Assembly (NCBI GenBank): GCA_019414645.1
Contig: DXLP01000002.1
Span: 1-64,000 of the forward strand
Direction of reading: 5' to 3'
DNA: 64,000 bases
DNA from: Collinsella sp.
Lineage (GTDB): Bacteria > Actinomycetota > Coriobacteriia > Coriobacteriales > Coriobacteriaceae
Positions 1 through 64,000 of the stretch are shown piece by piece. Both the position numbers and the translations under genes were made by a program. Each line of letters starts with the position of its first letter. Position 1 is the first letter of the stretch. The notes beneath the pieces are model-generated. The model worked only from the letters and a program-made list of their open reading frames with translations. It ran no database searches and was not told the origin of the DNA.

Positions 1-59
1 ACATACCTGTCCCCGATACACCAAGATGGTGCAAAGAAGTCTGCCCCCAATGTCCCCAA
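1..59. repeat. Type A intergenic palindrome pair (partial, cut by window edge)
   Basis: The window opens inside a degenerate copy of the repeat better preserved at 5982-6016. It contains CTGTCCCC, then ACACCAA, a 3-base spacer and GGTGCAAAG followed by two further CCCC-type cores. This looks like two inverted units, the left one truncated by the window edge. It lies directly downstream of the csoR stop. Confidence 0.5.
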
Positions 60-332
60 TTACTTGGAGAGCTTGTCGACGACGCGTTCGATCTCGGCGA
101 GCTTGGCGGCTTTGAGGTCTTCGTCGCCCGATTCGATTGCCGAAGTCACGCAGCCCTCGATATGCGCCTTGAGCACGTCGGCGTTAATGCGCGCAAGGAG
201 CGCCTGTGTGGCCATGAGCTGCGTGGAGATATCGACGCAATAGCGGTCCTCATCGACCATCCGCAAGATGCCGTCGATCTGGCCGCGTGCCGTCTTGAGC
301 ATGCGGGTCACCGATTTGTGGTCTGCCATCAT
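60..332 (-). CDS. csoR: CsoR-family copper-sensing transcriptional repressor
   Basis: A 90-residue all-helical DUF156/CsoR protein. The Cu(I) ligand set of the family is visible as Cys32, His57 and Cys61 (C-x24-H-x3-C), which separates true CsoR from the RcnR, FrmR and CstR branches. It is the last gene of a copA-copZ-csoR operon, so the repressor is made from the promoter it controls. Known members release their operator when Cu(I) binds, and the matching operator is the G/C dyad in front of copA (3143-3159). Two adjacent ATG codons (332 and 329) follow a GAGGA ribosome-binding site; either could be used. Confidence 0.93.
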   Translation of the reverse strand: MMADHKSVTRMLKTARGQIDGILRMVDEDRYCVDISTQLMATQALLARINADVLKAHIEGCVTSAIESGDEDLKAAKLAEIERVVDKLSK

Positions 333-372
333 GGCGGGTCCTCGTTTCTGGTCGGGGGGTACGTGCGGGTCG

Positions 373-594
373 TTACGCGGCGGTCACCGAAAGGGCGTGG
401 AACTTCTCACCCGCGGCCTCGACAGCAGCGGCGAGCTGCTCCGCGGTCACGGTGTCGGCGCACTCTACCTGGACGGTCTGGGTCTCGTGGTCGGCATCGG
501 CGTCGGTTACGCCGGCCACGTTGAGCAGCGCCGTCTCGACGGTGGCGTCGCAGTGGCCGCACATGAGGCCGGAAGTCTTGATTGTGTAACGCAT
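373..594 (-). CDS. copZ: CopZ-like copper chaperone (single HMA domain)
   Basis: A 73-residue heavy-metal-associated domain with the ferredoxin-like fold pattern. The metal site is the CxxC of LMCGHC near residue 11. Family members carry Cu(I) in the cytoplasm and hand it to the CopA ATPase or to the CsoR/CopY regulator. The frame is open further upstream, but ATG 592-594 is preceded by GAGAGG and starts exactly at the domain, so I use it. It sits 147 bp downstream of copA and 40 bp upstream of csoR, all on the minus strand. The copA-copZ gap contains a small GCGTAC/GTACGC hairpin near 659-674 of unknown role. Confidence 0.9.
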   Translation of the reverse strand: MRYTIKTSGLMCGHCDATVETALLNVAGVTDADADHETQTVQVECADTVTAEQLAAAVEAAGEKFHALSVTAA

Positions 595-741
595 GGGTAT
601 TCCTCTCTGTTGTGTCGGCTTTCCCGGGCACCCGACCTTGACCTTCAAGCCGTCGCTCGCGTACCAAAGTACGCGTCGCTCCTCTTTCAGGTCAATCTCG
701 GGCACCTGGAAAACCCGTTCTAAATGGATTTAATGGTGAGC

Positions 742-3084
742 CTATTTTGCCACTTTGGGCTTAAAGGATTTTAGGCGCAGCGCATTGGACACGACACATA
801 CGCTCGACAGGCTCATGGCGGCGGCGCCGAACATCGGTGAGAGCTGCCATCCGGTGAGCGGGAAGAAAACGCCCGCTGCCAGCGGAATGCCGATGCCGTT
901 GTAGAACAGCGCCCAGAACAGGTCCTGCTTGATGTTGCGGATCGTGGCGCGCGACAGCTCGATGGCGCGCGCGACGTCCATGAGGTCGCTGCGCATGAGT
1001 ACCACATCTGCCCCTTCCTTGGCGATGTCAGCACCGGTGCCGATCGCAAGGCCCACGTCGGCGCGCGCCAGGGCGGGGGAGTCGTTGATGCCGTCGCCCA
1101 CCATGGCGACCTTGCTGCCCGCATCCTGCAGCTCGCGGACGTGGCGCTCCTTGTCGGCGGGGAGGACGTCGGCGATGACCTGCTCGCTGCTCAGTCCCAC
1201 GCGGCGGGCGACGGCCTCGGCCGTCACGCGGTTGTCGCCGGTGAGCATGCGCACGTCGACGCCAAGCGAGCGCAATGCGGCGATGGCCCCGGCGCTCGTC
1301 TCCTTGACCTCGTCAGCCACGGCAATGGTGCCAGCAAGCTCGCCGTTCTTGGCAAAGAACAGCGGCGTCTTGCCTTCGACGGCAAATTGCTCGGCAAGAC
1401 CCGCGGGCACGGTAACGCCCAGCTCGTCCATCAGGCGTACGTTGCCGGCTGCAATGGCGTTCTGCCCCTCGCGCGCCGTAACGCCTCGTCCGGGCACGGC
1501 GGCAAAGTCCTCGACCATGCGCGCGACGATTCCGCGTGTCTCGCACTCGGCCATAATCGCCTCGGCCAGCGGGTGCTCGCTTGAGCGCTCCAGCGCAGCG
1601 GCCAGCTTGAGCAGCGCCTTTTCGCTCATGGCGGGCGAGCCGTCAGTGCGCGTGGCTACCACGATATCGGTCACGGCAGGCTTGCCGCGGGTGACCGTAC
1701 CCGTCTTATCGAGCACCACGGTGCCCACGCTGCGCAAGTTCTCCAGCGCCTCGGCGCTCTTGAACAGAATGCCCATCTCGGCGCCCTTGCCGGTGCCTAC
1801 CATAATGGCGACGGGCGTGGCCAGGCCGAGCGCGCACGGACAACTGATCACCAGCACGGCCACGGCGGAAGTGAGTGCCTCGTTCATGCTGCCGGTCAGT
1901 GCCATCCACACCACAAAGGTCACGGCCGAGATCACGAACACCACGGGCACGAACACACCGGCGACCTTGTCGGCCAGGCGGGCGATAGGCGCCTTGGTGG
2001 CGTTGGCGTCCTCGACGAGCTGGATAATCTTGGCGAGCGATGTCTCGGCACCCACACGCGTAGCGCGGAAGGTAAACGAACCGGTGCGGTTGACGGTGGC
2101 GGCGTTGACGGTGTCGCTGGCGGTCTTTTCCACGGGGATGGACTCGCCGGTGAGCGCGCTCTCGTCCACGGCCGAGCTGCCTTCGAGCACCACGCCATCG
2201 ACGGGGATGGACTCGCCGGGGCGCACACGCAGCACCTGGCCGGGAAGGATGGCGTCGACGTCGACGGTGGCTTCGGTGCCGTCGTCGGCAACGACGGTCG
2301 CGGTCTTGGGTGCCAAGTCGATCAGTGCCTCGATAGCGCCGCCGGTCTTGGACTTGCTGCGCGTCTCGAGGTATTTACCCACGGTGACGAGCGACAGGAT
2401 GGTGCCGGCACTCTCAAAATACAGGTTGTCCATGCTCGTCATCATGGCCTCGTGCACCTGACCCGCGGCTAGCTGGTCGGCCATGATAAACATGGCATAG
2501 AGCGACCAGGCGATCGACGCGGTGGCGCCTACGGCGATGAGCGCGTCCATGGTGGGCGCGCCGTGCGCGAGCGATTTAAATCCGTTGATAAAGTACGCGT
2601 CGTTGACGTAGACGATGGGGATGAGCAGGACGAGCTCGGTGAGGGCGAGCGTCATGCTGTGGGTATGGTCGGTGAAAATGCCGGGCAGCGGCCAACCGAG
2701 CATGTGCCCCATGCCTATGTAGAACAGCGGAATGAGGAAGGCAATCGAGACGATGAGGCGGGTGCGCATGGCAGAGGCGGCGGCCTCCAACTTTTTGGTG
2801 GGCGACTCCATATGGGCGGCGCCGGACCTGGCTTGCACGCTGCCGTTTGAGCCAGCGGCGCCGGTGCCCGCATCGACGGGCGAGGCCGAGTAGCCCGCGC
2901 GGTCGACGGCGGTGCAGATATCCTCGGGGGAGACCTGCGCGGGGTCATAGTCGACCATCATGGAACCAGCGAGTAGGTTGACCGCGACGCTTTGGACGCC
3001 GTCGAGTTTGCTTACGGCGCGGTCCACGTGCGCCTGGCAGGCGGCGCATGTCATGCCGCCCACGTCGAACTTATCTTGAGCCAT
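742..3084 (-). CDS. copA: CopA copper-translocating P1B-type ATPase
   Basis: A 780-residue P1B-1 ATPase that exports Cu(I) across the membrane at the cost of ATP. In order: one N-terminal HMA domain with GMTCAAC (Cys13, Cys16), a linker, membrane helices from about 110, the actuator TGES near 312-315, the transmembrane metal site CPC (415-417), the phosphorylation motif DKTGT (Asp459), the SEHPLAEA nucleotide motif and the C-terminal GDGIND hinge. All signature residues are intact. Only one HMA domain is present, whereas many homologues have two. It leads the copA-copZ-csoR operon, and a CsoR-type operator lies within its promoter, so copper induction is expected. Confidence 0.96.
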
Positions 3085-3131
3085 GGCTTCTCCTTTCCGT
3101 GGTTCGGTGTTGGAATTGTTAACCTGCCGAT

Positions 3132-3162
3132 ACTATACACCCATACCCCCTGGGGGTGTCTA
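3132..3162 (-). promoter_or_regulatory. copA promoter with CsoR-type operator in the spacer
   Basis: Read on the minus strand there is a TAGACA -35-like element (3157-3162), a 19-bp spacer and a TATAGT -10 (3132-3137). The spacer is filled by the dyad ACACCCCCAGGGGGTAT (3143-3159), which matches the known CsoR box pattern of a C-run and a G-run flanked by AT. A repressor bound here would cover the promoter. The promoter call is by eye. Confidence 0.75.
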
Positions 3163-3235
3163 GTTGGAGTTGAAATGTATGACATTTCGCTACGGTTGAG
3201 GATGGCTGTTCAGTCGTTGGCCATCCTTGCTAAAT

Positions 3236-3372
3236 ATCTCAATCTGTAACAGCAAGACCGGTTTTTGCCGAGTTACTGTTACAGATTGAGATAAACCGTT
3301 GGCTGGCAACTCAACGTCTCGATCTGTAACAGCAGGACCCGGTTTTACCCTGTAGATGTTACAGATTGAGAC
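3236..3372. repeat. Two tandem 57-bp hairpin repeats (type G)
   Basis: Unit 1 (3236-3292) has perfect 17-bp arms, CTCAATCTGTAACAG and its complement. Unit 2 (3316-3372) has the same arms with a few changes and exactly the same length, in direct orientation 80 bp further on. The loops differ but share a GACC-CGGTTTT segment. The rest of the 560-bp gap between copA and the helicase contains another short hairpin (3201-3227) and what looks like a long leader for the helicase, with a TATACT -10 candidate at 3440-3445. Confidence 0.8.
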
Positions 3373-3644
3373 AATCAACCCGCGCACATCCCGTCCGCCT
3401 CGTCATCTGTGGTTTACGTGGGGGCATGCGAAGCACGGGTATACTAACCGGCGGCGAATCTGCTCCATCGCTTAGAGCTGCTGCGTCTGGACGGCGCGTG
3501 ATAGGGCTGCCAAAGCGATCGCCAGCGTGCTGAGCAACGTCCTCTCTGTGCGCACCTGTTTTTGTATGTATTAGCGCACTACCAAGCACGCCCGCACGGC
3601 CGCATGCCGTGCCCATTGCGCGTGCAGATAAGGAACAACAACAT

Positions 3645-5915
3645 ATGCGTAATTCTGTATCCGACGTCACGGACGCCGAGATTCTGGACGAGACCCGCGA
3701 GGCCATGACCCAGGCTGCCTTCGATGCCGCCGACGAGGCAAATGCTGCCCAGGCCGTCGAGTCCGCTACCGAGAGCCTGCCCGCCTTTGACGAGCTGGGA
3801 CTTTCGGACGAGATGCTTCGTGCTATCGAGAACCTGGGCTACACGGCGCCGACGCCTGTCCAGGCTGGCTCGATCCCCGTGGTGCTCGAGGGCCGCGACC
3901 TGCTTGCCGCCGCTCAGACCGGCACCGGCAAGACGGCCGCCTTTTTGCTGCCGACCATGAACAATCTGGAGCACATTGCTCCGCCCAAGCCCGTGCGCGA
4001 GCGTGGCGGCCGCAACCGTCGTCGCGGTGCTAAAAAGCCCGAGGGCAACGGCCGTGGCCCTGTGATGCTCGTCATCACCCCCACGCGTGAGCTTGCCCAG
4101 CAGATCGACGAGGTCGCCAGCAAGATTGCCGACGTCACCGGCCATGTCGCCGTGACCGTCGTGGGCGGCGTGAGCTACAAGCCACAGACCGCGGCGCTCA
4201 AGTACGGCTGCGACATCTTGGTCGCCACGCCGGGTCGTCTGGTCGATCTGATCGAGCAGGGTGCTTGCCACCTGGACGAGGTCAAGGTCCTGGTGCTCGA
4301 CGAGGCCGATCGCATGCTCGACATGGGCTTTTTGCCCGCCGTTCGCCGCATTGTGCGCGAGACGCCGGCCGAGCGTCAGACGCTGCTGTTCTCGGCGACT
4401 CTCGACGAGGAGGCCGTGGGCGAGATCACCGATCTGGTGAGCGACCCGGCCCGCGTGGAGATCGCGCCCGCCACGTCGACCGCCGACACCGTCGATCAGT
4501 TTGTGTTCCCGGTGTCCATCGAGGCCAAGAACAACCTGCTGCCCGAGTTCCTCAAAAAGGAAGGCCCGGAGCGCACGATCGTCTTTATGCGCACCAGGCA
4601 CCGCGCCGACAGCTGTTGCCGTCGTCTTGAGCGCAAGGGCATCAAGGCCGCCGCGATTCACGGCAACCGCAGCCAGGCCCAGCGCGAGCGTGCCCTTTCG
4701 GCCTTCCGCGACGGTACCGTCGACGTGCTGGTGGCAACCGACGTGCTCGCCCGCGGCATCGACATTAGCGACGTGCGCTACGTCGTGAACTTTGACGTGC
4801 CGGCCGAGCCGACCGACTACATCCACCGTATTGGTCGTACGGGACGCGCCGGCGAGCTAGGCTGGGCCATCACGTTTGTGACCGAGCAGGACGTGGACGA
4901 GTTCTACGAGATCGAGAAGCTCATGGACAAGACGGCCGACATCTACGAGGCCGGCGACCTGCATGTGGGTCCCAACCCGCCCACGGTTGACCCCGAGCGC
5001 GACCCTGCGGCCTTTAAGGTGAAGAAGAAGACCAAGCGCGGCAAGTCCAAGAGCAAGAAGAAGCTTGAGCAGGCACGTCGCGACGGCAAGCGCAATGGCG
5101 ATGACTACGGCGATGTGGCCGGTCGTTCCAACCGCGGTCGCGGCGAGCGTCGCGGCGACGGCGAGCGTCCGAGCCGTCCCAAGCGCGGCGGCAAGACCCG
5201 CGTGCGCGAGGGCGTTCAGGCTCGCGTGGACGAGGCTGTGGAGAGCGTGGCCCGCGAGGTGGCTGCCGAGGAGCGGGGCGGTGCTGCTGCCGTCGAGCAG
5301 GCCCCGCGCGGCAATCGTGCCGAGCGCCGTGCCAAGCAGTTCCAGGGCGAGGCGCATCGCCGTCGCCGCGAGGACGAGGACCGCGGCGGTCGTCGTCGTG
5401 TTGAGCGCGAGGACGGGGGCCGTGGTTCGCGCGGCGGCAAGCGCGGTTCGGGTGACCGTCGTCGCTCCGGTCGCGATGGCGAGCGCGGCGGGCGCGATGA
5501 GCGCCGTGGCGGCGAAGGCCGTGGTTCGCGTGACGAGCGTGGTACCCGCGGCGGCGAGTCCCGCGGCGGCAAGCGCTTTGACGAGCGCGGGGGTCGCGAG
5601 GGCGGCCGTAGTGGTGAGCGTCGCGAGGGCGCTCGTGGCAACGGTGGCCGCAACGGCGCCGGTCGTTCGAATGAGTCGCGCGATCGTCGCGACCCGCGTG
5701 CCAGCCGCGATCGTCGCGATGACTGGCGTAACTACGACGATACCCGCGAGGAGCGCCGCGGCGGCTATCGCGGCGGGCGTGGCGGCAATCAGGCCGGCTC
5801 CCGTGGCGGCCGTGCCGGCGGTCGCGATAATCGCGGAAGCTACGGCAACAGCCGTGGCGGCAAGCGCGGTGGCAGCTCCCGTCGTCCCGGCGACGGCGGC
5901 GGCAAGCGCAAGTAA
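3645..5915 (+). CDS. DEAD-box ATP-dependent RNA helicase with long RGG-rich tail
   Basis: A 756-residue helicase. The two RecA domains carry the Q motif (GYTAPTPVQ), AQTGTGKT (90-97), PTRELAQQ, TPGRLVDL, DEAD (219-222), SAT, ATDVLARGID and HRIGRTGRAG. A basic insert (RERGGRNRRRGAKK) sits between motifs I and Ia. From about residue 455 onward the protein is almost entirely Arg, Gly, Asp and Glu repeats with many RGG/RGGK units, a disordered RNA-binding tail of roughly 300 residues. Helicases of this type unwind structured RNA in ribosome assembly and cold adaptation. The start follows AAGGA with good spacing; an in-frame ATG at 3609 has no ribosome-binding site. The leader upstream may be about 200 nt long and contains a GC hairpin near 3594-3612. 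Confidence 0.93.
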   Translation: MRNSVSDVTDAEILDETREAMTQAAFDAADEANAAQAVESATESLPAFDELGLSDEMLRAIENLGYTAPTPVQAGSIPVVLEGRDLLAAAQTGTGKTAAFLLPTMNNLEHIAPPKPVRERGGRNRRRGAKKPEGNGRGPVMLVITPTRELAQQIDEVASKIADVTGHVAVTVVGGVSYKPQTAALKYGCDILVATPGRLVDLIEQGACHLDEVKVLVLDEADRMLDMGFLPAVRRIVRETPAERQTLLFSATLDEEAVGEITDLVSDPARVEIAPATSTADTVDQFVFPVSIEAKNNLLPEFLKKEGPERTIVFMRTRHRADSCCRRLERKGIKAAAIHGNRSQAQRERALSAFRDGTVDVLVATDVLARGIDISDVRYVVNFDVPAEPTDYIHRIGRTGRAGELGWAITFVTEQDVDEFYEIEKLMDKTADIYEAGDLHVGPNPPTVDPERDPAAFKVKKKTKRGKSKSKKKLEQARRDGKRNGDDYGDVAGRSNRGRGERRGDGERPSRPKRGGKTRVREGVQARVDEAVESVAREVAAEERGGAAAVEQAPRGNRAERRAKQFQGEAHRRRREDEDRGGRRRVEREDGGRGSRGGKRGSGDRRRSGRDGERGGRDERRGGEGRGSRDERGTRGGESRGGKRFDERGGREGGRSGERREGARGNGGRNGAGRSNESRDRRDPRASRDRRDDWRNYDDTREERRGGYRGGRGGNQAGSRGGRAGGRDNRGSYGNSRGGKRGGSSRRPGDGGGKRK

Positions 5916-5949
5916 CATACGTGTCGCGCTGTAAGGCGAGACGACCAGA

Positions 5950-5984
5950 GGGCTCCGGGCATGTTTTTGCTCGGAGCCCTTTTT
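5950..5984 (+). terminator. Rho-independent terminator after the RNA helicase
   Basis: GGGCTCCG (5950-5957) pairs with CGGAGCCC (5972-5979) and is followed by five T. It ends the helicase transcript. Confidence 0.9.
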
Positions 5985-6016
5985 GGTGCAAAGTAACCTG
6001 TCCCCAATGCACCAAA
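5982..6016. repeat. Type A palindromic unit with GGGGACAG core
   Basis: Perfect 9-bp arms TTTGGTGCA and TGCACCAAA enclose a 17-base centre that reads TTGGGGACAGGTTACTT on the minus strand. It starts in the T-run of the preceding terminator and is followed by a second TGTCCCC about 12 bases on (6019-6030), probably a degraded partner unit. Confidence 0.8.
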
Positions 6017-6086
6017 CAAGGAGTGTCCCCAAGTATCGCTAAAATACCGTTTATCGGAGAAAAAATACCGTTCGCCGGTCATAATG

Positions 6087-6114
6087 ATTGTTCCGGCTTT
6101 GGGCTTGTCTACAA
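6087..6114 (+). promoter_or_regulatory. Candidate promoter of the alpha-glucoside PTS operon
   Basis: TTGTTC (6087-6092), a 16-bp spacer and TACAAT (6109-6114), placed just upstream of the candidate RAT/terminator switch. This is a prediction by eye. Confidence 0.5.
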
Positions 6115-6140
6115 TAACCTCAGTGAAAAGAAATGCGGAA

Positions 6141-6226
6141 GGTTACCGAGTCCCTTGGACGTGGGCCTAACCAAAGTCTTTGATCGCGTGCGTCTCAAGG
6201 GGCGCATTCGATTGATTTTGGTTGGG
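6141..6226 (+). promoter_or_regulatory. Candidate LicT-type RAT antiterminator overlapping a terminator hairpin
   Basis: Bases 6141-6172 can form a RAT-like two-stem hairpin. The lower stem is GGTTA/TAACC and the upper stem is GTCC/GGAC with a 3-base loop; the two are separated by unequal internal loops. Its 3' arm (CCTAACC, 6166-6172) is also the 5' arm of a longer hairpin closed by CCTAACCAAA (6166-6175) and TTTGGTTGGG (6217-6226), with inner stems ATCG/CGAT and TGCG/CGCA. The two folds exclude each other, as in BglG/LicT-controlled operons, and a LicT-type gene is second in this operon. The T-run after the long hairpin is weak, which lowers confidence. Confidence 0.55.
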
Positions 6227-6252
6227 CTATATTTATGAAGGGACATGCCACC

Positions 6253-6765
6253 ATGGGTTTCTTTTCTCGCCTTATGGGTGGCTCGGATAAGCAGACGACT
6301 GCGGCTTCCGAGTTCGAAATCCTCGCCCCTGTTTCCGGCGAGCTTGTTCATCTAGAAAATACCAAGGACCCCGCTTTTAGCAGCCGCGCAGTGGGCGATG
6401 GCGTTGCCGTGGTTCCCCAAGAGGGAACGGTGCGCGCTCCTGTTTCCGGTACCGTTGCGGCGCTGTTTCCGACTGAGCACGCGCTGGGTATTATGTCCGA
6501 TGACAGCTCCGCTCAGGTGATGCTGCATATCGGAATCGACACTGTTAAGCTTGAGGGCAAGGGCTTCCATGCGCTCGTTGCCCAGGGCGACCATGTCGAT
6601 GCGGGCCAGCCCCTCGTCGAGGTCGATTTCGACGCGGTCCGCGCCGCCGGCTTCGATCCCACGGTCTTCGTTATCGTGTGCGAGCGCTCGGAGAACTCGA
6701 CTCTTCGTGAGCATGCTTCCGGCCCTGTTGCTGTTAAAGAGCCTGTCGTCTGGCTTTCCGAGTAA
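6253..6765 (+). CDS. PTS sugar transporter subunit EIIA (glucose family, Crr-like)
   Basis: A stand-alone 170-residue EIIA-Glc domain that accepts phosphate from HPr and passes it to an EIIB. The phosphorylated histidine is His92 in VMLHIGIDTVKL; the second active-site histidine is His76 in TEHALGI. ATG 6253 follows GAAGGGA, while the in-frame ATG at 6235 has none. The downstream permease has EIIC and EIIB domains but no EIIA, so this protein probably supplies the missing domain. It is the first gene of the operon EIIA-licT-EIICB-GH4 and follows a candidate antitermination switch. Confidence 0.92.
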   Translation: MGFFSRLMGGSDKQTTAASEFEILAPVSGELVHLENTKDPAFSSRAVGDGVAVVPQEGTVRAPVSGTVAALFPTEHALGIMSDDSSAQVMLHIGIDTVKLEGKGFHALVAQGDHVDAGQPLVEVDFDAVRAAGFDPTVFVIVCERSENSTLREHASGPVAVKEPVVWLSE

Positions 6766-6783
6766 ATTCTTGTGGTGGGTACC

Positions 6784-7638
6784 GTGGTTATCAAGCGAGT
6801 TTTTAACAACAACGTCGCAATGGTCACTTCGGACGATGGCTCCGAGCTCATCGTCATCGGTCGAGGCCTCTGCTTTGGCCGTCATGCCGGCGATGCCATC
6901 GACGAGGCGTCAGTCGAAAAGACCTACGCGTTGCAGGAGGGAACTTCTCAGGATTCGCGCACGATTGACCGCTTGGCACATCTTTTGGAGTCCATCCCCA
7001 CCGTCAACCTCGTGATTTCCGAGGATATCGTTCAGATGCTTCGTCGAGAGCTCAATGTTGACATTAACGACAAGATCCTCATCGCTCTCGCAGACCATAT
7101 CAGCCTTGCTTTGGAGCGCGAGCGCAAGGGCGTCTCCTGTGAGAATCCGTTGCCGCTCGAGATCCAGCAGTTCTATCGCAAGGAGTATGCACTTGCGGGC
7201 CGTGCCCTTCAGATCATCAAGGACTATTTGGGCATCCAGATGAGCGAGGAGGAGCAGGGTTTCATTACCTTGCATATCGTCAACGCCACCATGCCGCAAC
7301 GCTCCGACCGTTTGATTGTTTCGGTCCAGCTTGTTCGCGACGTGCTCGCGATTGTTTCCGAGCGCTATGCTACGACCCTCGATGACACCTCGTTGCCCTA
7401 TGAGCGTTTCGTCCGCCACCTGCAGTTTTTCGCACAGCGGGCGCTTGACCCCACGGCCGGGCAAATCAATGGCGACGCGCTGTTCCGAATCGATGAAACG
7501 GCGTATCCGTGCGCATTCTCGTGCGCGGACGCCATAGCCGCCCACTTGTCGTCTACCTATAACGTTGTCGTTACCGATGCCGAGAAGAGCTATCTCGCAT
7601 ATCACATTGTTAACCTGCTTGGAGAACCTGGTCTCTAG
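6784..7638 (+). CDS. licT: LicT/BglG-family transcriptional antiterminator
   Basis: About 284 residues in the usual three-part layout. An N-terminal RNA-binding CAT domain (VIKRVFNNNVAMV, IGRGLCFG) is followed by two PTS regulation domains, PRD1 (about 65-165) and PRD2 (about 170-280), with conserved histidines that are phosphorylated by HPr or EIIB. Family members stabilise a RAT hairpin in the leader so that RNA polymerase reads through. Three GTG codons are possible starts (6772, 6775, 6784). I prefer 6784 because GGTGGG lies just upstream and the CAT domain begins there. It is embedded between EIIA and the permease it presumably controls. Confidence 0.92.
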   Translation: MVIKRVFNNNVAMVTSDDGSELIVIGRGLCFGRHAGDAIDEASVEKTYALQEGTSQDSRTIDRLAHLLESIPTVNLVISEDIVQMLRRELNVDINDKILIALADHISLALERERKGVSCENPLPLEIQQFYRKEYALAGRALQIIKDYLGIQMSEEEQGFITLHIVNATMPQRSDRLIVSVQLVRDVLAIVSERYATTLDDTSLPYERFVRHLQFFAQRALDPTAGQINGDALFRIDETAYPCAFSCADAIAAHLSSTYNVVVTDAEKSYLAYHIVNLLGEPGL

Positions 7639-7736
7639 GCATAACGTGCCCACACATCGATTGATATAAGGCAAGGCTCACGGTCTTGTCCAGGGCACAT
7701 CTGTCTTAATTTGCGAAAAGGAAGGGGAGTACCGCT

Positions 7737-9353
7737 ATGACCGCAAAAAAGAAGTTCAATTTCAAAGCGCCGTTGGAGGTGTTCGCGAAGTCGATCGTCC
7801 AGCCGATGATGTATCTCTCGGTTGCCGGCATCCTGCTCATTGTGGGCATCATTCTGACCAACAAGACCATTTGCGCTTTGGTCCCCGTACTGGGCTCCGG
7901 TCCGTTCCAGCTTGTGGGCGCCGTTGTCTACCAGTCGCTGATGTTTATCATCAACAACCTCTCGATTCTGTTCTGCGTGGGCATCGCCGGCGCCATGGCA
8001 AAGAAGAACAAGGGCCATGCTTCGCTGATCGCCCTGATGTCGTTCTTCCTGTTCCTGCAGGCTAACAACATCGTGCTCAACGCCACCGGCTCTCTTGCCG
8101 ATGCGAGCGGCATGCTCGGCCTTACCGGAACCGGCCAGGCCACCGTTATGGGCATCCAGGTGCTCGATACCGGCGTGTTCGGCGGCATCATTCTCGGTTG
8201 CATCACCGGCGCCGTGTTCAACAAGTACTCGAACAAGCAGTTCCCCATTGCCCTTTCGATGTTCTCGGGCGTTCGCTTTCCGTTCCTGATCATGATCATC
8301 ATCTCCTGGATCATGGGCGCTGGCTTCTGCATCGTTTGGCCTCCGGTTCAGGGTGCCATCTCCTCCGTTGCCGGCATCATTAAGGAGTCAGGCAACATCG
8401 GTCTGTTTATCTACGGCATGCTCAACAAGCTGCTCGTTCCCACCGGTCTGCACCACCTCATCTACACCCCGTTCCAGTTCTCCGATGTGGGTGGCACCCT
8501 TACGCTGGGTGGTCAGGTTATCGCCGGCGCCTATCCCATCCGTGTTGCCGAGATGGCAATGACGGGTCAGCCCTTCTCCGATAGCACCTACTTCAACAGC
8601 TACACCTTCAACAATCTGTGGCCCTACATCGGCATCGGCCTCGCCTTTATCGTCACCGCCTACAAGGGGAACAAGGATAAGACCAAGGCCGTTATCATCC
8701 CGCTGATCATCACCGCCGTGCTCTCCTGCGTGACCGAGCCCATGGACTTCCTCTTTGTCTTTGCCGCTCCCGTGCTCTTTGTCGTTCACTCGGTTCTTTC
8801 CGGCATCTTCCTGGTCCTGCTCAAGGTCCTCTCCGTGCCCGCTTCGACTGCAGGCGGCATCATCAACATCGTGGTCTCCAACCTGGTCCTGGGCGTCGAT
8901 AAGACCAACTGGCCGGTTATGCTGGTGCTTGGAGTCGTCAACGCCGCGCTGTACTTCTTCCTCTTCACCTTCCTTATCAAGAAGCTCAACCTCCACACGC
9001 CTGGCCGCGAGGAGGAGTCCGAGCTCGCCGAGTCCGTTGCCGAGGGCGAGGCCGCCGCGTCTGTCGCAGTGAAGCAGGGCGCCGTTGCCGCGGCTCCCGC
9101 AGAGGGCGTCGATGCAGGTATTGCCGACCTGGTCGCAGGTCTTGGCGGCAAGGACAACATCGAGGAGCTCGAGAACTGCTTTACGCGTCTCCGCGTGAAC
9201 GTTAAGAACCCGGACCTCATCAATGAGGACCTCATCAACCACGTGCCCAACAGCGGCATCAACCGCAACGGCAATAATATCCAGATCATCTTTGGCATGA
9301 AGGTCGCCGAGATGCGCGACAAGGTCGAAAACGCAATTGAGAAGGAGCAGTAA
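7737..9353 (+). CDS. PTS EIICB permease, alpha-glucoside (maltose) type
   Basis: A 538-residue fusion. Residues 1 to about 420 form an EIIC membrane channel with about ten hydrophobic helices and the family signatures GLHHLIYTPF and CVTEPMDFLF. An Ala/Glu-rich linker (about 425-455) leads to the EIIB domain, whose phosphorylated cysteine is Cys481 in NCFTRLRV; family members usually read CxTRLR. It resembles MalX/GlvC/AglA permeases that import and phosphorylate maltose-like sugars. The EIIA domain is encoded separately at 6253-6765. The next gene, a CDMP-type GH4 hydrolase, points to alpha-glucosides. Strong ribosome-binding site AAGGAAGGGGAG. Confidence 0.92.
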   Translation: MTAKKKFNFKAPLEVFAKSIVQPMMYLSVAGILLIVGIILTNKTICALVPVLGSGPFQLVGAVVYQSLMFIINNLSILFCVGIAGAMAKKNKGHASLIALMSFFLFLQANNIVLNATGSLADASGMLGLTGTGQATVMGIQVLDTGVFGGIILGCITGAVFNKYSNKQFPIALSMFSGVRFPFLIMIIISWIMGAGFCIVWPPVQGAISSVAGIIKESGNIGLFIYGMLNKLLVPTGLHHLIYTPFQFSDVGGTLTLGGQVIAGAYPIRVAEMAMTGQPFSDSTYFNSYTFNNLWPYIGIGLAFIVTAYKGNKDKTKAVIIPLIITAVLSCVTEPMDFLFVFAAPVLFVVHSVLSGIFLVLLKVLSVPASTAGGIINIVVSNLVLGVDKTNWPVMLVLGVVNAALYFFLFTFLIKKLNLHTPGREEESELAESVAEGEAAASVAVKQGAVAAAPAEGVDAGIADLVAGLGGKDNIEELENCFTRLRVNVKNPDLINEDLINHVPNSGINRNGNNIQIIFGMKVAEMRDKVENAIEKEQ

Positions 9354-9356
9354 ACA

Positions 9357-10739
9357 ATGATCATTACTCTGTGTGGTGGCGGATCCACCTTTACCCCCGG
9401 CATCGTCAAGTCCATCGCCCTGCGCAAGGACGAGCTCGACGTTGACGAGATTCGTCTGTACGACATCAACGAGGAGCGCCAGCGCAAGGTCGGCGTGCTC
9501 GTGGACTGGATTTTGCACGAGGACCTCGGCCTGGACATCAAGCTCACGGTGACCACCGACAAAAAGACGGCTTTTACCGACGCGAGCTTCGTGTTTGCCC
9601 AGATGCGCGTGGGCGGCTACGCCATGCGCGAGCAGGACGAGAAGATTCCGCTGCGTCACGGCTGCGTGGGCCAGGAGACTTGCGGTTGCGGCGGCCTTGC
9701 CTACGGCATGCGCACCATCTTCCCCATGGTCGAGCTGATCGATGACGTTGAGAAGTACGCCAAGAAGGATTACTGGATTCTCAACTACTCCAACCCTGCT
9801 GCCATCGTCTCCGAGGGCTGCCGTGTGCTGCGTCCCAACGCTCGCATCATCAACATCTGCGACATGCCGATCGCGATCATCGACGTGGTTTGCGCCGCGC
9901 TCGATATCGACAAGAAGGATGTCGAGTACGATTACTTTGGCCTCAACCACTTTGGCTGGTTCACTTCGATCCGCCACAAGGGCGAGGAGGTGCTCCCGCA
10001 GCTGCGCGAGTACATCAAGGAGCATGAGATTCTGCTGCCTGATTCGTACCTCAAGGGTATGAGCTCGCTGATGTCCAAGAATCCCGAGGAGGCCACCGAC
10101 GAGCACCCCGAGCAGAACCGCCACACCAAGGGCAGCTGGTACTACGTCTGGAAGGGCGAGTACGAGATCATGGAGTGCTTCCCGGAGTACCTGCCCAACA
10201 CGTACCTGAACTACTACTTGCAGCAGAAGGAGTTCGTCGAGCATTCCAACCCCGAGCGCACCCGTGCTAACGAGGTTGAGGAGACGCGTGAGAAGAACCT
10301 CTTTGATGGTATCGATCACTACGAGAAGACGGGCGAGATCGACGAGAGCACGTTCTATGCGGGCAGCCACGGCGACTGGATTGCCGACCTGGCCATCGCT
10401 CTGAAGAACGACACCAAGCAGCGCTTCCTGGTCATTTGCGAGAACAAGGGCGCTATCCCCAACATGCCCTACGACGCCATGGTCGAGCTGCCTGCTTACA
10501 TTGGCAAGAACGGCCCCGAGGTCATCAGCCGCGACAACATTCCGCTGTTCCAGCAGGGCCTTATGATGCAGCAGCTGAACTCCGAGAAGCTCGTGGTCGA
10601 GGCTACGATCGAGGGTTCATACGAGAAGGCGCTCAAGGCCTTTACGCTCAACAAGACCGTGCCTTCGATGAAGGTTGCCAAGGAAGTCCTCGACGACATG
10701 ATCGAGGCCAACAAGGGTTACTGGCCCGAGCTTAAGTAA
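9357..10739 (+). CDS. GH4 6-phospho-alpha-glucosidase (NAD+/Mn2+-dependent)
   Basis: A 460-residue glycoside hydrolase family 4 enzyme. The N-terminal Rossmann motif is LCGGGSTFTPG. NYSNP (143-147), CDMP (Cys168-Pro171) and GLNHFGW (His198) form the metal and substrate site. In GH4 the CDMP form marks 6-phospho-alpha-glucosidases such as GlvA/MalH, while beta enzymes have CN(V/A)P. It should hydrolyse maltose-6'-phosphate and related sugars made by the upstream EIICB, giving glucose 6-phosphate plus glucose. Only three bases separate it from the permease stop. A strong terminator follows. Confidence 0.93.
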   Translation: MIITLCGGGSTFTPGIVKSIALRKDELDVDEIRLYDINEERQRKVGVLVDWILHEDLGLDIKLTVTTDKKTAFTDASFVFAQMRVGGYAMREQDEKIPLRHGCVGQETCGCGGLAYGMRTIFPMVELIDDVEKYAKKDYWILNYSNPAAIVSEGCRVLRPNARIINICDMPIAIIDVVCAALDIDKKDVEYDYFGLNHFGWFTSIRHKGEEVLPQLREYIKEHEILLPDSYLKGMSSLMSKNPEEATDEHPEQNRHTKGSWYYVWKGEYEIMECFPEYLPNTYLNYYLQQKEFVEHSNPERTRANEVEETREKNLFDGIDHYEKTGEIDESTFYAGSHGDWIADLAIALKNDTKQRFLVICENKGAIPNMPYDAMVELPAYIGKNGPEVISRDNIPLFQQGLMMQQLNSEKLVVEATIEGSYEKALKAFTLNKTVPSMKVAKEVLDDMIEANKGYWPELK

Positions 10740-10771
10740 AAGCCGCAGGGTCGCTGACCGCATATCTGGAG

Positions 10772-10816
10772 CAATGCCCCGTCCACGTGATTGCGTGGGC
10801 GGGGCATTGTCATTTT
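10772..10816 (+). terminator. Terminator of the alpha-glucoside operon
   Basis: A long stem starting CAATGCCCCG and ending CGGGGCATTG (10772-10809), followed by TCATTTT. Confidence 0.88.
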
Positions 10817-10830
10817 GCGCAAAGGGTTGA

Positions 10831-11052
10831 TATGGGGGCGGGCAGCGCCGTCGCGTCGAGATCGCCCGATCCCTGCTGTGTCCGGGCGACGCGGTGATTC
10901 TGGACGAGCCCTTTACAGGCTTAGATACCGCTGCGCGCGACGCATGCGCCGAGGCCGTGCTCGACTTGCTCGACGGCCGCATGCTGTTGCTTGCCACACA
11001 CGATGCCGCTGACGCTCGGGCCCTCAATATCTCGGACATCATCGCGCTCTAA
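10831..11052 (+). pseudogene. Remnant of an ABC transporter ATP-binding protein (C-terminal part)
   Basis: About 73 codons are readable: an ABC signature (GGGQRRRVEIARSL), Walker B and D-loop (VILDEPFTGLD) and the H-loop (LLATHD), ending in ALNISDIIAL and TAA at 11050-11052. There is an in-frame TGA just before the signature (10828) and no start codon. The Walker A half and any membrane partner are missing. The remnant lies immediately behind the PTS operon terminator, so the rest was deleted or replaced. It is in a different frame from the longest open frame at this spot. Confidence 0.85.
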
Positions 11053-11084
11053 AAGCCATTTCAGGCGCTAAGTCAACAATTAAA

Positions 11085-11113
11085 TGATTCGTTTTCTTCC
11101 GTCCCCATGGGGT
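11085..11113 (+). repeat. Type B palindromic unit (degenerate copy)
   Basis: TGATTCGTTTTCTTCCGTCC followed by CCATGGGGTC, a diverged copy of the 31-bp unit that is perfect at 23429-23513. It lies upstream of the RelB-like gene in the same orientation as the copy downstream (11482-11512). Confidence 0.75.
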
Positions 11114-11114
11114 C

Positions 11115-11168
11115 GGGTATGGTATTCTATCTGCGGGGTAATACTTAGAAATACCAAGTAATACCAAC
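11115..11168 (+). promoter_or_regulatory. Cluster of GGTAT/ATACC half-sites upstream of the antitoxin gene
   Basis: Within about 54 bp there are GGTATGGTATT, GGGGTAATAC, AAATACC and GTAATACC, that is several direct and inverted GGTAT half-sites. Ribbon-helix-helix antitoxins usually repress their own promoter through such short repeated boxes, so this is a plausible autoregulatory operator. No clear -35/-10 pair could be fixed. Confidence 0.4.
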
Positions 11169-11279
11169 GCCGTAGAAACAAACTCCAGATGCGGGCCAAT
11201 CGGGTTGCCTTCACAGCCCGTCGCCCAGCCGCGTGGCCCGCATCTATCCGCACCACCGTCGTTTCAAAAAGGAAGCGCC

Positions 11280-11480
11280 ATGGCAGAACACATGACCCCG
11301 GTTGTCGCGAAGGTCTTGCCCGAGGAAAAGGCGGCCTTCGCGGCGGCAACCCAGCTCGTAGGTACCACGCCGTCCAACGCCATCCGCATGTTTATCGCCG
11401 CGTTTAATCGCTGCGGCACCTTTCCGTTCGACATTTCGCCCAACGGGGCCTTTGGCACTGCGCCCGATTCTCATCAATAA
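11280..11480 (+). CDS. RelB/DinJ-family antitoxin, orphan
   Basis: A 66-residue protein with a ribbon-helix-helix N-terminus and the DinJ-like segment TPSNAIRMFIAAFNRCGTFP followed by FDI, matching the LPFDL end region of DinJ/RelB antitoxins. Start ATG 11280 follows AAAAAGGAAG; an upstream in-frame ATG at 11205 lacks a ribosome-binding site. No RelE/YafQ toxin reading frame exists on either side: upstream is an ABC remnant, downstream a CPBP protease. The gene is bracketed by two same-orientation type B repeats. It may be a solitary regulator or the survivor of a decayed toxin-antitoxin pair. Confidence 0.8.
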   Translation: MAEHMTPVVAKVLPEEKAAFAAATQLVGTTPSNAIRMFIAAFNRCGTFPFDISPNGAFGTAPDSHQ

Positions 11481-11481
11481 G

Positions 11482-11512
11482 TGATCCGTTTTCCTCCGTC
11501 CCCATGGGATCA
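11482..11512 (+). repeat. Type B palindromic unit
   Basis: A 31-bp unit TGATCCGTTTTCCTCCGTCC followed by CCATGGGATCA, with ends TGATCC/GGGATCA and core CCTCCGTCCCC. It starts two bases after the antitoxin stop codon and is nearly identical to the right arm of the pair at 23483-23513. Confidence 0.82.
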
Positions 11513-11563
11513 GCTCTCTGCCGAGTTGTGGTAGAACTAGGGAACGGTTTTGAGGAGGTTGGC

Positions 11564-12445
11564 ATGCTCAATGCGATGGTGTGGGCGCTTGCCTGTTTTG
11601 GCGTTGTCACTGCCGATATAGCCCTGAGCGTGGTTCTGTTTTCAGTTCTCGATGCCGTATCGGTGCTGACGGGCTATCCGATCGACAATCTCGATATCCA
11701 ATGGTTCCAGGCTGCCGCGCAGACGGCGTCGTTTTTGATGGCGCTGCTGTGGTGGCGTTATCTGTGGCCGCGCTCGTTTATGGCGCGCTGGCAGAGCGAG
11801 CGCCCGCTTGGCGGGGGAGCGAGTGGGGCGTGGAAACGCATCGCCTGCGTTATCGTGATTGGCCTGGCCCTGCAGGTGGTCGTTGGCTACGTGACCGATG
11901 CCGTGCTGTCGCTGTTGCCTGATGCCGCGGCCGATTACAGCGAACTTGTCGAGGAAACGGGCATGGGCGACACGAACTACCTGGCTGTCCTGACCACGGT
12001 GCTCGGCGCTCCGTTTTGCGAGGAACTGCTGGTGCGCGGCATCATTTTTGAGTTTTCGCTCCGAGCGTTTAACCCGCAGTGCCGTCCGCTCTGGAAACGC
12101 CGGCGTCGTGCGAGCGCACAGGATGGCGCCATGGTGCCCTGGGCGGCGCCGGACAAGCGAGGCATCGCCGCGGCGATTGTGCTGCAGGCGGCTATCTTTG
12201 GCTTTATGCATATGAACTGGGTGCAGGGCTGCTACGCCGGAGCCGCCGGTCTGGTCTTTGGCTGGGTGCTCGTGATGACCGGAAAGCTCCGCTACACGAT
12301 TCTGCTGCATTTTGCCTTTAACGCCGGGTCGTATCTCATGGGTTTGCTGTGGTTTGTGAACACGCCGCTCGATGTAATAATTGTGGTCGCCATCGCCGCC
12401 TTTGTGTTGGTAGAGGCGATGCGCTCGCTCAAACAAGCGTGTTAG
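11564..12445 (+). CDS. CPBP-family intramembrane glutamic endopeptidase
   Basis: A 293-residue multi-span membrane protein. The CPBP (CAAX protease and bacteriocin processing, Abi) motifs are FCEELLVRGIIFE, FGFMHMNW and HFAFNAGSY, in order through the C-terminal half, with the EE/R, H and H/N catalytic residues intact. Known relatives are Rce1-like proteases, bacteriocin immunity proteins and PrsW-like proteins; the substrate here cannot be told. The start follows GAGGAGG at 11552-11558. The nearest neighbour is the orphan antitoxin, but a repeat lies between, so co-transcription is uncertain. Confidence 0.88.
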   Translation: MLNAMVWALACFGVVTADIALSVVLFSVLDAVSVLTGYPIDNLDIQWFQAAAQTASFLMALLWWRYLWPRSFMARWQSERPLGGGASGAWKRIACVIVIGLALQVVVGYVTDAVLSLLPDAAADYSELVEETGMGDTNYLAVLTTVLGAPFCEELLVRGIIFEFSLRAFNPQCRPLWKRRRRASAQDGAMVPWAAPDKRGIAAAIVLQAAIFGFMHMNWVQGCYAGAAGLVFGWVLVMTGKLRYTILLHFAFNAGSYLMGLLWFVNTPLDVIIVVAIAAFVLVEAMRSLKQAC

Positions 12446-12467
12446 ACAGATTGTCCCCGCCAGCAAG

Positions 12468-12572
12468 CGTGATTCCCTTAGGGAAAACACGGCTAGGTGT
12501 GCCTGGGCGTGTTTCCCTTAGGGAAATCACAACAAGAGGCGGCGTAAGCGTGTTTCCCCTAGGGAAATCACG
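12468..12572. repeat. Three 24-bp palindromes spaced 40-41 bp (type J)
   Basis: Near-palindromic units with core TTCCCYTAGGGAA and CGTG/CACG ends lie at 12468-12491, 12508-12530 and 12549-12572. Start-to-start distances are 40 and 41 bp, close to four helical turns. They fill the gap between the convergent CPBP and ygiQ genes. No terminator-like T-run follows. Confidence 0.85.
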
Positions 12573-12610
12573 CGTGGGCCGATGAAGCGACTCGCTGGCT
12601 CAGCGTCGTG

Positions 12611-14746
12611 CTAATTGCGGCGACCGCCGCCGTTGGCGCCCTGACGCCCCTGGGCTGCACGGTTGCGCCCGGCAGTGTTTTGCGCGCGCGACATGCCGCT
12701 GTGCCCCTTGCTGCCCTTGGGTCCCTTGCCGGCGGCGCCACCGTGGGCCTTGCCGCCCTTCTTGCCGGTGCCATGCCCACCGCCAGCAGACGTCTCGCCC
12801 GGGTGTGGCGGCACGGGGCGAATCAGGCAATGCTTGGTGTAGCCAATCAAGTCGCGGCGGCCGGCCTTTTCCAGCGCCTCGCGCACCAGCTTGTAGTTCT
12901 CGGGCTTGCGGTACTGGATGAGCGCGCGCTGCATGGCCTTCTCGTGCGGGTCGCGGGCTACGTAGATCGGCTCCATGGTGCGCGGATCCACGCCGGTGTA
13001 GTACATGCAGGTCGACATGGTGGACGGCGTGGGGTAGAAGTCCTGCACCTGCTCGGGCATGTAGCCCATGTCGCGTACGGCCTCGGCAAGGTCAACGGCT
13101 TCCTTCATCGTCGAGCCGGGGTGGCTCGAGATCAGATACGGCACCACGTACTGCTTGAGCCCGTATTCACGGTTCAAGCGTTCAAATTTACGGCAGAACG
13201 CATCGTAGACGGCGCGGCTCGGTTTGCCCATTACGGAGAGCACCGCATCGCTCACGTGCTCGGGTGCCACGCGTAGCTGGCCCGAGACGTGGTGCTCCAG
13301 CAGTTCGCGCAAAAACTCGTCCGAGGCGTCGGCCATGGTGTAGTCAAAGCGGATGCCGCTGCGGACGAAGACCTTTTTGACGCCCGGCAACTGGCGCAGG
13401 TCGCGCAGCAGCTGCGTGTAGCCGCTTTCGTCGACCACCATGTTCTTGCATACGCTCGGCCACAGGCAGCGCTTGTTCTTGCACACGCCGTGCTTGAGCT
13501 GCTTGTCGCAGGCGGGACGGCTAAAGTTGGCCGTCGGCCCGCCCACGTCGTTGATGTAGCCCTTAAACTCGGGATCGCGCGTGAGCAGCTCGGCCTCGCG
13601 CATGATCGAGTCGTGGCTGCGCATCTGCAACACGCGGCCCTGATGGAAGGTGAGGGCGCAAAACGAGCACTCGCCAAAACAGCCGCGGTTGGAGCTAATG
13701 GAAAACTTGATCTCGGCAAAGGCCGGCACGCCGCCCGCCGCGTCGTAGTCGGGATGCCAATCGCGTGCGTAGGGGAGCTCGGCCACCTCGTCCATCTCGT
13801 CGGTCGTCAACGTCGCCGACGGCGGGTTCTGCACCACATAGACGCTGTTGGGGTAGGGCTCTACCAGGCGATGTCCGGTGATGGGGTCCATATTCTGCTG
13901 CTGCACGTTAAAGCTGCGCGCGTAGTTGAGCTTGTCGGCGGTAAGGTCGTCCCAGCTGGGCAGCAGGTCGTAGTCGTAGACCTCGTCGAGCGAGCCCGTG
14001 CGGTAGACGGTGCCGTTGATATAAGAAATCTGGTCGACGGGCAGCCCGGCATCGAGCGCGTCGGCGATCTCGACAATCGCGTGCTCGCCCATGCCGTAGA
14101 TGAGGATGTCGGCGCCCGAGTCGAGCAGTACCGAGCGCTTGAGCTTGTCCTGCCAGTAGTCGTAGTGGGCCAGGCGGCGCAGGCTTGCCTCGATGCCGCC
14201 GATGATGATGGGGGTATCCTTAAACGTCTGACGGATGAGGTTGCCGTAGACCGTGACGGCACGATTGGGACGGCGCCCCTCCTCGCCACCAGGGGTATAG
14301 GCGTCGGTGTGGCGGCGGTGCTTGGTCACCGAATAGTGGTTGACCATGGAGTCCATGTTGCCGGCGCTGACGAGAAAGCCCAGGCGCGGCTCGCCGAGCA
14401 CGCTGATGCTGGCGGGATCGGTCCAGTCGGGCTGGCAGATGATGCCCACTTTGTAGCCGTGCGCGTCGAGCACGCGGCTGATGATGGCCATACCAAAACT
14501 GGGGTGGTCCACGTAGGCGTCGCCGCAGATGTAGACGAAGTCGCACTGGTCCCAGCCGCGCGCGTTCATGTCGGCGCGGCTGACGGGGAGGAACTTATCG
14601 CGGCCCGGACGCCAGGGGCGGGCGAGCGCTGCCGGGGCATGCGCGGGGCGCGAGCCCTGGGCCTTGCCGCCACGCTTTTGCTGCTGGCCCTGTTTGCCCT
14701 GCTGACTGCGCTGGTTGTTCTGAGCGTGCTGAGGCTTTTTTGCCAC
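12611..14746 (-). CDS. YgiQ-family radical SAM protein
   Basis: A 711-residue protein of the YgiQ family. A Gln/Lys/Gly-rich N-terminal stretch (1 to about 45) is followed by the UPF0313 N-terminal domain (GWDQCDFVYICGDAYVDHP, TPGGEEGRRP, GGIEASLRRLAHYDYW). The radical SAM core has the cluster motif CFGECSFC near the middle. The C-terminus is a low-complexity Gly/Lys/Gln tail. Family members bind a 4Fe-4S cluster and SAM; their reaction is not established. I chose GTG at 14744-14746, preceded by GGGAGGG, because the longer frame to 14932 adds sequence without any domain and without a ribosome-binding site. It is transcribed divergently from the DUF1275 gene. Confidence 0.9.
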   Translation of the reverse strand: MAKKPQHAQNNQRSQQGKQGQQQKRGGKAQGSRPAHAPAALARPWRPGRDKFLPVSRADMNARGWDQCDFVYICGDAYVDHPSFGMAIISRVLDAHGYKVGIICQPDWTDPASISVLGEPRLGFLVSAGNMDSMVNHYSVTKHRRHTDAYTPGGEEGRRPNRAVTVYGNLIRQTFKDTPIIIGGIEASLRRLAHYDYWQDKLKRSVLLDSGADILIYGMGEHAIVEIADALDAGLPVDQISYINGTVYRTGSLDEVYDYDLLPSWDDLTADKLNYARSFNVQQQNMDPITGHRLVEPYPNSVYVVQNPPSATLTTDEMDEVAELPYARDWHPDYDAAGGVPAFAEIKFSISSNRGCFGECSFCALTFHQGRVLQMRSHDSIMREAELLTRDPEFKGYINDVGGPTANFSRPACDKQLKHGVCKNKRCLWPSVCKNMVVDESGYTQLLRDLRQLPGVKKVFVRSGIRFDYTMADASDEFLRELLEHHVSGQLRVAPEHVSDAVLSVMGKPSRAVYDAFCRKFERLNREYGLKQYVVPYLISSHPGSTMKEAVDLAEAVRDMGYMPEQVQDFYPTPSTMSTCMYYTGVDPRTMEPIYVARDPHEKAMQRALIQYRKPENYKLVREALEKAGRRDLIGYTKHCLIRPVPPHPGETSAGGGHGTGKKGGKAHGGAAGKGPKGSKGHSGMSRAQNTAGRNRAAQGRQGANGGGRRN

Positions 14747-14784
14747 GATCCCTCCCGGTGTTTGTATGCTGCACGTAATTGTAA

Positions 14785-14817
14785 CCAGTCTTTTTGGGAC
14801 GGGGCTAAAAAGACTGG
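14785..14817. repeat. Type E palindromic unit with GGGACGGGG core
   Basis: Perfect 11-bp arms CCAGTCTTTTT and AAAAAGACTGG enclose GGGACGGGGCT. A single unit in the 268-bp gap between divergent ygiQ and DUF1275 genes. Its core is the same as that of the type C repeat at 34377-34505 although the arms are unrelated. Confidence 0.85.
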
Positions 14818-15014
14818 TGGAGTACATGGGCTGGCGGATCGGCGTGTCGATGCGGGTGTCGGCGCCGCGCCCGCCGTTTGTTTCCAGACTGTGTATCCGC
14901 GCGTTGGGGAACTCGTCTCGCGCGCATGCCATGTTGTCAATGGGTTACAGTATGAACGGCGGCTATGTTTCCGCCAACGCACGAGAGAGTCGTCAACAAG
15001 GAGGATGCACGACG

Positions 15015-15734
15015 ATGCAGCGTGCCAAGCAGATATCGGAGTCTATTGAGCTGGGCATCATCTTGGCGCTCGCCGGTGGCTTTATGGACGTTTATTCGTA
15101 CATTGGGCGCGACCATGTTTTCGCAAACGCTCAGACGGGTAACATCCTGCTCGTGGGCGTGAGCATCTCGGAGGGCAACTGGGCGCTCGCGGGACGCTAT
15201 TTCTTCCCCGTGGTGTCGTTTGCCGTGGGCATTATGCTTGCCGACCTGGTTCACGAGCGGTTTGGCAGCGTGATTCACTGGCGTCAGGTGACGGTGTTCT
15301 TTGAAGCCGTCATCTTGCTGGGCGTGAGTTTTATTCCCGGTGGCGATTTCAACCTGCTCGCCAACTGCCTCACTTCGTTTGCCTGCGGTATGCAAGTCGA
15401 GAGCTTTCGCAAGATACATGGTCACGGCATCGCCACGACCATGTGCATCGGCAACTTGCGCAACGCGCTGCAAAACGTGGACGATTACATCATCACCCAC
15501 AAGCGCGGCTTTTTGGAAAACGGCCTGCTGTACTTTGGCGTGATTTTTACCTTTGTGTTTGGCGCCGTGTTGGGCAATTGGTGCATCGAACGCATGGGCC
15601 TGCACGCCATTGCGGTGGCGAGCGTGCTGCTGTTCGTGGCGTTTGCCATCATGTTTATCGACCGTGAGCGCGACTTGCACAGGAAATGGGCCCGCATCAT
15701 AGCTGACTGGCAGACCACGAGTCTTAAGCGCTAA
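15015..15734 (+). CDS. DUF1275 (YoaK-like) membrane protein
   Basis: A 239-residue integral membrane protein with about six helices. Family features are the early GGFMDVYSYI segment, the NAQTGNILLVG motif after helix 1, and FACGMQVESFR and TTMCIGNLRN in the second half. The function of the family is unknown. ATG 15015 follows AAGGAGGA. The open frame extends back to 14766 but that part resembles no domain. It is divergent from ygiQ and has a strong hairpin immediately after its stop codon. Confidence 0.88.
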   Translation: MQRAKQISESIELGIILALAGGFMDVYSYIGRDHVFANAQTGNILLVGVSISEGNWALAGRYFFPVVSFAVGIMLADLVHERFGSVIHWRQVTVFFEAVILLGVSFIPGGDFNLLANCLTSFACGMQVESFRKIHGHGIATTMCIGNLRNALQNVDDYIITHKRGFLENGLLYFGVIFTFVFGAVLGNWCIERMGLHAIAVASVLLFVAFAIMFIDRERDLHRKWARIIADWQTTSLKR

Positions 15735-15741
15735 GGTGCAT

Positions 15742-15800
15742 GTTCGTAACAACATTCAGGAGCCAGAAAAACTATCTAGCTCCTGAATGTTGTTACGAAC
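15742..15800. repeat. Perfect 22-bp inverted repeat (type H)
   Basis: GTTCGTAACAACATTCAGGA plus GC (15742-15763) and its exact complement (15779-15800) around a 15-base AT-rich loop. It lies between convergent genes and is followed by TGCTTTTTGC on the plus strand, so it may also act as a terminator for the DUF1275 gene. Confidence 0.85.
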
Positions 15801-15813
15801 TGCTTTTTGCGAT

Positions 15814-16353
15814 TTATTCGAGATGCTCTTCAATCCGAGCCCTCAGAAGGGCAATGGCTGTGGGTATTCCAATTGCGGCGGCTAATTCGGCTTTATCCAA
15901 AACCTGTATGCTAAAGCACGATTCTTTATCACATTGAAGGACGATAACTGAAGATAGCTTCACTTCCCGTTGACTGAATATATCGTAATCTCCAGATAGG
16001 AAGTTACCTTTTATTGTGTAATTCGGTATGTTCGTTACGCACTTCATCTCAAGTCTGTTTAGGCCATAATCGAACACCGCAACTTCCTTGTGTTCGATGA
16101 TGAGCGCAACCCTGGGCATGTTACTAAAACCACCGTCGACGACAGTAAAGAGTTTTTCATTTGCATCGTCATAAACGGTATATTTAAGACTCAATAGCTG
16201 TCCTAGTGGACCCGTGAACCCATGCCTTTTGATATCGAGGTTGTCTCCAGCTGGGTTGATGAGAGCTAGAGCATGCGGATAAGGGTTACCTTCAATTGAG
16301 ATTCGATATTCGTTTGTAGCCGTCTTGCTCGATTTAGGACCAGTAGCCAACAC
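15814..16353 (-). CDS. Putative LURP-one-related (Tubby-like fold) protein
   Basis: A 179-residue protein whose pattern of short beta segments and a closing helix (YTIKGNFLSGDYDIFSQR, then VLDKAELAAAIGIPTAIALL) resembles LURP-one-related/YxjI proteins, which have a tubby C-terminal fold and no established bacterial function. I saw no catalytic motif. The gene is clearly richer in A+T than its neighbours and sits in an AT-rich island (about 15740-16740), suggesting acquisition from elsewhere. The start is probably GTG 16351-16353, with GAGGCG upstream. The family call rests on secondary-structure pattern and the C-terminal motif only. Confidence 0.5.
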   Translation of the reverse strand: MLATGPKSSKTATNEYRISIEGNPYPHALALINPAGDNLDIKRHGFTGPLGQLLSLKYTVYDDANEKLFTVVDGGFSNMPRVALIIEHKEVAVFDYGLNRLEMKCVTNIPNYTIKGNFLSGDYDIFSQREVKLSSVIVLQCDKESCFSIQVLDKAELAAAIGIPTAIALLRARIEEHLE

Positions 16354-16647
16354 GTGTCATCGCCTCGATCGAATTGGAACCGACTTCTGCTTCGTGCGGA
16401 GAATTACGCTGTACGTTGCAGTGCAAGCAGCTGCAATAACAACATGGGCAATTTCTAACAAAATGAATGACGCTATTTGCTGCATGCATGTTATTTACTA
16501 TAAAGTATCCTTTTATAAACGTATTGTCAAACATATATTGCTAAAACAGAACAATTTTAGACTGAGTTGGTCGTATTCTTTGGGCGATTGCTCCTATAAT
16601 CTAGCCCTCGCTGCTGTTGGGAGGGAAGGACTAGGGCTCCGTTATTA
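16354..16647. other. AT-rich gap without recognisable gene
   Basis: About 290 bp upstream of the LURP-one-like gene and the alcohol dehydrogenase gene. Open frames here have no ribosome-binding site and no recognisable sequence. Base composition continues that of the LURP-one-like gene, so this is probably part of the same inserted segment. Confidence 0.5.
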
Positions 16648-16665
16648 TGTTGAAACGCTTTAACA
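16648..16665 (+). promoter_or_regulatory. LacI-family-type operator upstream of fucO
   Basis: TGTTGAAACGCTTTAACA is an 18-bp near-perfect palindrome centred on CG, the usual shape of LacI/GalR-family or CcpA-like operators. A related half-site (CAAAAGCGTT, about 16695-16704) follows. It lies about 100 bp upstream of the alcohol dehydrogenase start. No LacI-type gene is in the window. Confidence 0.6.
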
Positions 16666-16763
16666 CTTTTGATGTTCTCGCGTGTTTTTTGTTTCAAAAG
16701 CGTTAGGATGGGACTCATAGCGTGGGGCGTAATGGGTGCCCCGCACACGATGGGAGGCTATCA

Positions 16764-17930
16764 ATGGCTAATCGTTTCGTTCTCAATACCATTTCTTATC
16801 ATGGTTCCGGCGCCATCAAGGAGATCCCCGGCGAGCTCCAGCGTCGCGGCTACAAGAAGATCTTCGTCTGCTCCGATCCCGACCTGGTCAAGTTTGGCGT
16901 TACCGCCAAGGTGACCGACGAGCTCGACGCCGCTGGCATCGCTTGGAGCCTCTACTCCGAGATCAAGCCCAATCCCACCATCCAGAACGTCAAGGACGGC
17001 GTCGAGGCCTTCAAGGCCGCCGAGGCTGACGCTATCGTGACCATCGGTGGCGGCTCCTCCATGGACACCGCTAAGGCCATCGGCATCATCATCAACAACC
17101 CCGAGTTCGCCGATGTCCGCAGCCTCGAGGGCGTTGCTCCCACTAAGAACCACGCCGTGTTCACCATCGCCGTGCCGACGACCGCCGGTACCGCTGCCGA
17201 GGTGACCATCAACTACGTCATTACCGATCCCGAGAAGGTCCGCAAGTTCGTGTGCGTTGACACCAACGACGCCCCCGAGGTCGCCGTCGTCGACCCCGAC
17301 ATGATGGCTTCCATGCCCGCCGGCCTTACCGCCTCCACCGGCATGGACGCTCTGACCCACGCCATCGAGGGCTACACCACCAAGGGCGCTTGGGAGCTCT
17401 CCGACATGTTCCACTTTGAGGCCATTAAGCTGATCAGCGAGAACCTGCGCGACTCTGTCGCCGAGGCCAAGTCCGGCCAGCCCGGCTCCGGCCGCGAGGG
17501 CATGGCTCTTGGCCAGTATGTCGCCGGCATGGGCTTCTCCAATGTCGGCCTGGGCATCGACCACGCCATGGCTCACACCCTGTCCGCTCACTACGACACC
17601 CCGCACGGCGTCGCCTGCGCCATGCTGCTGCCGATCGCCATGGAGTTCAACAAGCCGGTTTGCGCCGAGCGCCTGGCCAAGGTCGCCGTCGCCATGGGCG
17701 TTGACACCACGGGCATGAGCACCGACGAGGCCGCCGACGCCGCCATCGCCGCCGTCAAGCAGCTTTCCGCCGACGTGAACATCCCGCACGTCTGCGAGGC
17801 CATGAAGGCCGACGAGATCGAGGTCCTGGCCAAGGACGCCATGGCCGACGCCTGCTTCCCGGGCAACCCGCGCGAGGCGACGCTCGACGACGTCATCGAG
17901 CTCTTCAAGAAGATCTGCCCGGCTGCCTAA
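16764..17930 (+). CDS. fucO: FucO-like iron-dependent alcohol dehydrogenase (lactaldehyde reductase)
   Basis: A 388-residue group III metal-dependent alcohol dehydrogenase. NAD-binding GGGSSMDTAKA lies in the N-terminal domain. The iron-binding residues are in GMDALTHAIEGY and GIDHAMAHTLSAHYDTPHG. Length and sequence fit lactaldehyde reductase FucO, which reduces lactaldehyde from fucose or rhamnose breakdown to 1,2-propanediol, though general ethanol/propanediol dehydrogenases look similar. ATG 16764 follows GGGAGG. The codon use is extremely biased towards GCC, GGC and AAG, as in highly expressed genes. No other fucose genes are adjacent. A palindromic operator suggests carbon-source control. 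Confidence 0.85.
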   Translation: MANRFVLNTISYHGSGAIKEIPGELQRRGYKKIFVCSDPDLVKFGVTAKVTDELDAAGIAWSLYSEIKPNPTIQNVKDGVEAFKAAEADAIVTIGGGSSMDTAKAIGIIINNPEFADVRSLEGVAPTKNHAVFTIAVPTTAGTAAEVTINYVITDPEKVRKFVCVDTNDAPEVAVVDPDMMASMPAGLTASTGMDALTHAIEGYTTKGAWELSDMFHFEAIKLISENLRDSVAEAKSGQPGSGREGMALGQYVAGMGFSNVGLGIDHAMAHTLSAHYDTPHGVACAMLLPIAMEFNKPVCAERLAKVAVAMGVDTTGMSTDEAADAAIAAVKQLSADVNIPHVCEAMKADEIEVLAKDAMADACFPGNPREATLDDVIELFKKICPAA

Positions 17931-17938
17931 CTTGGTTC

Positions 17939-18070
17939 GGCGGGCCCCTGCCCGTTAGCCCCACAATCGTCCTCGGACATGTCGGAAGCCCCCGCTGCGC
18001 ACTTCGTGCGGCGGGGGCTTCTTCCGTCCTGCGGAAAGATTCTGGGGCTAACGGGCAGGGGGCCCGCCGG
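17939..18070 (+). terminator. Nested giant hairpin containing the fucO terminator
   Basis: Outer arms of about 31 bp (17939-17968 and 18038-18070, reading GGGCCCCTGCCCGTTAGCCC on the left) are almost exact complements. Inside lies a classical terminator hairpin GAAGCCCCCGC / GCGGGGGCTTC (17985-18021) with a short T/C tail. The outer pairing is far larger than termination needs. Confidence 0.85.
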
Positions 18071-18188
18071 CTCGTTATCGTGGCGGGCGCAGTTCTGGGG
18101 AGCTCGATGGGTCGTCTCGCTAGGTAAAAAGATGGTTCGCGGTGGTATTGTTGCTGTGGGTTTAATTCGATATGAAAGGGTGACTTTG

Positions 18189-19217
18189 GTGTCCAAGATG
18201 GATTCTACGCTCTCCTATATTACTGACCAGTTGAAGGCGCTGACCTCGATTGCTTCGCCTACGGGCTATACCCGTGCGGCGACTGATTATCTGATGGAAA
18301 CGTTGCGCGAGATGGGGTTTGGGCCCGAGCGTTCCAATAAGGGCAACGTGCTGGTCGAGCTTGGCGGCGAGGGTGAGCCGCTGGTGTTGGCGAGCCATGT
18401 CGATACCCTGGGCGCCATGGTGCGCTCCATTAAGGACAATGGTCGCCTGCGTCCCACGACGCTTGGCGGGCATCAGTGGTCTACGGCCGATGGCGAGAAC
18501 TGCACCGTTTATACGCGCGATGGCAATGTGTACACGGGTGTGGTCCTCAATACCGAGCCTTCGGCGCACGTGGCCGATGAACCGGTCAAGACCATCGAGA
18601 AGAACATGGAGATCTTGCTCGACGAGAACGTCGACAGCAAGGATGATGTGCTCGAGCTGGGCATTCAGACGGGCGACATCATCGCAATGGATCCGCGTAC
18701 CACGGTGACGGAGAGCGGCTACATTAAGAGCCGCTTCTTGGATGACAAGCTGTCGGCGTCGATTCTGCTGGGCCTGGCCCGCGCCGTTGCTGACGGCGAG
18801 GTGTCGCTTTCGCGCAAGGTGTCGCTGCTCTTTACCGTGTACGAGGAGGTCGGCCACGGCGGCGCCTTCGTGCCGGCCGACACGCGCGAGATGATCAGCG
18901 TTGACATGGGTTGTGTGGGCGACGACCTGGGCTGCACCGAGCGCATGGTGTCGATCTGCGCCAAGGATTCGGGCGGTCCGTACAACTACGACCTGGTGAC
19001 CACGCTGTCCAATATCGCGCGCGAGCTGGAGCTCGATTACGCCATCGATGTGTACCCGCACTACGGCTCCGACGTCGAGGCCACGCTCTCGGCCGGCTAC
19101 GACATTCGCCATGGCCTGATCGGTCCCGGCGTGTACGCGAGCCACAACTACGAGCGCAGCCACATGGACGGCGTGCGTAACACCTTTGAGCTCGTCCGCG
19201 CCTACGTCCAGCGCTAG
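18189..19217 (+). CDS. M42-family metallopeptidase (aminopeptidase-like)
   Basis: A 342-residue protein of the M42/glutamyl aminopeptidase family, cytosolic enzymes that trim short peptides with two metal ions. Visible metal and catalytic residues are His in LASHVDTLGAMV, Asp in SRFLDDKLSAS, the Glu pair in YEEVGHGG, Asp in SVDMGC and the C-terminal SHNYERSH. The start is uncertain: GTG 18189 is about 10 bases after GAAAGG, ATG 18198 is too far away, and TTG 18186 is possible. The long upstream frame is non-coding and runs through the fucO terminator. Confidence 0.88.
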   Translation: MSKMDSTLSYITDQLKALTSIASPTGYTRAATDYLMETLREMGFGPERSNKGNVLVELGGEGEPLVLASHVDTLGAMVRSIKDNGRLRPTTLGGHQWSTADGENCTVYTRDGNVYTGVVLNTEPSAHVADEPVKTIEKNMEILLDENVDSKDDVLELGIQTGDIIAMDPRTTVTESGYIKSRFLDDKLSASILLGLARAVADGEVSLSRKVSLLFTVYEEVGHGGAFVPADTREMISVDMGCVGDDLGCTERMVSICAKDSGGPYNYDLVTTLSNIARELELDYAIDVYPHYGSDVEATLSAGYDIRHGLIGPGVYASHNYERSHMDGVRNTFELVRAYVQR

Positions 19218-19269
19218 CAATGCAGCGGCCTCGGCTGACACAGCAGTACCGACCGAGGCCGTCCTCTCT

Positions 19270-19338
19270 AAGTTGCGGTGAAATAGGGACTGTTTGGTGG
19301 TTTTAAACGCTTAAACAGTCCCTATTTCACCGCAACTT
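19270..19338. repeat. Type D inverted repeat with AGGGACTG core
   Basis: Perfect 26-bp arms: AAGTTGCGGTGAAATAGGGA plus CTGTTT (19270-19295) and the complement (19313-19338), separated by 17 bases. It lies between the convergent M42 peptidase and mnmA genes. A diverged second copy is at 30393-30460. Confidence 0.88.
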
Positions 19339-19353
19339 ATGAAGGAGATGGGG

Positions 19354-20454
19354 CTACTTGATGGCTGTCGTAACGGTGCCGCCGCCCAGGACGATGTCGC
19401 CGCGGTAGGCAACGACTGCCTGGCCGGGGGCGATGGCTCGCTGTGGCTCGTCAAAAGTTAGCAGCATTTGCCCGTCTTCGTCACGCGTAAGGGTCGCTGC
19501 CTGGTCTTTCTGACGGTAGCGGTACTTGGCACCCACGCGAATGCCGCCGGCATTGAGCTCCGCCTCCATGCGGTCGACAGGGGCGCTCCAGATCCAGTCG
19601 TTGGCCGTGAGCGCTGTGGCCGTCAGGTCCTCGGCCTCGCCCAGATGCACAATGTTGTTGGCGGCATCGACGCCCGTTACGTACACGGGATGCGCCATCG
19701 CGACGCCCAAGCCCTTGCGCTGGCCGATGGTATAGCGCAGTGCACCGTTGTGGCGTCCGACCACGCTGCCGTCGCGCCATACAATATCGCCCGGCTCGGT
19801 GGCATGTCCGCAGCGGCGCTCGATATAGCCCGCGTAGTCGCCGTCCGCGATAAAGCAGATATCCTCGCTCTCGGCCTTCTTGGCGTTGATGAAGCCCTGC
19901 TCGGCGGCAATGCGGCGCACGTCGCGCTCTTTGTCCAGTCCGGCCAGCGGAAAGATCGTGCGTGCCAGGCGCTCTTGTGTGAGCGAATACAAAAAGTAGC
20001 TTTGGTCCTTTTTGGGATCTTCGCCGCGGTGCAGCTGCCAGGTTCCGTCGGACGCCTGGCTCGTTTTGGCGTAATGACCCGTGGCGATGTAGTCGCAGCC
20101 CATATCGAGTGCCGCATCGAGCAGCGCGCCAAACTTAATATGGCGGTTGCAGATGATGCACGGGTTGGGCGTCAGTCCCTCCTGATAGGCAGTCACGAAG
20201 CGCTCGATAACGTTGCGGTCGAAGGTCTGCTGCAGGTCGAGCACGTGGTGGGGTATCCCCAGGCGCTCGGCGACGGCCTTTGCATCGGCGATGTCGCGGT
20301 CGACTTTGCTCATGCCCGTGACGGGATCGGGCGCGGGACAGGTGAGGCGCATGGTGGCACCGACGCATTCGTAGCCCTGGCGCTTGAGCAGGTAGGCAGT
20401 CACGCTGGAATCGACGCCGCCACTCATGGCGACGAGCACGCGCTTGTTGTGCAT
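19354..20454 (-). CDS. mnmA: tRNA-specific 2-thiouridylase MnmA
   Basis: A 366-residue enzyme that installs 2-thiouridine at the wobble position of tRNA(Lys, Glu, Gln) using ATP and persulfide sulfur. The PP-loop SGGVDSSV is at the N-terminus. The two catalytic cysteines are in NPCIICNRHIKFG and SEDICFIADGDY, and the C-terminal beta-barrel follows. The start ATG (20452-20454) has AAGGAGAA upstream; the open frame to 20616 precedes the conserved N-terminus and is not used. It is followed by cysK upstream on the same strand, both being sulfur-related, but a 180-bp gap separates them. Confidence 0.95.
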   Translation of the reverse strand: MHNKRVLVAMSGGVDSSVTAYLLKRQGYECVGATMRLTCPAPDPVTGMSKVDRDIADAKAVAERLGIPHHVLDLQQTFDRNVIERFVTAYQEGLTPNPCIICNRHIKFGALLDAALDMGCDYIATGHYAKTSQASDGTWQLHRGEDPKKDQSYFLYSLTQERLARTIFPLAGLDKERDVRRIAAEQGFINAKKAESEDICFIADGDYAGYIERRCGHATEPGDIVWRDGSVVGRHNGALRYTIGQRKGLGVAMAHPVYVTGVDAANNIVHLGEAEDLTATALTANDWIWSAPVDRMEAELNAGGIRVGAKYRYRQKDQAATLTRDEDGQMLLTFDEPQRAIAPGQAVVAYRGDIVLGGGTVTTAIK

Positions 20455-20631
20455 GGGGAGGTTCTCCTTGGTGGCATGTGGCCAAAAAAGAAAAGCGGCG
20501 CGGGAGGCTGGTTCCGCGCCGCAGACATTGTAGCAAGTTCGGACGACTCGTGGAGCGCCCTGATGGGATGGGCTTAGACTGCCGGGAGAGAGGAGACCGA
20601 TTCGTCCTGGGCTCAACCTATGGGCGAGGCC

Positions 20632-21570
20632 CTAGTCCTGGAAGAGCGCCGTGGACAGGTAGCGCTCGCCGGTGTCGGCAAGCAGGGCTACGATGGTCTT
20701 GCCCTCGTTCTCGGGGCGCTTGGCCAGCTGCAGCGCGGCCCACACGGCAGCACCGGACGAAATGCCCACGAGCACGCCTTCCTTGTGGCCCACGGCGCGG
20801 CCGGTGGCAAAGGCGTCCTCGTTCTCGACGGGGATGATCTCGTCGTAGGCCTGGGTGTCGAGGACGTCGGGCACAAAGCCGGCGCCGATACCCTGGATCT
20901 TGTGCGGGCCTGCCTGGCCCTTGGAGAGCACCGGGGAGGTGGCGGGCTCGACGGCGACGACCTGAATCTCGGGGTTCTGCTCCTTGAGGAACTCGCCCAC
21001 GCCGGTCACGGTGCCGCCGGTGCCAACGCCGGCGACGAAGATGTCGACCTGGCCGTCGGTGTCATCCCAGATCTCGGGGCCGGTCGTGGCCTTGTGGATG
21101 GCCGGGTTCGCGGGGTTCACAAACTGGCCGGCGAGTATGCTGTTGGGGGTCTCCTTCTGCAGCTCCTCGGCCTTGGCGATAGCGCCCTTCATGCCCTTGG
21201 AGCCGTCGGTGAGCACGAGCTGCGCACCGTATGCCTGCATCAGCTTGCGGCGCTCGACGGACATGGTCTCGGGCATGGTGATGATCACCTTGTAGCCGCG
21301 AGCCGCCGCCACCGAGGCGATGCCGACGCCGGTGTTGCCGCTCGTGGGCTCGATGATGGTGTAGTCACCGCCGCGCACGAGCTTGCCGGCCTTCTCGGCC
21401 TCGTCAATCATGTTCTTGGCGACGCGGTCTTTAACGGACCCGGCGGGGTTGAAGTATTCCAGCTTGACGAGCACGCGGGCCTTGAGGTCCTCATCGGCCT
21501 CAAAGTGGGTGAGCTCCAGGAGCGGGGTGTGGCCGATAAGCTGATCGATGGACGTGTAAACCTTGCTCAT
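20632..21570 (-). CDS. cysK: Cysteine synthase (O-acetylserine sulfhydrylase)
   Basis: A 312-residue PLP-dependent enzyme that makes cysteine from O-acetylserine and sulfide. The PLP lysine is Lys47 in NPAGSVKDR. The substrate-binding loop is PTSGNTG and the phosphate-binding loop [15 protein letters not shown] is near the C-terminus. Length and motifs are those of CysK. The gene is divergent from a Rrf2 regulator with four cysteines, an arrangement expected for CymR/IscR-like control of sulfur or Fe-S metabolism. The shared 253-bp upstream region contains dyads that could be operators. Confidence 0.94.
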
Positions 21571-21823
21571 GGTGAACCTCCAAAGTGTTCAAATGACTGG
21601 ATACCGTGTGGTTTTACGGTGTGTGTAGCAGCGAAACCCATAAACCTTATGGGTTGTTCTTTTTGCTGTTGGCAAGCATAGTAGACAGTAAAGCCTAGTA
21701 ACGCAATAGGAAATAGAAGATTATTGCGAGTCGATTAACCAGCTTGACGGGAATAGGTATTTTCAAAACCAATTTTTCGGCTAGAATTTCTACGAATTAA
21801 AAGACCGAAAGGCAGCAATATAT
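21571..21823. promoter_or_regulatory. Divergent cysK / rrf2 control region with hairpins
   Basis: The region contains a perfect 9-bp dyad AACCCATAA / TTATGGGTT (21635-21643 and 21647-21655) followed on the plus strand by GTTCTTTTT, a second dyad ACCGT/ACGGT (21603-21620), and near the regulator a TAGAAT -10-like element around 21782. The first dyad could be a regulator site or an attenuator for an RNA entering from the left. Which dyad binds the Rrf2 protein cannot be decided here. Confidence 0.4.
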
Positions 21824-22252
21824 ATGTTGGTTTCCACAAAGGGCAGATATGCCCTGCGCGTTATGGTCGACCTGGCCGAGCACCAGGCGGCAGGCCGCAT
21901 TCCCCTCAAAGAGATCGCGGCGCGTCAGGGGATTTCTGAGAAATATCTGGAGAACATTTTGGCTACGCTCGTCCGCGCCAATATGCTCTCGGGCATGCGC
22001 GGCAAGGGTGGCGGCTACGTGCTCACGCGCCCGCCCGAGCAGTACACGGTGGGCGAGATCTTGCGCCTGACCGAGGGCAGCCTGGCACCGGTCGCATGCC
22101 TGGACGGCGACTGCAAGGGCTGCTCGCGTTCGGACGAGTGCCCCACGCTCGACGTGTGGAAGAACCTGGACAAGCTCATCAACGACTACCTCGACGGTGT
22201 GACGCTCGATGCGCTCGTTGCCCCCAACGAGGGCTACGACTACGTCATCTAG
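21824..22252 (+). CDS. Rrf2-family regulator with IscR-like cysteine cluster
   Basis: A 142-residue winged-helix regulator: STKGRYALRVMVDLAEH at the N-terminus, the recognition helix around 38-55, and the GMRGKGGGYVL wing. Four cysteines (92, 97, 100, 106) lie where IscR holds its Fe-S cluster; CymR-type sulfur regulators usually lack them. It could therefore sense Fe-S status, sulfur supply or redox stress. Divergent orientation next to cysK makes that gene a likely target. In IscR the ligands are three cysteines and a histidine, so the four-cysteine pattern is worth noting. The start ATG is preceded by GAAAGGCAG. Confidence 0.9.
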   Translation: MLVSTKGRYALRVMVDLAEHQAAGRIPLKEIAARQGISEKYLENILATLVRANMLSGMRGKGGGYVLTRPPEQYTVGEILRLTEGSLAPVACLDGDCKGCSRSDECPTLDVWKNLDKLINDYLDGVTLDALVAPNEGYDYVI

Positions 22253-22260
22253 TCCCACCT

Positions 22261-22289
22261 GCCATTGGGGGACGGGGCAGAAATGCCGG
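22261..22289. repeat. Type F palindromic unit (imperfect) with GGGGACGGGG core
   Basis: GCCATTGGGGGACGGGGCAG followed by AAATGCCGG. The outer bases can pair only imperfectly (GCCATT with AAATGCC), but the centre carries the same GGGAC(G)GGG core as types C and E. Between the Rrf2 stop and a terminator. Confidence 0.55.
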
Positions 22290-22321
22290 ATTTTCTTGCC
22301 CTCTGAGGCTCGACAAATGAC

Positions 22322-22357
22322 AAGGCCGCCCATCGTTGCGATGGACGGCCTTCTTTA
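22322..22357. terminator. Bidirectional terminator between rrf2 and the holin-like gene
   Basis: AAGGCCGCCCAT / ATGGACGGCCTT stem followed by CTTT on the plus strand and preceded by a run on the other side; placed between convergent genes. Confidence 0.8.
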
Positions 22358-22388
22358 GGTGTGTTGTGGCGGTCCGAATCCGGTCGCT

Positions 22389-22754
22389 TTAGTTCCTGGC
22401 GACGCTGTCGAGAATGCTGCGCATGATGGATACCAGGATGCTGCCCATAAAGGCCGATCCAAAGCTGGCAATGGAGATACCCGCGCCCAGCAGATTGACC
22501 GACAGGTAGCTGGCCAGCTCGAGCATAAAGCTGTTGACCACAAGCTGAAAAATACCAAGCGTGATAATAGTGAGCGGCAGCGAGATGACCGTCAGGAACG
22601 GCTTTACGAGCGAGTCGACTATGTTGAGGAACAGTCCCACGAAGGCAAAACACACCCAGGCGTCGGCCATGCCGAAGGGCTGAATGCCGGGGACGAGAAA
22701 CGTTGCGATCGCGATGGCGATTGAGGTAAAGAGCCAGTTAAGCATAAAGCGCAT
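22389..22754 (-). CDS. Phage-holin-4-like (YvlD-type) membrane protein
   Basis: A 121-residue protein with four hydrophobic segments, spaced as in the Phage_holin_4_2/YvlD family: an N-terminal helix (residues 1-25), a pair centred near 40 and 60-80, and a C-terminal one (90-115). FVPGIQPFG-like loops and SLVKPFLTVISLPLTIITLG match the family. Despite the family name, chromosomal members are not phage lysis proteins; their function is not known. ATG at 22752-22754 has AAAGGA upstream; the frame further upstream (to 22787) lacks a ribosome-binding site. Confidence 0.85.
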   Translation of the reverse strand: MRFMLNWLFTSIAIAIATFLVPGIQPFGMADAWVCFAFVGLFLNIVDSLVKPFLTVISLPLTIITLGIFQLVVNSFMLELASYLSVNLLGAGISIASFGSAFMGSILVSIMRSILDSVARN

Positions 22755-23077
22755 GGTGTGAATCCTTTCTTGCGCAAGACGTGGCAAAGAGGCGTGAGAG
22801 GCACATGCCTTTGCAACTCGGATAGATGCGCGGGCACGGCCCTGTTTGGGCGCCCATTGTCTCAGATATTCGTGGAGCTTGCGTGCGTATTCGGTTTCAA
22901 AACGGCGTTCGTCCTAGAAAATGTGCCGCTGGCAGAGAGTCTTGTCGCTTTAGTTTGGTGGTGTGCTAAACTGCTACGGGCAAAAGCCACAGGCGTTGCC
23001 CTATTGCATAGAACGGGCGAGCGATGCCCGATGTCAGTATCAACTTCGATGCCTTTTGGCGGGTTTGGCGGTGATCG
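22755..23077. other. Gap upstream of the YerC-like gene
   Basis: A 323-bp region with no supported gene. It must hold the minus-strand promoter of the holin-like gene and the plus-strand promoter of the YerC-like gene; TTGTCG (22942-22947) and TAAACT (22967-22972) are candidate elements but the 19-bp spacer is long. Small GGGC/GCCC stems lie between there and the start codon. Confidence 0.4.
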
Positions 23078-23377
23078 ATGAATATCGAGAACATGTTTGA
23101 CAAGCCTGATGTCAAGCAGCTGGTCCACGCATTTAGCCTTTTGGACGACGAGAAAGATATCCAAGCGTTTTTGACCGATATCTGCACGCCGCGCGAGATT
23201 TGCGATCTATCGCAGCGTCTGCAGGTCGCGCGTTACCTGGACGAGGGCGAGCCCTATGTCGAGGTTCAGGCCCGTACCGGCGCTTCGTCCACCACGGTGA
23301 GCCGTGTGTCCAAGGCGCTCAACGGCGAGTACGGTGGCTATCGCAAGATCCTCATTAAGCTGGAGGATGGCGAGTAA
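23078..23377 (+). CDS. YerC/YecD-family TrpR-related DNA-binding protein
   Basis: A 99-residue all-helical protein with a TrpR-like helix-turn-helix. The segment CTPREICDLSQRLQVARYLD followed by GASSTTVSRVSKAL is the conserved core of the YerC/YecD family. The related TrpR binds tryptophan, but the ligand and targets of YerC proteins are mostly unknown. It stands alone between a long leader and a strong terminator, so it is probably transcribed as a single gene. Confidence 0.9.
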   Translation: MNIENMFDKPDVKQLVHAFSLLDDEKDIQAFLTDICTPREICDLSQRLQVARYLDEGEPYVEVQARTGASSTTVSRVSKALNGEYGGYRKILIKLEDGE

Positions 23378-23400
23378 GCCGCGCCAAAAACGAATTGTGC

Positions 23401-23428
23401 AAAACCGCTCCTCCGGGGGCGGTTTTTT
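23401..23428 (+). terminator. Terminator after the YerC-like gene
   Basis: ACCGCTCC / GGGGCGGT stem with a TCCG-type loop and seven T at 23423-23429. The T-run touches the type B repeat pair that follows. Confidence 0.9.
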
Positions 23429-23513
23429 TGATCCCTTGGGGACGGAGGAAAACGGATCATCGAGGGGGTCAGTCTAACCCGGTGATCCGTTTTCCTCCGT
23501 CCCCAAGGGATCA
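23429..23513. repeat. Type B head-to-head pair, perfect 31-bp arms
   Basis: Left unit 23429-23459 (TGATCCCTTGGGGACGGAGG then AAAACGGATCA) and right unit 23483-23513 are exact reverse complements, separated by 23 bases. Each unit also has its own short TGATCC/GGATCA ends. The same unit occurs singly at 11085 and 11482. Confidence 0.93.
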
Positions 23514-23597
23514 AATCTGTTGGCGTGGGGCAAATCTGTCCGCTTGGGCGGGTAGGATGGATGCATTGATTATTGCGAACAGTTTGAGCGGAGGACC

Positions 23598-26500
23598 ATG
23601 CCTGTTCGAATCTATACCACCAATGCCGGCACGGATTTGAGCGATGCCGAGTCGGCGTTGCTTGCCGATCTTATTGCCCGCCACGGGCGTGCCGTGTTGC
23701 TGGCACCTACGTTTGCCGAGCTCGACCTGTGCCGTCATGATGCGGCGGAAGCCGGCGTTTCGCTGGGTATCGACTACAAGACGCCTACATCGTGGCTTCG
23801 CTCGCTTTGGGAGCTTTTGGGCGACGGGCGCGGTTTCGTCGACAACCTGCAGCGCCAGATGCTGTTTTCGGACATGGTCACGCGCCTCGATGATGCCGAC
23901 CTGCAGCCGCTTTCGCGCAGCCAGGGCACGGTGCGTATGCTTGCGCGCATGGCCCGCGATGTGCTGCCGGGTGTGGCGGGGACGGGTGCCGAACGATGCC
24001 GTGGCGACAACTGCCAGCCGGAGCCAAAAAGCGATGCCGAGGCTCGTGTGTTCGAGCTTTTGCGTGCCTACGCGGGCGGTTTGGACCGTCGAGATATGGT
24101 CGAGCCCTGCGAGGCGGCTGACATTATGGCCGGTGCCCTGGCCGATAGCCTGCCGGCGTGCGCCCGCGCCGTATGCGTGCGCGGTATCACGTCGTTTACG
24201 CACGGTCTGCTCGAGCTGCTGTCTGCCGTGGCGAACAATGGGGGAGAGGTCGTCGTGCTGCTTGCCCGCGAGCAGGCGGCGATGCGCGAGGAGCTTGCCA
24301 CGGCATTTGATGCCCGCGGTGTGCTGTTTGAGGTCGGGCCGCTGGGGGAGGGTGTCGGCGCGTCTGATGCCGCTTGCGGGACCGCCGCTCAGCCTGCCTT
24401 TATTGAGGTCGCCGGCCCCCATGCCCGCGCCCATGCTTATGCGGACGCCATCGATAAGTTGGTGAAATCGCACAAGGAGTCCAAGGCCGATAAAACTACT
24501 GCAACGCCCGCCGACCCCGTGCGCGTGCTCGTTGTTTCTGCTCGGGCACCCCAGCTGTTCGGTGAGCTCGCCTCTCGTCTGGCGGCTCGTCATATCGCTG
24601 CCGAGACGGTTGAGTTCACGGCGTTTTCCCAATCCATTGCGGGCAGGCAGTTTGCGGCGCTTGCCGGCCTGATTGAGCGCATGAAGGCCGCCGATGAGGG
24701 TATGGCGTCAAAGACCGAGTGGTGGCCCGCGCCGGAGCTTACCGACTGGATCTACAGTCCGCTTTCGGGCGCTGATGCCGTCAATGCCCGTACCTTCGAT
24801 AAGAATATGCGTCTCTCGCGCAGCAAGACTATCGCGGGCGTTAAGGGCCTGCTGCAGAGCGTCCAGGGTCAGGTGAGGGGCGCGCGCAAGGCGGCGAGCG
24901 ACGAGAACTGGTTTAAGAACGTGCCGTGTGTGGTTTCGGACGTGTTCCAGGCGCTGTGGCGTGACAAGCCCGTGACGGCGCTCAAGGCCATGCTTGCCGT
25001 TGCCGAGGCGTTGCCCGATCGTTCGCTGGGCAGCTTAGATGGCCAAGCCCGTCGCCAGGCGGAGGTGGCCCTGCTGCGCCACGCCATCGACATCCTTATG
25101 AATGGCGCCCGCGCGCTCGACGTGTCGCAGGCCGCGACCGTGCCCGTGCTCGATGGCATTCGCACCAAGGTGGACAAGCGTAGCACCGCCTACGATTACG
25201 AGACCTACGAGGTTGACCGTGCGCCACGTGCTCAGGTTCGTTTTGCTTCGCTTGCCGATGCGGCAGCTCTGCGCCCCGGCAGCTACGATGCCGTGCTGTT
25301 TGCCGATGTCGATCTGGACAGCTATCCGCTCTCGCACGAGGAGGGGCCGCTGGCCACGCTGACGGCGAGCCTTGGTCGCGAGGGCGTGACGCTTGAGCCC
25401 GCGGCCTTGCTGCGCGCGCGCTTTGGCCACGCGATGCAGGCGTCACGCGGCCCGGTTACGCTCGCCCGTGTGACCCACGATCGCCAGGCGCGCGAGTGCT
25501 ATCCGGCTGCCGTGTGGACCGAGTTGCGGGCGCATGCCGAGGCTGACGGCGCTAAGATCGCTGACGACGCTAAGACCGCTGGTGACGCTAAAGCCGCTGG
25601 CGCCGACAAGGCGAAGTGCGTGGGTGAGGGTGATATCGTAAAGGACTTCGATCCCGCGGCAGGCGAAGGTCTCAAGCGCGAGCGCGTGACCTGTGAAGCC
25701 CCTCAGCATCTGAGTGCCGAGGCCGTGCCGTATTTGGTCCTGCGTCGTCGCGATGGCGAGGGCGAGGACGCGCCGCTCGTGCCGCGCCTGACGTCCGCCT
25801 CGCAGATCGAGGCCTATTCCACCTGCCCGCTGTGCTGGTTCGTCTCGTATCGCGTCAAACCTCAGTCCATCGATGCGGGCTTTGGCAACATGGAGAAGGG
25901 CAACTTTGTCCATGACGTGCTGGAGCACTTGCATGCACGTCTTCCGCAGGAGGGCATGGAGCGCGTGACGCCCATGAATCTGCCGCGCGCGAAGGAGCTG
26001 CTGCACGAGGTCTTTGCCGAGACCCTGGCCGAGCACGCCGGCAAGCGCGGTACCGAGGGCCCGCTGGTGCCGCTCTCTCCAGTGGAGGAGCGCCAGGCGG
26101 CCGAGATCTTGCCGCAACTGGAGGGCGTGCTCGCCTACGAGTCCGAGGCGCTCGCGCCCTTCGCGCCGCGCTACCTGGAGTTTGCGTTCAACGAGCTCCA
26201 GGTCGAGTATGCCGGTTGGCCGCTCGGTGGGCGCATCGACCGCGTTGACGTGGATGCCGAGAATCGCGCCGTGGTAATCGACTACAAGCATCGTTCGGGT
26301 GTCGAGGAGTTTAAGCTCGCCGACCCCACGGTGCGCGACGAGGAGTCGGGCGAGGCCCCCATCGACGACCCGCGCTGGCTGCCGCCCCATACCCAGACAC
26401 TCATCTACGCCCAGGCCATGCGTCGGGCGCTGGGCCTAGATACCCGTGCTGCGCTCTATTTTTCGACCAAGGGCGGCAAGCCCGCGCTGCGTGGTGCCGC

Positions 26501-26747
26501 AAGTGCCGAGTTGCTCGAGGAAGAGCGCGGCGACGGTCGCATCCCGGGCCTCAAGAAGGGCTTTCCGGGCGAGGGCGGCAACATGGACTTCGATGCGCTG
26601 CTCGACCGCGTGGAGGCCGGCATTGCCGAGCGCCTGCGCGAGCTCGAGGCGGGCGACGTCGCCGCTGTCGATCCGACGTCGGCGCAGGCCGCGCATGCGC
26701 GCTGCTCGTATAACCACGAAGGAACGTTTGTAAGGAGGGACGTGTAG
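23598..26747 (+). CDS. addB: AddB-like PD-(D/E)XK exonuclease subunit
   Basis: A 1049-residue protein directly upstream of an AddA-like helicase. The N-terminal two thirds is a divergent inactive-helicase-like region without a Walker A motif. From about residue 730 (LTSASQIEAYSTCPLCWF) a RecB-type nuclease domain begins, with GRIDRVD and VVIDYK as the Mg2+-binding PD-(D/E)XK motif near 878-896. Partners of this type resect double-strand breaks for recombination. Known AddB proteins hold a 4Fe-4S cluster using one cysteine before the nuclease and three near the C-terminus; here only one cysteine (HARCSYNH) is near the end, so the cluster is probably absent. ATG follows GCGGAGG. Confidence 0.85.
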   Translation: MPVRIYTTNAGTDLSDAESALLADLIARHGRAVLLAPTFAELDLCRHDAAEAGVSLGIDYKTPTSWLRSLWELLGDGRGFVDNLQRQMLFSDMVTRLDDADLQPLSRSQGTVRMLARMARDVLPGVAGTGAERCRGDNCQPEPKSDAEARVFELLRAYAGGLDRRDMVEPCEAADIMAGALADSLPACARAVCVRGITSFTHGLLELLSAVANNGGEVVVLLAREQAAMREELATAFDARGVLFEVGPLGEGVGASDAACGTAAQPAFIEVAGPHARAHAYADAIDKLVKSHKESKADKTTATPADPVRVLVVSARAPQLFGELASRLAARHIAAETVEFTAFSQSIAGRQFAALAGLIERMKAADEGMASKTEWWPAPELTDWIYSPLSGADAVNARTFDKNMRLSRSKTIAGVKGLLQSVQGQVRGARKAASDENWFKNVPCVVSDVFQALWRDKPVTALKAMLAVAEALPDRSLGSLDGQARRQAEVALLRHAIDILMNGARALDVSQAATVPVLDGIRTKVDKRSTAYDYETYEVDRAPRAQVRFASLADAAALRPGSYDAVLFADVDLDSYPLSHEEGPLATLTASLGREGVTLEPAALLRARFGHAMQASRGPVTLARVTHDRQARECYPAAVWTELRAHAEADGAKIADDAKTAGDAKAAGADKAKCVGEGDIVKDFDPAAGEGLKRERVTCEAPQHLSAEAVPYLVLRRRDGEGEDAPLVPRLTSASQIEAYSTCPLCWFVSYRVKPQSIDAGFGNMEKGNFVHDVLEHLHARLPQEGMERVTPMNLPRAKELLHEVFAETLAEHAGKRGTEGPLVPLSPVEERQAAEILPQLEGVLAYESEALAPFAPRYLEFAFNELQVEYAGWPLGGRIDRVDVDAENRAVVIDYKHRSGVEEFKLADPTVRDEESGEAPIDDPRWLPPHTQTLIYAQAMRRALGLDTRAALYFSTKGGKPALRGAASAELLEEERGDGRIPGLKKGFPGEGGNMDFDALLDRVEAGIAERLRELEAGDVAAVDPTSAQAAHARCSYNHEGTFVRRDV

Positions 26748-26750
26748 ACC

Positions 26751-29700
26751 ATGGATCTTTCGACTTTGATGCCGCAACAGCTGCAAGTCGTCAAAACGCT
26801 CGACCGTCCGCTGTTTGTCTCGGCAGGTGCCGGCTCGGGCAAGACCTTTACCCTCACGCGCCGCATCGTCTATGCGCTCTCGCCCGAATCCGGTCCGTTT
26901 GTCGAGCATCTGGACCAGGTGCTCGCCATTACCTTTACCAAAGACGCCGCGGCCGAGATCCGCGACCGCGTGCGCCGTGCGCTTATCGACGAGGGGATGG
27001 ACGAAGAGGCCCTGACGGTCGATGACGCTTGGATCTCGACCATTCACGGCATGTGTTCGCGCATTCTGCGCGCGCATGCGTTGGAGCTGGGCATCGATCC
27101 CGAGTTCACGGTGCTCACCGATACCGACGAGCTTATGGATCAGGCTGTCGAGCATGTGCTGGGGCGCGCGACGGCGCCCGATGCCGCGCCCGAGCTCGCC
27201 ACTTCGCTTAAGGCCCTCTACGCCTGGTATCCCATGGCGGGCGAGGGCGGGACGTTTGGCGCCGGTACCACCATCAAAGGCCTGGTGCGCGACTTGCTGG
27301 AGCTATCGAGCCAGCTTCCGGGCGGCATGGACGATGTGTGCGTGGCGCGCGGCCAGGCCGACACCTCGGCGCTTGCCGATGCCTATCGTGCGGCGCTGGG
27401 CGCAAGCAAGGCCACGACCGAGAAAGCGCAGGTGGCACTCGACGCCATCGACGCGTTTGAGGCGAGCGGCAAAACCATGGAGGATGCGGCGCGACTCATG
27501 ATGTCGTGCAGTATGCCTCGGGCGAGCAAGGCGTTTCCTAAGGAGCAGGTGGAGCTACTCAAGGCCGAGGCCGCCGATGCGTTTATCAATATCGTGCTTG
27601 CCTGCGGCGGCCCGGCGCTCGATGCGCTGGTGGGGCTTGCCCGTGCCGTAGAGGCGGAGTACCGTGCGCTCAAGGCCGACCAGTCCGCGCTCGATAACAA
27701 TGACCTGCTGCGCATGGCGTACGAGGCGCTGCGCGACTACCCGGCTATTCGAGCTGCCTATGAGGGCCGCTTTAAGATGGTCATGATCGACGAGTTCCAA
27801 GATACCGACCAGATGCAGGTCGATCTGATTCGCTATTTGACGGGTGCGGGCGAGCGCGCGCTGTGCACGGTGGGCGATGCGCAGCAGTCGATCTATCGCT
27901 TCCGTGGTGCCGAGGTCGAGGTGTTTCGCCGCCAGGAGCGCAAGGTGGGTTCGACGACGGCGTCCGAGACGGTCACCACGTCCGATGCTCCCGCCGGCGA
28001 GCTCGTCAAACTCGTGCGCAACTTCCGCAGCCACGACGAGGTGCTGCGCTATGTGGCGCGCGTCTTTGACGGCGACACCGGTGGTTTGATGCAGGGGTTC
28101 TTGGATCTTGAACCGAGCGACAAACGCAAGGACATGCTCAAGGCAAAGGCTTCGCGCCGCCAGGCGCTGTTCGTTGCCGGCGGCAGTATGCAGGAGCGCA
28201 CGCAGGCCAAGGCCCGTGCGATCGCCGAGCGATTCCATGCGCTTGCCGATTCCGGCCAGCCCCAGGGCGGCATGGTGCTGCTGCTGGGTCGCATGACCAA
28301 TGCCGACGTCTACGCGCAGGCCTTCCGCGACCAAGGACTCGACTGCGTCATCGCAGGCGGCTCGGTCTTTGCCCAGGCGGCCGAGGTGCAGACGGTGCGT
28401 GCCCTGGTCTGCGCGCTCGCCAATCCGGCCGATACGGCCCAAGGCCTTATGCCGTTGCTGGCCTCGCCGATGTTTGCACTCGGCGCCCAGGAGTTCCTGG
28501 CGCTGGCGACCAAGCTCGACGAGCAGACGGGCGAGACGTCGCGCCGCAATATCGATGTGGGCATCATGAGCGATTCCGATGTGCCGGGTTTGCAGAACCT
28601 GCCGCTCGTGACGCGTGCCCGCGAGGTGCTGCGCTACGCGCTTCGTCGCGTGGGACGCGATTCGTTCGCCGCCATCGCGCGCGATGTGGTCAATGCCTCC
28701 GGCTGGTTCGTGCGTCTGGCGCAGCGCGGCCCCGAGGGCAAGGCCATTGCCGCCAACGTGCTCAAGGCGCTCGACGCCGTGGCCGAGGCAGAGGCCGAGT
28801 TCGGCAACTCGCCGCGCTCCATTGCGCTCGCCTTCGACCGCTTCTTGGCGGGCAAGGAGGCCCCGGGCGCGCTCAACGAGGAGGGTGACGGCGCGGTACG
28901 CATCATGACCGTGCATGCGTCCAAGGGTCTGGAGTATCCTGTCGTGGCGGTTGCCGAGTGTTTTGGCGTGCGCAAATCGTCCGGTGCGGCACAGATGGGT
29001 CGCGTCGAGGGTGGGGCGCAAGTCGTGGCGCTGCCGGCTCGTTTCGATGGCGTTAAGCTTGCCGACGGGACCTTCGTGAAGGGCGATGACGTCAAAAAGC
29101 AGTTTGAACACGCGTTTAAGGGCAAGGGCACGTCGCTGTGGTTGCCGCCGGAGCTCATGGAGGACGTCTGCGCGACGGGCTCTCCCGCCGAGGCATTTGC
29201 TCGCCTGCGCAACGACGACCTACAGCTTTCGCTCGAGGAGCGGGCTCGTCTGCTCTATGTCGCCATGACGCGTGCGCGCGAGCTGGTGATCTTGGCGATG
29301 GATGCCGGCGTGAGCCGTGGCAAGGTGACGGCGCCGACCTTCGATGTCGAGACGGATCTGACCTACGATGTCCTGCGCCGCATTCTGCCGACGGACGCTC
29401 TGGACATGCCGCAGCTCGATGCCGACCGCCTGGTGTTCGACAACTCCCAACCGGGCGACTACGAGCTCATTTCGCTTTCGGACTTTACCTTTGGCGAGCA
29501 GGCGTTTGAGGCCAACGCTTCGCTGGATGTCGAGGGCAGGCTTGTTCGTGGCGATGCCGATACAGATGCTGCCGACGATTCGGCCAGTACAATCGTCCCC
29601 GGTCCTGCCGACCCCAAGCCCGATTCGTTTGAGCTTGTGTATCCCCAGGCAGTGGGCGTGCGCATGGGCATCTGTCCGTTCCCGGCGCGTGACTCGTATA

Positions 29701-30383
29701 GCTACTCGTCAATCGCCGCGGCGCTCCATGCCGAGACAGAAGACCGTGCCGCCGAGGCGCGTGTGCCCATGGACGAGTCCGGCGATGATGCGGAGTCGGA
29801 TGGCTCGGAGATGGCCGATGCAGACGTGGCTGCTGTCGAGCCTGTCGGCAATCCCATGGCGCTGGGCTCGGCCTTCCACGCCGCCTGCCAGTGGCTCATC
29901 GAGATGGGTGCCGATGCGCTGCCTGCTGAGCGTGCCGACGCCCTGGCTCGCCTGTGGTGCCTGACGCCGGAGCAGCGCGAACGCTTCGATGTTGCCCTGG
30001 ACCGCTGGCTCAAGTCGGCCGTTCGTGCCGACCTGCTCGCGTGGCCGTGCGTTCGCGCCGAGGTGCCGTTCTTTTCACTGGGCTGCGAGGACGAGGACAT
30101 CGCTCGCTACGGTGCCTATGCCGAAGGCGCCATCGACGCTTTGGCGACGAACCCGGCGGATTCGTCACGCGCGCTGGTCATCGACTACAAGACGGGCGGC
30201 ACACCGGACGAGACGCCGGACCAGCTGCTCGAGAAGCACGCCCTGCAGGCGCGCGTTTACGCCGACGTGTTGCACAAGGCGGGCTTTGAGACGGTGACGG
30301 TCAAGTTTGTTCGCGTGGAGCAGGCGAATCCAGCCATCTTCGTCGAACCCGCCGAACCTCAAGTAGTCATCTACAATCTCTAG
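26751..30383 (+). CDS. addA: AddA-like UvrD/RecB-family helicase-nuclease
   Basis: A 1210-residue superfamily 1A helicase with a C-terminal nuclease. Motifs in order: Q motif MPQQLQVV, Walker A AGAGSGKT (about 26-33), IaSTIHGMCSRIL, Walker B MIDEFQDTD, GDAQQSIYRFRGA, LVRNFRSH, VRIMTVHASKGLEYPV, YVAMTRARELVIL, and the nuclease ALVIDYKTGG near residue 1145. Together with the preceding gene (gap of 3 bp, translational coupling likely) it forms an AddAB/RecBCD-type complex for double-strand break processing and defence against linear DNA. Two acidic low-complexity stretches around 945 and 1000 interrupt the C-terminal region. Confidence 0.92.
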   Translation: MDLSTLMPQQLQVVKTLDRPLFVSAGAGSGKTFTLTRRIVYALSPESGPFVEHLDQVLAITFTKDAAAEIRDRVRRALIDEGMDEEALTVDDAWISTIHGMCSRILRAHALELGIDPEFTVLTDTDELMDQAVEHVLGRATAPDAAPELATSLKALYAWYPMAGEGGTFGAGTTIKGLVRDLLELSSQLPGGMDDVCVARGQADTSALADAYRAALGASKATTEKAQVALDAIDAFEASGKTMEDAARLMMSCSMPRASKAFPKEQVELLKAEAADAFINIVLACGGPALDALVGLARAVEAEYRALKADQSALDNNDLLRMAYEALRDYPAIRAAYEGRFKMVMIDEFQDTDQMQVDLIRYLTGAGERALCTVGDAQQSIYRFRGAEVEVFRRQERKVGSTTASETVTTSDAPAGELVKLVRNFRSHDEVLRYVARVFDGDTGGLMQGFLDLEPSDKRKDMLKAKASRRQALFVAGGSMQERTQAKARAIAERFHALADSGQPQGGMVLLLGRMTNADVYAQAFRDQGLDCVIAGGSVFAQAAEVQTVRALVCALANPADTAQGLMPLLASPMFALGAQEFLALATKLDEQTGETSRRNIDVGIMSDSDVPGLQNLPLVTRAREVLRYALRRVGRDSFAAIARDVVNASGWFVRLAQRGPEGKAIAANVLKALDAVAEAEAEFGNSPRSIALAFDRFLAGKEAPGALNEEGDGAVRIMTVHASKGLEYPVVAVAECFGVRKSSGAAQMGRVEGGAQVVALPARFDGVKLADGTFVKGDDVKKQFEHAFKGKGTSLWLPPELMEDVCATGSPAEAFARLRNDDLQLSLEERARLLYVAMTRARELVILAMDAGVSRGKVTAPTFDVETDLTYDVLRRILPTDALDMPQLDADRLVFDNSQPGDYELISLSDFTFGEQAFEANASLDVEGRLVRGDADTDAADDSASTIVPGPADPKPDSFELVYPQAVGVRMGICPFPARDSYSYSSIAAALHAETEDRAAEARVPMDESGDDAESDGSEMADADVAAVEPVGNPMALGSAFHAACQWLIEMGADALPAERADALARLWCLTPEQRERFDVALDRWLKSAVRADLLAWPCVRAEVPFFSLGCEDEDIARYGAYAEGAIDALATNPADSSRALVIDYKTGGTPDETPDQLLEKHALQARVYADVLHKAGFETVTVKFVRVEQANPAIFVEPAEPQVVIYNL

Positions 30384-30392
30384 CCCTCAGAT

Positions 30393-30460
30393 AACTTGCG
30401 GTGGAATACGGGCTGTTTTGGCCAAAAAAGCCGCCAAACAGTCCGCATTTCACCGCAACT
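30393..30460. repeat. Type D inverted repeat (diverged copy)
   Basis: Left arm AACTTGCGGTGGAATACGGG plus CTGTTT (30393-30418) and right arm AAACAGTCCGCATTTCACCG plus CAACT (30436-30460) pair with a few mismatches. Same spacing and orientation as the perfect copy at 19270-19338. Between addA and dnaE. Confidence 0.8.
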
Positions 30461-30559
30461 GCAAGAGGAGCCGTGTTGGTTTGGCTAGGTTCGGGTGCTG
30501 TCCGTGCCGTGCGGTAAAATCGTTCAGTCAGAACACGAACCCGCATCGGAGCTCATCAC

Positions 30560-33500
30560 ATGGCATTCGTCCATCTGCACAATCACACTGTCTTTTCCAT
30601 GCTCGACGGCGCAACCCGTATCCAGGATATGGTCAATCGTGCCGTTGAGCTTGGCATGCCCGCCGTGGCCATTACCGACCACGGCTACATGTACGGCGTA
30701 CCCGACCTGGCGCTGGCCTGCGACGCCGTCAACCACAACACGCCCGAGTACAAAACCTGGAGCCACGACAAGGCCTTCTTGGAAAAGGACCGCCGCGACG
30801 AGCTGGTGGAGCCCGATCCTGAGTCAAACCCGCGCGAGCATGCCCAGTATGTGAAGGACATGGCCATGTGGGACGAGAAGGGCAACATCGACGAGCTCAA
30901 GCCGCCCCTGGTCATTAAGCCCATCTTTGGCTGCGAGGTTTACTTTACGCCGGACGAGACGCTCGCCCGCGACCACAAGCCCGAGCTCTACCACATGATT
31001 CTCCTGGCCAAGGACCAGGAGGGCTACGTCAACCTGATGCAGACGGTTTCCGAGGCCGCCGTGCAGGGCTTTTACTACAAGCCGCGCGTGACGCTCGACA
31101 ACCTGCGCCGTCACGCCAAGGGCATGATCTGCACGAGCGCCTGTATCGCGGGCATCATCCCCAAATACATCGACCGCGGCGACATGGAGGGCGCCATCAA
31201 GTGGGCCGAGACCTTCCGTGATACCTTCGAGCCCGGTGACTTCTACATCGAGATCCAGGAACACGGCATCACCACCGACAACGGCCTGACTGACGAGCAG
31301 ATGGACCGCACACTCATCGACATCGCCAAGCAGGTGGGCGTCAAGGTCATCGCCACCAACGACTTCCACTACCTGCGCCGCGAGGATGCGCCCGTGCAGG
31401 ACGTCATCATGTGTATTGGCATGAACGCCAAGGTCGATGACCCCAACCGCATGCGCATGACCGGCTCGGAGTTTTACATGAAGACCGAGGAGGAGATGCG
31501 GGCGATGTTCCCGTATTGCCCCGAGGCCTGCGACAACACGCTCGAGATCGCCGACAAGTGCTACGTTGAGCTGGACTGGGACTCTATCATCCTGCCGCGC
31601 TTTCCGTTGCTCGATCCCGGCGAGACGCACGAGAGCCAGTTCCGCCGCGAGTGCGAGAAGGGCCTGCGCCAGCACTACGGCGACGACTGGGCCACGCGCG
31701 AGATCGGTGGCGTCAACATCAAAGAGCGCTTTGAGTACGAATACAAGGTCATCTGCGACAAGGGCTTTGCCGCCTACTTTTTGATCGTTGCCGAGTACGT
31801 GCAATGGGCTAAGGACAACGGCATCGGCGTCGGCCCCGGCCGTGGCTCGGCCGCCGGCGCTATCGTCGCCTACGCCATGAACATCACCGCGTTCGACCCG
31901 CTCGAGAACGGCCTGATGTTCGAGAGGTTCCTGTCCCCGCAACGTACCGAGATGCCCGATATCGATATGGACTTCGACGATGAGCGACGCCTCGAGGTCG
32001 TGGAGCACGTTCGCCAGCTCTACGGCCCCGAGAAGGTCACCCACGTCATCACCTACTCGACCATCAAGGCCAAGCAGGCCATCAACGACGCCGCGCGCGT
32101 CCTGGACTACCCGGTCTACATGGGCCAGCGCCTGTCCAAGATGGTCTCGAGCGACCCCAAGGTCAAGCTCAAGCAGGTGCTCGAAAAGCAACCCGGCAAA
32201 GAGGATCTGTTTAACCCCGATTTTGCCGAGGCCTATAAAAAGGACGACGACGCTCGCCGCATCATCGACACGGCGCTCTCGATCGAGGGCCTTACCCGTG
32301 GCGAGGGCGTGCACGCGTGCGCCGTTCTGATTTGCCGCGACCCCGTCAACGAGCACGTGCCCACCAAGCTCGATACCAAGGGCGGCGTCGAGATTACCCA
32401 GTACGAGGGCCATACCGTTGCCGACATGGGCCTGCTCAAGATGGACTTCCTGGGTCTGCGTACGCTGACGGTTATCTCCAAGGCCAAGGCCAACATCAAA
32501 AAGAACTTCGGCATCGACATCAAAGAGGAAGAGATTCCCTTTGACGACCCCGAGATCTTTAAGCTCATGGGCTCCGGCCACACCGCCGGCGTCTTCCAGG
32601 TCGAGTCCGCCGGCATGACGGCCACGATCAAGAACATGAAGCCCACCGAGTACAAGCACGTCGTGGCATTGATCGCTCTGTACCGCCCGGGACCGCTGGG
32701 CGCCGGCATGGTTTCGTCCTATATCAACCGTATGAACGGCAAGGAACCGGCTGTCTCCTACGACGACCGTCTGGACGACATCCTGGGCGAAACCTACGGC
32801 ACCATGGTCTATCAGGAGCAGGTTATGCTCATCTCCGTCGAGATGTGCGGCTTCTCCAAGGGCGAATCGGACTCGCGTATCCGTAAGCCCGTGGCTAAGA
32901 AAAAGATCAAGCTGCTCACGTCGACGGTGCTCCACTGGGAGGATGGCTCGGACGAGACCACCTACGACCACTGGATGAACGGCGCTATCAAGAACAACTA
33001 CACGCGCGAGGTCGCCCAGAAGATTTGGGACGATGTTCTTGAGTTCGCGTCCTACGCCTTTAACAAGTCGCACTCCGCCGGCTACGCCATCCTGGTTATG
33101 CAGACGGCGTGGCTCAAGGCGCACTATCCGCACGAGTACATGGCGGCCGTTCTGACGTCCTATACGGGCAAGACCGACAAGATCGTTCACTACGTCTCGG
33201 CGTGCCGTCACGACGGCATCCCCGTGCTGTCGCCAGATGTCAACGAGTCCGGTACTGAGTTCACGGCTACCAAGGAGGGCGTGCGCTTTGGTCTGGCCGG
33301 CATCCGCGGCGTGGGCACCGGCGTGGCGCAGGCGATTATCGCCGAGCGCGAGGCGGGCGGTCCGTTTAAGACGCTGCACGACTTTGTCGAGCGCGTGGAC
33401 TCGAGCCAGGCCAACCGCCGTGTGATCGAATCGCTCATCAAGGCAGGCGCCTTCGACTCCACGGGGTATCCGCGTCGCCAGATGATGCACTTTGTGGATA

Positions 33501-34363
33501 AGAACAACCCTGAGAACATCATCGATGCCGCGGTGAAGCGCCAGAAGGATCGTGCGAGCGGCCAGACGTCGTTCTTCGACATGTTTGGTGATGTTGAGGG
33601 CTCGGGCTTTGAGGTGAGCGTGCCCGATCCGGATGGCCAGGAGTGGGACCGCCACCTTAAGTTGAGCCAGGAGAAGGAGGTTCTGGGCATCTATGTCTCG
33701 GACCACCCGCTGCGCCCGTTTGAGTATGCGCTGGCCAAGGCACGCGACTTCTCGTTCTCGCAGATCGACACTGGCTACGAAGTTCAGAATCCTACGGGCG
33801 GTACCATCAACCAGGAGATTCCCGAGGGCAAGGCGCTGTGGTGGGCCGGCATGGTCTCGAGCGTGTCCAAGCGCGTGACCAAAAACGGCGACCCCATGGG
33901 CATCGTGCAGCTCGAAGACATGGAAGGCGAGGCCACGGTCGTGGTGTTCCCCAAGACCTACAAGGAGGCCGAGGGGTATCTGTATGGCGAGGTCGATCCC
34001 GAGACCGGCGCGCAGCTGTCCGACGCGTTTGTGCGCATTAAGGGCAAGCTCGAGCGCTCGGACCGCGGCGACCAGATCATTGCGCAGGAGATTGTGCCGC
34101 TGGAGCTTAGCGAGGAGAAAAACAAGCCCAAGGTCTTTGAGGTCATGGTGCCCAACAGCCGATTTAGCCAGGGCAATATGGCGCGCCTGGCCACGGTGCT
34201 CACCACCAACCCGGGCGGCGACCGCGTGGAGATCTTTATCGAGCAGGTGGACGGGCGCGTACTGCGTGCCGAGGTACCGGCCAAGGTCAACGCACGCTCG
34301 ATTCCGCTGCTGGCCGAGGCAAAGGCCATCGTGGGTAACCAAGGCAGAGTGACGGTAATTTAA
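30560..34363 (+). CDS. dnaE: DNA polymerase III subunit alpha
   Basis: A 1267-residue replicative polymerase of the DnaE class. The N-terminal PHP domain begins FVHLHNHTVFSMLDGA. The palm holds GVGPGRGSAAGA and the catalytic aspartates in MPDIDMDFDD (about 467). The thumb/fingers segment (FNKSHSAGYAILVMQTAWLKAHY) is followed by a helix-hairpin-helix (GIRGVGTGVAQAI) and a C-terminal OB fold (GIVQLEDMEGEATVVVFP). The segment between 770 and 830 (GFSKGESDSRIRKPVAKKKI) differs from the usual GEADxLRRAMGKK form but keeps its length. It is a single gene between two intergenic inverted repeats. Confidence 0.96.
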   Translation: MAFVHLHNHTVFSMLDGATRIQDMVNRAVELGMPAVAITDHGYMYGVPDLALACDAVNHNTPEYKTWSHDKAFLEKDRRDELVEPDPESNPREHAQYVKDMAMWDEKGNIDELKPPLVIKPIFGCEVYFTPDETLARDHKPELYHMILLAKDQEGYVNLMQTVSEAAVQGFYYKPRVTLDNLRRHAKGMICTSACIAGIIPKYIDRGDMEGAIKWAETFRDTFEPGDFYIEIQEHGITTDNGLTDEQMDRTLIDIAKQVGVKVIATNDFHYLRREDAPVQDVIMCIGMNAKVDDPNRMRMTGSEFYMKTEEEMRAMFPYCPEACDNTLEIADKCYVELDWDSIILPRFPLLDPGETHESQFRRECEKGLRQHYGDDWATREIGGVNIKERFEYEYKVICDKGFAAYFLIVAEYVQWAKDNGIGVGPGRGSAAGAIVAYAMNITAFDPLENGLMFERFLSPQRTEMPDIDMDFDDERRLEVVEHVRQLYGPEKVTHVITYSTIKAKQAINDAARVLDYPVYMGQRLSKMVSSDPKVKLKQVLEKQPGKEDLFNPDFAEAYKKDDDARRIIDTALSIEGLTRGEGVHACAVLICRDPVNEHVPTKLDTKGGVEITQYEGHTVADMGLLKMDFLGLRTLTVISKAKANIKKNFGIDIKEEEIPFDDPEIFKLMGSGHTAGVFQVESAGMTATIKNMKPTEYKHVVALIALYRPGPLGAGMVSSYINRMNGKEPAVSYDDRLDDILGETYGTMVYQEQVMLISVEMCGFSKGESDSRIRKPVAKKKIKLLTSTVLHWEDGSDETTYDHWMNGAIKNNYTREVAQKIWDDVLEFASYAFNKSHSAGYAILVMQTAWLKAHYPHEYMAAVLTSYTGKTDKIVHYVSACRHDGIPVLSPDVNESGTEFTATKEGVRFGLAGIRGVGTGVAQAIIAEREAGGPFKTLHDFVERVDSSQANRRVIESLIKAGAFDSTGYPRRQMMHFVDKNNPENIIDAAVKRQKDRASGQTSFFDMFGDVEGSGFEVSVPDPDGQEWDRHLKLSQEKEVLGIYVSDHPLRPFEYALAKARDFSFSQIDTGYEVQNPTGGTINQEIPEGKALWWAGMVSSVSKRVTKNGDPMGIVQLEDMEGEATVVVFPKTYKEAEGYLYGEVDPETGAQLSDAFVRIKGKLERSDRGDQIIAQEIVPLELSEEKNKPKVFEVMVPNSRFSQGNMARLATVLTTNPGGDRVEIFIEQVDGRVLRAEVPAKVNARSIPLLAEAKAIVGNQGRVTVI

Positions 34364-34376
34364 GGACGGCGTTGGC

Positions 34377-34505
34377 GGGGTAGCTAATTTGGGACGGGGC
34401 TATTTTAGCTACCCTTTGACTGACGGCGAATGAGTCGGGGTCGGAATGCATCTCAACCGACATATGGGGGTAGCTAAAATAGCCCCGTCCCAAATTAGCT
34501 ACCCC
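34377..34505. repeat. Type C head-to-head pair, perfect 38-bp arms
   Basis: Left unit 34377-34414 starts GGGGTAGCTAATTTGGGACG; the right unit 34468-34505 is its exact reverse complement; the spacer is 53 bp. Each unit is itself palindromic at the ends (GGGTAGCTAA / TTAGCTACCC) around a TTTGGGACGGGGCTATTT centre. It fills the gap between dnaE and the SNF2 gene and ends only a few bases before the ribosome-binding site of the latter. Confidence 0.95.
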
Positions 34506-34525
34506 GGGTGAGATTGGAGGAAGTG

Positions 34526-37500
34526 ATGGCGCAGGGGACGTTTGCACAGGCGCTCCGGAAAGAGGCGGCGCTGAGTGGCACCTTTATGAAGGGGCGTTCG
34601 CTCATGCTCAACGGCGCCGTGCTGTCGATCGAGGACAGCGGCTCGCGCTTCTCCAAAAACGTGACGGTTGAGGGCTCGGTGCGCGGTTCGCGTGGCGACC
34701 TGTACAAGACGCGCGTGGCGCTCGACATGGACGAGCACGAGGTGATCGACTACGACTGCGATTGCCCCGCTGCCTATCGCTACCCCGGCATGTGCAAGCA
34801 CGCTATTGCCACGGCTCTGGCGTATTTGGATGCCAGCGGCGCCGAGCCCGTCGAAGGTTTGCGCACGCCGGTCCGCACGTTTGCGGCGCAGCCGAAACAG
34901 CCCGCGCGCAACGCGCCCAAAGCGCCGGCCGTCAATCCCAACTTTCCCTTTCCGGCGCCCGTCCCCACGAGTCCCAGCCTCATGGCGGCGCTCTCCGATC
35001 TTTCGGACGCGCGCATGGATGAGCTGGCGAGCATGCGCCGCAAGCTCGCCGGCAGTGTGGATCCCGATGCCCCCAAGGCGGTGTTGGAGCCCTCGCTGGT
35101 GCCGTATTACAATCCACTGTTTGCCGAGCGCTTTAGCTGGGCGCTCGAGCTTCGCATTCGCTGTGGATTGGTCTCCTACGTGGTCAAGGACATCGACGGC
35201 ATGGCCGATGCCTACGTGCGCGGCGGCACCTTCTCGTACGGCAAGAAGCTCACGTTTGTCCATACGCCCGAAGCCTTCGAAGACGTGTCGACAAAGCTGC
35301 TCAACCTTGTCGTGACGACAGTTGCCTATCTCGATGACATCACAAGCTCGCGTTCGGCGTCGTACGACTTTGCCCGCAGCGGTTTTGTCGCCGAGCGTCA
35401 GTTGCCGCTGTCCGAGCATAGCATCGTATATGTGCTGGACCTGTTGCGCGGCCAGACCATCTCTTTTGAGCCCGCCTGGTCGCGGGGGACGACGACGCAT
35501 CGCACCTATGACGTGGCGGTTGAGATGCCTCCGGAAGGGGAGGACGAGGCGCTGTCTGAGCGCCCACCGCTCCTTGCCGCCAAAATCGCGCCGGCGGCTG
35601 GTGGCAGCTACGATCTACGCCTGCCGGCCGATGCATACTGCTTTGCTTCGGGCGACGTTGCCTATCTGGTCGACACCCGCCGTGCGCGCCGCGCCGATGT
35701 AGCGTTTGCCCAGCATGCGGCGCCGTTCCTATCGCGCTTACTGCCCTGTCGCACGCCGATCCATATCGCTGTCGACCAGGTGGGGGAGTTCTGTCGTATG
35801 GCGCTGCCCATTTTGCGCGACTATACCGACCTTACCGCGCCCGCCGCGCTCGATACCGTGGCGCCCGAGCCGAGCTTTGCTATGGCGATCGGCGTCGACG
35901 ATGGGCTTGTGACCTGCAAAATTACGGTTGCCTACGGCGACTGGTCGGCAGATCTCTTTAGCCTGGGCGCTCCGGGCAGCCCCTTCGAAGAGCAACGCCC
36001 CGGCGTGCCGCCCCGCGACGAGGTGGCAGAGTTTCGTGTTATGGACACGGCGGCCCTGTATTTCGACTTTTACGAGGGCGGTCTGGCGTTTGAGGAGCGC
36101 GATGACGAGAGCTTGTTCTGCCTGCTGACCGAGGGCCTGTCCGCCCTGTCCGAGCTGGGTGAGGTCATGCTCAGCGACCGTCTGCGCCAGATTTCGGTGC
36201 GACCCGCGCCCAAGCTCTCGGTTCGTGCGACCGTCAAGAGCAATCTGCTCGACGTCGAACTGGGCGCGAGCGGCCTTTCGGCGTCAGACCTTGCCATCTA
36301 CCTCGACTCCTACAAGCGTCACCAGACGTTTGCGCGCCTTACGTCCGGCGACATCATTCGTTTGGACGAGGGTGCCCGAGCCGCGTTTGGCCTTGCCGAG
36401 GATCTGGGGGTCGATGCTGTTGACCTGCTCGACGGCGTGTCGCTTCCCGCGTCGAGCACCCTGTTCGTCGATAGCATGCTCGCGCGCACGCCCGCGCTCG
36501 AGGCCGATCGCGACGCTGCGTTCCGCCGCACCGTCGAGCGCTTGGATACGCTCGGCAAGATGGACTTTACGGTGCCGGCATCGCTCAAGGCAACGATGCG
36601 CGGCTACCAGGTCGACGGATACCAGTGGCTCGGCTCGCTCGAACACCTGGGCCTTGGCGGCATCTTGGCCGACGACATGGGCCTGGGCAAAACGCTGCAG
36701 ATGATCGCGCATATCCTGGCGCGCGTGGAAGCGGGGGACATTAAGCCCACGCTTGTGGTGTGCCCTGCGTCGCTCGTGTACAACTGGACTGCCGAGCTGG
36801 AGCGCTTCGCCCCGTCGCTCGATGTGTGCGCCATCGTGGGCGCCAAGGCCCAGCGTCGCGTGCAAATCGCCGGCGTGGCCGAGCATAACGTGGTCGTGAC
36901 GTCGTATGACCTTATGCGGCGCGATATCGACGAGTACGTCGAGCAGGACTTTGCCCGCGTGGTACTCGATGAGGCCCAGTACATTAAAAACCCGCTCACC
37001 CAGGTGGCGCGTGCCACCAAGCGCCTGCCGGCCGGCGTGCGCTTTGCCCTGACGGGCACGCCCATCGAAAACCGCCTATCCGAGCTCTGGAGCATCTTCG
37101 ACTTTTTGATGCCGGGCCTACTTGGCACGCGCGAGTCGTTTGCCAAGCGCTTCGAAAGCCCGGTCGAGCATGCCGAGGGCGACAGTGCCGCCCGCCTGCA
37201 AGCGCTCGTGTCGCCGTTTGTGCTGCGCCGTGTCAAGGAAGACGTGGTGGCCGACCTGCCCGAGAAGATCGAGGATACGGTCATGGCGCAGCTTACCGGC
37301 GAGCAGCGCAAGCTCTACCTGGCCAACCAGGACCGCATCGCCCAACAGGTGCAGCACCGCGAGTCATCCGAGTTTAAGAAAGACAAGCTCAAGGTGCTCG
37401 CCGAGCTCACCAAGCTGCGCCAGATCTGCTGCGACCCGCGTCTGCACTACGAGGATTACAAGGCGGGGAGCGCCAAACTCGATACGTGCATGGAGCTCGT

Positions 37501-37990
37501 GCACGGCGCACTCGACGGCGGGCATCGCATCCTGTTGTTCAGCCAGTTTACGGGTATGCTCGATATCATCGGTAAGCGCTTGGCCAAGGAGGACATCGAC
37601 TTCTTTAAGCTCACGGGCGCTTCGTCTAAGGAGAGCCGCGCCAAGATGGTCGCGCAGTTCCAGGAGGGCGAGGTTCCGGTCTTTTTGATTTCGCTCAAGG
37701 CGGGCGGCGTGGGCCTTAACCTGACGGCTGCCGACGTGGTCATCCACTACGACCCGTGGTGGAACGTGGCGGCGCAGGACCAAGCAACTGACCGTGCACA
37801 CCGTATTGGCCAGCAACATACCGTGACCGTGTACAAGCTCATCGCCAAGGACACGATCGAGGAACGCATTATGCGGATGCAGGAGTCTAAGCGCGACCTG
37901 GTCAACAGCGTACTCGGCGGCGACGGCATCTCGTCGGCACTGTTCACGCGCGAGGATGTTCTGGCGCTGCTCGGCGGCGACGGGCGTTAA
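34526..37990 (+). CDS. SWIM zinc-finger SNF2/Swi2-type helicase
   Basis: A 1154-residue protein. A SWIM zinc finger (CDCPAAYRYPGMCKH, about 78-92) is followed by a long central region of unknown fold, a SNF2 ATPase (DDMGLGKT about 716-723, DEAQYIKN, LTGTPIENRLSELW) and a helicase C domain (LFSQFTGMLDII, LKAGGVGLNLTAADVVIHYDPWWN, RAHRIGQ). Bacterial members resemble RapA/HepA-like remodellers and probably move along duplex DNA; the exact role is unknown. ATG 34526 follows GGAGG; an upstream GTG at 34508 lies inside the repeat side and is less likely. Confidence 0.93.
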   Translation: MAQGTFAQALRKEAALSGTFMKGRSLMLNGAVLSIEDSGSRFSKNVTVEGSVRGSRGDLYKTRVALDMDEHEVIDYDCDCPAAYRYPGMCKHAIATALAYLDASGAEPVEGLRTPVRTFAAQPKQPARNAPKAPAVNPNFPFPAPVPTSPSLMAALSDLSDARMDELASMRRKLAGSVDPDAPKAVLEPSLVPYYNPLFAERFSWALELRIRCGLVSYVVKDIDGMADAYVRGGTFSYGKKLTFVHTPEAFEDVSTKLLNLVVTTVAYLDDITSSRSASYDFARSGFVAERQLPLSEHSIVYVLDLLRGQTISFEPAWSRGTTTHRTYDVAVEMPPEGEDEALSERPPLLAAKIAPAAGGSYDLRLPADAYCFASGDVAYLVDTRRARRADVAFAQHAAPFLSRLLPCRTPIHIAVDQVGEFCRMALPILRDYTDLTAPAALDTVAPEPSFAMAIGVDDGLVTCKITVAYGDWSADLFSLGAPGSPFEEQRPGVPPRDEVAEFRVMDTAALYFDFYEGGLAFEERDDESLFCLLTEGLSALSELGEVMLSDRLRQISVRPAPKLSVRATVKSNLLDVELGASGLSASDLAIYLDSYKRHQTFARLTSGDIIRLDEGARAAFGLAEDLGVDAVDLLDGVSLPASSTLFVDSMLARTPALEADRDAAFRRTVERLDTLGKMDFTVPASLKATMRGYQVDGYQWLGSLEHLGLGGILADDMGLGKTLQMIAHILARVEAGDIKPTLVVCPASLVYNWTAELERFAPSLDVCAIVGAKAQRRVQIAGVAEHNVVVTSYDLMRRDIDEYVEQDFARVVLDEAQYIKNPLTQVARATKRLPAGVRFALTGTPIENRLSELWSIFDFLMPGLLGTRESFAKRFESPVEHAEGDSAARLQALVSPFVLRRVKEDVVADLPEKIEDTVMAQLTGEQRKLYLANQDRIAQQVQHRESSEFKKDKLKVLAELTKLRQICCDPRLHYEDYKAGSAKLDTCMELVHGALDGGHRILLFSQFTGMLDIIGKRLAKEDIDFFKLTGASSKESRAKMVAQFQEGEVPVFLISLKAGGVGLNLTAADVVIHYDPWWNVAAQDQATDRAHRIGQQHTVTVYKLIAKDTIEERIMRMQESKRDLVNSVLGGDGISSALFTREDVLALLGGDGR

Positions 37991-38140
37991 CCCGCTCGGG
38001 TGAGGCCGCCAGGGCGGATAGCCCGCGCTGTCCCATCGTCCCCGCTCGTTATGTGTTCATTTGCAATGCCGTGGATGGTTTGTCTGCCTTTGGGCATAAG
38101 AACCATCAAGAACATTGGCACATCAGCAAAGGAGAACATC

Positions 38141-38503
38141 ATGGCGAAATTCTTTAAGGACCCCGACGGCAAGCTCATCGCTGCCCTTGGCGACGACGTT
38201 GCGACCCCTGCCGGTTGCACGGAGCTGACCGCAAACACTGAGGACGCGGCGCATGAGAAGCACGTGCCTGTTGTCGAGACCGAGCGCGACGGTCACGTGA
38301 TTCGCGCCCGAGTTGGCTCGGTCGAGCACCCCAGCCTGCCCGAGCACTACATTGAGTGGATCGCCCTTGAGGCCGAGGGCCGCTTAGAGGTCCATTACCT
38401 TGAGCCCGGCATGAAACCCGCGACGTTTTTCGCGGGCGGCTCCAAGACCGGTACCGTCTATGCCTACTGCAACCTGCACGGGCTGTGGTCCGCGACATTC
38501 TAG
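38141..38503 (+). CDS. Superoxide reductase (neelaredoxin/desulfoferrodoxin family)
   Basis: A 120-residue protein that reduces superoxide to hydrogen peroxide without producing oxygen, typical of anaerobes. The Fe(His)4(Cys) centre is complete: His41 in EKHVPV, His63, His69 in EHPSLPEHYIEW, Cys110 and His113 in YCNLHGLW. The catalytic Lys40 is present. The short N-terminus has one cysteine only, so the desulforedoxin FeCys4 centre of two-centre enzymes is missing. The start follows AAAGGAGAA. It is a single gene between SNF2 and the NadE-like gene with its own terminator. Confidence 0.93.
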   Translation: MAKFFKDPDGKLIAALGDDVATPAGCTELTANTEDAAHEKHVPVVETERDGHVIRARVGSVEHPSLPEHYIEWIALEAEGRLEVHYLEPGMKPATFFAGGSKTGTVYAYCNLHGLWSATF

Positions 38504-38549
38504 GAGCGCGCCCCCGCTCGGGGTATCATAGCTAGCATATGCACATGCA

Positions 38550-38582
38550 AGCGCCGGCTGCATTATGCGGCCGGCGCTTTTA
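38550..38582 (+). terminator. Terminator after the superoxide reductase gene
   Basis: GCGCCGGC / GCCGGCGC stem (38551-38578) with a TTTTA tail. Confidence 0.85.
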
Positions 38583-38620
38583 CTACGATTTCGATGGTTT
38601 ACGACGGAAAGGGCTGGGCC

Positions 38621-40606
38621 ATGAAGCTCGCGCTTGCACAGATCGATATGCGCCTGGGTGATATTGAGGGCATTTGCGGCCGCATTGAGGACCAGGCTCG
38701 TCTGGCCCACGAGCGCGGGGCGCGCGTGCTGTGCGTTCCGGCTCCGCTCTTTATGGGCGCCATGCCCGGTGGCCTGGTGGGCGCTGCCGACTTTGAGCAC
38801 GACATGCTTGCCGGCTTGACTGGTGTCGCCGAGCGTATCCAGGAGCTTGACATGATCTGCATCGTGCCCGCGGCGGTTTCGTTTGAGGGCCAACCGCTGC
38901 TCGACTACATGATGCTCAAGGACGGTCATGTGGTGCCGGCGCGTTCGAGCATTGCCTTGCAGCGTGGCGAGAACAACGACACGCGTTGGGCGCCGCCGGT
39001 GTTCGACGTGGACGGCGTGCGCATCGCCGTAATTTTTGACTTGGACCGCGAACTCGAGATGTTGCCGACCGGTGTTGACCTCATTGCGTATTTCCAATTC
39101 AACGCGTTTGACATGACCGACCGCGAGACTGCCGCCATTGCCGCCGTTCGCAGCGGCGCCTACCGCAAGATCGCATCCAAGCGCAGCGTGTGGTTTGCCT
39201 GCATGGCGCCGGTCGGTGCCTATGACGAGTCGGTGTATACCGGCGGTTCGTTTGTGCTCGACGACTGCGGTCGCGTGGTGGCCCAGGCGCCGTGTTTTGA
39301 GGAGAGCCTGCTGGTTCAGGAGATTCAGCGCGGCGTGATGCTCGATGCCCTGGAAGATCACGAACTGCCCGAGTTCCGTTCCGAGGAGTGGTTGTGGCAG
39401 GCGCTGGTGCTCGCCGTGCGCGACAACGCTCGGGCCCACGGTGCGTCGCGTGCCGTGGTGGCACTCGAGGGTGACCTGCCGTCATCCCTGCTGGCGGCGC
39501 TGGCCGTTGACGCTCTGGGTCCGCGTAACGTAATTGGCCTGGTGCTGGGGCGCAACCGTATCTTTACGCCGGCGCAGGAGGAGGCCGAGGCTGCCCGCTG
39601 TGCCGCCGTCCGTGCCATCGCCGAGCGTTTGCACATTCGCACTGTCGAGCGCGATGCACCGGATGCGGCGCGTGTGCTCGATCGCGACGTGTCGGCGGGC
39701 GATGCCGAGCGTCTGCGCTTGCGCACGCTGGGCCTCATGCTGGAGGACACGGCGCTCGAGCTGGGTGCGATGGCGCTGAGCCCGCTGTCCAAAACCGAGT
39801 ACGCGCTGGCGGCGCCGGCGCTTTGCGGCGGTTACCAGGGCGACTTTGCGCCCTTTGGCGATGTGTACCTGTCGACGCTTGAGTTTGTGGCGCGTGTGCG
39901 CAACCGCACGTCTGCCGTGGTGCCCCAAGAGCTCGTGACGCTCAACGCGGTGGAAGATTGTATGGAGCGAGTGCTGGCGCAGGCGCTCTCGACGCTCGAC
40001 GGTCCGGTCGATATGCTCGACCGCGCGGCACAGCTGCTCGGCGGGCTTGAGCCGGGTGAGGTCGATGGCGCGCTCGAGGCGCACGTGGACCGCAATCGAG
40101 CTTTCGACGACATCCCGATGGCCGCCGGCAAGCCCGAGGCTTGCTCGCTGCTGCTGATGCTCGTGCGTCAGGGCGAGGCCGCCCGCCGCATGCTGCCGAC
40201 GGCGCCGATCGTCTCGGCCCGTTCGTTTGTCGAGCGCGCCTGGCCGTACATGCTCGCGTGGTCCGACCTGGGGCTGAGCGGCAAGGAACGCATGACGGTC
40301 GATGCGCTGGCGCGCGCCGAGGTGAACCGCTTTGCCGACGAGGATACAAGCGAGCGCATGCGTGGCGAGATGATGGGCATATTGGGTGACCTGTTGGGTA
40401 TTTCGCCCGAGCAGATGGAGGAGCTGCGCTCTGAGGACGGTCAGCGTCGTTTACACGAGGGAATGAAAAAGTTCGAGGGCGAGGTTCAGGACGCCATTGA
40501 TAAGATGATGGGCGGTCAGGGCGGCTCGCAAGGTAGTCCCCAGGGTGGCCCGATGCCGCACCCGCCAGTAGATCCGAGGCAGTTCCCCTTTTTCTCGCAG
40601 AACTAA
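38621..40606 (+). CDS. NAD synthetase-like pseudoenzyme (degenerate glutamine-dependent NadE)
   Basis: A 661-residue protein with the full domain plan of glutamine-dependent NAD+ synthetase: a nitrilase-type amidase half (KLALAQIDMRLGDIEG, GGSFVLDDCGRVVAQAPCFEE) and a synthetase half (SSLLAALAVDALGPRNVIGL, LSKTEYALAAPALCGGYQGD, FGDVYLSTLEFVARVRN). The active residues are gone. The amidase Glu motif PELALTG is PAPLFMG (Ala41), the Cys of CED is replaced around 139-140, the RKQ lysine is RSS, and the PP-loop SGGxDS is EGDLPSS (283-289). A Gln/Gly/Pro tail ends the protein. It probably has a structural or regulatory role. Start ATG 38621 matches the family N-terminus. No frameshift is visible. 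Confidence 0.8.
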   Translation: MKLALAQIDMRLGDIEGICGRIEDQARLAHERGARVLCVPAPLFMGAMPGGLVGAADFEHDMLAGLTGVAERIQELDMICIVPAAVSFEGQPLLDYMMLKDGHVVPARSSIALQRGENNDTRWAPPVFDVDGVRIAVIFDLDRELEMLPTGVDLIAYFQFNAFDMTDRETAAIAAVRSGAYRKIASKRSVWFACMAPVGAYDESVYTGGSFVLDDCGRVVAQAPCFEESLLVQEIQRGVMLDALEDHELPEFRSEEWLWQALVLAVRDNARAHGASRAVVALEGDLPSSLLAALAVDALGPRNVIGLVLGRNRIFTPAQEEAEAARCAAVRAIAERLHIRTVERDAPDAARVLDRDVSAGDAERLRLRTLGLMLEDTALELGAMALSPLSKTEYALAAPALCGGYQGDFAPFGDVYLSTLEFVARVRNRTSAVVPQELVTLNAVEDCMERVLAQALSTLDGPVDMLDRAAQLLGGLEPGEVDGALEAHVDRNRAFDDIPMAAGKPEACSLLLMLVRQGEAARRMLPTAPIVSARSFVERAWPYMLAWSDLGLSGKERMTVDALARAEVNRFADEDTSERMRGEMMGILGDLLGISPEQMEELRSEDGQRRLHEGMKKFEGEVQDAIDKMMGGQGGSQGSPQGGPMPHPPVDPRQFPFFSQN

Positions 40607-40674
40607 CTATGGGATAGGATTCGCTTCCAACCCCGATACTTCAACTAAGCATCTTGGTCCCGTTGTGTTATTCT

Positions 40675-40688
40675 AGAACAGACGTTCG
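40675..40688 (+). promoter_or_regulatory. LexA SOS box upstream of ruvC
   Basis: AGAACAGACGTTCG fits the Gram-positive/actinobacterial SOS consensus CGAACNNNNGTTCG with one mismatch in the flank. It directly follows a TATTCT -10-like element (40669-40674) and lies about 60 bp before ruvC, so LexA bound here would block the ruvCAB promoter. Confidence 0.8.
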
Positions 40689-40743
40689 TGAATGATGCGC
40701 GGGGCCTTGTCTTGCGCTGTGCTTGTGGCGAGGGGAGGTCGGC

Positions 40744-41265
40744 TTGGTTATCTTGGGCATTGACCCCGGTTTGGCTCATACGGGTTGGGGGATTATCGAG
40801 GAGCGGCGTGGCGAGGTTCGCTGCCGTGCCTATGGCTGCATCGAGACCAGTGCCGGAAGTCCGCTCGCGGTGCGCCTGTCGCATATCGCCCATGACCTTA
40901 AGGATGTCGTTGAGCGTTATCGACCCGACACGGCTGCTGTCGAGAGCATCTACTTTGGCGCCAACGTTCGTTCGGCCATCCCCACGGCGCATGCCCGCGG
41001 TGCTGCACTCGTCGCACTTTCGGAATGCGCGCTCGAGATTGGCGAGTACACGCCCATGCAGATCAAACAGGCTGTGGTGGGCACTGGCGCCGCGGACAAG
41101 CGGCAGGTCGCCTACATGGTACGCACACTCACACAGCTCGATCACGACCCGCATCCCGACCATGCCGCCGATGCCCTGGCCTGCGCCATCTGCCACGTAA
41201 ACCTCAGCCGCACCCGCGCCCTCACCGGTGGCGAGTTCTATCAACAGAGAGGAACCGGATACTGA
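40744..41265 (+). CDS. ruvC: Holliday junction endonuclease RuvC
   Basis: A 173-residue resolvase that cuts Holliday junctions symmetrically. The catalytic acids are Asp7 in LGIDPGLAHTG, Glu in VESIYF and the DH/D set in HPDHAADALA. The start is TTG 40744 with GGGGAGG five bases before it, which puts the family N-terminus VILGIDPG at residue 2; the longer frame from 40723 adds an unsupported leader. Its stop overlaps the ruvA start by one base (TGATG), so ruvC, ruvA and ruvB are translationally coupled. The operon carries a LexA box. Confidence 0.95.
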   Translation: MVILGIDPGLAHTGWGIIEERRGEVRCRAYGCIETSAGSPLAVRLSHIAHDLKDVVERYRPDTAAVESIYFGANVRSAIPTAHARGAALVALSECALEIGEYTPMQIKQAVVGTGAADKRQVAYMVRTLTQLDHDPHPDHAADALACAICHVNLSRTRALTGGEFYQQRGTGY

Positions 41266-41885
41266 TGATTTCCCAGCTCCACGGAACGCTTGTCGAGGCC
41301 ACGATGAGCTCTGCTGTCGTCGATGTGTCGGGCGTTGGCTTTGAGCTCGGCATCTCGGGCAGCACTGCGGCCACGTTGCCGACGCCCGGCGGCGAGGTCC
41401 GCCTCTACACGCGTATGCAGGTGCGCGAGGACGCCATGACACTTTTCGGTTTTTCCTCAAAGGATGAGCGCACGATGTTCGACCGGCTCGTGTCCGTTTC
41501 GGGCGTTGGCCCGCGCCTGGCGCTCGCCGTGCTTTCCACCTATACCGTGGGGCAGCTGTATTCGCTGGTGATGGCCGAGGACGACAAGGGCATGGCCAAG
41601 GTACCCGGTGTGGGCAAAAAGACAGCTCAGCGCCTGATCCTGGAACTCAAGAGCACCTTTGCCAAGGATAAGGGCTTTGTGCCGGTCGACGTGATTCCCG
41701 GCCAGGTTGCGATGCCGGTTCCCGCCGCCGCTCCTTCGGCGATCGATGATGCCCGTGCGGCGCTCCTTTCCATGGGCTTTAGCCTGCAGGAGACCGATGT
41801 TGCCCTGAGCGGGTATGATGGGCAGAATATGCGTGTCGAGGATCTGCTCGGCGCGGCGCTTAAGCGACTCGGAATGGATGCGTGA
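41265..41885 (+). CDS. ruvA: Holliday junction DNA-binding protein RuvA
   Basis: A 206-residue protein that forms the tetramer holding the four-way junction and loading RuvB. Domain I is an OB fold ([11 protein letters not shown]), domain II has two helix-hairpin-helix motifs ([32 protein letters not shown]), and domain III at the C-terminus ([20 protein letters not shown]) contacts RuvB. Start and stop overlap those of ruvC and ruvB by one base each (TGATG). The open frame upstream to 41025 lies inside ruvC and is not used. Confidence 0.95.
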
Positions 41886-42952
41886 TGTGGGAAGCCGATG
41901 ACTCTCAGGACCTGTGGGCGACGCCCGGCAACTCGCCGGCGGCATCCATGGCGCACGGCGAGCGCATGGTGGGCTCGGAGCTGACGGCCGAGGACCTCGA
42001 TGTCGACCGCACTTTGCGCCCCCAGCGCCTGGACGATTACTGTGGTCAGGAGCACATCAAGCAGAGCCTGCGCGTGTTGATCGAAGCGGCGCAGAGCCGT
42101 GGCGAGACGCTCGACCACGTGATCTTCTCGGGTCCTCCGGGCCTGGGCAAGACCACGCTGGCCACCGTTATCGCCAACGAGCTGGGCGCTCAGATCAAGA
42201 CCACGAGTGGCCCTGCCATCGCGCGCACGGGCGACCTGGCGGCCATCCTTACTAACTTGCAGCCGGGTGATGTGCTGTTTATCGACGAGATCCACCGCCT
42301 CAACCGTTCGGTCGAGGAGGTCCTGTACCCCGCGATGGAGGACTTTGCCCTCGATATCGTGATTGGCAAGGGTCCGGCGGCGCGCTCGATTCGCCTGGAT
42401 ATTCCCAAGTTTACGCTGGTAGCGGCAACGACCCGCTCAGGCATGTTGACCGGCCCGTTGCGCGACCGCTTTGGCATTTCGTATCGCCTGGATTACTACA
42501 CGGTCGAGGAGCTCGCGCAGATTGTGACGCGCTCGGCGACTATCCTGGGCGTGACGATCGACCATCCCAGTGCACTCGAGATCGGCTCGCGTTCGCGCGG
42601 CACGCCACGTCTTGCCAACCGCCTGCTCAAGCGCGTGCGCGATTACGCACAGGTGCGTGGCAGCGGCCCTATCGAGCTCGATATCTGCCGCCAGGCGCTC
42701 GAGTTCTTCGAGATCGACGAGCTCGGTCTGGACTGGATGGATATTCGCATTTTGGAGACGCTCGCCAAGACGTTCTCCGGTCGCGCCGTGGGACTTACGA
42801 CCCTTGCCAGCGCGGTGGGCGAGGACCCGGGCACGCTCGAGGATGTCTATGAGCCCTATTTGCTGCAGTGCGGATTGATGATTCGTACGCCGCAGGGCCG
42901 TCAGGCAACCCTCCGCACCTTTGAGCACCTGGGGATTGAACCTACCGTTTAG
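41885..42952 (+). CDS. ruvB: Holliday junction branch migration ATPase RuvB
   Basis: A 355-residue AAA+ motor that drives branch migration with RuvA. Typical start of the core [19 protein letters not shown], Walker [10 protein letters not shown], Walker B FIDEIHRL, sensor 1 AATTRSGML, the arginine finger region GPLRDRFGI, and the C-terminal winged helix ([20 protein letters not shown]). ATG 41885 overlaps the ruvA stop; a GTG one codon earlier is possible. Confidence 0.96.
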
Positions 42953-43029
42953 GGCGTTTTGTTTTGGCGGGCTGTTGGACTATCGCTGGGCATCGGGTAA
43001 ACATATCGCCGTTCATCGGTTATGGGCGT

Positions 43030-43056
43030 TTTACTATTGCGCGCCCGTGCTATGCT
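43030..43056 (+). promoter_or_regulatory. Candidate fhs promoter (extended -10)
   Basis: TTTACT (43030-43035) and TATGCT (43051-43056) with a TGC extension before the -10. The spacer is 15 bp, so the extended -10 carries most of the weight. About 40 bp upstream of the fhs start. Confidence 0.45.
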
Positions 43057-43096
43057 GAATTGGTCTTTTTCTCATTCGGTAACGAAAGGACCGCCC

Positions 43097-44764
43097 ATGC
43101 CTACTGACATCGAAATCGCACGTTCTGTCACGCCGCTGCCTATTACCGAGGTGGCCAAGAACGCCGGCGTCGACGTTAAGCACCTTATTCCGTACGGCTT
43201 CGACAAGGCTAAGGTCGACTATTCACTGCTCAACGAGCCGACTGATCACCAGGCCAAGCTCGTCCTCGTGACCGCTATCAACCCAACGCCCGCGGGCGAG
43301 GGCAAGACCACCACGACCATTGGTCTGGCCGATGGCCTGCGTCGTCGCGGTATCAAGAGCGCCGTGGCCCTGCGTGAGCCTTCGCTCGGTCCCGTCTTTG
43401 GCGTCAAGGGCGGTGCCGCTGGCGGCGGTTGGGCCCAGGTCATTCCCATGGAGGACATCAACCTGCACTTTACCGGCGACTTCCATGCCATCGGTGCTGC
43501 CAACAACCTGCTGGCCGCCATGCTCGATAACCACATCCAGCAGGGCAATCAGCTCGGTATTGACGTTAAGCGCATCACCTGGAAGCGCGTCGTCGACATG
43601 AACGACCGTCAGCTGCGCCATGTTATCGATGGCATTGGCGGTAAGGCCCAAGGTGTGCCGCGCGAGGACGGCTTCGACATCACCGTTGCCTCCGAGGTCA
43701 TGGCAATCCTGTGCCTGTCTACGAGCATCAACGACCTCAAGGAACGCTTGGGTGAGATCGTCGTCGGCTATAGCTTTGCCGGCGAGCCCGTCCGTGCCCG
43801 CGACCTCAAGGCCCAGGGTGCCATGGCCGCGTTGCTTAAGGACGCGCTTAAGCCCAACCTGGTGCAAACGCTCGAGGGCACGCCCGCGTTTGTCCACGGC
43901 GGTCCCTTCGCCAACATTGCCCACGGCTGCAACTCTATTATGGCCACGCGTATGGCGATGCGCTTTGGCGATGTTGCCATTACCGAGGCCGGCTTCGGTG
44001 CCGATCTGGGTGCCGAGAAGTTCCTCGACATCAAGTGCCGCATGACGGGCGTTCGCCCCAGCGCCGTCGTGGTCGTCGCGACCGCTCGTGCGCTTAAGTA
44101 CAACGGTGGCGTCGCCAAGGCCGACCTCAACGAGGAGAACCTCGAGGCACTCAAGGCTGGCATGCCCAACTTGCTGCGTCATGTCGACAACATCCAGAAC
44201 GTTTATGGTCTGCCCTGCGTGGTCGCCATCAACCGCTTCCCGACGGACACCGAGGCTGAGCTTGCACTCATCGAGTCCGAGTGCCAGAAGCTCGGCGTCA
44301 ACGTTAAGCTTTCCGAGGTCTGGGCCAAGGGCGGCGAGGGCGCGCTCGAGCTGGCCGATGAGGTCATGCGTCTGATTGAGCAGCCGAGCGAGCTCAAGTT
44401 TGCCTATGAGGACGGCGCTGATGTCGCTGATGCCCTCGAGGCCGTTGCCACCAAGGTCTACCGCGCCGACGGCGTTGACTTTACGCCGGCCGCCAAGCGC
44501 CAGCTCGCCGAGCTGCGCGAGAATGGCTTTGGCAACCTTCCGGTGTGCGTCGCCAAGACGCAGTACAGCTTTAGCGACAACGCCAAGGCCCTGGGCGCTC
44601 CCGAGAACTTCCGCATCATGGTGCGTGAGCTCAAGGTTTCCGCCGGTGCCCACTTTGTGGTCGCACTGACTGGCAGCGTTCTGACCATGCCGGGTCTGCC
44701 CAAGGTGCCCGCGGCCGAAAACATCGACGTCGACAACGACGGCAACATCACCGGCCTGTTCTAA
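43097..44764 (+). CDS. fhs: Formate-tetrahydrofolate ligase
   Basis: A 555-residue enzyme that joins formate to tetrahydrofolate using ATP, giving 10-formyl-THF for purine synthesis, or running in reverse to make ATP. The P-loop is [12 protein letters not shown] (GEGKTT 67-72), and [20 protein letters not shown] is the folate/formate site signature. Length fits the family. ATG 43097 follows AACGAAAGGA; the open frame further upstream is leader. It stands alone between its promoter and a strong terminator. The folate interconversion partners fchA and folD are 11 kb away at 55.3-56.8 kb. Confidence 0.96.
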
Positions 44765-44789
44765 GTCTGCTGTCCATAGCTGCTTCTCC

Positions 44790-44825
44790 GCCCCGCCGTG
44801 CCCACAAGGCCCGGCGGGGCTTTTT
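44790..44825 (+). terminator. Terminator after fhs
   Basis: GCCCCGCCG / CGGCGGGGC stem with a small loop region and five T (44821-44825). Confidence 0.9.
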
Positions 44826-44943
44826 GATCCTTAGGCCCGCGCATGTCTTGTAGATACCGACGGACTCTGCCCATCATGGGCTTTTGCGCTGGTAGAATGC
44901 CTGGATAACTTGATGCTTACAGGCGACGGAAAGGAATCGTTGC

Positions 44944-45933
44944 ATGGATCAGGACAAGACAACCGTGATGGGCGGCTACGGTTCCGCGCAGGCTGGCGAT
45001 AGCGCCGATGCGACCCGCGTTGTTCCCAACCCCGGTTATGTCGACCCCGCCGCGACGCAGCCTTCTGCCGAGCCCACACGAGTTATGGGCTATGGCGACG
45101 CGGCGCAGGACCCTTACGCTGCATCTTTGCAAAGCCCCTATGGCAACGCGGCGGCAGACCCGTTTGATTACGCGCCGCAGGATTCTTATGCCGCCTCGAC
45201 GCCGAATCCCTATGATGACCTGCCGCAGAATCCCATTCCGCAGCCTCAGCAGACGACGTATATGCCTCGCACGGCGCAGCCTCGCTACGAGTCGCGCGAG
45301 CCGTATCGCGAGTACCCCAAGTCGATTCCGCAATATGGCGAGGACGAGGAAGAGACGCCGTCGCGTTCGTCGAGCGTGATTAAGAAGATCCTCATCGTGC
45401 TGGCGATCTTCTTTGCGCTGTCGGTTGTGTTTGCCATCGTGTCGGGCATGCTCAACAAGCGAGGGAGTTCAACGGCCGATACCGCTGCCGAGCAAACCGA
45501 GTCCGCCTCGTCTAGCACCGTCGATCTGAGTGATATCCCGGGGCAGTACTGGTCCAACGCCAAGAAGATCCTCAAGTCGCGCGGCGCCGATCTTTCGAAT
45601 GCCGTGGTCCTGACTGATGATGGCTCAACGCCCGTCGTCGATGCCAACTGGGTCGTTACTTCTGCCTACTATAACGACAACGGCAACCTCGAAATTCAAC
45701 TCACGCACAAGAACAGTTCGGGCAACTCGTCCGACGGCCAAAGCGGTACCGACAGCTCGAGCTCCAATACGCTGGAGGACTTGAGCAACAAGGCGCAGGA
45801 GTTGGGAGACAAGGCGCAAGAGCTGGGCGATACGGCACAAAATCTGGGCGATACCGCGCAGAACTTGGGCGACATGGCGACGGATGCCTGGAACGCCCTA
45901 CAAAACGGCATCTCGGGCGCGCAGGGAAACTAG
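44944..45933 (+). CDS. Hypothetical single-span membrane protein with PASTA-like outer domain
   Basis: A 329-residue protein of unknown function. Residues 1 to about 135 are Pro/Gln/Tyr/Ala-rich and probably disordered. A basic stop (SVIKK) and one membrane helix (ILIVLAIFFALSVVFAIVSG, about 143-162) follow. Outside, a segment of about 65 residues (IPGQYWSNAKKILKSRGADL to LEIQLTHK) resembles a PASTA-type domain. The end has a repeated heptad-like unit, ELGDKAQ / NLGDTAQ, four to five times. This shape, with a cytoplasmic unstructured part, one span and an outer domain, recalls proteins that watch the cell wall. A TAGAAT -10-like element is at 44893-44898. Confidence 0.6.
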   Translation: MDQDKTTVMGGYGSAQAGDSADATRVVPNPGYVDPAATQPSAEPTRVMGYGDAAQDPYAASLQSPYGNAAADPFDYAPQDSYAASTPNPYDDLPQNPIPQPQQTTYMPRTAQPRYESREPYREYPKSIPQYGEDEEETPSRSSSVIKKILIVLAIFFALSVVFAIVSGMLNKRGSSTADTAAEQTESASSSTVDLSDIPGQYWSNAKKILKSRGADLSNAVVLTDDGSTPVVDANWVVTSAYYNDNGNLEIQLTHKNSSGNSSDGQSGTDSSSSNTLEDLSNKAQELGDKAQELGDTAQNLGDTAQNLGDMATDAWNALQNGISGAQGN

Positions 45934-45945
45934 CTGTTAAGTGGG

Positions 45946-47127
45946 CTACAGCTGCTCGGCCGGACGGTCGGGCGAGCTAAAGCCCGAGTCAAACGTAACG
46001 ACGCATGAGGCATCGGGTCGGCGCTCGTGCACGATGCGCGTGACGAGCCCCAGCAGCTCCTCGTCGGATATGTCAAAGCCGTCGGGACGCACAAGGTCAA
46101 ATGACACAAAGCCATCGTGCTCGTGCAGGTCGTGGATGGAGAGCGCAGGATCGATCTGCATGATGCCGCGCTTGACCCAGCCGCGCAGGTCGTCGCCGGT
46201 GGTGGCGATGGGGTCGCAGTGTAGCGTGATACCGATGCCCATCTGATGCTTGATATCGTGTTCGATGGTGTCCAGAATCTCGTGGTGCTCAAAGGCATCG
46301 CCCTCGCCGGGCATTTCCACGTGTGCGCTGGCAAACTGACGGCCGGGGCCGTAGTCGTGCACCATGAGGTCGTGTGTGCCCAGGACCTGCGGATAGGACA
46401 TGATCTTGTCGCGGATTGCCTGGACGAGCTTGGGGTCGGGCGCTTGCCCCAGCAACGGGCTGATGGCGTCGCGCACCAGGCCCATGCCGCTGATGCAAAT
46501 GAAGATGCCCACGCCCAGGCCCGCCCAGCCGTCGAGGTCAAAGCCTGTCGCTTGCGAAATAAGCGCCGCCGCTAAGACCGAGCCCGAGGTGATGACGTCG
46601 TTTTTGGAGTCCTGCGCCGTGGCGATGAGTGTCTCGGAATCGATGCGGTTGCCCAGCGTGCGGTTGAACGCTGCCATCCAGAGCTTAACGAGCATGGACG
46701 TAGCCAGTGCCGCAAGGGAAATAAACGTGTAAGCGGTGGGCGAGGGCTTGATGATCTTGGTGACCGACTCGAGAATCAGGTTGATGCCGACGGCGCAAAC
46801 CAGGACGGCGACGAACAGGCCGGCTAGGTACTCGTAGCGGCCGTGACCATAGGGGTGGCCTTCGTCTGCCGGGCGGCTGGCAAGGCGGAAACCGAGCAGG
46901 CTCACAATGTTGCTCGAGGCATCGGAGAGGTTGTTGAAAGCGTCGGCGATGAGGGAGACGGAGCCGGCGAGCAGACCCGCGATGCCCTTGGCCAGGCACA
47001 GGGTGATGTTGAGGCCAATGCAGACGAGGCTTGCGGAAAAGCCCGCGTTGGTGCGGCAAGATGCATCGACCGGCTCGCTCTCGCTGCCGGGAACAAGCGT
47101 ATGTACCAGCCGATTTACAAATAGCAT
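45946..47127 (-). CDS. Cation diffusion facilitator exporter, probably Mn2+ type
   Basis: A 393-residue CDF-family proton-coupled metal exporter with six helices and a C-terminal metal-binding domain. Helix 2 has NNLSD (NxxxD) and helix 5 AQDSKND (DxxxD). Zn2+ exporters of this family carry histidine at one of these sites; the DxxxD pattern is the one reported for manganese exporters such as MntE. HPYGHGRYEYLAG follows helix 2. ATG 47125-47127 has GAGGACG upstream; an in-frame ATG at 47148 lacks a ribosome-binding site. It converges with the PASTA-like gene, leaving 12 bp. Confidence 0.88.
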   Translation of the reverse strand: MLFVNRLVHTLVPGSESEPVDASCRTNAGFSASLVCIGLNITLCLAKGIAGLLAGSVSLIADAFNNLSDASSNIVSLLGFRLASRPADEGHPYGHGRYEYLAGLFVAVLVCAVGINLILESVTKIIKPSPTAYTFISLAALATSMLVKLWMAAFNRTLGNRIDSETLIATAQDSKNDVITSGSVLAAALISQATGFDLDGWAGLGVGIFICISGMGLVRDAISPLLGQAPDPKLVQAIRDKIMSYPQVLGTHDLMVHDYGPGRQFASAHVEMPGEGDAFEHHEILDTIEHDIKHQMGIGITLHCDPIATTGDDLRGWVKRGIMQIDPALSIHDLHEHDGFVSFDLVRPDGFDISDEELLGLVTRIVHERRPDASCVVTFDSGFSSPDRPAEQL

Positions 47128-47345
47128 AGCGGTCGTCCTCACAATCATGTTTAAGGGGATAGTGTAGCTCGCACGGGGGCGCCGTGCGCCGATGCTCAGA
47201 AAATGCAGCAATAGTCTGCCGGTGCTAACGAACGAGCCTTCTCGTCTGCCTGGGTGGTCCATTTTGGGCCACATGGGTATGGGCATGTGCCTGCTTGCTC
47301 GACATACTTAATGTCGACAGCCCCTGTGCAAAGGAGGACGTTTCC

Positions 47346-48683
47346 ATGGACGAGATGTTTGCCATTAAATGTCAAAACTGCGGCGGCCCTATGTACTCGC
47401 ACCAGGCTAAGCGCAGCTTTGAGTGCGCCTATTGCGGCACGGTGGTTCCGTGGCAGGCGGACGCCGGAGAGCCCAAGAGCGCTTTGGGTATTCGCCATAC
47501 GCCGTTGACGGTGGTGGATGGACTGCTCAAACTCACGCATGTGTCGCAACTCGAGCGCCCGCAGGACCCGGACTGGTATTTCTTCAATGCGCACTGGCGC
47601 AATCAGTCGGTCCTGGAACATCTGCTGTGGGAGGATCGCGGCACGGCGCAGGAGTTCCAAGAGGCCACGCATGTGAGCATTCCTTGCCCCTTCTGCGGAG
47701 CGTCCTTTGAGGGCGAGTCAACGCAGCGTGTGTTTGAGTGCCCGTCCTGCGGCAATAAGATCGGCATTGCGGACCTGCTCAAGCCGGGGACGTTTAGCAA
47801 GCGCCTGACCATGGGCGTTGGTGCGGAGTATGTGCCCGAGCAGGGTATTCCCTGCGAAATCTCGCCGCAGCAGGCACGTGCCAACGCGCTGCAGCTGGTG
47901 CGCCAGTATCCGGATGCCTTTGCCGGGCACGACGTGGAAGACGCGATCCAAAACGACATGATGCTCTTCTATTTCCCCATGGCGCTGGCGGACTTGCGCA
48001 TGATGGCGAGCTTCCCGGGCAAGGGCCTGAGCAAGGAGGCCTTGGTGTACTACGAGGTGCTCGACTGGGCATACCCCAGGGCAAACTACCTGGACGTTCG
48101 CCTCATGGGCATTTTGGAGCCGTGGGACTTTGCCAAGGTCGGTCCGTTCGATCCCGCCATGCAGGAAGGTGACTTTCGCGTTGTCTCAGTCGATGCGTCT
48201 ACCAAGGACCAGGTGGTCATTGATAAGTTGGCGCTCGACGTTGCGGGCAACGACGCCGAGGCTGTACTGGGGCTCAATAAAAAGAGCATCCGCACCTGGG
48301 CGCGCAAGGCCCGCAAGCATAAGGACGGCCTGGTGATGGTGCCGGTCTACTTTGTCGATCGTCCGGCGACAGACGGCCGCGATGGCGAGCAGGTGCGCAT
48401 TGCCGTAAACGGCCAGACGGGCCGCGCGGCCGCGGTGGTGTTTAGCGACAAGCGCGAAACGCATATCGTGGCACCGCTCAGCCCGAGCCTGCATCTGTCC
48501 GGTGAGAGCACCGTACACGCCACGCCCGTCGAGGTCAAATACGTTAAATCGCCCTTCCTGTACCAGATCGTGCGCCGTGGAGGCGGCGAGCAACCGCGCC
48601 AGGTTGCAGCCGCCGTCGAGGGTTCCTACCGAGAGGAGAAGCCCAAACGCCGCGGTCTGCTGGGTGCGCTATTTGGGAAGTAG
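47346..48683 (+). CDS. Hypothetical zinc-ribbon protein
   Basis: A 445-residue protein of unknown function. Two CxxC-CxxC zinc ribbons are visible: residues 9-30 (CQNCGG, CAYCGT) and about 117-142 (CPFCGA, CPSCGN). The middle (about 180-300) has no motif I recognise. The C-terminus is basic (EEKPKRRGLLGALFGK). The gene begins 219 bp from the divergent CDF gene; ATG follows AAAGGAGGACG. The zinc ribbons suggest nucleic-acid or protein contacts. Confidence 0.7.
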   Translation: MDEMFAIKCQNCGGPMYSHQAKRSFECAYCGTVVPWQADAGEPKSALGIRHTPLTVVDGLLKLTHVSQLERPQDPDWYFFNAHWRNQSVLEHLLWEDRGTAQEFQEATHVSIPCPFCGASFEGESTQRVFECPSCGNKIGIADLLKPGTFSKRLTMGVGAEYVPEQGIPCEISPQQARANALQLVRQYPDAFAGHDVEDAIQNDMMLFYFPMALADLRMMASFPGKGLSKEALVYYEVLDWAYPRANYLDVRLMGILEPWDFAKVGPFDPAMQEGDFRVVSVDASTKDQVVIDKLALDVAGNDAEAVLGLNKKSIRTWARKARKHKDGLVMVPVYFVDRPATDGRDGEQVRIAVNGQTGRAAAVVFSDKRETHIVAPLSPSLHLSGESTVHATPVEVKYVKSPFLYQIVRRGGGEQPRQVAAAVEGSYREEKPKRRGLLGALFGK

Positions 48684-48903
48684 GGGAGTAGCACCGGTTG
48701 TTGCCGTAAGGTGATGGCCGGGGGTGCGGGGCAGCTCTCAGGAGTGCGGGCTGCCGTCTGATTGTTTGAGGGTGCCAGATGTAAATAAACAGTGGAGCGG
48801 CTGCAAAAGAGCCTCCTCACTGGGTAAAATCAGATTGTGCCGCGGAACCCGCTCTTCAGCTGGTCACACTTCGGAAGCGCGGGCAACGCAGGTATTATCG
48901 TCT
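48684..48903. other. Gap without gene between zinc-ribbon gene and a terminator
   Basis: I see no supported coding frame and no tRNA fold. The region ends in the strong hairpin at 48904-48932, so something transcribed on the plus strand passes through it, possibly only the zinc-ribbon gene's 3' untranslated region or a small RNA. Confidence 0.35.
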
Positions 48904-48932
48904 AAAGGGCCGGCTGCAACCGGCCCTTTTCT
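48904..48932 (+). terminator. Strong terminator 220 bp after the zinc-ribbon gene
   Basis: AAAGGGCCGG / CCGGCCCTTTT with CTGCAA loop. Confidence 0.85.
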
Positions 48933-48953
48933 GTGGCAGCCAATGGACCCACA

Positions 48954-49108
48954 TCAGACGAAGGCCGCGTCTTTGCCTGTCAGGTCACGCTCGCCAGCCA
49001 CGGCTAGAATGTCGTTGCCGGCGTCCATGACCGGTATTGTTTCGTAGCGTGCGTCGCAACCGCGAGTGCGCCTGCGACGGCTGCGGTGGCTTCGGTCGCA
49101 ACGTGCTG
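48954..49108 (-). pseudogene. Possible coding remnant downstream of the YhcG gene
   Basis: Read leftwards, one frame gives about 32 protein-like codons, ARYETIPVMDAGNDILAVAG then ERDLTGKDAAFV, ending at TGA (48954-48956), with low-quality Arg-rich sequence upstream. It has no start or ribosome-binding site. It looks like the 3' end of a lost gene, which I cannot identify. Confidence 0.3.
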
Positions 49109-50158
49109 CTACTCTTGCGTTTCGCCATTAGTCGCTTCGTTGATGGCGCGGTACTCGGCGCTTAGTTCGCGCGCCAGCTCTTCCTTGCTTGGAAGATACG
49201 GCAGGTATTTGGCGGCAAACACTTGGTCGTTGTCTTCGGGCAGCGTGTACTCGACAATCGAATCGCTTTTGTCCGCGCAGAGCACGATGCCTATGGGCGG
49301 ATTGTCGCCTTCGTTCATGAGCTCGCGCGTGTAGTAGTTCACATACATTTGCATCTGGCCCAGGTCCTGATGCGTAAGGTCGTCCGTCTTAAGGTCGATG
49401 AGCACGAAGCAGCGCATCAGATAGTTGTAAAAAACAAGGTCAATATAGAAATGGCGCCCATCAAAGGTGATGCGCTTTTGGCGCGCCTCGAAAGCGAAAC
49501 CACGGCCAAGCTCCAGCAGGAACTTCTGAAGATGCGTGATGAGCGCCTGCTCTAGATCGCTCTCGCGAAACGCAGTATCGTCCGAGAAACCTAAAAACTC
49601 CAGTACATATGGGTCGCGGATGATATCCTCGGGGCGACGAGCCGGGGCGCTCTTTTGGATTTCCTGGGTGACGGCCTCCTTGTCCTTGCTGGCAAGTAGG
49701 CGCTCGCGGAACATGGTGTTGATCTGGCGTTCGAGCTGACGCGTGCTCCAACGAGAATCGGCGCATTCGTTCATGTACCAGGTGCGAGCATCAGGGTCGG
49801 AAATGCGCATCAACCTGCGGTAATGAGTCCAGCTCAATTCGCTACGCAGTGCGTCGCGAATTGGAAACGCAAGAAAGAACTGACGCATATTGCGAAGGTT
49901 TGCGATGCCAAAGCCTCTTCCGAAATCCGCGGTAAGCCTTCTGGAGAGGCCTGCAATCAATGCCTCTCCATATGCTGCGCGCTCCTCTCCGCCCTGTTCA
50001 TCTACAATACTCTTGCCGATCTCCCAATATGCCTCAACCATCGCAAAGTTAACGGCGGTATAGGCCTTGTCGCGAGCGGCGTTGAGAATCGAGGAGACCT
50101 GCTTGTAAAAACCTTCGGGCACGATTGCCGATTCTCCACGGTTTACCAGTTCGCCCAT
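49109..50158 (-). CDS. YhcG/DUF1016-family PD-(D/E)XK nuclease
   Basis: A 349-residue protein. The N-terminal DUF1016 winged-helix domain (about 15-170: VNFAMVEAYWEIGKSIVDEQ, FGIANLRNMRQFFLAFP) is followed by a PDDEXK nuclease domain with FYIDLVFYNYLMRCFVLIDL and the LK/T core, then HQDLGQMQMYVNYY. Members sit on phages, islands and near restriction loci; their role is unclear. Here it is isolated and without restriction-modification partners. Adjacent ATG (50158) and GTG (50161) are both possible starts; I use ATG. Base composition is a little lower in G+C than the surroundings. Confidence 0.9.
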   Translation of the reverse strand: MGELVNRGESAIVPEGFYKQVSSILNAARDKAYTAVNFAMVEAYWEIGKSIVDEQGGEERAAYGEALIAGLSRRLTADFGRGFGIANLRNMRQFFLAFPIRDALRSELSWTHYRRLMRISDPDARTWYMNECADSRWSTRQLERQINTMFRERLLASKDKEAVTQEIQKSAPARRPEDIIRDPYVLEFLGFSDDTAFRESDLEQALITHLQKFLLELGRGFAFEARQKRITFDGRHFYIDLVFYNYLMRCFVLIDLKTDDLTHQDLGQMQMYVNYYTRELMNEGDNPPIGIVLCADKSDSIVEYTLPEDNDQVFAAKYLPYLPSKEELARELSAEYRAINEATNGETQE

Positions 50159-50326
50159 CACTGTCGCCCCACTTTCCTCTTGTGGAATGCATCTTTATCG
50201 CATTTAGTTTAAAGCCTCGCGCGGACACGAATTGCTTTGCTGTCTGGCACCTTCGCATGGGAGCCTTGCGGTGACTAAAATGTGGCCATAGAGACAGTTT
50301 TAGCGAACCCCACGGGAGTGACGCGT

Positions 50327-50596
50327 ATGGACAACAACACGCTGCTGTTCCAGGACAAAGGTTCGGGTAGGTTTAAAGACGTCAAGATCTACCCTAACCG
50401 CATCGAGGTGCTCAAGAAGGGCACTTTTGGTGGCAAGCACACCGAGATTGTTTATCTTAAGGACATTACGGGGGTCAGCAGGATCAAGGGCCGCGACGTT
50501 TTCCTACGTAACAGGCTGTTGACTGCCTGTGTCTTTAGTCTGAGCAGCCGCTCCCAAGCTCAGGAGTTCGTGAATGCGCTGAACATGGTGATGTAG
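50327..50596 (+). CDS. Small PH-like domain protein (hypothetical)
   Basis: An 89-residue cytosolic protein of beta strands and one closing helix (SQAQEFVNALNMVM), similar in pattern to small bacterial PH-like domain proteins (FKDVKIYPNRIEVLKKGTF, GVSRIKGRDVFLRNRLL). Function unknown. ATG 50327 follows GGGAG; the frame from 50282 has no ribosome-binding site. A TAAAAT -10-like element lies near 50276. Confidence 0.6.
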   Translation: MDNNTLLFQDKGSGRFKDVKIYPNRIEVLKKGTFGGKHTEIVYLKDITGVSRIKGRDVFLRNRLLTACVFSLSSRSQAQEFVNALNMVM

Positions 50597-50621
50597 CCGA
50601 TAACGGTGTTCGGGCTAAGGT

Positions 50622-50655
50622 AAAAATCGGGGCGCAGAACGGTATTCTGCGCCCC
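50622..50655 (-). terminator. Terminator of the PI-PLC gene
   Basis: GGGGCGCAGAA / TTCTGCGCCCC stem (50629-50655); read leftwards it is followed by GATTTTTACC. It could also stop the small PH-like gene, but the T-run is on the minus strand. Confidence 0.75.
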
Positions 50656-50692
50656 CCCCAATTGAGTCGATGTGTCTAAAAGGCGGGCTTGC

Positions 50693-53182
50693 CTATTCGC
50701 TGTCGTCCCCAACGTTTTCGCGGTCATTGGCAAGCATCGCCGCGCCGGCGACCGTTGTCGCCATGGCGGCAGCGGCGAGCCCGGCGGCAATGCCGGAGCC
50801 GTCGCCCGTGTCGGCGAGTTTTCCGCCCGAGCCCTTGCCCTTGTTGCCCTTACCATTCTTATCAGCGCTGCCTGCGCTGGAACCCGTGCCGCTGCCGGTG
50901 CCGCCTGCACTGTCCGAGGCCGCTACGGTAAAGTTTGCGGCTCCGTCGCTGGCGAGCGTGTAGTTCTGCGCCGCGTCGCCCAACAGACCTTTCGCACGCA
51001 CCCAATACGTCCCCGCGGCAAATGCCTCGCCCTCGGCCATTGCCGTGCCCGGAGCGCCGTCCGCGTCGTGCACAAACTCGAGCTGGGCCGTGCAGGCATC
51101 GGTTTCGAGCTTGCCCTCGAGTGATGCCGCAATCTTGGCGCGCACGTCTTCGCCGGCCTTAAGGCCTTCGAGTCCCTCAAAATGGGGCGTCAGCGCGCGT
51201 GGATCGATATCGATGGGCACAGAGCCCTGCAGCCCCGTAACGGTCTCGTTGCCCAGGGCGTCGACATCCACGTATTCGATGGCAAACGCGCTGCCAGAAG
51301 CGGCCACGTTGAGTACGTTGCTGCTGTTAACGAGGCGGAAATGACCCTCGCCAACGGTCTTGCCATCCTGGAATGAGGCATCGCTCAGCGAGTCGCCGTA
51401 CGTCATGCGCATGCGGGTCGGGAGATAGTACGGGAGATAGTACGAAGCCGCCTGCTTGTGCTCCGTATCGTAATTGCGCTGATAGATGCTCCGGGCCAGC
51501 GCCGCATCAACAAAGTCGGATGCGATGATGCCAATGTGCTTGAGGTAATCTGACTTTGTATCCTCGATGCCGCTGGGATTGATGTACGGGCTCTTATACA
51601 GATGCTCGTTGACTACTCGTGCCGAGGTAAAAGGATTGCCTCCGTGCGACAAGCCCGTGCAGCTGGTGTAGTTGATAGACCAGCAACGCTCCAGGACTTT
51701 CTCCTTGGCCCCGTTATCGTCCTCGACATCTACCTCGTTGCGCGTGCGCCCGGTCGTTTCCTTCAGCGCATTATCGACCCAGCTGAGCTTGTCGGTTCCC
51801 GTGAGTTTGTACTTGTCCTGGACGTATACCTTGGTGCAATAGGGCTCTTTGTCGCCTGTTTCCCCCGCGGCTTCAAAGCCCCGCGCGTCTTGGACGAGAC
51901 ACATGGAACTGCTGTCGGTGTGCACTGCGATTTTGTTATCCCATTCGGTGAGGTCGAGTCCCCACGTGTGGCCGCTTACGCTGTCGCCGTCGAGTCCAAA
52001 TCGACGTAGCAGGACGATCTTTCCGCGCACCTCGCCCAGTGTGGGAACGCGGCTCGACGTATAGAACAGTTTGGGGTTGTCGTCCAAAACCTTGGCGAAA
52101 GCCGTCGTAACACTTTCGTCGGTAGCCTCGTCGTTGCCTCGTGATACAAGCATGATGAGCGCTTCTGTCGGGTTTTCGTTCAAAAACGTTTTGAAGTAGC
52201 CTATGACATCGGAGAGATGCAGATAGTTCCCGTCTTTTTTGAGTAGGTAGAAAATCCCGTGGTCGATGCCGGGGTCATCGCCCTTTCCGAGCCGGATATC
52301 GAAATAGCGAATGCCTTCGAGCAACTGCGTGGGAATGTAATCCTGCTGGCATTTTACTTGCGAGGATTGGGGCTCAGTGTCGTTGTCCACGCTGCAGGTG
52401 CCCGAATCGTGCGTACCCGGGATGCTCAGCTCGTCGAGGAACTTGTTGTCGTCGACGTATTTCATCCAACATGGTCCGTCGACGTAGCTGCTGTACGTGA
52501 TCCAGTCGAGGCTGCTAACCGTGGCATCGTTCTTTTTCATGTCGTAACCGATAAGTTCGAGCTCCCACGGAATGCTCTTACTCTTATGGCAGATCTTATT
52601 GTTGTCCTGGTCTTTGCCGTTCGATTCTATTGCCAGGTACTTAATGTCTTTTTTCTCGGTTTCTTTCTCGACCGTGCGGTCTCGGATGATGTAGGTTCCG
52701 TTTGATTGACGCTCGAACGCAAAAGCGCGGCTGGGCTTGTTGTCATACTCGCCGCCCCATACGTGGATGACCTTTCCATCTTTGTCCGAGTCGTCGTCGA
52801 CCGACCAAATGCTGTAGCCCGTCTTTTTATGCTCTTCGAAATTGAGCAAGGTGCGGATGGCGTACCAGTTTGTATCGTCATTCTTGGTCGTTACGTTCTC
52901 AAGGATGAGCTTGCTGGACGTGCCGTCGTTAAACAGGTGACAGACGTTGCCGCGAACGTTGCCGTCTTGGTTGACGCTCGCGGTGCGAAAATAGCCCGCG
53001 GGGCGAAGGCGAATGACGAAATTGTGGAGGCTGTCCGACGGTGCGGGTGTGTTGTCTGCAAATGCCGCTCGCAGGGGAATGCCCGGCGCTGCGGTTTCGG
53101 GCAGGCTTGCAAGTGGTGACAACGCCGCAAGCCCTAGGCCCAGCGTAAACGCTCGGCGGCTGATGGCATGGTGTTCGGTCAT
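50693..53182 (-). CDS. Tat-exported, sortase-anchored phosphatidylinositol-specific phospholipase C
   Basis: An 829-residue surface enzyme. A twin-arginine signal (SRRAFTLGLGLAAL, 8-21) is followed by an N-terminal region of about 150 residues resembling a ricin-type lectin fold. The PI-PLC X domain follows: SIPGTHDSGT (His258) and IRYFDIRLGKGDDPGIDHG (His308 as second catalytic His). After a C-terminal region of unknown fold comes a Gly/Ser/Lys spacer, the sorting signal LADTG (789-793), a hydrophobic stretch and a charged end. LAxTG is the motif used by class E sortases of high-G+C Gram-positives. It may cleave host or bacterial PI or GPI lipids. Single gene with its own minus-strand terminator. 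Confidence 0.9.
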   Translation of the reverse strand: MTEHHAISRRAFTLGLGLAALSPLASLPETAAPGIPLRAAFADNTPAPSDSLHNFVIRLRPAGYFRTASVNQDGNVRGNVCHLFNDGTSSKLILENVTTKNDDTNWYAIRTLLNFEEHKKTGYSIWSVDDDSDKDGKVIHVWGGEYDNKPSRAFAFERQSNGTYIIRDRTVEKETEKKDIKYLAIESNGKDQDNNKICHKSKSIPWELELIGYDMKKNDATVSSLDWITYSSYVDGPCWMKYVDDNKFLDELSIPGTHDSGTCSVDNDTEPQSSQVKCQQDYIPTQLLEGIRYFDIRLGKGDDPGIDHGIFYLLKKDGNYLHLSDVIGYFKTFLNENPTEALIMLVSRGNDEATDESVTTAFAKVLDDNPKLFYTSSRVPTLGEVRGKIVLLRRFGLDGDSVSGHTWGLDLTEWDNKIAVHTDSSSMCLVQDARGFEAAGETGDKEPYCTKVYVQDKYKLTGTDKLSWVDNALKETTGRTRNEVDVEDDNGAKEKVLERCWSINYTSCTGLSHGGNPFTSARVVNEHLYKSPYINPSGIEDTKSDYLKHIGIIASDFVDAALARSIYQRNYDTEHKQAASYYLPYYLPTRMRMTYGDSLSDASFQDGKTVGEGHFRLVNSSNVLNVAASGSAFAIEYVDVDALGNETVTGLQGSVPIDIDPRALTPHFEGLEGLKAGEDVRAKIAASLEGKLETDACTAQLEFVHDADGAPGTAMAEGEAFAAGTYWVRAKGLLGDAAQNYTLASDGAANFTVAASDSAGGTGSGTGSSAGSADKNGKGNKGKGSGGKLADTGDGSGIAAGLAAAAMATTVAGAAMLANDRENVGDDSE

Positions 53183-53383
53183 AACTTCTCCATTCGCAGA
53201 GTGCGGTTATGCGATAGTTTTGGTCACTATACTGCCCAGATGTTTAAAGATGCTGGTTTAATTGTCTGCGCGGCGCAATAAATCGGTGGGCGGACGTGTT
53301 GGGGTGTTTGTCGTTTTCGTACTGTTGCCACATTTGGGGCGGTTCCGGCGTCCGGCATCCTCGCGTTCGTCGGCTACAGGCAT
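53183..53383. other. Gap upstream of the PI-PLC gene
   Basis: It must contain the PI-PLC promoter on the minus strand. A clear promoter was not found, and no gene is supported. Confidence 0.35.
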
Positions 53384-53415
53384 AAGAAAGGGAGGGTCGG
53401 TTTACCGGCCCTCCC
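53384..53415 (-). terminator. Terminator of lipoprotein gene 1
   Basis: GGGAGGGCCGG / CCGACCCTCCC stem, read leftwards and followed by TTTCTTAT. Similar in sequence to the terminator at 54217-54255 behind the paralogue. Confidence 0.85.
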
Positions 53416-53487
53416 TGGGTACGAAGCGCTGGGGTACCGTCGCTTGTTTGCACTGCGACCGTGTTTCCCGTTGCGCTCGCCAGTCGC

Positions 53488-54081
53488 TTAGCGCTTGATC
53501 TCGATATCGTCGAGCTTGACGTCCATGGCCTCGGTCTTGGCCTCGGCGATGTCGTCGGCAAATTCCAGAGACTTCATCATGGTCTCGACGGCGTCCTTGT
53601 GCTCCTCGACGTTGTCGATACGCACATACACACTGCCGCCGTCAACGTCGGTGAAGTATTCGGTCGTTACGCCGCCCGAGTGTGTATAGGAAGCGTTGCG
53701 CCAAGTCTTGCCGTTGTACTTGACGGGGTCATTCTCGGTCCACTCAAAGCTGGCATTCCACTTTGCCTCGTAGTCGAACAGTTCATCGGCGTTCTTGTCA
53801 GAGTCGAAGACGGGGATGAAGCGATCGCTGGCGTGCTCGCTCTCGGTGAACTTAAACTGGGCCCTGTCGGCGGTGTCGCCTGCGACGTCGGTGATCTCGA
53901 CGCCCTCGGGGACCTCGACCTTAAACCAAATGAAGTCGGTCCTCATATCCACGGCTGGCTTTTCTGCTCCGCCGCCACCTCCACTGCCGGTAGCGCCGCC
54001 GCTGCCACCGCAGCCCACCAGGGCAACCGCGGCAAAGAGACTGATGCAGAGGGTGAGAATCGCAAAGGCCTTCTTTTTCAT
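53488..54081 (-). CDS. Secreted lipoprotein, paralogue 1
   Basis: A 197-residue lipoprotein. The signal peptide (MKKKAFAILTLCISLFAAVA) ends in the lipobox LVGC, so the mature protein is lipid-anchored at the new N-terminal Cys24. A Gly/Ser linker leads to a domain of about 150 residues (DFIWFKVEVPEGVEITDVAG, ASDRFIPVF, KTWRNASY, YVRIDNVEEHKD, SLEFADDI). It is about 40-45% identical by eye to the next lipoprotein (54323-54922). No family recognised. Ribosome-binding site GAGGAGGACA. Confidence 0.85.
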   Translation of the reverse strand: MKKKAFAILTLCISLFAAVALVGCGGSGGATGSGGGGGAEKPAVDMRTDFIWFKVEVPEGVEITDVAGDTADRAQFKFTESEHASDRFIPVFDSDKNADELFDYEAKWNASFEWTENDPVKYNGKTWRNASYTHSGGVTTEYFTDVDGGSVYVRIDNVEEHKDAVETMMKSLEFADDIAEAKTEAMDVKLDDIEIKR

Positions 54082-54153
54082 GGTCGTGTCCTCCTCGATC
54101 TGTAACCGCCCATGGATTACCTGCCTTTACTGTACGCGTGGACGGCTCGCTAG

Positions 54154-54172
54154 GGTGGGCCATGTGTCCCAT
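54154..54172 (-). promoter_or_regulatory. 19-bp motif shared upstream of both lipoprotein genes (copy 1)
   Basis: GGTGGGCCATGTGTCCCAT occurs here, 73 bp before lipoprotein 1, and identically at 55120-55138 before lipoprotein 2. TGGG/CCCA ends give it weak dyad symmetry. Probably a regulator site kept after gene duplication. Confidence 0.5.
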
Positions 54173-54216
54173 TCTGAGGGCCGGATTTGCGCCGTTAAGT
54201 GGCAATATGCACGGGT

Positions 54217-54255
54217 CCAAAAGAGGGGAGGGCCGGTGCTGTCGGCCCTCCCCGG
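54217..54255 (-). terminator. Terminator of lipoprotein gene 2
   Basis: GGGGAGGGCCG / CGGCCCTCCCC stem (54225-54253), read leftwards and followed by TCTTTTGG. Confidence 0.85.
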
Positions 54256-54322
54256 GTTGGGCGCCCGTTGTTTTAATGGGGCGCATGTGCGCGGGTGCGC
54301 GTAGGCGCGTGCGGGTGTCCCG

Positions 54323-54922
54323 TTACTTGATCTCGATGCTCGAAATCTCGACTTCGCGTGCCTCGGAAACTGCCTCTTCCATGTCATCGGGGAACTCGAT
54401 GGAGTTGAGGAGTGCCTCGGCTTCTTTCTTGTGCTGGTCGAAGTTCGAGATGAGGACGTAGACGCTTCCCGGCTCAACATCGGTAAAAAGCATGGTTGAG
54501 ATGCCGCTGTTGTCCTCGTATGTTCCGACGAGCCACGTCCTGCCGTTATACTCGACGGACCCGCCATCCTTCCACTGGAACGTATCCCCCTTCTTTTCCG
54601 CCTGGTCGGCGTGGGATTCCTCGGCCGTCAGCGCTTTTTTCCAAACGGGGATAAAGCGATCGGCCGAGGCGTTCTCGTCTTCGGGGAAGGTGAGCTGGAC
54701 CCTGTCGGCATTCTTGCCGGCAGAGTCGCTTACGCCGACGCCCTCGGGCATCTCGACCTTAAACCAGATGTAGTCGGTCTTCTTGGCGACGGGGGCCTTT
54801 TCCTTGCTCTCGCTCTTGGGGGCGCTGCCGCCGCCCGATGCGCTCCCGCCGCAGCCCACAAGGGCGAGCGCGGCAAAGAGGGCGATGCAAAGGGAAAGGA
54901 TTGATAGGGTCTTTTTCATCAT
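54323..54922 (-). CDS. Secreted lipoprotein, paralogue 2
   Basis: A 199-residue lipoprotein with signal peptide MMKKTLSILSLCIALFAALA and lipobox LVGC. A Lys/Ser/Glu linker precedes the same domain as in paralogue 1 (DYIWFKVEMPEGVGVSDSAG, SADRFIPVW, RTWLVGTYEDNS, VYVLISNFDQHKKEAEALLN). Each copy has its own promoter motif and terminator, so they are separate transcription units rather than an operon. The open frame to 54955 starts before the signal peptide; ATG 54922 follows GGAGGACG. Function not recognised. Confidence 0.85.
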   Translation of the reverse strand: MMKKTLSILSLCIALFAALALVGCGGSASGGGSAPKSESKEKAPVAKKTDYIWFKVEMPEGVGVSDSAGKNADRVQLTFPEDENASADRFIPVWKKALTAEESHADQAEKKGDTFQWKDGGSVEYNGRTWLVGTYEDNSGISTMLFTDVEPGSVYVLISNFDQHKKEAEALLNSIEFPDDMEEAVSEAREVEISSIEIK

Positions 54923-55119
54923 GGTGGCGTCCTCCTTGTCTGCTGATGACATCACGGCGCCGCATGCTGTTGGGGTACTGATTGCGCTGGCGGCGGATGT
55001 CTCTGTGTACTGTGCGACTTATGCCTCCGTTCATCGCTTGTGGCCGTTGCGCGGCCGTTCCCCAACGGGTTCCTTACTTATAGATATGCCCCAGCTTGTG
55101 CTGCTCGGGAGTCTCGAAA
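54923..55119. other. Upstream region of lipoprotein gene 2
   Basis: About 200 bp. A TATCTATAAG segment near 55078-55087 (minus strand) is the best -10 candidate. No gene is supported. Confidence 0.4.
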
Positions 55120-55138
55120 GGTGGGCCATGTGTCCCAT
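55120..55138 (-). promoter_or_regulatory. 19-bp motif shared upstream of both lipoprotein genes (copy 2)
   Basis: Exact copy of the motif at 54154-54172, 198 bp before lipoprotein gene 2 and about 35 bp ahead of its probable -10 element. Confidence 0.5.
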
Positions 55139-55301
55139 GTTTGCGTTGGCATGGCCTATCGTGTGCCATAGAAATCCGCGATGGCCAGGTGCGCTGACGC
55201 TCGCGTACTTATGGGCTAGACTTAGCACCATTACGTGATCGATGCGGTCGGCCGGCGTCGGCCGCCCGACCGATATATATGACTTGAAGGTGCGTGTGCG
55301 T

Positions 55302-55934
55302 ATGAGCCAAGAGATGATGGATAAAACCTGTCGAGAGTTTGCCCAAGCGCTGGCTGCTCGCGAGCCGGTTCCCGGTGGCGGTAGTGCGAGCGCCTTTGTG
55401 GGCGCACTGGGCGCCTCGCTTTGCGGGATGGTCGCCCGCTACGGTGCGACCAATCCCGCGCTTGCTGATCGTGCGGATGACCTGGCGCGCGCGTTTGCTC
55501 AGGCTGATGAGCTGTCCCAGGAGCTTGTCGAGTTGGTTGCCGAGGACGTTCGTGCCTACGGGCAGGTGTCCGCGGCGTACGGTATTCCGCGTGACGATCC
55601 GGCTCGAGCGACCGCGATTCAGGATGCGCTGCATGTGGCCGCTATGCCGCCGTATCGCATTATGGATGCCTGCGGGCGTGCGCTGGCGCTGCTCGAGGAC
55701 ATGGCGGACAAGGGCTCCCGACAGCTGCTGTCCGACGTGGCGTGCGGCGCCGTATTCTGCCGCGCCGCCATGCAAGGCGCGAGTTTGACGCTCTTTGCGA
55801 ACACCACGTCTATGAAGGATCGCGCTCGTGCTAAGGAGCTCGAGACGGCGTGTGATGAGTTGCTCGACACATGGTTGCCGCGCGCCGATGCGCTGGCGCG
55901 CCGCGCCTCCGACGCTGCAAGGAAGAGAGGATAG
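55302..55934 (+). CDS. fchA: Formiminotetrahydrofolate cyclodeaminase
   Basis: A 210-residue all-helical FTCD C-terminal-type protein that turns 5-formimino-THF into 5,10-methenyl-THF and ammonia, used in histidine or glycine/purine breakdown. The conserved start EPVPGGGSASAFVGALGASL with the GGG loop, and AMQGASLTLFANTTSM, are diagnostic. The next gene folD (2-bp gap) handles its product. The start ATG 55302 follows AAGGTG; the longer frame from 55242 adds an unconserved leader. Confidence 0.92.
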   Translation: MSQEMMDKTCREFAQALAAREPVPGGGSASAFVGALGASLCGMVARYGATNPALADRADDLARAFAQADELSQELVELVAEDVRAYGQVSAAYGIPRDDPARATAIQDALHVAAMPPYRIMDACGRALALLEDMADKGSRQLLSDVACGAVFCRAAMQGASLTLFANTTSMKDRARAKELETACDELLDTWLPRADALARRASDAARKRG

Positions 55935-55936
55935 CC

Positions 55937-56791
55937 ATGGCTGAACTGCTGAAAGGTGCTCCCGTTGCTCGCGCTTTGACTGAGGAACTTGCTGCTCGCT
56001 GCGCAGCCCTGCGCGAGCGGGGCGCTGTTCCGACGTTGGCTATCGTGCGTGTAGGTGAACGCGAGGACGACCTGTCCTACGAGCGCGGTGCCCTCAAGCG
56101 CTGCGAGAAGGTTGGCATTGAGGCTCGCCGCGTTTTGCTTCCTGCCGATGTTTCGCAGGACGAGCTGTTGACGGCCGTCGAGGACATCAATACCGATTCG
56201 GCTGTTCATGGCTGTCTGATGTTCCGCCCGCTGCCCGCCGGCCTTGACGAGAACGCCGTCGCTGCAGCGCTCGATCCCGCCAAGGACGTTGACTCCATGA
56301 CGCCGGCTTCACTGCTCACCACGCTTTCGGGGCGCGGCGAGGGTTTTGCCCCCTGCACAGCCGAAGCCGTGCTTGCTTTGCTGGATCATTACGGCGTTGA
56401 GCTGGATGGGGCCAAGGTTGCTGTGGTCGGACGCTCACTGGTAATTGGCCGCCCCGTTGCCGCCATGCTTACGGCGCGCAACGCAACCGTGACGACGTGC
56501 CATACGCATACGCGCGATCTTGCCGCCGAGTGCTGTGCTGCCGACATTGTGGTTGCCGCCGTTGGACGCGCGCGCACGATTGGCGCAGATGCGGTCTGCG
56601 AGGACCAGGCGATTATCGATGTTGGCATTAATTGGGACGAAGCCGCTGGCAAGCTGGTCGGCGACGTCGATTTTGATGCCGCGGAGCCGGTTGTTGGTGC
56701 AATCACCCCCGTGCCGGGTGGCGTGGGCGCCGTGACGACAGCAATTCTCGCCAAGCACGTGATCGAGGCGGCTGAGCGCGCGGTAAAATAG
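55937..56791 (+). CDS. folD: Bifunctional methylene-THF dehydrogenase/methenyl-THF cyclohydrolase
   Basis: A 284-residue FolD that links 5,10-methylene-, 5,10-methenyl- and 10-formyl-THF using NAD(P)+. The catalytic Tyr/Lys segment is SYERGALKRC, the form seen in clostridial-type enzymes. AVHGCLMFRPLP, the NADP site VVGRSLVIGRPVAAML and the signature PVPGGVGAVTTAIL are all present. It is translated from ATG 55937 two bases after the fchA stop, so the two are coupled. With fhs elsewhere, it completes formate-to-methylene-THF conversion. Confidence 0.95.
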   Translation: MAELLKGAPVARALTEELAARCAALRERGAVPTLAIVRVGEREDDLSYERGALKRCEKVGIEARRVLLPADVSQDELLTAVEDINTDSAVHGCLMFRPLPAGLDENAVAAALDPAKDVDSMTPASLLTTLSGRGEGFAPCTAEAVLALLDHYGVELDGAKVAVVGRSLVIGRPVAAMLTARNATVTTCHTHTRDLAAECCAADIVVAAVGRARTIGADAVCEDQAIIDVGINWDEAAGKLVGDVDFDAAEPVVGAITPVPGGVGAVTTAILAKHVIEAAERAVK

Positions 56792-56825
56792 GCGTTTGGA
56801 GGCTGTTTAGGGGGTTGGTTAGATA

Positions 56826-57063
56826 CCCCGTGGTCAAATAATGCCAAATATGAGTACTGTTGCCAAGTTAGTCACATATGTTTGAGATCATTTTGGTTCT
56901 TTAGCGATAAGTAATATCGTTAAAGAGCCAATTTTATTGGACGTATGGGGAATTACTAGACTCAGTTTTTGGACAGGTGAGGATTCCCGGCGCCCGGAAC
57001 AGTGCAATTTGCTGCCACTAAATTTGTGACAGTACTCATATTTGGCATTTTTTGACCACGGGG
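56826..57063. mobile_element. MITE-like AT-rich element with 35-bp terminal inverted repeats
   Basis: The ends CCCCGTGGTCAAATAATGCC plus AAATATGAGTACTGT (56826-56860) and the complement (57029-57063) match at 34 of 35 positions. The 168-bp interior is AT-rich, contains no open frame, and carries a 15-bp hairpin GGTTCTTTAGCGATA / TATCGTTAAAGAGCC near 56894-56928. The segments inside the ends (TGCCAAGTTAGTCACA and TGCCACTAAATTTGTG) are also related. Size and shape fit a non-autonomous mobile element or a compound repeat. No target-site duplication was confirmed. Confidence 0.7.
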
Positions 57064-57146
57064 GCTGCCGAGGCCGTGGTTTCGCCCTTTCTGCGCCGAA
57101 GCGATACACTGTTGCCGTTTGATTTCTTCGCTCAAGGAGGATGCGC

Positions 57147-58670
57147 ATGCCGTGCACAACGATTCTGGTCGGTAAAAACGCAAGCTACGACGGGTCGACC
57201 CTGGTCGCGCGTAACGAGGACTCGTCCAACGGGGTATTTGAGCCCAAGCGCATGCGCGTAGTGCATCCCGACGAGCAGCCGCGTGTCTACACGAGCGTCC
57301 TGAGCCACCTGACCGTTGAGCTGCCCGATAACCCCATGCGCTATACGAGCGTCCCCGATGTTGTCCCGGGCCACGGTATCTGGGCCGAGGCCGGTTTCAA
57401 CGAGCTCAATGTTGGCATGTCCGCAACCGAGACGCTCACCACCAATGAGCGCGTTCGCGGCGCCGACCCGCTCGTGGACTACGTGCCCGCCAAGGGTAAC
57501 GAGGGTGAGGACGGCTATGTGCCGGCGCAGCCTGGTGGCTTGGGTGAGGAGGACATGGTGACCCTGGTCCTGCCGTATGCCAAGTCCGCTCGCGACGGCG
57601 TTCGTATCCTGGGCGACCTGCTCGAGCGCTACGGCACCTACGAGAACAACGGCATCGCCTTTAGTGATGTGGACGAGATCTGGTGGCTCGAGACCATCGG
57701 CGGCCACCACTGGATTGCCAAGCGTGTGCCCGATGACGCCTATGTGACCATGCCCAACCAACTGGGTATCGACAGCTTTGACCTGGATGACGCCGAGGGC
57801 GCCCAGGCCGACCACATGTGTTCCGCCGACCTGCGCTCCTGGATGGCCGAGTGGCATCTGGACCTGACGCTGGGCGTCGAGGGCTACGGCTCGGCTGCGG
57901 TCTTTAACCCGCGCGAGGCCTTTGGCTCGCACAGCGACAGCGACCACGTCTACAACACGCCGCGCGCCTGGTACATGCAGCGCTGCCTCAACCCCAGTGA
58001 CGTGTGGGATGGCCCCGACGCCGACTACACGCCCGAGAGCGACGATATCCCCTGGAGCCGCGTGCCCGAGCGTAAGGTGACCATCGAGGACATCAAGTAC
58101 GTACTCTCGAGCCACTACCAGGGTACGGAGTACGACTGCTACGGCAGCAAGGGCACGCCCGCCACGCGCGGCGCCTATCGCCCCATCGGCATCAACCGCA
58201 ACAGCCAGCTCGCCGTGCTGCAGCTGCGCCCCTATGCGCAGCCGGCCTATCGCGCCGTGCAGTGGATGGCGTTTGGCTCCAATTCGTTTAACGCGCTGGT
58301 TCCGCTGTACGCCAACGTCGAGACCATGCCCGAGTACTATGCCGACACGCAGGCTCGCGTAACGTCCGAAAACTTCTACTGGGCCAACCGCCTGATCGGC
58401 GCCCTGGCCGACGTCCGTTTCCATGAGTGCGGCCGCGCTGTGGAGGACTATCAGGAGAAGGTCGGTGGCATGGGTCACAAGCAGATCCATGACGTCGACG
58501 CTGCCGTAGCCGCTCTGCCCGAGGCCGAGGTGCCTTCCGAGCTTGCACGCGCCAACGAGGCCTTTGCCGAGCGTGTTCGCGTGGAGACCGATGCCCTGCT
58601 GGGCAAGGTGCTCTTCACCACGAGCTGCGCCATGAAGAACTCTTTCGCGATGAACGACAACGTGAGGTAG
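57147..58670 (+). CDS. C69-family dipeptidase (PepD-like Ntn hydrolase)
   Basis: A 507-residue N-terminal-nucleophile peptidase. The nucleophile is Cys3 (MPCTTILVGKNAS), with DGSTLVARNEDS following, as in PepD of lactic-acid bacteria; GGHHWIAKRVPDDAY and RPYAQPAYRAVQWMAFGSN are family regions. Activation needs removal of the first residues. Substrates are various dipeptides. No signal peptide is seen, so it acts in the cytoplasm. Two in-frame ATGs follow AAGGAGG; the second (57147) has the better spacing and gives the family start. Confidence 0.92.
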   Translation: MPCTTILVGKNASYDGSTLVARNEDSSNGVFEPKRMRVVHPDEQPRVYTSVLSHLTVELPDNPMRYTSVPDVVPGHGIWAEAGFNELNVGMSATETLTTNERVRGADPLVDYVPAKGNEGEDGYVPAQPGGLGEEDMVTLVLPYAKSARDGVRILGDLLERYGTYENNGIAFSDVDEIWWLETIGGHHWIAKRVPDDAYVTMPNQLGIDSFDLDDAEGAQADHMCSADLRSWMAEWHLDLTLGVEGYGSAAVFNPREAFGSHSDSDHVYNTPRAWYMQRCLNPSDVWDGPDADYTPESDDIPWSRVPERKVTIEDIKYVLSSHYQGTEYDCYGSKGTPATRGAYRPIGINRNSQLAVLQLRPYAQPAYRAVQWMAFGSNSFNALVPLYANVETMPEYYADTQARVTSENFYWANRLIGALADVRFHECGRAVEDYQEKVGGMGHKQIHDVDAAVAALPEAEVPSELARANEAFAERVRVETDALLGKVLFTTSCAMKNSFAMNDNVR

Positions 58671-58769
58671 GGATTTCTCGTCGATCGAATAGTGCTAAAA
58701 CGCTTTGTCGCTTTCGCTCAATCTTGGGTACAAGAACGCCAATGCAGTTGTTTGTGATTGGAGACAACC

Positions 58770-59186
58770 ATGGTTATGAAACTCGATCAGCTTGTTAACG
58801 GCGCCATTAACGTGGGCTTTGGCGCTGCCGCCGTTGCTGTCGAAGGCGGCAAGAAGGTCCTCGACGACCTTAATACCAAGGGCGAGCAGGTTCGCAAGGA
58901 CGCCGGCACCCCCGATATCGCCCGTAGCGTGTCCGACATGTTCGAGCAGGCCGGCGGCACCATCTCCGACCTGACCGAGCGTCTGGGCATGCAGGGCGAG
59001 ACCGCGGCCCAACGCGTGCTCGACGAGCTCATTCTGGCTCGCGTCCGCGTTATGACCGCGCCCGAGCGCACGGCCTTCCTGGCTCATGTGCGCGACATCG
59101 TCGATTCGGTCGAGGACAACGTGACCTCGGTGCCCGTCGAGTCTGTTGAGGCCGACGATGCGAAGGATACCGAAGAGGCCGAGTAG
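58770..59186 (+). CDS. Phasin-like coiled-coil protein
   Basis: A 138-residue mostly helical protein with a Val/Ala/Gly-rich amphipathic N-terminus (VNGAINVGFGAAAVAVEGGK) and an acidic tail, resembling phasin-family proteins (PhaI/PhaF-like). Such genes are often paired with ABC1/AarF kinases in Gram-positive bacteria that do not make polyhydroxyalkanoates; their function there is unknown. Only 8 bp separate it from the AarF/UbiB gene. Start ATG 58770 follows GGAGAC. Confidence 0.7.
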   Translation: MVMKLDQLVNGAINVGFGAAAVAVEGGKKVLDDLNTKGEQVRKDAGTPDIARSVSDMFEQAGGTISDLTERLGMQGETAAQRVLDELILARVRVMTAPERTAFLAHVRDIVDSVEDNVTSVPVESVEADDAKDTEEAE

Positions 59187-59194
59187 CAGCGCAG

Positions 59195-60958
59195 ATGGCA
59201 GATTCCACCACCGATTACAACAATCTAGATCCTCTGGGTAACGAGGCGGCGGTTGTCGATGAGGTCGACGCTGCCGTCTCGGGCGCTCGCAAGAAGCCAC
59301 GCGCTGTCGATATGGTGCCCGAGGAGCCCGACGCGATGGCACCGGACGAGGAATACCAGCTCACGCCGGCGGGTCGTCGCGAACGCATTGGGCAGATTGT
59401 TCGCCTGGTCAAAAAGTACCGCGTGTGGGATAACCTCACGCCGGTTCGTTTGCGCCGCCTGCTCGAGGAACTCGGCCCCATGTTCGTCAAGATGGGGCAG
59501 ATTCTGGCCAACCGGTCCGAGATTCTGCCGCAACGCTTTTGCGACGAGCTGCGTCGTCTGCGCTCCGACGTGGAGCCGGTGCCGTACGAGGTAGTGCTTC
59601 GCTGTCTGGAGGAAGAATACGGCCTGCGCCTGGGGGAGATGTTCGATGCGATCGATCCCAATCCGCTTGGTAGCGCATCGCTCGCGCAGGTGCACCGCGC
59701 TCGTCTGGTGACGGGCGAGGACGTGGCCGTCAAGGTGCAGCGCCCCGGTGCGCAGCAGGTTATGGCGCAGGACATCGATATCATCCGCTCGGTGGTGCGT
59801 ATCGTTTCCAAGTTCGTCAACACCGATCAATTCGTTGACCTGCACGGCGTGGTCGAGGAGCTGTGGACCTCGTTTCGCGAGGAGACCAACTTTTTGGCCG
59901 AGGCCAAAAACCTCAACGACTTCTACGAGTTCCATAAGAGCGTTCATGGCGTGACGTGCCCTAAATCCTATCTGGACCTGTGCACCGAGCACGTGGTGGT
60001 TATGGATTACGTCGACGGCATTTCGATTGCCGATCCTGAACGCTTAGTGGCCGAGGGCTATGACTTGGAAAAGATCGGTGCCGCAATCGTCGAGGACTAT
60101 TCGACGCAGGTGCTCGACGACGGCTTTTTCCATGCCGACCCGCATGCGGGAAACATCATCCTCAAAGACGGAATTGTCTACTTTATCGACTTGGGCATGG
60201 TCGGACGCATGTCGAGCCACGACCGTGGCATCGTCAAGGATATGATCTTTGCCGTGGCCGAGGGCGACGTGCCAAAGCTCAAGGATTCGCTCATGCGCTT
60301 TGCCGTGACGCGCGGCGATTCGGCCGAGCTTGACCATTCGGCCTTTTTGTCCGACTTGGACTTTATTGTTGCCGACTTTGCCGGGCTCGACCTTAAAGAC
60401 CTGGATATCGGCGAGTTTTTGACCTCGCTGTTAAACCTCGCGCGCAAAAATGACGTTGAGCTGCCGAGCGTGGTGACGATGTTCGCCCGCGGCATGGTGA
60501 CGCTCGAGGGCCTGTTGACCGAGTACATGCCCAACGTCAACATGATCCAGATCATCCAGACGCATATTAAAAACGAGAAAAGCACCTATGCGCGCATGCG
60601 CGAGATGAGCCGCGACTTTGCAGCGAGCAGTTATCGCGCGGCGAAGGGCTCGCTCGAGGCGGCCGAGTATCTGGGCTTGGCTTCGCGTATGCTTACGCGC
60701 GGCCAGCTTAAGGTAAACACGCAGATCATGAGCAGCGATAAGGCGCTGCGACAGCTGGGTGGGATTATCGACCGCATGTCGATGGCAATTGTGATCGCCG
60801 GTCTGTTTATCGGTTCGTCGGTGGTGTACTACGCGCGCATCGAGCCGGTTGTGTTTGGTATCCCGGTCATTGGCTTTATGGGCTACGTGAGCGCGCTGGT
60901 GCTGGCGCTTATGCTGGGCCGCAATATCTGGCTCAACAGTCACGGCGGCAAGCACTAG
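59195..60958 (+). CDS. AarF/UbiB-family atypical kinase
   Basis: A 587-residue ABC1/UbiB-type protein-kinase-like ATPase. Its features are the KxGQ motif (KMGQILANR, 99-102), the alanine-rich loop PLGSASLAQVH (158-167), the lysine VAVKVQRPG (Lys180), the hinge MDYVDGISI, HADPHAGNI (about 312) and IDLGMVGR (about 331). Two membrane spans close the protein (residues about 525-580). Known members support quinone and lipid metabolism. An acidic, disordered N-terminus of about 55 residues precedes the kinase. Operon with the phasin-like gene. Confidence 0.92.
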   Translation: MADSTTDYNNLDPLGNEAAVVDEVDAAVSGARKKPRAVDMVPEEPDAMAPDEEYQLTPAGRRERIGQIVRLVKKYRVWDNLTPVRLRRLLEELGPMFVKMGQILANRSEILPQRFCDELRRLRSDVEPVPYEVVLRCLEEEYGLRLGEMFDAIDPNPLGSASLAQVHRARLVTGEDVAVKVQRPGAQQVMAQDIDIIRSVVRIVSKFVNTDQFVDLHGVVEELWTSFREETNFLAEAKNLNDFYEFHKSVHGVTCPKSYLDLCTEHVVVMDYVDGISIADPERLVAEGYDLEKIGAAIVEDYSTQVLDDGFFHADPHAGNIILKDGIVYFIDLGMVGRMSSHDRGIVKDMIFAVAEGDVPKLKDSLMRFAVTRGDSAELDHSAFLSDLDFIVADFAGLDLKDLDIGEFLTSLLNLARKNDVELPSVVTMFARGMVTLEGLLTEYMPNVNMIQIIQTHIKNEKSTYARMREMSRDFAASSYRAAKGSLEAAEYLGLASRMLTRGQLKVNTQIMSSDKALRQLGGIIDRMSMAIVIAGLFIGSSVVYYARIEPVVFGIPVIGFMGYVSALVLALMLGRNIWLNSHGGKH

Positions 60959-61009
60959 AGGCTGCGGCCGTCACCGCATTTTCCTATCGCAAACAATAGC
61001 TTTTACCTT

Positions 61010-61037
61010 GGGCTTCGCCTGCGTGCGAGGCCCTTTT
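61010..61037 (+). terminator. Terminator after the AarF/UbiB gene
   Basis: GGGCTTCGC / GTGCGAGGCCC stem with TTTT at 61034-61037. Of moderate strength. Confidence 0.7.
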
Positions 61038-61050
61038 GCGTGATACCATT

Positions 61051-61078
61051 TTGACGGTAATAATCGATGGCCTAGATG
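61051..61078 (+). promoter_or_regulatory. Candidate promoter of the riboswitch-controlled DUF4430 gene
   Basis: TTGACG (61051-61056), a 16-bp spacer and TAGATG (61073-61078), just upstream of the cobalamin riboswitch. Confidence 0.55.
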
Positions 61079-61245
61079 GTGGTGCGGAGACGCACGAATG
61101 CGCGGTTATCCTGCGCATTTGGGAGAATCGGGGTGCAAGTCCCCAGCTGTACCAGTAACCGTAATTCCTCTTGGCTCGGGATGCTCGCGTCGCAGATCGG
61201 ACGACGTGCCCGAGTCGTTAAGGTTAAGTCGGATCGCCTCCCGTC
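61079..61245 (+). ncRNA. Cobalamin riboswitch
   Basis: The conserved aptamer core is present: GGGAGAATCGGGGTGCAAGT followed by CCCCAGCTGTACCAGTAACC and GTAA (61120-61164), the usual GGTGxAA ... GCTGTxCCxGxAACCGTAA block, and further on AAGTCGGATCGCCTCCCG (61226-61243), matching the AGTCxGGATxxCCTxCC closing strand. A GCGGC/GCCGC hairpin (about 61257-61272) follows. CCTCC in the closing strand can pair with GGAGG at 61290-61294, so ligand-dependent hiding of a ribosome-binding site is possible. The left boundary is approximate. Confidence 0.88.
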
Positions 61246-61389
61246 TTGCATGCGGCTGCGGCTTTTGCCGCCGGTGTGCATAGGGCTCTGGAGGGAAGGG
61301 GGACCCCGATGGGGGAACTCGAGCGCAACATGCGCGATGACGTGGGGCAGTCTCAAGGCAACGCTCCAAGTACAGACAGTAGGAGACAA

Positions 61390-64000
61390 ATGGATATGTT
61401 TGAGGACGAGCGCCAGCGCGTCTCGCATCGCCGTGGCGCGATTGCACGCGGTGTAGCCAAGCGCGGCCTGGTGGCATTCCTGGCCTTCGCGATGGCCTTT
61501 GGCACCACGCCGGCTCAGCTGTGGGCCGAGGGCGCCGAGGGCATTGCCGAGGCTGTGGCTCAGGCTGCGACGCCGGGCGAGGACGCAGCGCTTGCGGGCG
61601 GTACCGCTGAGCAGAGCGGCGCCGAGGTTTCGGATTCCGAGGGCGCGCCTGCAGCTAGTGCAGCCATAGCAGAGGCAGCAACTGGCGGCGAAGGCTCGGC
61701 GACGGGGGAGAGCCCTGCCACGAGCGAGCAGTCTTCGACGGCATCCGCTGGCCAAGCGGGATCTGCCGCCGCGGCTGCCGTTCAGACAGAGAACCCGACA
61801 GAAACCGGCGATGTCGCCAAGAAGCAGGTCGAGGTCTCGTTCTCGATTATCGGCACCGATGCTGACGGCAAGGCTCAGACCTGGGTGGCACCTACGCAGC
61901 TCAAGCTCGACGAGGGCGCGACGGCTGCGGATGCCTTCGTTAAGCTGCAGCAGAAGACGGGCTTTAAAGCGGATTACGAACCGAACACGGCATACGGCTT
62001 CTACCTCAAAAGCATCACATCTCCGAGCGATGGTCGCACGCTTGCCTACGATCCGACGACTTATGCCTTCTGGCAGCTGTTCGTCGACGGCGCGTCTTCC
62101 TCGGTTGGCGCGAGCAGCGTCAAGCTCACCCAGGGGCAGAAGATTGAGTTTGCCTATACGGCTGGTAGCTCGTCCCCTGTCGTTAAGGACCAGGTTGCCG
62201 CAAATGTGACCGTCATTGGTCGCGATGCCCAGGGCAAGACTCAGACTTGGGTCGATAACGCGCAGTATGTGGTGACGTCCGGCTCGAGCGCGCTTGACCT
62301 TACGAAGGTCGCGCTCGAGGCGAATGATATTGACGCCGTTGCTGCGGGCTCCTTCATTCTGAGCCTTAAGTACAACGGTGTTGAGCTGGGTACGCCCCAA
62401 GATTATTCGACCTATTGGCAGCTGTTTATCAACGGCAAGTCGAGTGACTATACGGCGGACAATGTCACCATCCATGCCGGCGATACCGTCACGTGGTTCT
62501 ACGGTGGCTGGGGCGACCAGTTGCCGTCCGATTCTGTCCATGCTTCTGTTCAGGTTCTCGGTAAGGACAAGGACGGCAAGCAGCAGGTTTGGGCTTCGAC
62601 GGGCCAGACGAGTCTCAAGGCGGGCTCTACTGCCAAGGATCTCCTTGAGCAGACCGGCCTTAAGCTCGATGCTAGCGAATCGTCTTGGGGCTGGTTCCTC
62701 AACGGTATTACTTCGCCGTTCGACAGTAAGTCCTATGGCTGGGATGCTGCGACCAAGAGCTATTGGCGCTTCTACGTAAATGGCAAGTTCGCCGACGTTG
62801 GCGCCGGTGCCTACAAGCTCCAGGAGGGTGACGCCGTCACCTTTATGTATGGTGCTGACGCCGATGCCCTCCCCGGTCAGGTGCTTGGATCCGCCGATGT
62901 TATCGGTCCCGATGTCAACGGCAACAATACTCGCTGGGGCTCGGCAAGCAGTGTTTCTTTGCCTGAAGGCTCTACTGCCCAGAACCTTATTGAGACGGTT
63001 CTGAAGGCCAAGGGCGTTACGTACAACGGCTCCCAGAGTGGCGAGTACTGGTTCCTCAATTCCATCAAATCGCCGTTCGAAGACAAGTCGTACGGTTATG
63101 ATGCTGCGACCAATAAATATTGGCACCTGTATATCAATGGAGAGCCCTCCTTACTCTGCGCCAATCAGATTACGCTCAAGAGCGGCGATAAGGTCACGCT
63201 TGCCTATACCACCGACGATTCGCCCATGCCCGATCCCGACAAGGTTGTCGTGGACCCGAGTGCGACGACTCCTGATTGGGATGCCGAGTGGGCCGGCTAC
63301 GGCAACAGTGGCAACGGTTCGACCGTAACGGATGCCAAGACGCCTGCGCAGGCCGCCGGTCTTAAGTGGGCCTTCGATTGGAAGGCCGAGTCTGGTCAGC
63401 AGTATGCCAACTGCAGCGAACCTGTCATCGCCAACGGCTTTGTGTACATCGCGACCGAGAACGAGCTCATCAAGATCGATTCGTCCACGGGCAAAAAGGT
63501 TGCCTCTGCGCCGCTTGCCTCCAAGGTGAGCTATACCTCTCGTCCGATCTATACCAATGGCCTTATCATCGTTCCGCTCAACGGCGGTGCGGTCCAGGCG
63601 ATTACTGCAGACAAGCTGATCTGCAAGTGGCTGACGCCTGGTTTGACGGACTTGACGCAGAGCTCCTGCACCGTCGTTTCGGACGGCGAGTACGTCTATG
63701 TAGGCTCGGTCGATATTTCGTATGACGAGAATTACAACGCGACCTACGGCAACGGCTCCTTTGCGCGCATTAAGATTGCCACGGGCGAAGTTTCTTGGCA
63801 GAACATCGACCCTGCCGAGGGCTATTACTGGACTGGTGCGGCTTTGACGGATAAGTATGCCATCGTTCCTACGAGCGCGGGTACGCTTAAGTGCATTGAT
63901 AAGACGACGGGCGATGTCGTTTCGACCATGAAGCTCGGCGCTGTCGCAAATGCCGATTGCATTGCCGATCCGTCCAATGGTTCGACCTTCTATCAGATGA
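61390..64000 (+). CDS. Large secreted protein: four DUF4430 (transcobalamin-like) repeats and PQQ-type propeller, 3' end outside window
   Basis: At least 870 codons run off the window edge. A long basic signal peptide (VAKRGLVAFLAFAMAFG) and an Ala/Glu/Ser-rich linker lead to four repeats of about 110 residues starting near residues 140, 275, 390 and 500. Each has a (V/I)xG.D.(D/N)GK(T/A)QTW opening, a YWQLFVDG or YWRFYVNG strand and a GDxVTFxYG end, the DUF4430 pattern shared with transcobalamin/intrinsic factor C-domains. A propeller of PQQ-like repeats follows (PVIANGFVYIATENELIKID, GEVSWQNIDP). It sits behind a cobalamin riboswitch, so corrinoid binding at the cell surface is likely. ATG 61390 follows AGGAG; an in-frame ATG at 61309 near AAGGGGG is a possible alternative start. 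Confidence 0.85.
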   Translation, partial: MDMFEDERQRVSHRRGAIARGVAKRGLVAFLAFAMAFGTTPAQLWAEGAEGIAEAVAQAATPGEDAALAGGTAEQSGAEVSDSEGAPAASAAIAEAATGGEGSATGESPATSEQSSTASAGQAGSAAAAAVQTENPTETGDVAKKQVEVSFSIIGTDADGKAQTWVAPTQLKLDEGATAADAFVKLQQKTGFKADYEPNTAYGFYLKSITSPSDGRTLAYDPTTYAFWQLFVDGASSSVGASSVKLTQGQKIEFAYTAGSSSPVVKDQVAANVTVIGRDAQGKTQTWVDNAQYVVTSGSSALDLTKVALEANDIDAVAAGSFILSLKYNGVELGTPQDYSTYWQLFINGKSSDYTADNVTIHAGDTVTWFYGGWGDQLPSDSVHASVQVLGKDKDGKQQVWASTGQTSLKAGSTAKDLLEQTGLKLDASESSWGWFLNGITSPFDSKSYGWDAATKSYWRFYVNGKFADVGAGAYKLQEGDAVTFMYGADADALPGQVLGSADVIGPDVNGNNTRWGSASSVSLPEGSTAQNLIETVLKAKGVTYNGSQSGEYWFLNSIKSPFEDKSYGYDAATNKYWHLYINGEPSLLCANQITLKSGDKVTLAYTTDDSPMPDPDKVVVDPSATTPDWDAEWAGYGNSGNGSTVTDAKTPAQAAGLKWAFDWKAESGQQYANCSEPVIANGFVYIATENELIKIDSSTGKKVASAPLASKVSYTSRPIYTNGLIIVPLNGGAVQAITADKLICKWLTPGLTDLTQSSCTVVSDGEYVYVGSVDISYDENYNATYGNGSFARIKIATGEVSWQNIDPAEGYYWTGAALTDKYAIVPTSAGTLKCIDKTTGDVVSTMKLGAVANADCIADPSNGSTFYQM

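Follow-up and report, generated by a model that had tools for sequence, protein, structure and literature searches.

A cobalamin-class riboswitch ahead of a four-DUF4430 surface protein in Collinsella: a predicted corrinoid capture system

Leader RNA and the gene behind it

The end of the window (the whole 64,000-nucleotide stretch of Collinsella DNA analysed here) carries a leader RNA and, behind it, the beginning of a gene for an exported surface protein. The features are as follows:

61074..61246, + strand: cobalamin-class riboswitch aptamer (P1, P2, P3, P5, core, B12 box), from a partial RF01689 match and comparison of relatives
61074-61079/61241-61246, +: P1 helix of the aptamer, from comparison of relatives
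61082-61095, +: P2 hairpin of the aptamer, assigned by eye
61098-61118, +: P3 of the aptamer, assigned by eye
61129..61144, +: P5 hairpin of the aptamer, from covarying pairs
61146-61164, +: aptamer core, from comparison of relatives
61226..61246, +: B12-box strand with the 3' half of P1, partly complementary to the Shine-Dalgarno region
61290..61299, +: Shine-Dalgarno region GGAGGGAAGG, from the sequence
61309..63999, +: beginning of the exported surface protein (897 codons); ATG at 61309, no stop before the window end
61465..61515, +: hydrophobic core (residues 53-69) of the putative N-terminal signal segment, by Kyte-Doolittle scan
61828..62178, +: DUF4430 repeat 1, by PF14478
62194..62523, +: DUF4430 repeat 2, lacking the aromatic hairpin motif, by PF14478 and pattern match
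62536..62871, +: DUF4430 repeat 3, the one modelled
62881..63228, +: DUF4430 repeat 4, by PF14478
63340..63999, +: first part of an eight-bladed propeller of the BamB/PQQ type, truncated at the window end

The aptamer begins about 5 bases before 61079, the start given in the first-pass annotation, which had described it as a well-formed cobalamin aptamer. The class stood, on covariation and relatives; the score did not. No cobalamin family, RF00174 included, was found at its Rfam gathering score across the whole window, and RF01689 (AdoCbl-II), run with the 'evalue' threshold, matched 61111-61192 with 29.0 bits (E 1.1e-4) against a cut-off of 36.5. The window RNA shares its core, P5 hairpin and B12 box with the Rfam AdoCbl-II (RF01689) and Cobalamin (RF00174) aptamers, and differs from them in scoring below the cut-offs that several relatives exceed. 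As read from its sequence, it is cobalamin-class by homology to these above-cut-off relatives, not by the Rfam cut-off.

The leader alignment (A1) comprises 28 of the 31 leaders (all but G040, G054 and L021), and some of its rows are out of register at the 5' end. Its P5 column pair 71/85 covaries (GC in 21/28 leaders, CG in 7/28), 28 columns are invariant across the 28 sequences, and the RNAalifold consensus contains P1, P5 and two short helices, with a double-sided change in at least one sequence at 7 of its 15 pairs. A chance resemblance, which would void the regulatory claim, might be argued from the window score below the Rfam gathering cut-off and from the control genomes, where RF01689 matched in 5/14 and exceeded the cut-off in 1. 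We reject it as extremely improbable in view of the covariation, of matches above the cut-off in relatives, four Collinsella among them (RF01689 reached its gathering cut-off in 8/58 relatives' genomes), of a single RF01689 element per genome in 32/35 Collinsella, and of class members at cob and btu-like genes: elsewhere in the order, cobalamin-class RNAs lead cobI-like and cbiD genes at L063 (CbiD confirmed) and btuF-btuC-btuD-like genes at L066 (named from their translations). RF00174 reached its gathering cut-off in 13/58 relatives' genomes, and our own model (R1), fed by about half of these genomes, found one element per genome in 33/35 Collinsella. A kissing loop between L5 and L13, with TGCAAG pairing to CTTGCA near 61246 in the window, was rejected, since in other Collinsella the complement, as read by eye, does not follow L5.

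Cobalamin switches are usually off with B12. Complementarity between the B12 box and the ribosome site had a negative z in 21/23 leaders (mean about -1.4; 23/31 leaders covered), and the window's own is weak (z -0.5). As proof of switch direction this pairing was discarded, given that own pairs (-15.9) are barely better than pairs swapped between species (-14.6). Since many leaders have a B12-box strand complementary to their ribosome site, a cobalamin-ON switch is also conceivable.

TTG 61246 was rejected as the start of the gene: it overlaps the 3' end of the aptamer, and ATG 61309 has a Shine-Dalgarno site. The ortholog L002 (97% identical, 1287 aa) consists, in order, of four DUF4430 domains, the propeller, a List_Bact repeat, a Lys/Asp/Ser-rich stretch and a hydrophobic C-terminal segment, in keeping with the anchor expected past the window end. 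Surface proteins at the same locus span about 1170 to 2430 aa. In the protein similarity search the best 120 of 1666 matches were near-identical Collinsella proteins; the DNA had no match in the phage collection.

DUF4430 repeats and propeller

The four tandem DUF4430 domains first read by eye were recovered by PF14478 as four stretches of the window protein (E 4.9e-46, 155.5 bits against a cut-off of 23.8); among the control genomes PF14478 matched in 2/14, Lactococcus lactis and Methanosarcina acetivorans. The kinship proposed with the transcobalamin beta-domain is supported by modelling, in which the repeats are predicted to take that fold; the structure alignments covered the window and L002-L021 sequences. 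In the PDB, transcobalamin-1/2 made up 5/6 matches of the DUF4430 profile, all weak (E 0.01-0.12). A solved bacterial homolog of the repeats, 3u7z, is labelled a putative metal-binding protein, and a literature search on its locus tag returned nothing. By simple pattern match, both hairpin-position aromatics are present in repeats 1 and 3; repeat 4 has one of them and repeat 2 neither.

In animal B12 carriers the beta-domain is joined by an alpha/alpha barrel. Compared with animal transcobalamin, haptocorrin and intrinsic factor, the protein here has no such barrel, carries four beta-domains per chain and is just 17-19% identical in its DUF4430 domains. A barrel-free bacterial version would bear on the evolution of the animal B12 carriers, because these share the domain. 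The absent barrel, together with the missing aromatic motif of repeat 2, is a counterpoint to a capture role. Multivalent capture, as proposed in the first-pass annotation, is a candidate reading that repeat 2 does not favour.

For the PQQ-type propeller, Pfam gives weak support in the window (PF13570, E 8e-4, below the family cut-off); the model of the L002 ortholog shows it clearly, with eight-bladed designs, BamB, YxaL and PQQ types as best matches. Propeller and DUF4430 occur together at loci of seven genera, the propeller usually C-terminal to the repeats, and G057 encodes it in a gene of its own, divergent from the riboswitch-DUF4430 gene and adjoining it. These occurrences would also suit a propeller that is itself the main corrinoid binder, with the DUF4430 domains as lids or scaffold, or one that forms a pocket jointly with the beta-domain in place of transcobalamin's barrel and beta-domain; the BtuG of Bacteroides is described as a riboswitch-regulated surface B12-binding propeller (PMC6143338). 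We consider this rather unlikely: BtuG is given there as seven-bladed, whereas the propeller here matches eight-bladed types, and no propeller match was found in G009, G017 and G018, each with one DUF4430 protein and ECF genes. The latter loci suggest that the propeller is dispensable in this kind of system. BtuG was not among the propeller matches listed (the best 60 of 106 by profile and 50 by fold).

Gene neighbourhood and importer in relatives

In relatives, the next gene begins at the stop codon of the large DUF4430 gene, and its product has an N-terminal membrane segment, a long linker and one further DUF4430-type domain; the L002 copy of this single-domain gene spans L002:13865-14776. 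Forty-six of the 58 DUF4430 loci lie at most 7 kb downstream of a same-strand cobalamin-class RNA (E <= 0.01), against a chance expectation of about 0.1 by hand estimate, and in 15/46 the RNA exceeds a curated cut-off. The other 12/58 had no upstream RNA in this count; they include G007 and G011, split by contig ends, and the RNA of G021 was detected later. An S component of the ECF type lies within 6 kb of DUF4430 at 16/58 loci, 10 of these 16 also behind an RNA; the count used all RF01689/RF00174 rows and the 17/52 S-component rows judged possibly near DUF4430. No RNA was detected at six of those 12 loci that adjoin the S gene (G038:C97, G040:C10, G047, G055, G056 and G057:C73); at G043 and G040:C41 the RNA is above the Rfam cut-off.

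The L058 cluster consists of a riboswitch, a pair of DUF4430 genes, a membrane protein gene, a double ECF ATPase and the S component. The ATPase is clear by TIGR04520; for the membrane protein, interpreted as ECF T, neither Pfam nor NCBIfam gave a match. Two S proteins have 6fnp_A as their best PDB match, one at E 3.4e-9 and the Collinsella copy at E 1.3e-5, where it is the sole match at E <= 0.01; 6FNP is ECF-CbrT (PMC5997447). Pfam places the S protein in ECF-ribofla_trS (riboflavin ECF) and DUF6580, and its substrate assignment therefore rests on CbrT and context. The S protein is present in 34/35 Collinsella searched. In G001, a C. aerofaciens-like genome, the importer genes lie on another contig than the DUF4430 locus, with no cobalamin RNA found beside them. 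The first-pass idea of a capture device feeding a transporter is supported by ECF clusters with CbrT-like S components in relatives, and not by linkage in G001.

The size of the surface protein, its variability (about 1170 to 2430 aa at the locus), its many repeats and its List_Bact repeat would also suit a host-facing adhesin under incidental B12 control, for instance one that binds the host's B12 carriers, with no capture role of its own. This is very unlikely, in that it leaves unexplained the loci of G009, G017 and G018, each with one DUF4430 match near the S gene, and the small protein with a lipobox-like LGGC at the DUF4430 locus of G017.

Predicted relay and the B12 need of Collinsella

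The locus is probably a riboswitch-governed corrinoid capture system, in which B12 is predicted to be captured at the surface, outside the cell, and handed over to a CbrT-like ECF importer. The large protein would cross the wall, held by the C-terminal hydrophobic anchor seen in orthologs, and bind corrinoids through its DUF4430 domains; the small single-DUF4430 protein would carry the ligand down to the membrane; and the importer with its CbrT-like S component, whose genes apparently lie apart from the locus in C. aerofaciens-like genomes and within the cluster in others, would take it up for other users as well as a MetH-like methionine synthase. The riboswitch would couple production of the capture proteins to internal cobalamin, perhaps translationally, with the B12-box strand pairing to the ribosome binding site, and is assumed to be off with B12. 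ECF transporters are generally regarded as working without an extracellular binding protein. The S component itself is treated as the binding protein in the text on CbrT (PMC5997447). More tentatively, a general class of B12 importer might exist in the order, an ECF transporter served by a riboswitch-controlled transcobalamin-like relay from wall to membrane. Its Collinsella end would be a four-site array, with the propeller replacing transcobalamin's barrel as partner face; the surface part would vary between strains, the riboswitch, signal sequence and anchor staying fixed.

The kind of system is not new, contrary to the first-pass suggestion. Burroughs et al. 2007 predicted transcobalamin-like surface proteins as B12 scavengers in Gram-positives, which, like those here, have signal peptides, surface anchoring and a second paralogous surface protein; one Clostridium protein is fused to a beta-propeller, and CbiO/CbiQ genes occur in the operon (PMC1796856). 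'Riboswitch' and 'Collinsella' do not appear in that main text. New relative to it are the riboswitch link, the fourfold tandem array, the CbrT-like S component, the unlinked importer in G001, the strongly variable locus and the fit to the B12 need of Collinsella. No experiment on the 2007 prediction was found in the literature searched, and no paper on Collinsella, ECF and vitamin B12 together; the prediction gains an independent regulatory argument, and the DUF4430 ligand is directly testable using a 112-residue protein. BtuG/BtuB of gut Bacteroides (Wexler et al. 2018) is likewise riboswitch-regulated surface B12 capture involving a beta-propeller, but is Gram-negative, with a seven-bladed BtuG working with BtuB, and DUF4430 is not named in the available text (PMC6143338). 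ECF-CbrT of Lactobacillus delbrueckii (Santos et al. 2018), the nearest PDB relative of the DUF4430-linked S component, is presented without 'riboswitch' or 'DUF4430' in the main text (PMC5997447); the clusters here add DUF4430 proteins.

The ligand could also be cobinamide, another corrinoid precursor or a metal complex rather than intact cobalamin. The range of ligands allowed for SLBB domains (PMC1796856), the metal-binding label of 3u7z and the transport of cobinamide by CbrT (PMC5997447) would accommodate this, as would gene content: CbiD is kept in 13/35 Collinsella and HemB was found in 0/35, which makes late-stage salvage plausible. We regard it as rather unlikely, given that the aptamer class senses cobalamin and that a PF02310 protein, MetH-like where checked (eight chosen genomes searched), is common, occurring in 30/35 Collinsella.

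The predicted capture system would fit the B12 need of Collinsella. C. aerofaciens is listed as B12-requiring despite a complete B12 synthesis gene set, in a source that describes finding the B12 transporters of many gut genomes as an unsolved problem (PMC6593275). DUF4430 and PF02310 presence showed no association (p = 1): five Collinsella genomes keep the system with the PF02310 protein absent, and G033 has a MetH-like protein and no part of the system. DUF4430 and the S component occurred together in 47 genomes, DUF4430 only in 4, the S component only in 0 and neither in 7 (Fisher p 1.1e-6, uncorrected for ancestry). With both present in 34/35 Collinsella and HemB in none of the 35, the system is a candidate answer to the C. 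aerofaciens requirement.

A cobalamin-class RNA upstream of DUF4430 genes

The start of the locus is defined by two features of the window:

61074-61246, + strand: cobalamin-class RNA, from a local RF01689 (AdoCbl-II) match and comparison of relatives
61309, + strand: start codon ATG behind GGAGGGAAGG, opening a frame without a stop up to the window end

The first-pass annotation had placed a cobalamin aptamer here. A local covariance search with RF01689 matched it (E 1.1e-4), though at 29.0 bits, under the cut-off of 36.5 bits; the whole-window Rfam scan reported no cobalamin-class RNA at these positions. At E ≤ 0.01, RF01689 detected one RNA in each of 32 of the 35 Collinsella genomes, and in eight genomes, four of them Collinsella, the score passed its cut-off. 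A model derived from 28 leaders, all from one bacterial order, found one RNA each in 33 of the 35, about half of the matched Collinsella having also supplied the model. The leader alignment contained 28 invariant columns, and 7 of 15 consensus pairs had changed on both sides. Cobalamin-class RNAs also precede cobI-like and cbiD genes in genome G044 and btuF-, btuC- and btuD-like genes in G040, thus providing natural positive controls; these gene names come from reading translations, with CbiD confirmed by a separate search. The conservation, paired changes and cob/btu-like contexts bear out the aptamer, and, judged on sequence, the window RNA is of the cobalamin class.

Across the 58 compared genomes, all of one order, the Coriobacteriales, 46 of 58 DUF4430 (PF14478) loci had a cobalamin-class RNA within 7 kb upstream on the same strand, pooling all RF01689 and RF00174 (Cobalamin) matches. 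The RNA exceeded a curated cut-off at 15 of these 46 loci and had E ≤ 0.01 at the others, while 24 of 72 RNAs lay away from DUF4430 loci. By a hand estimate (72 RNAs, 58 genomes of ~2.1 Mb, two strands), chance would yield ~0.1 qualifying loci. Among the 12 unlinked loci, that of G021 has an RNA by later searches and contig ends cut those of G007 and G011 in two; of the nine left without an upstream RNA, six adjoin a gene for S, the CbrT-like ECF S component.

The large surface protein and its partner gene

Four tandem DUF4430 domains and a propeller had been proposed, and the product of the window gene indeed has four DUF4430 domains, preceded by a signal segment and followed by the first part of a propeller. 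Its orthologs place the window in Collinsella: the closest (97% identical; L002) is from Collinsella sp. 4_8_47FAA, and the remainder come from strains of C. aerofaciens and other Collinsella or from Collinsella MAGs. Of the compared genomes, G001 is the nearest, with 33% of sampled words in common with the window. The L002 ortholog is complete, with a length of 1287 aa and a hydrophobic segment at its end, in agreement with the C-terminal anchor anticipated beyond 64000. Directly at its stop codon begins a partner gene, whose 303-aa product has a membrane segment at its N terminus and a single DUF4430 on a long linker of low complexity. The partner is present at 18 of 20 related loci; the two remaining contigs end before that point.

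Behind the same riboswitch, the large protein varies from ~1170 to 2430 aa (open frames minus 21 residues ahead of the ATG) and has between one and four DUF4430 stretches. The first ~83 residues are common to the variable loci, and complete loci all keep the propeller, hydrophobic tail and second gene. The longest proteins contain aBig_2 domains and ZirU matches under cut-off. In L010 (G001:C24) the frame has a premature TAG at codon 296, after repeat 1 and before repeat 2, and one TAG interrupts the frame in G025. In G057 (L023:19-1110, - strand) the propeller is its own gene, divergent from the riboswitch-DUF4430 gene.

A probable ECF importer and the proposed capture route

At 16 of 58 DUF4430 loci an S gene was found no more than 6 kb away, and 10 of these 16 also have a cobalamin-class RNA upstream. 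In G036 (L058) the riboswitch leads genes for a surface protein of 1537 aa, a DUF4430 protein of 246 aa, a membrane protein of 308 aa, a double ECF ATPase and S, in that order and with gene gaps or overlaps of at most ~10 bases; the 308-aa protein, which matches no Pfam or NCBIfam family, is read as a putative EcfT. The locus of G017, also Collinsella, has a single small DUF4430 protein, which carries a lipobox-like LGGC; a similar membrane protein comes next, and then ATPase and S in one open frame. The expected neighbouring ECF genes are clustered with DUF4430 in G036 and G017, but in G001 the three putative importer genes lie on another contig, with no cobalamin RNA detected beside them.

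Of the 58 genomes, 51 have DUF4430 (50 over cut-off) and 47 have S, which never occurs without DUF4430 (0/58; p 1.1e-6, ancestry not corrected for). DUF4430 and PF02310 showed no association across the same genomes (p = 1). The best PDB sequence match of S is 6fnp_A (E 3.4e-9), from ECF-CbrT, shown to transport cobalamin and cobinamide (PMC5997447). Since Pfam files S under ECF-ribofla_trS and DUF6580, its substrate assignment rests on CbrT and context.

We regard the RNA class, the domain content and fold, the gene clusters and the genome associations as established. The proposed capture system probably binds corrinoids, and a transfer to the small protein and onward to S is somewhat more likely than not. 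Translational control by the riboswitch has about an even chance, leader complementarity being only suggestive; we assume that B12 would repress rather than activate.

The system had been presented as a new kind of corrinoid acquisition, a claim that does not stand: such proteins, including the propeller fusion and a second paralog, were already predicted in low-GC Gram-positives (Burroughs et al. 2007, PMC1796856). The main text of that paper does not use the word 'riboswitch', whereas the present locus is riboswitch-led. Searches of open-licence papers brought up neither experiments with a protein of this type nor a description of one in Collinsella.

B12 need of Collinsella and further RNAs

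HemB was found in none of the 35 Collinsella genomes searched, so precorrin-2 is not makeable by the known route; CbiD is retained in 13 and a PF02310 protein in 30. A MetH model, run on eight genomes, matched G001, G012 and G033 over ~860-890 positions, under its cut-off, only an N-terminal piece in G031, and nothing in four checked genomes without PF02310. C. aerofaciens is listed as B12-requiring despite its synthesis genes, absent precorrin-2 genes being the suggested reason, and B12 transport in numerous gut genomes is called an open problem in the same source (PMC6593275). G033 alone among the 35 lacks all three of DUF4430, S and riboswitch; it has retained CbiD and a MetH-like protein, and must rely on a different route. 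G006, G016, G031, G034 and G035 keep riboswitch, DUF4430 and S, and no PF02310 protein was found in them. In G001, a Peripla_BP_2 protein and a FecCD permease (L117:14441-17057), a possible BtuF/BtuC pair, lie a few kb from CbiD, with no cobalamin RNA at E ≤ 0.1.

Another cobalamin-class RNA leads the gene of a 609-aa protein (L078:803-2632, G046), which has a hydrophobic segment at its C terminus and matches no Pfam family over cut-off. Two Collinsella MAGs have a further cobalamin RNA, distinct from the first and detected by RF00174. These and a further window RNA are:

48730-48926 of the window, + strand: Collinsella-1 RNA (RF01700), 219.6 bits, classed as an sRNA in Rfam
L118:4299-9117 (G030) and L119:10021-10147, - strand (G007): stretches with a second cobalamin riboswitch, over the Rfam cut-off at 48.2 and 46.8 bits

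The next gene after the L118 riboswitch encodes a protein of 1558 aa that carries a FIVAR domain but lacks DUF4430, a possible candidate for a further B12-regulated surface protein.
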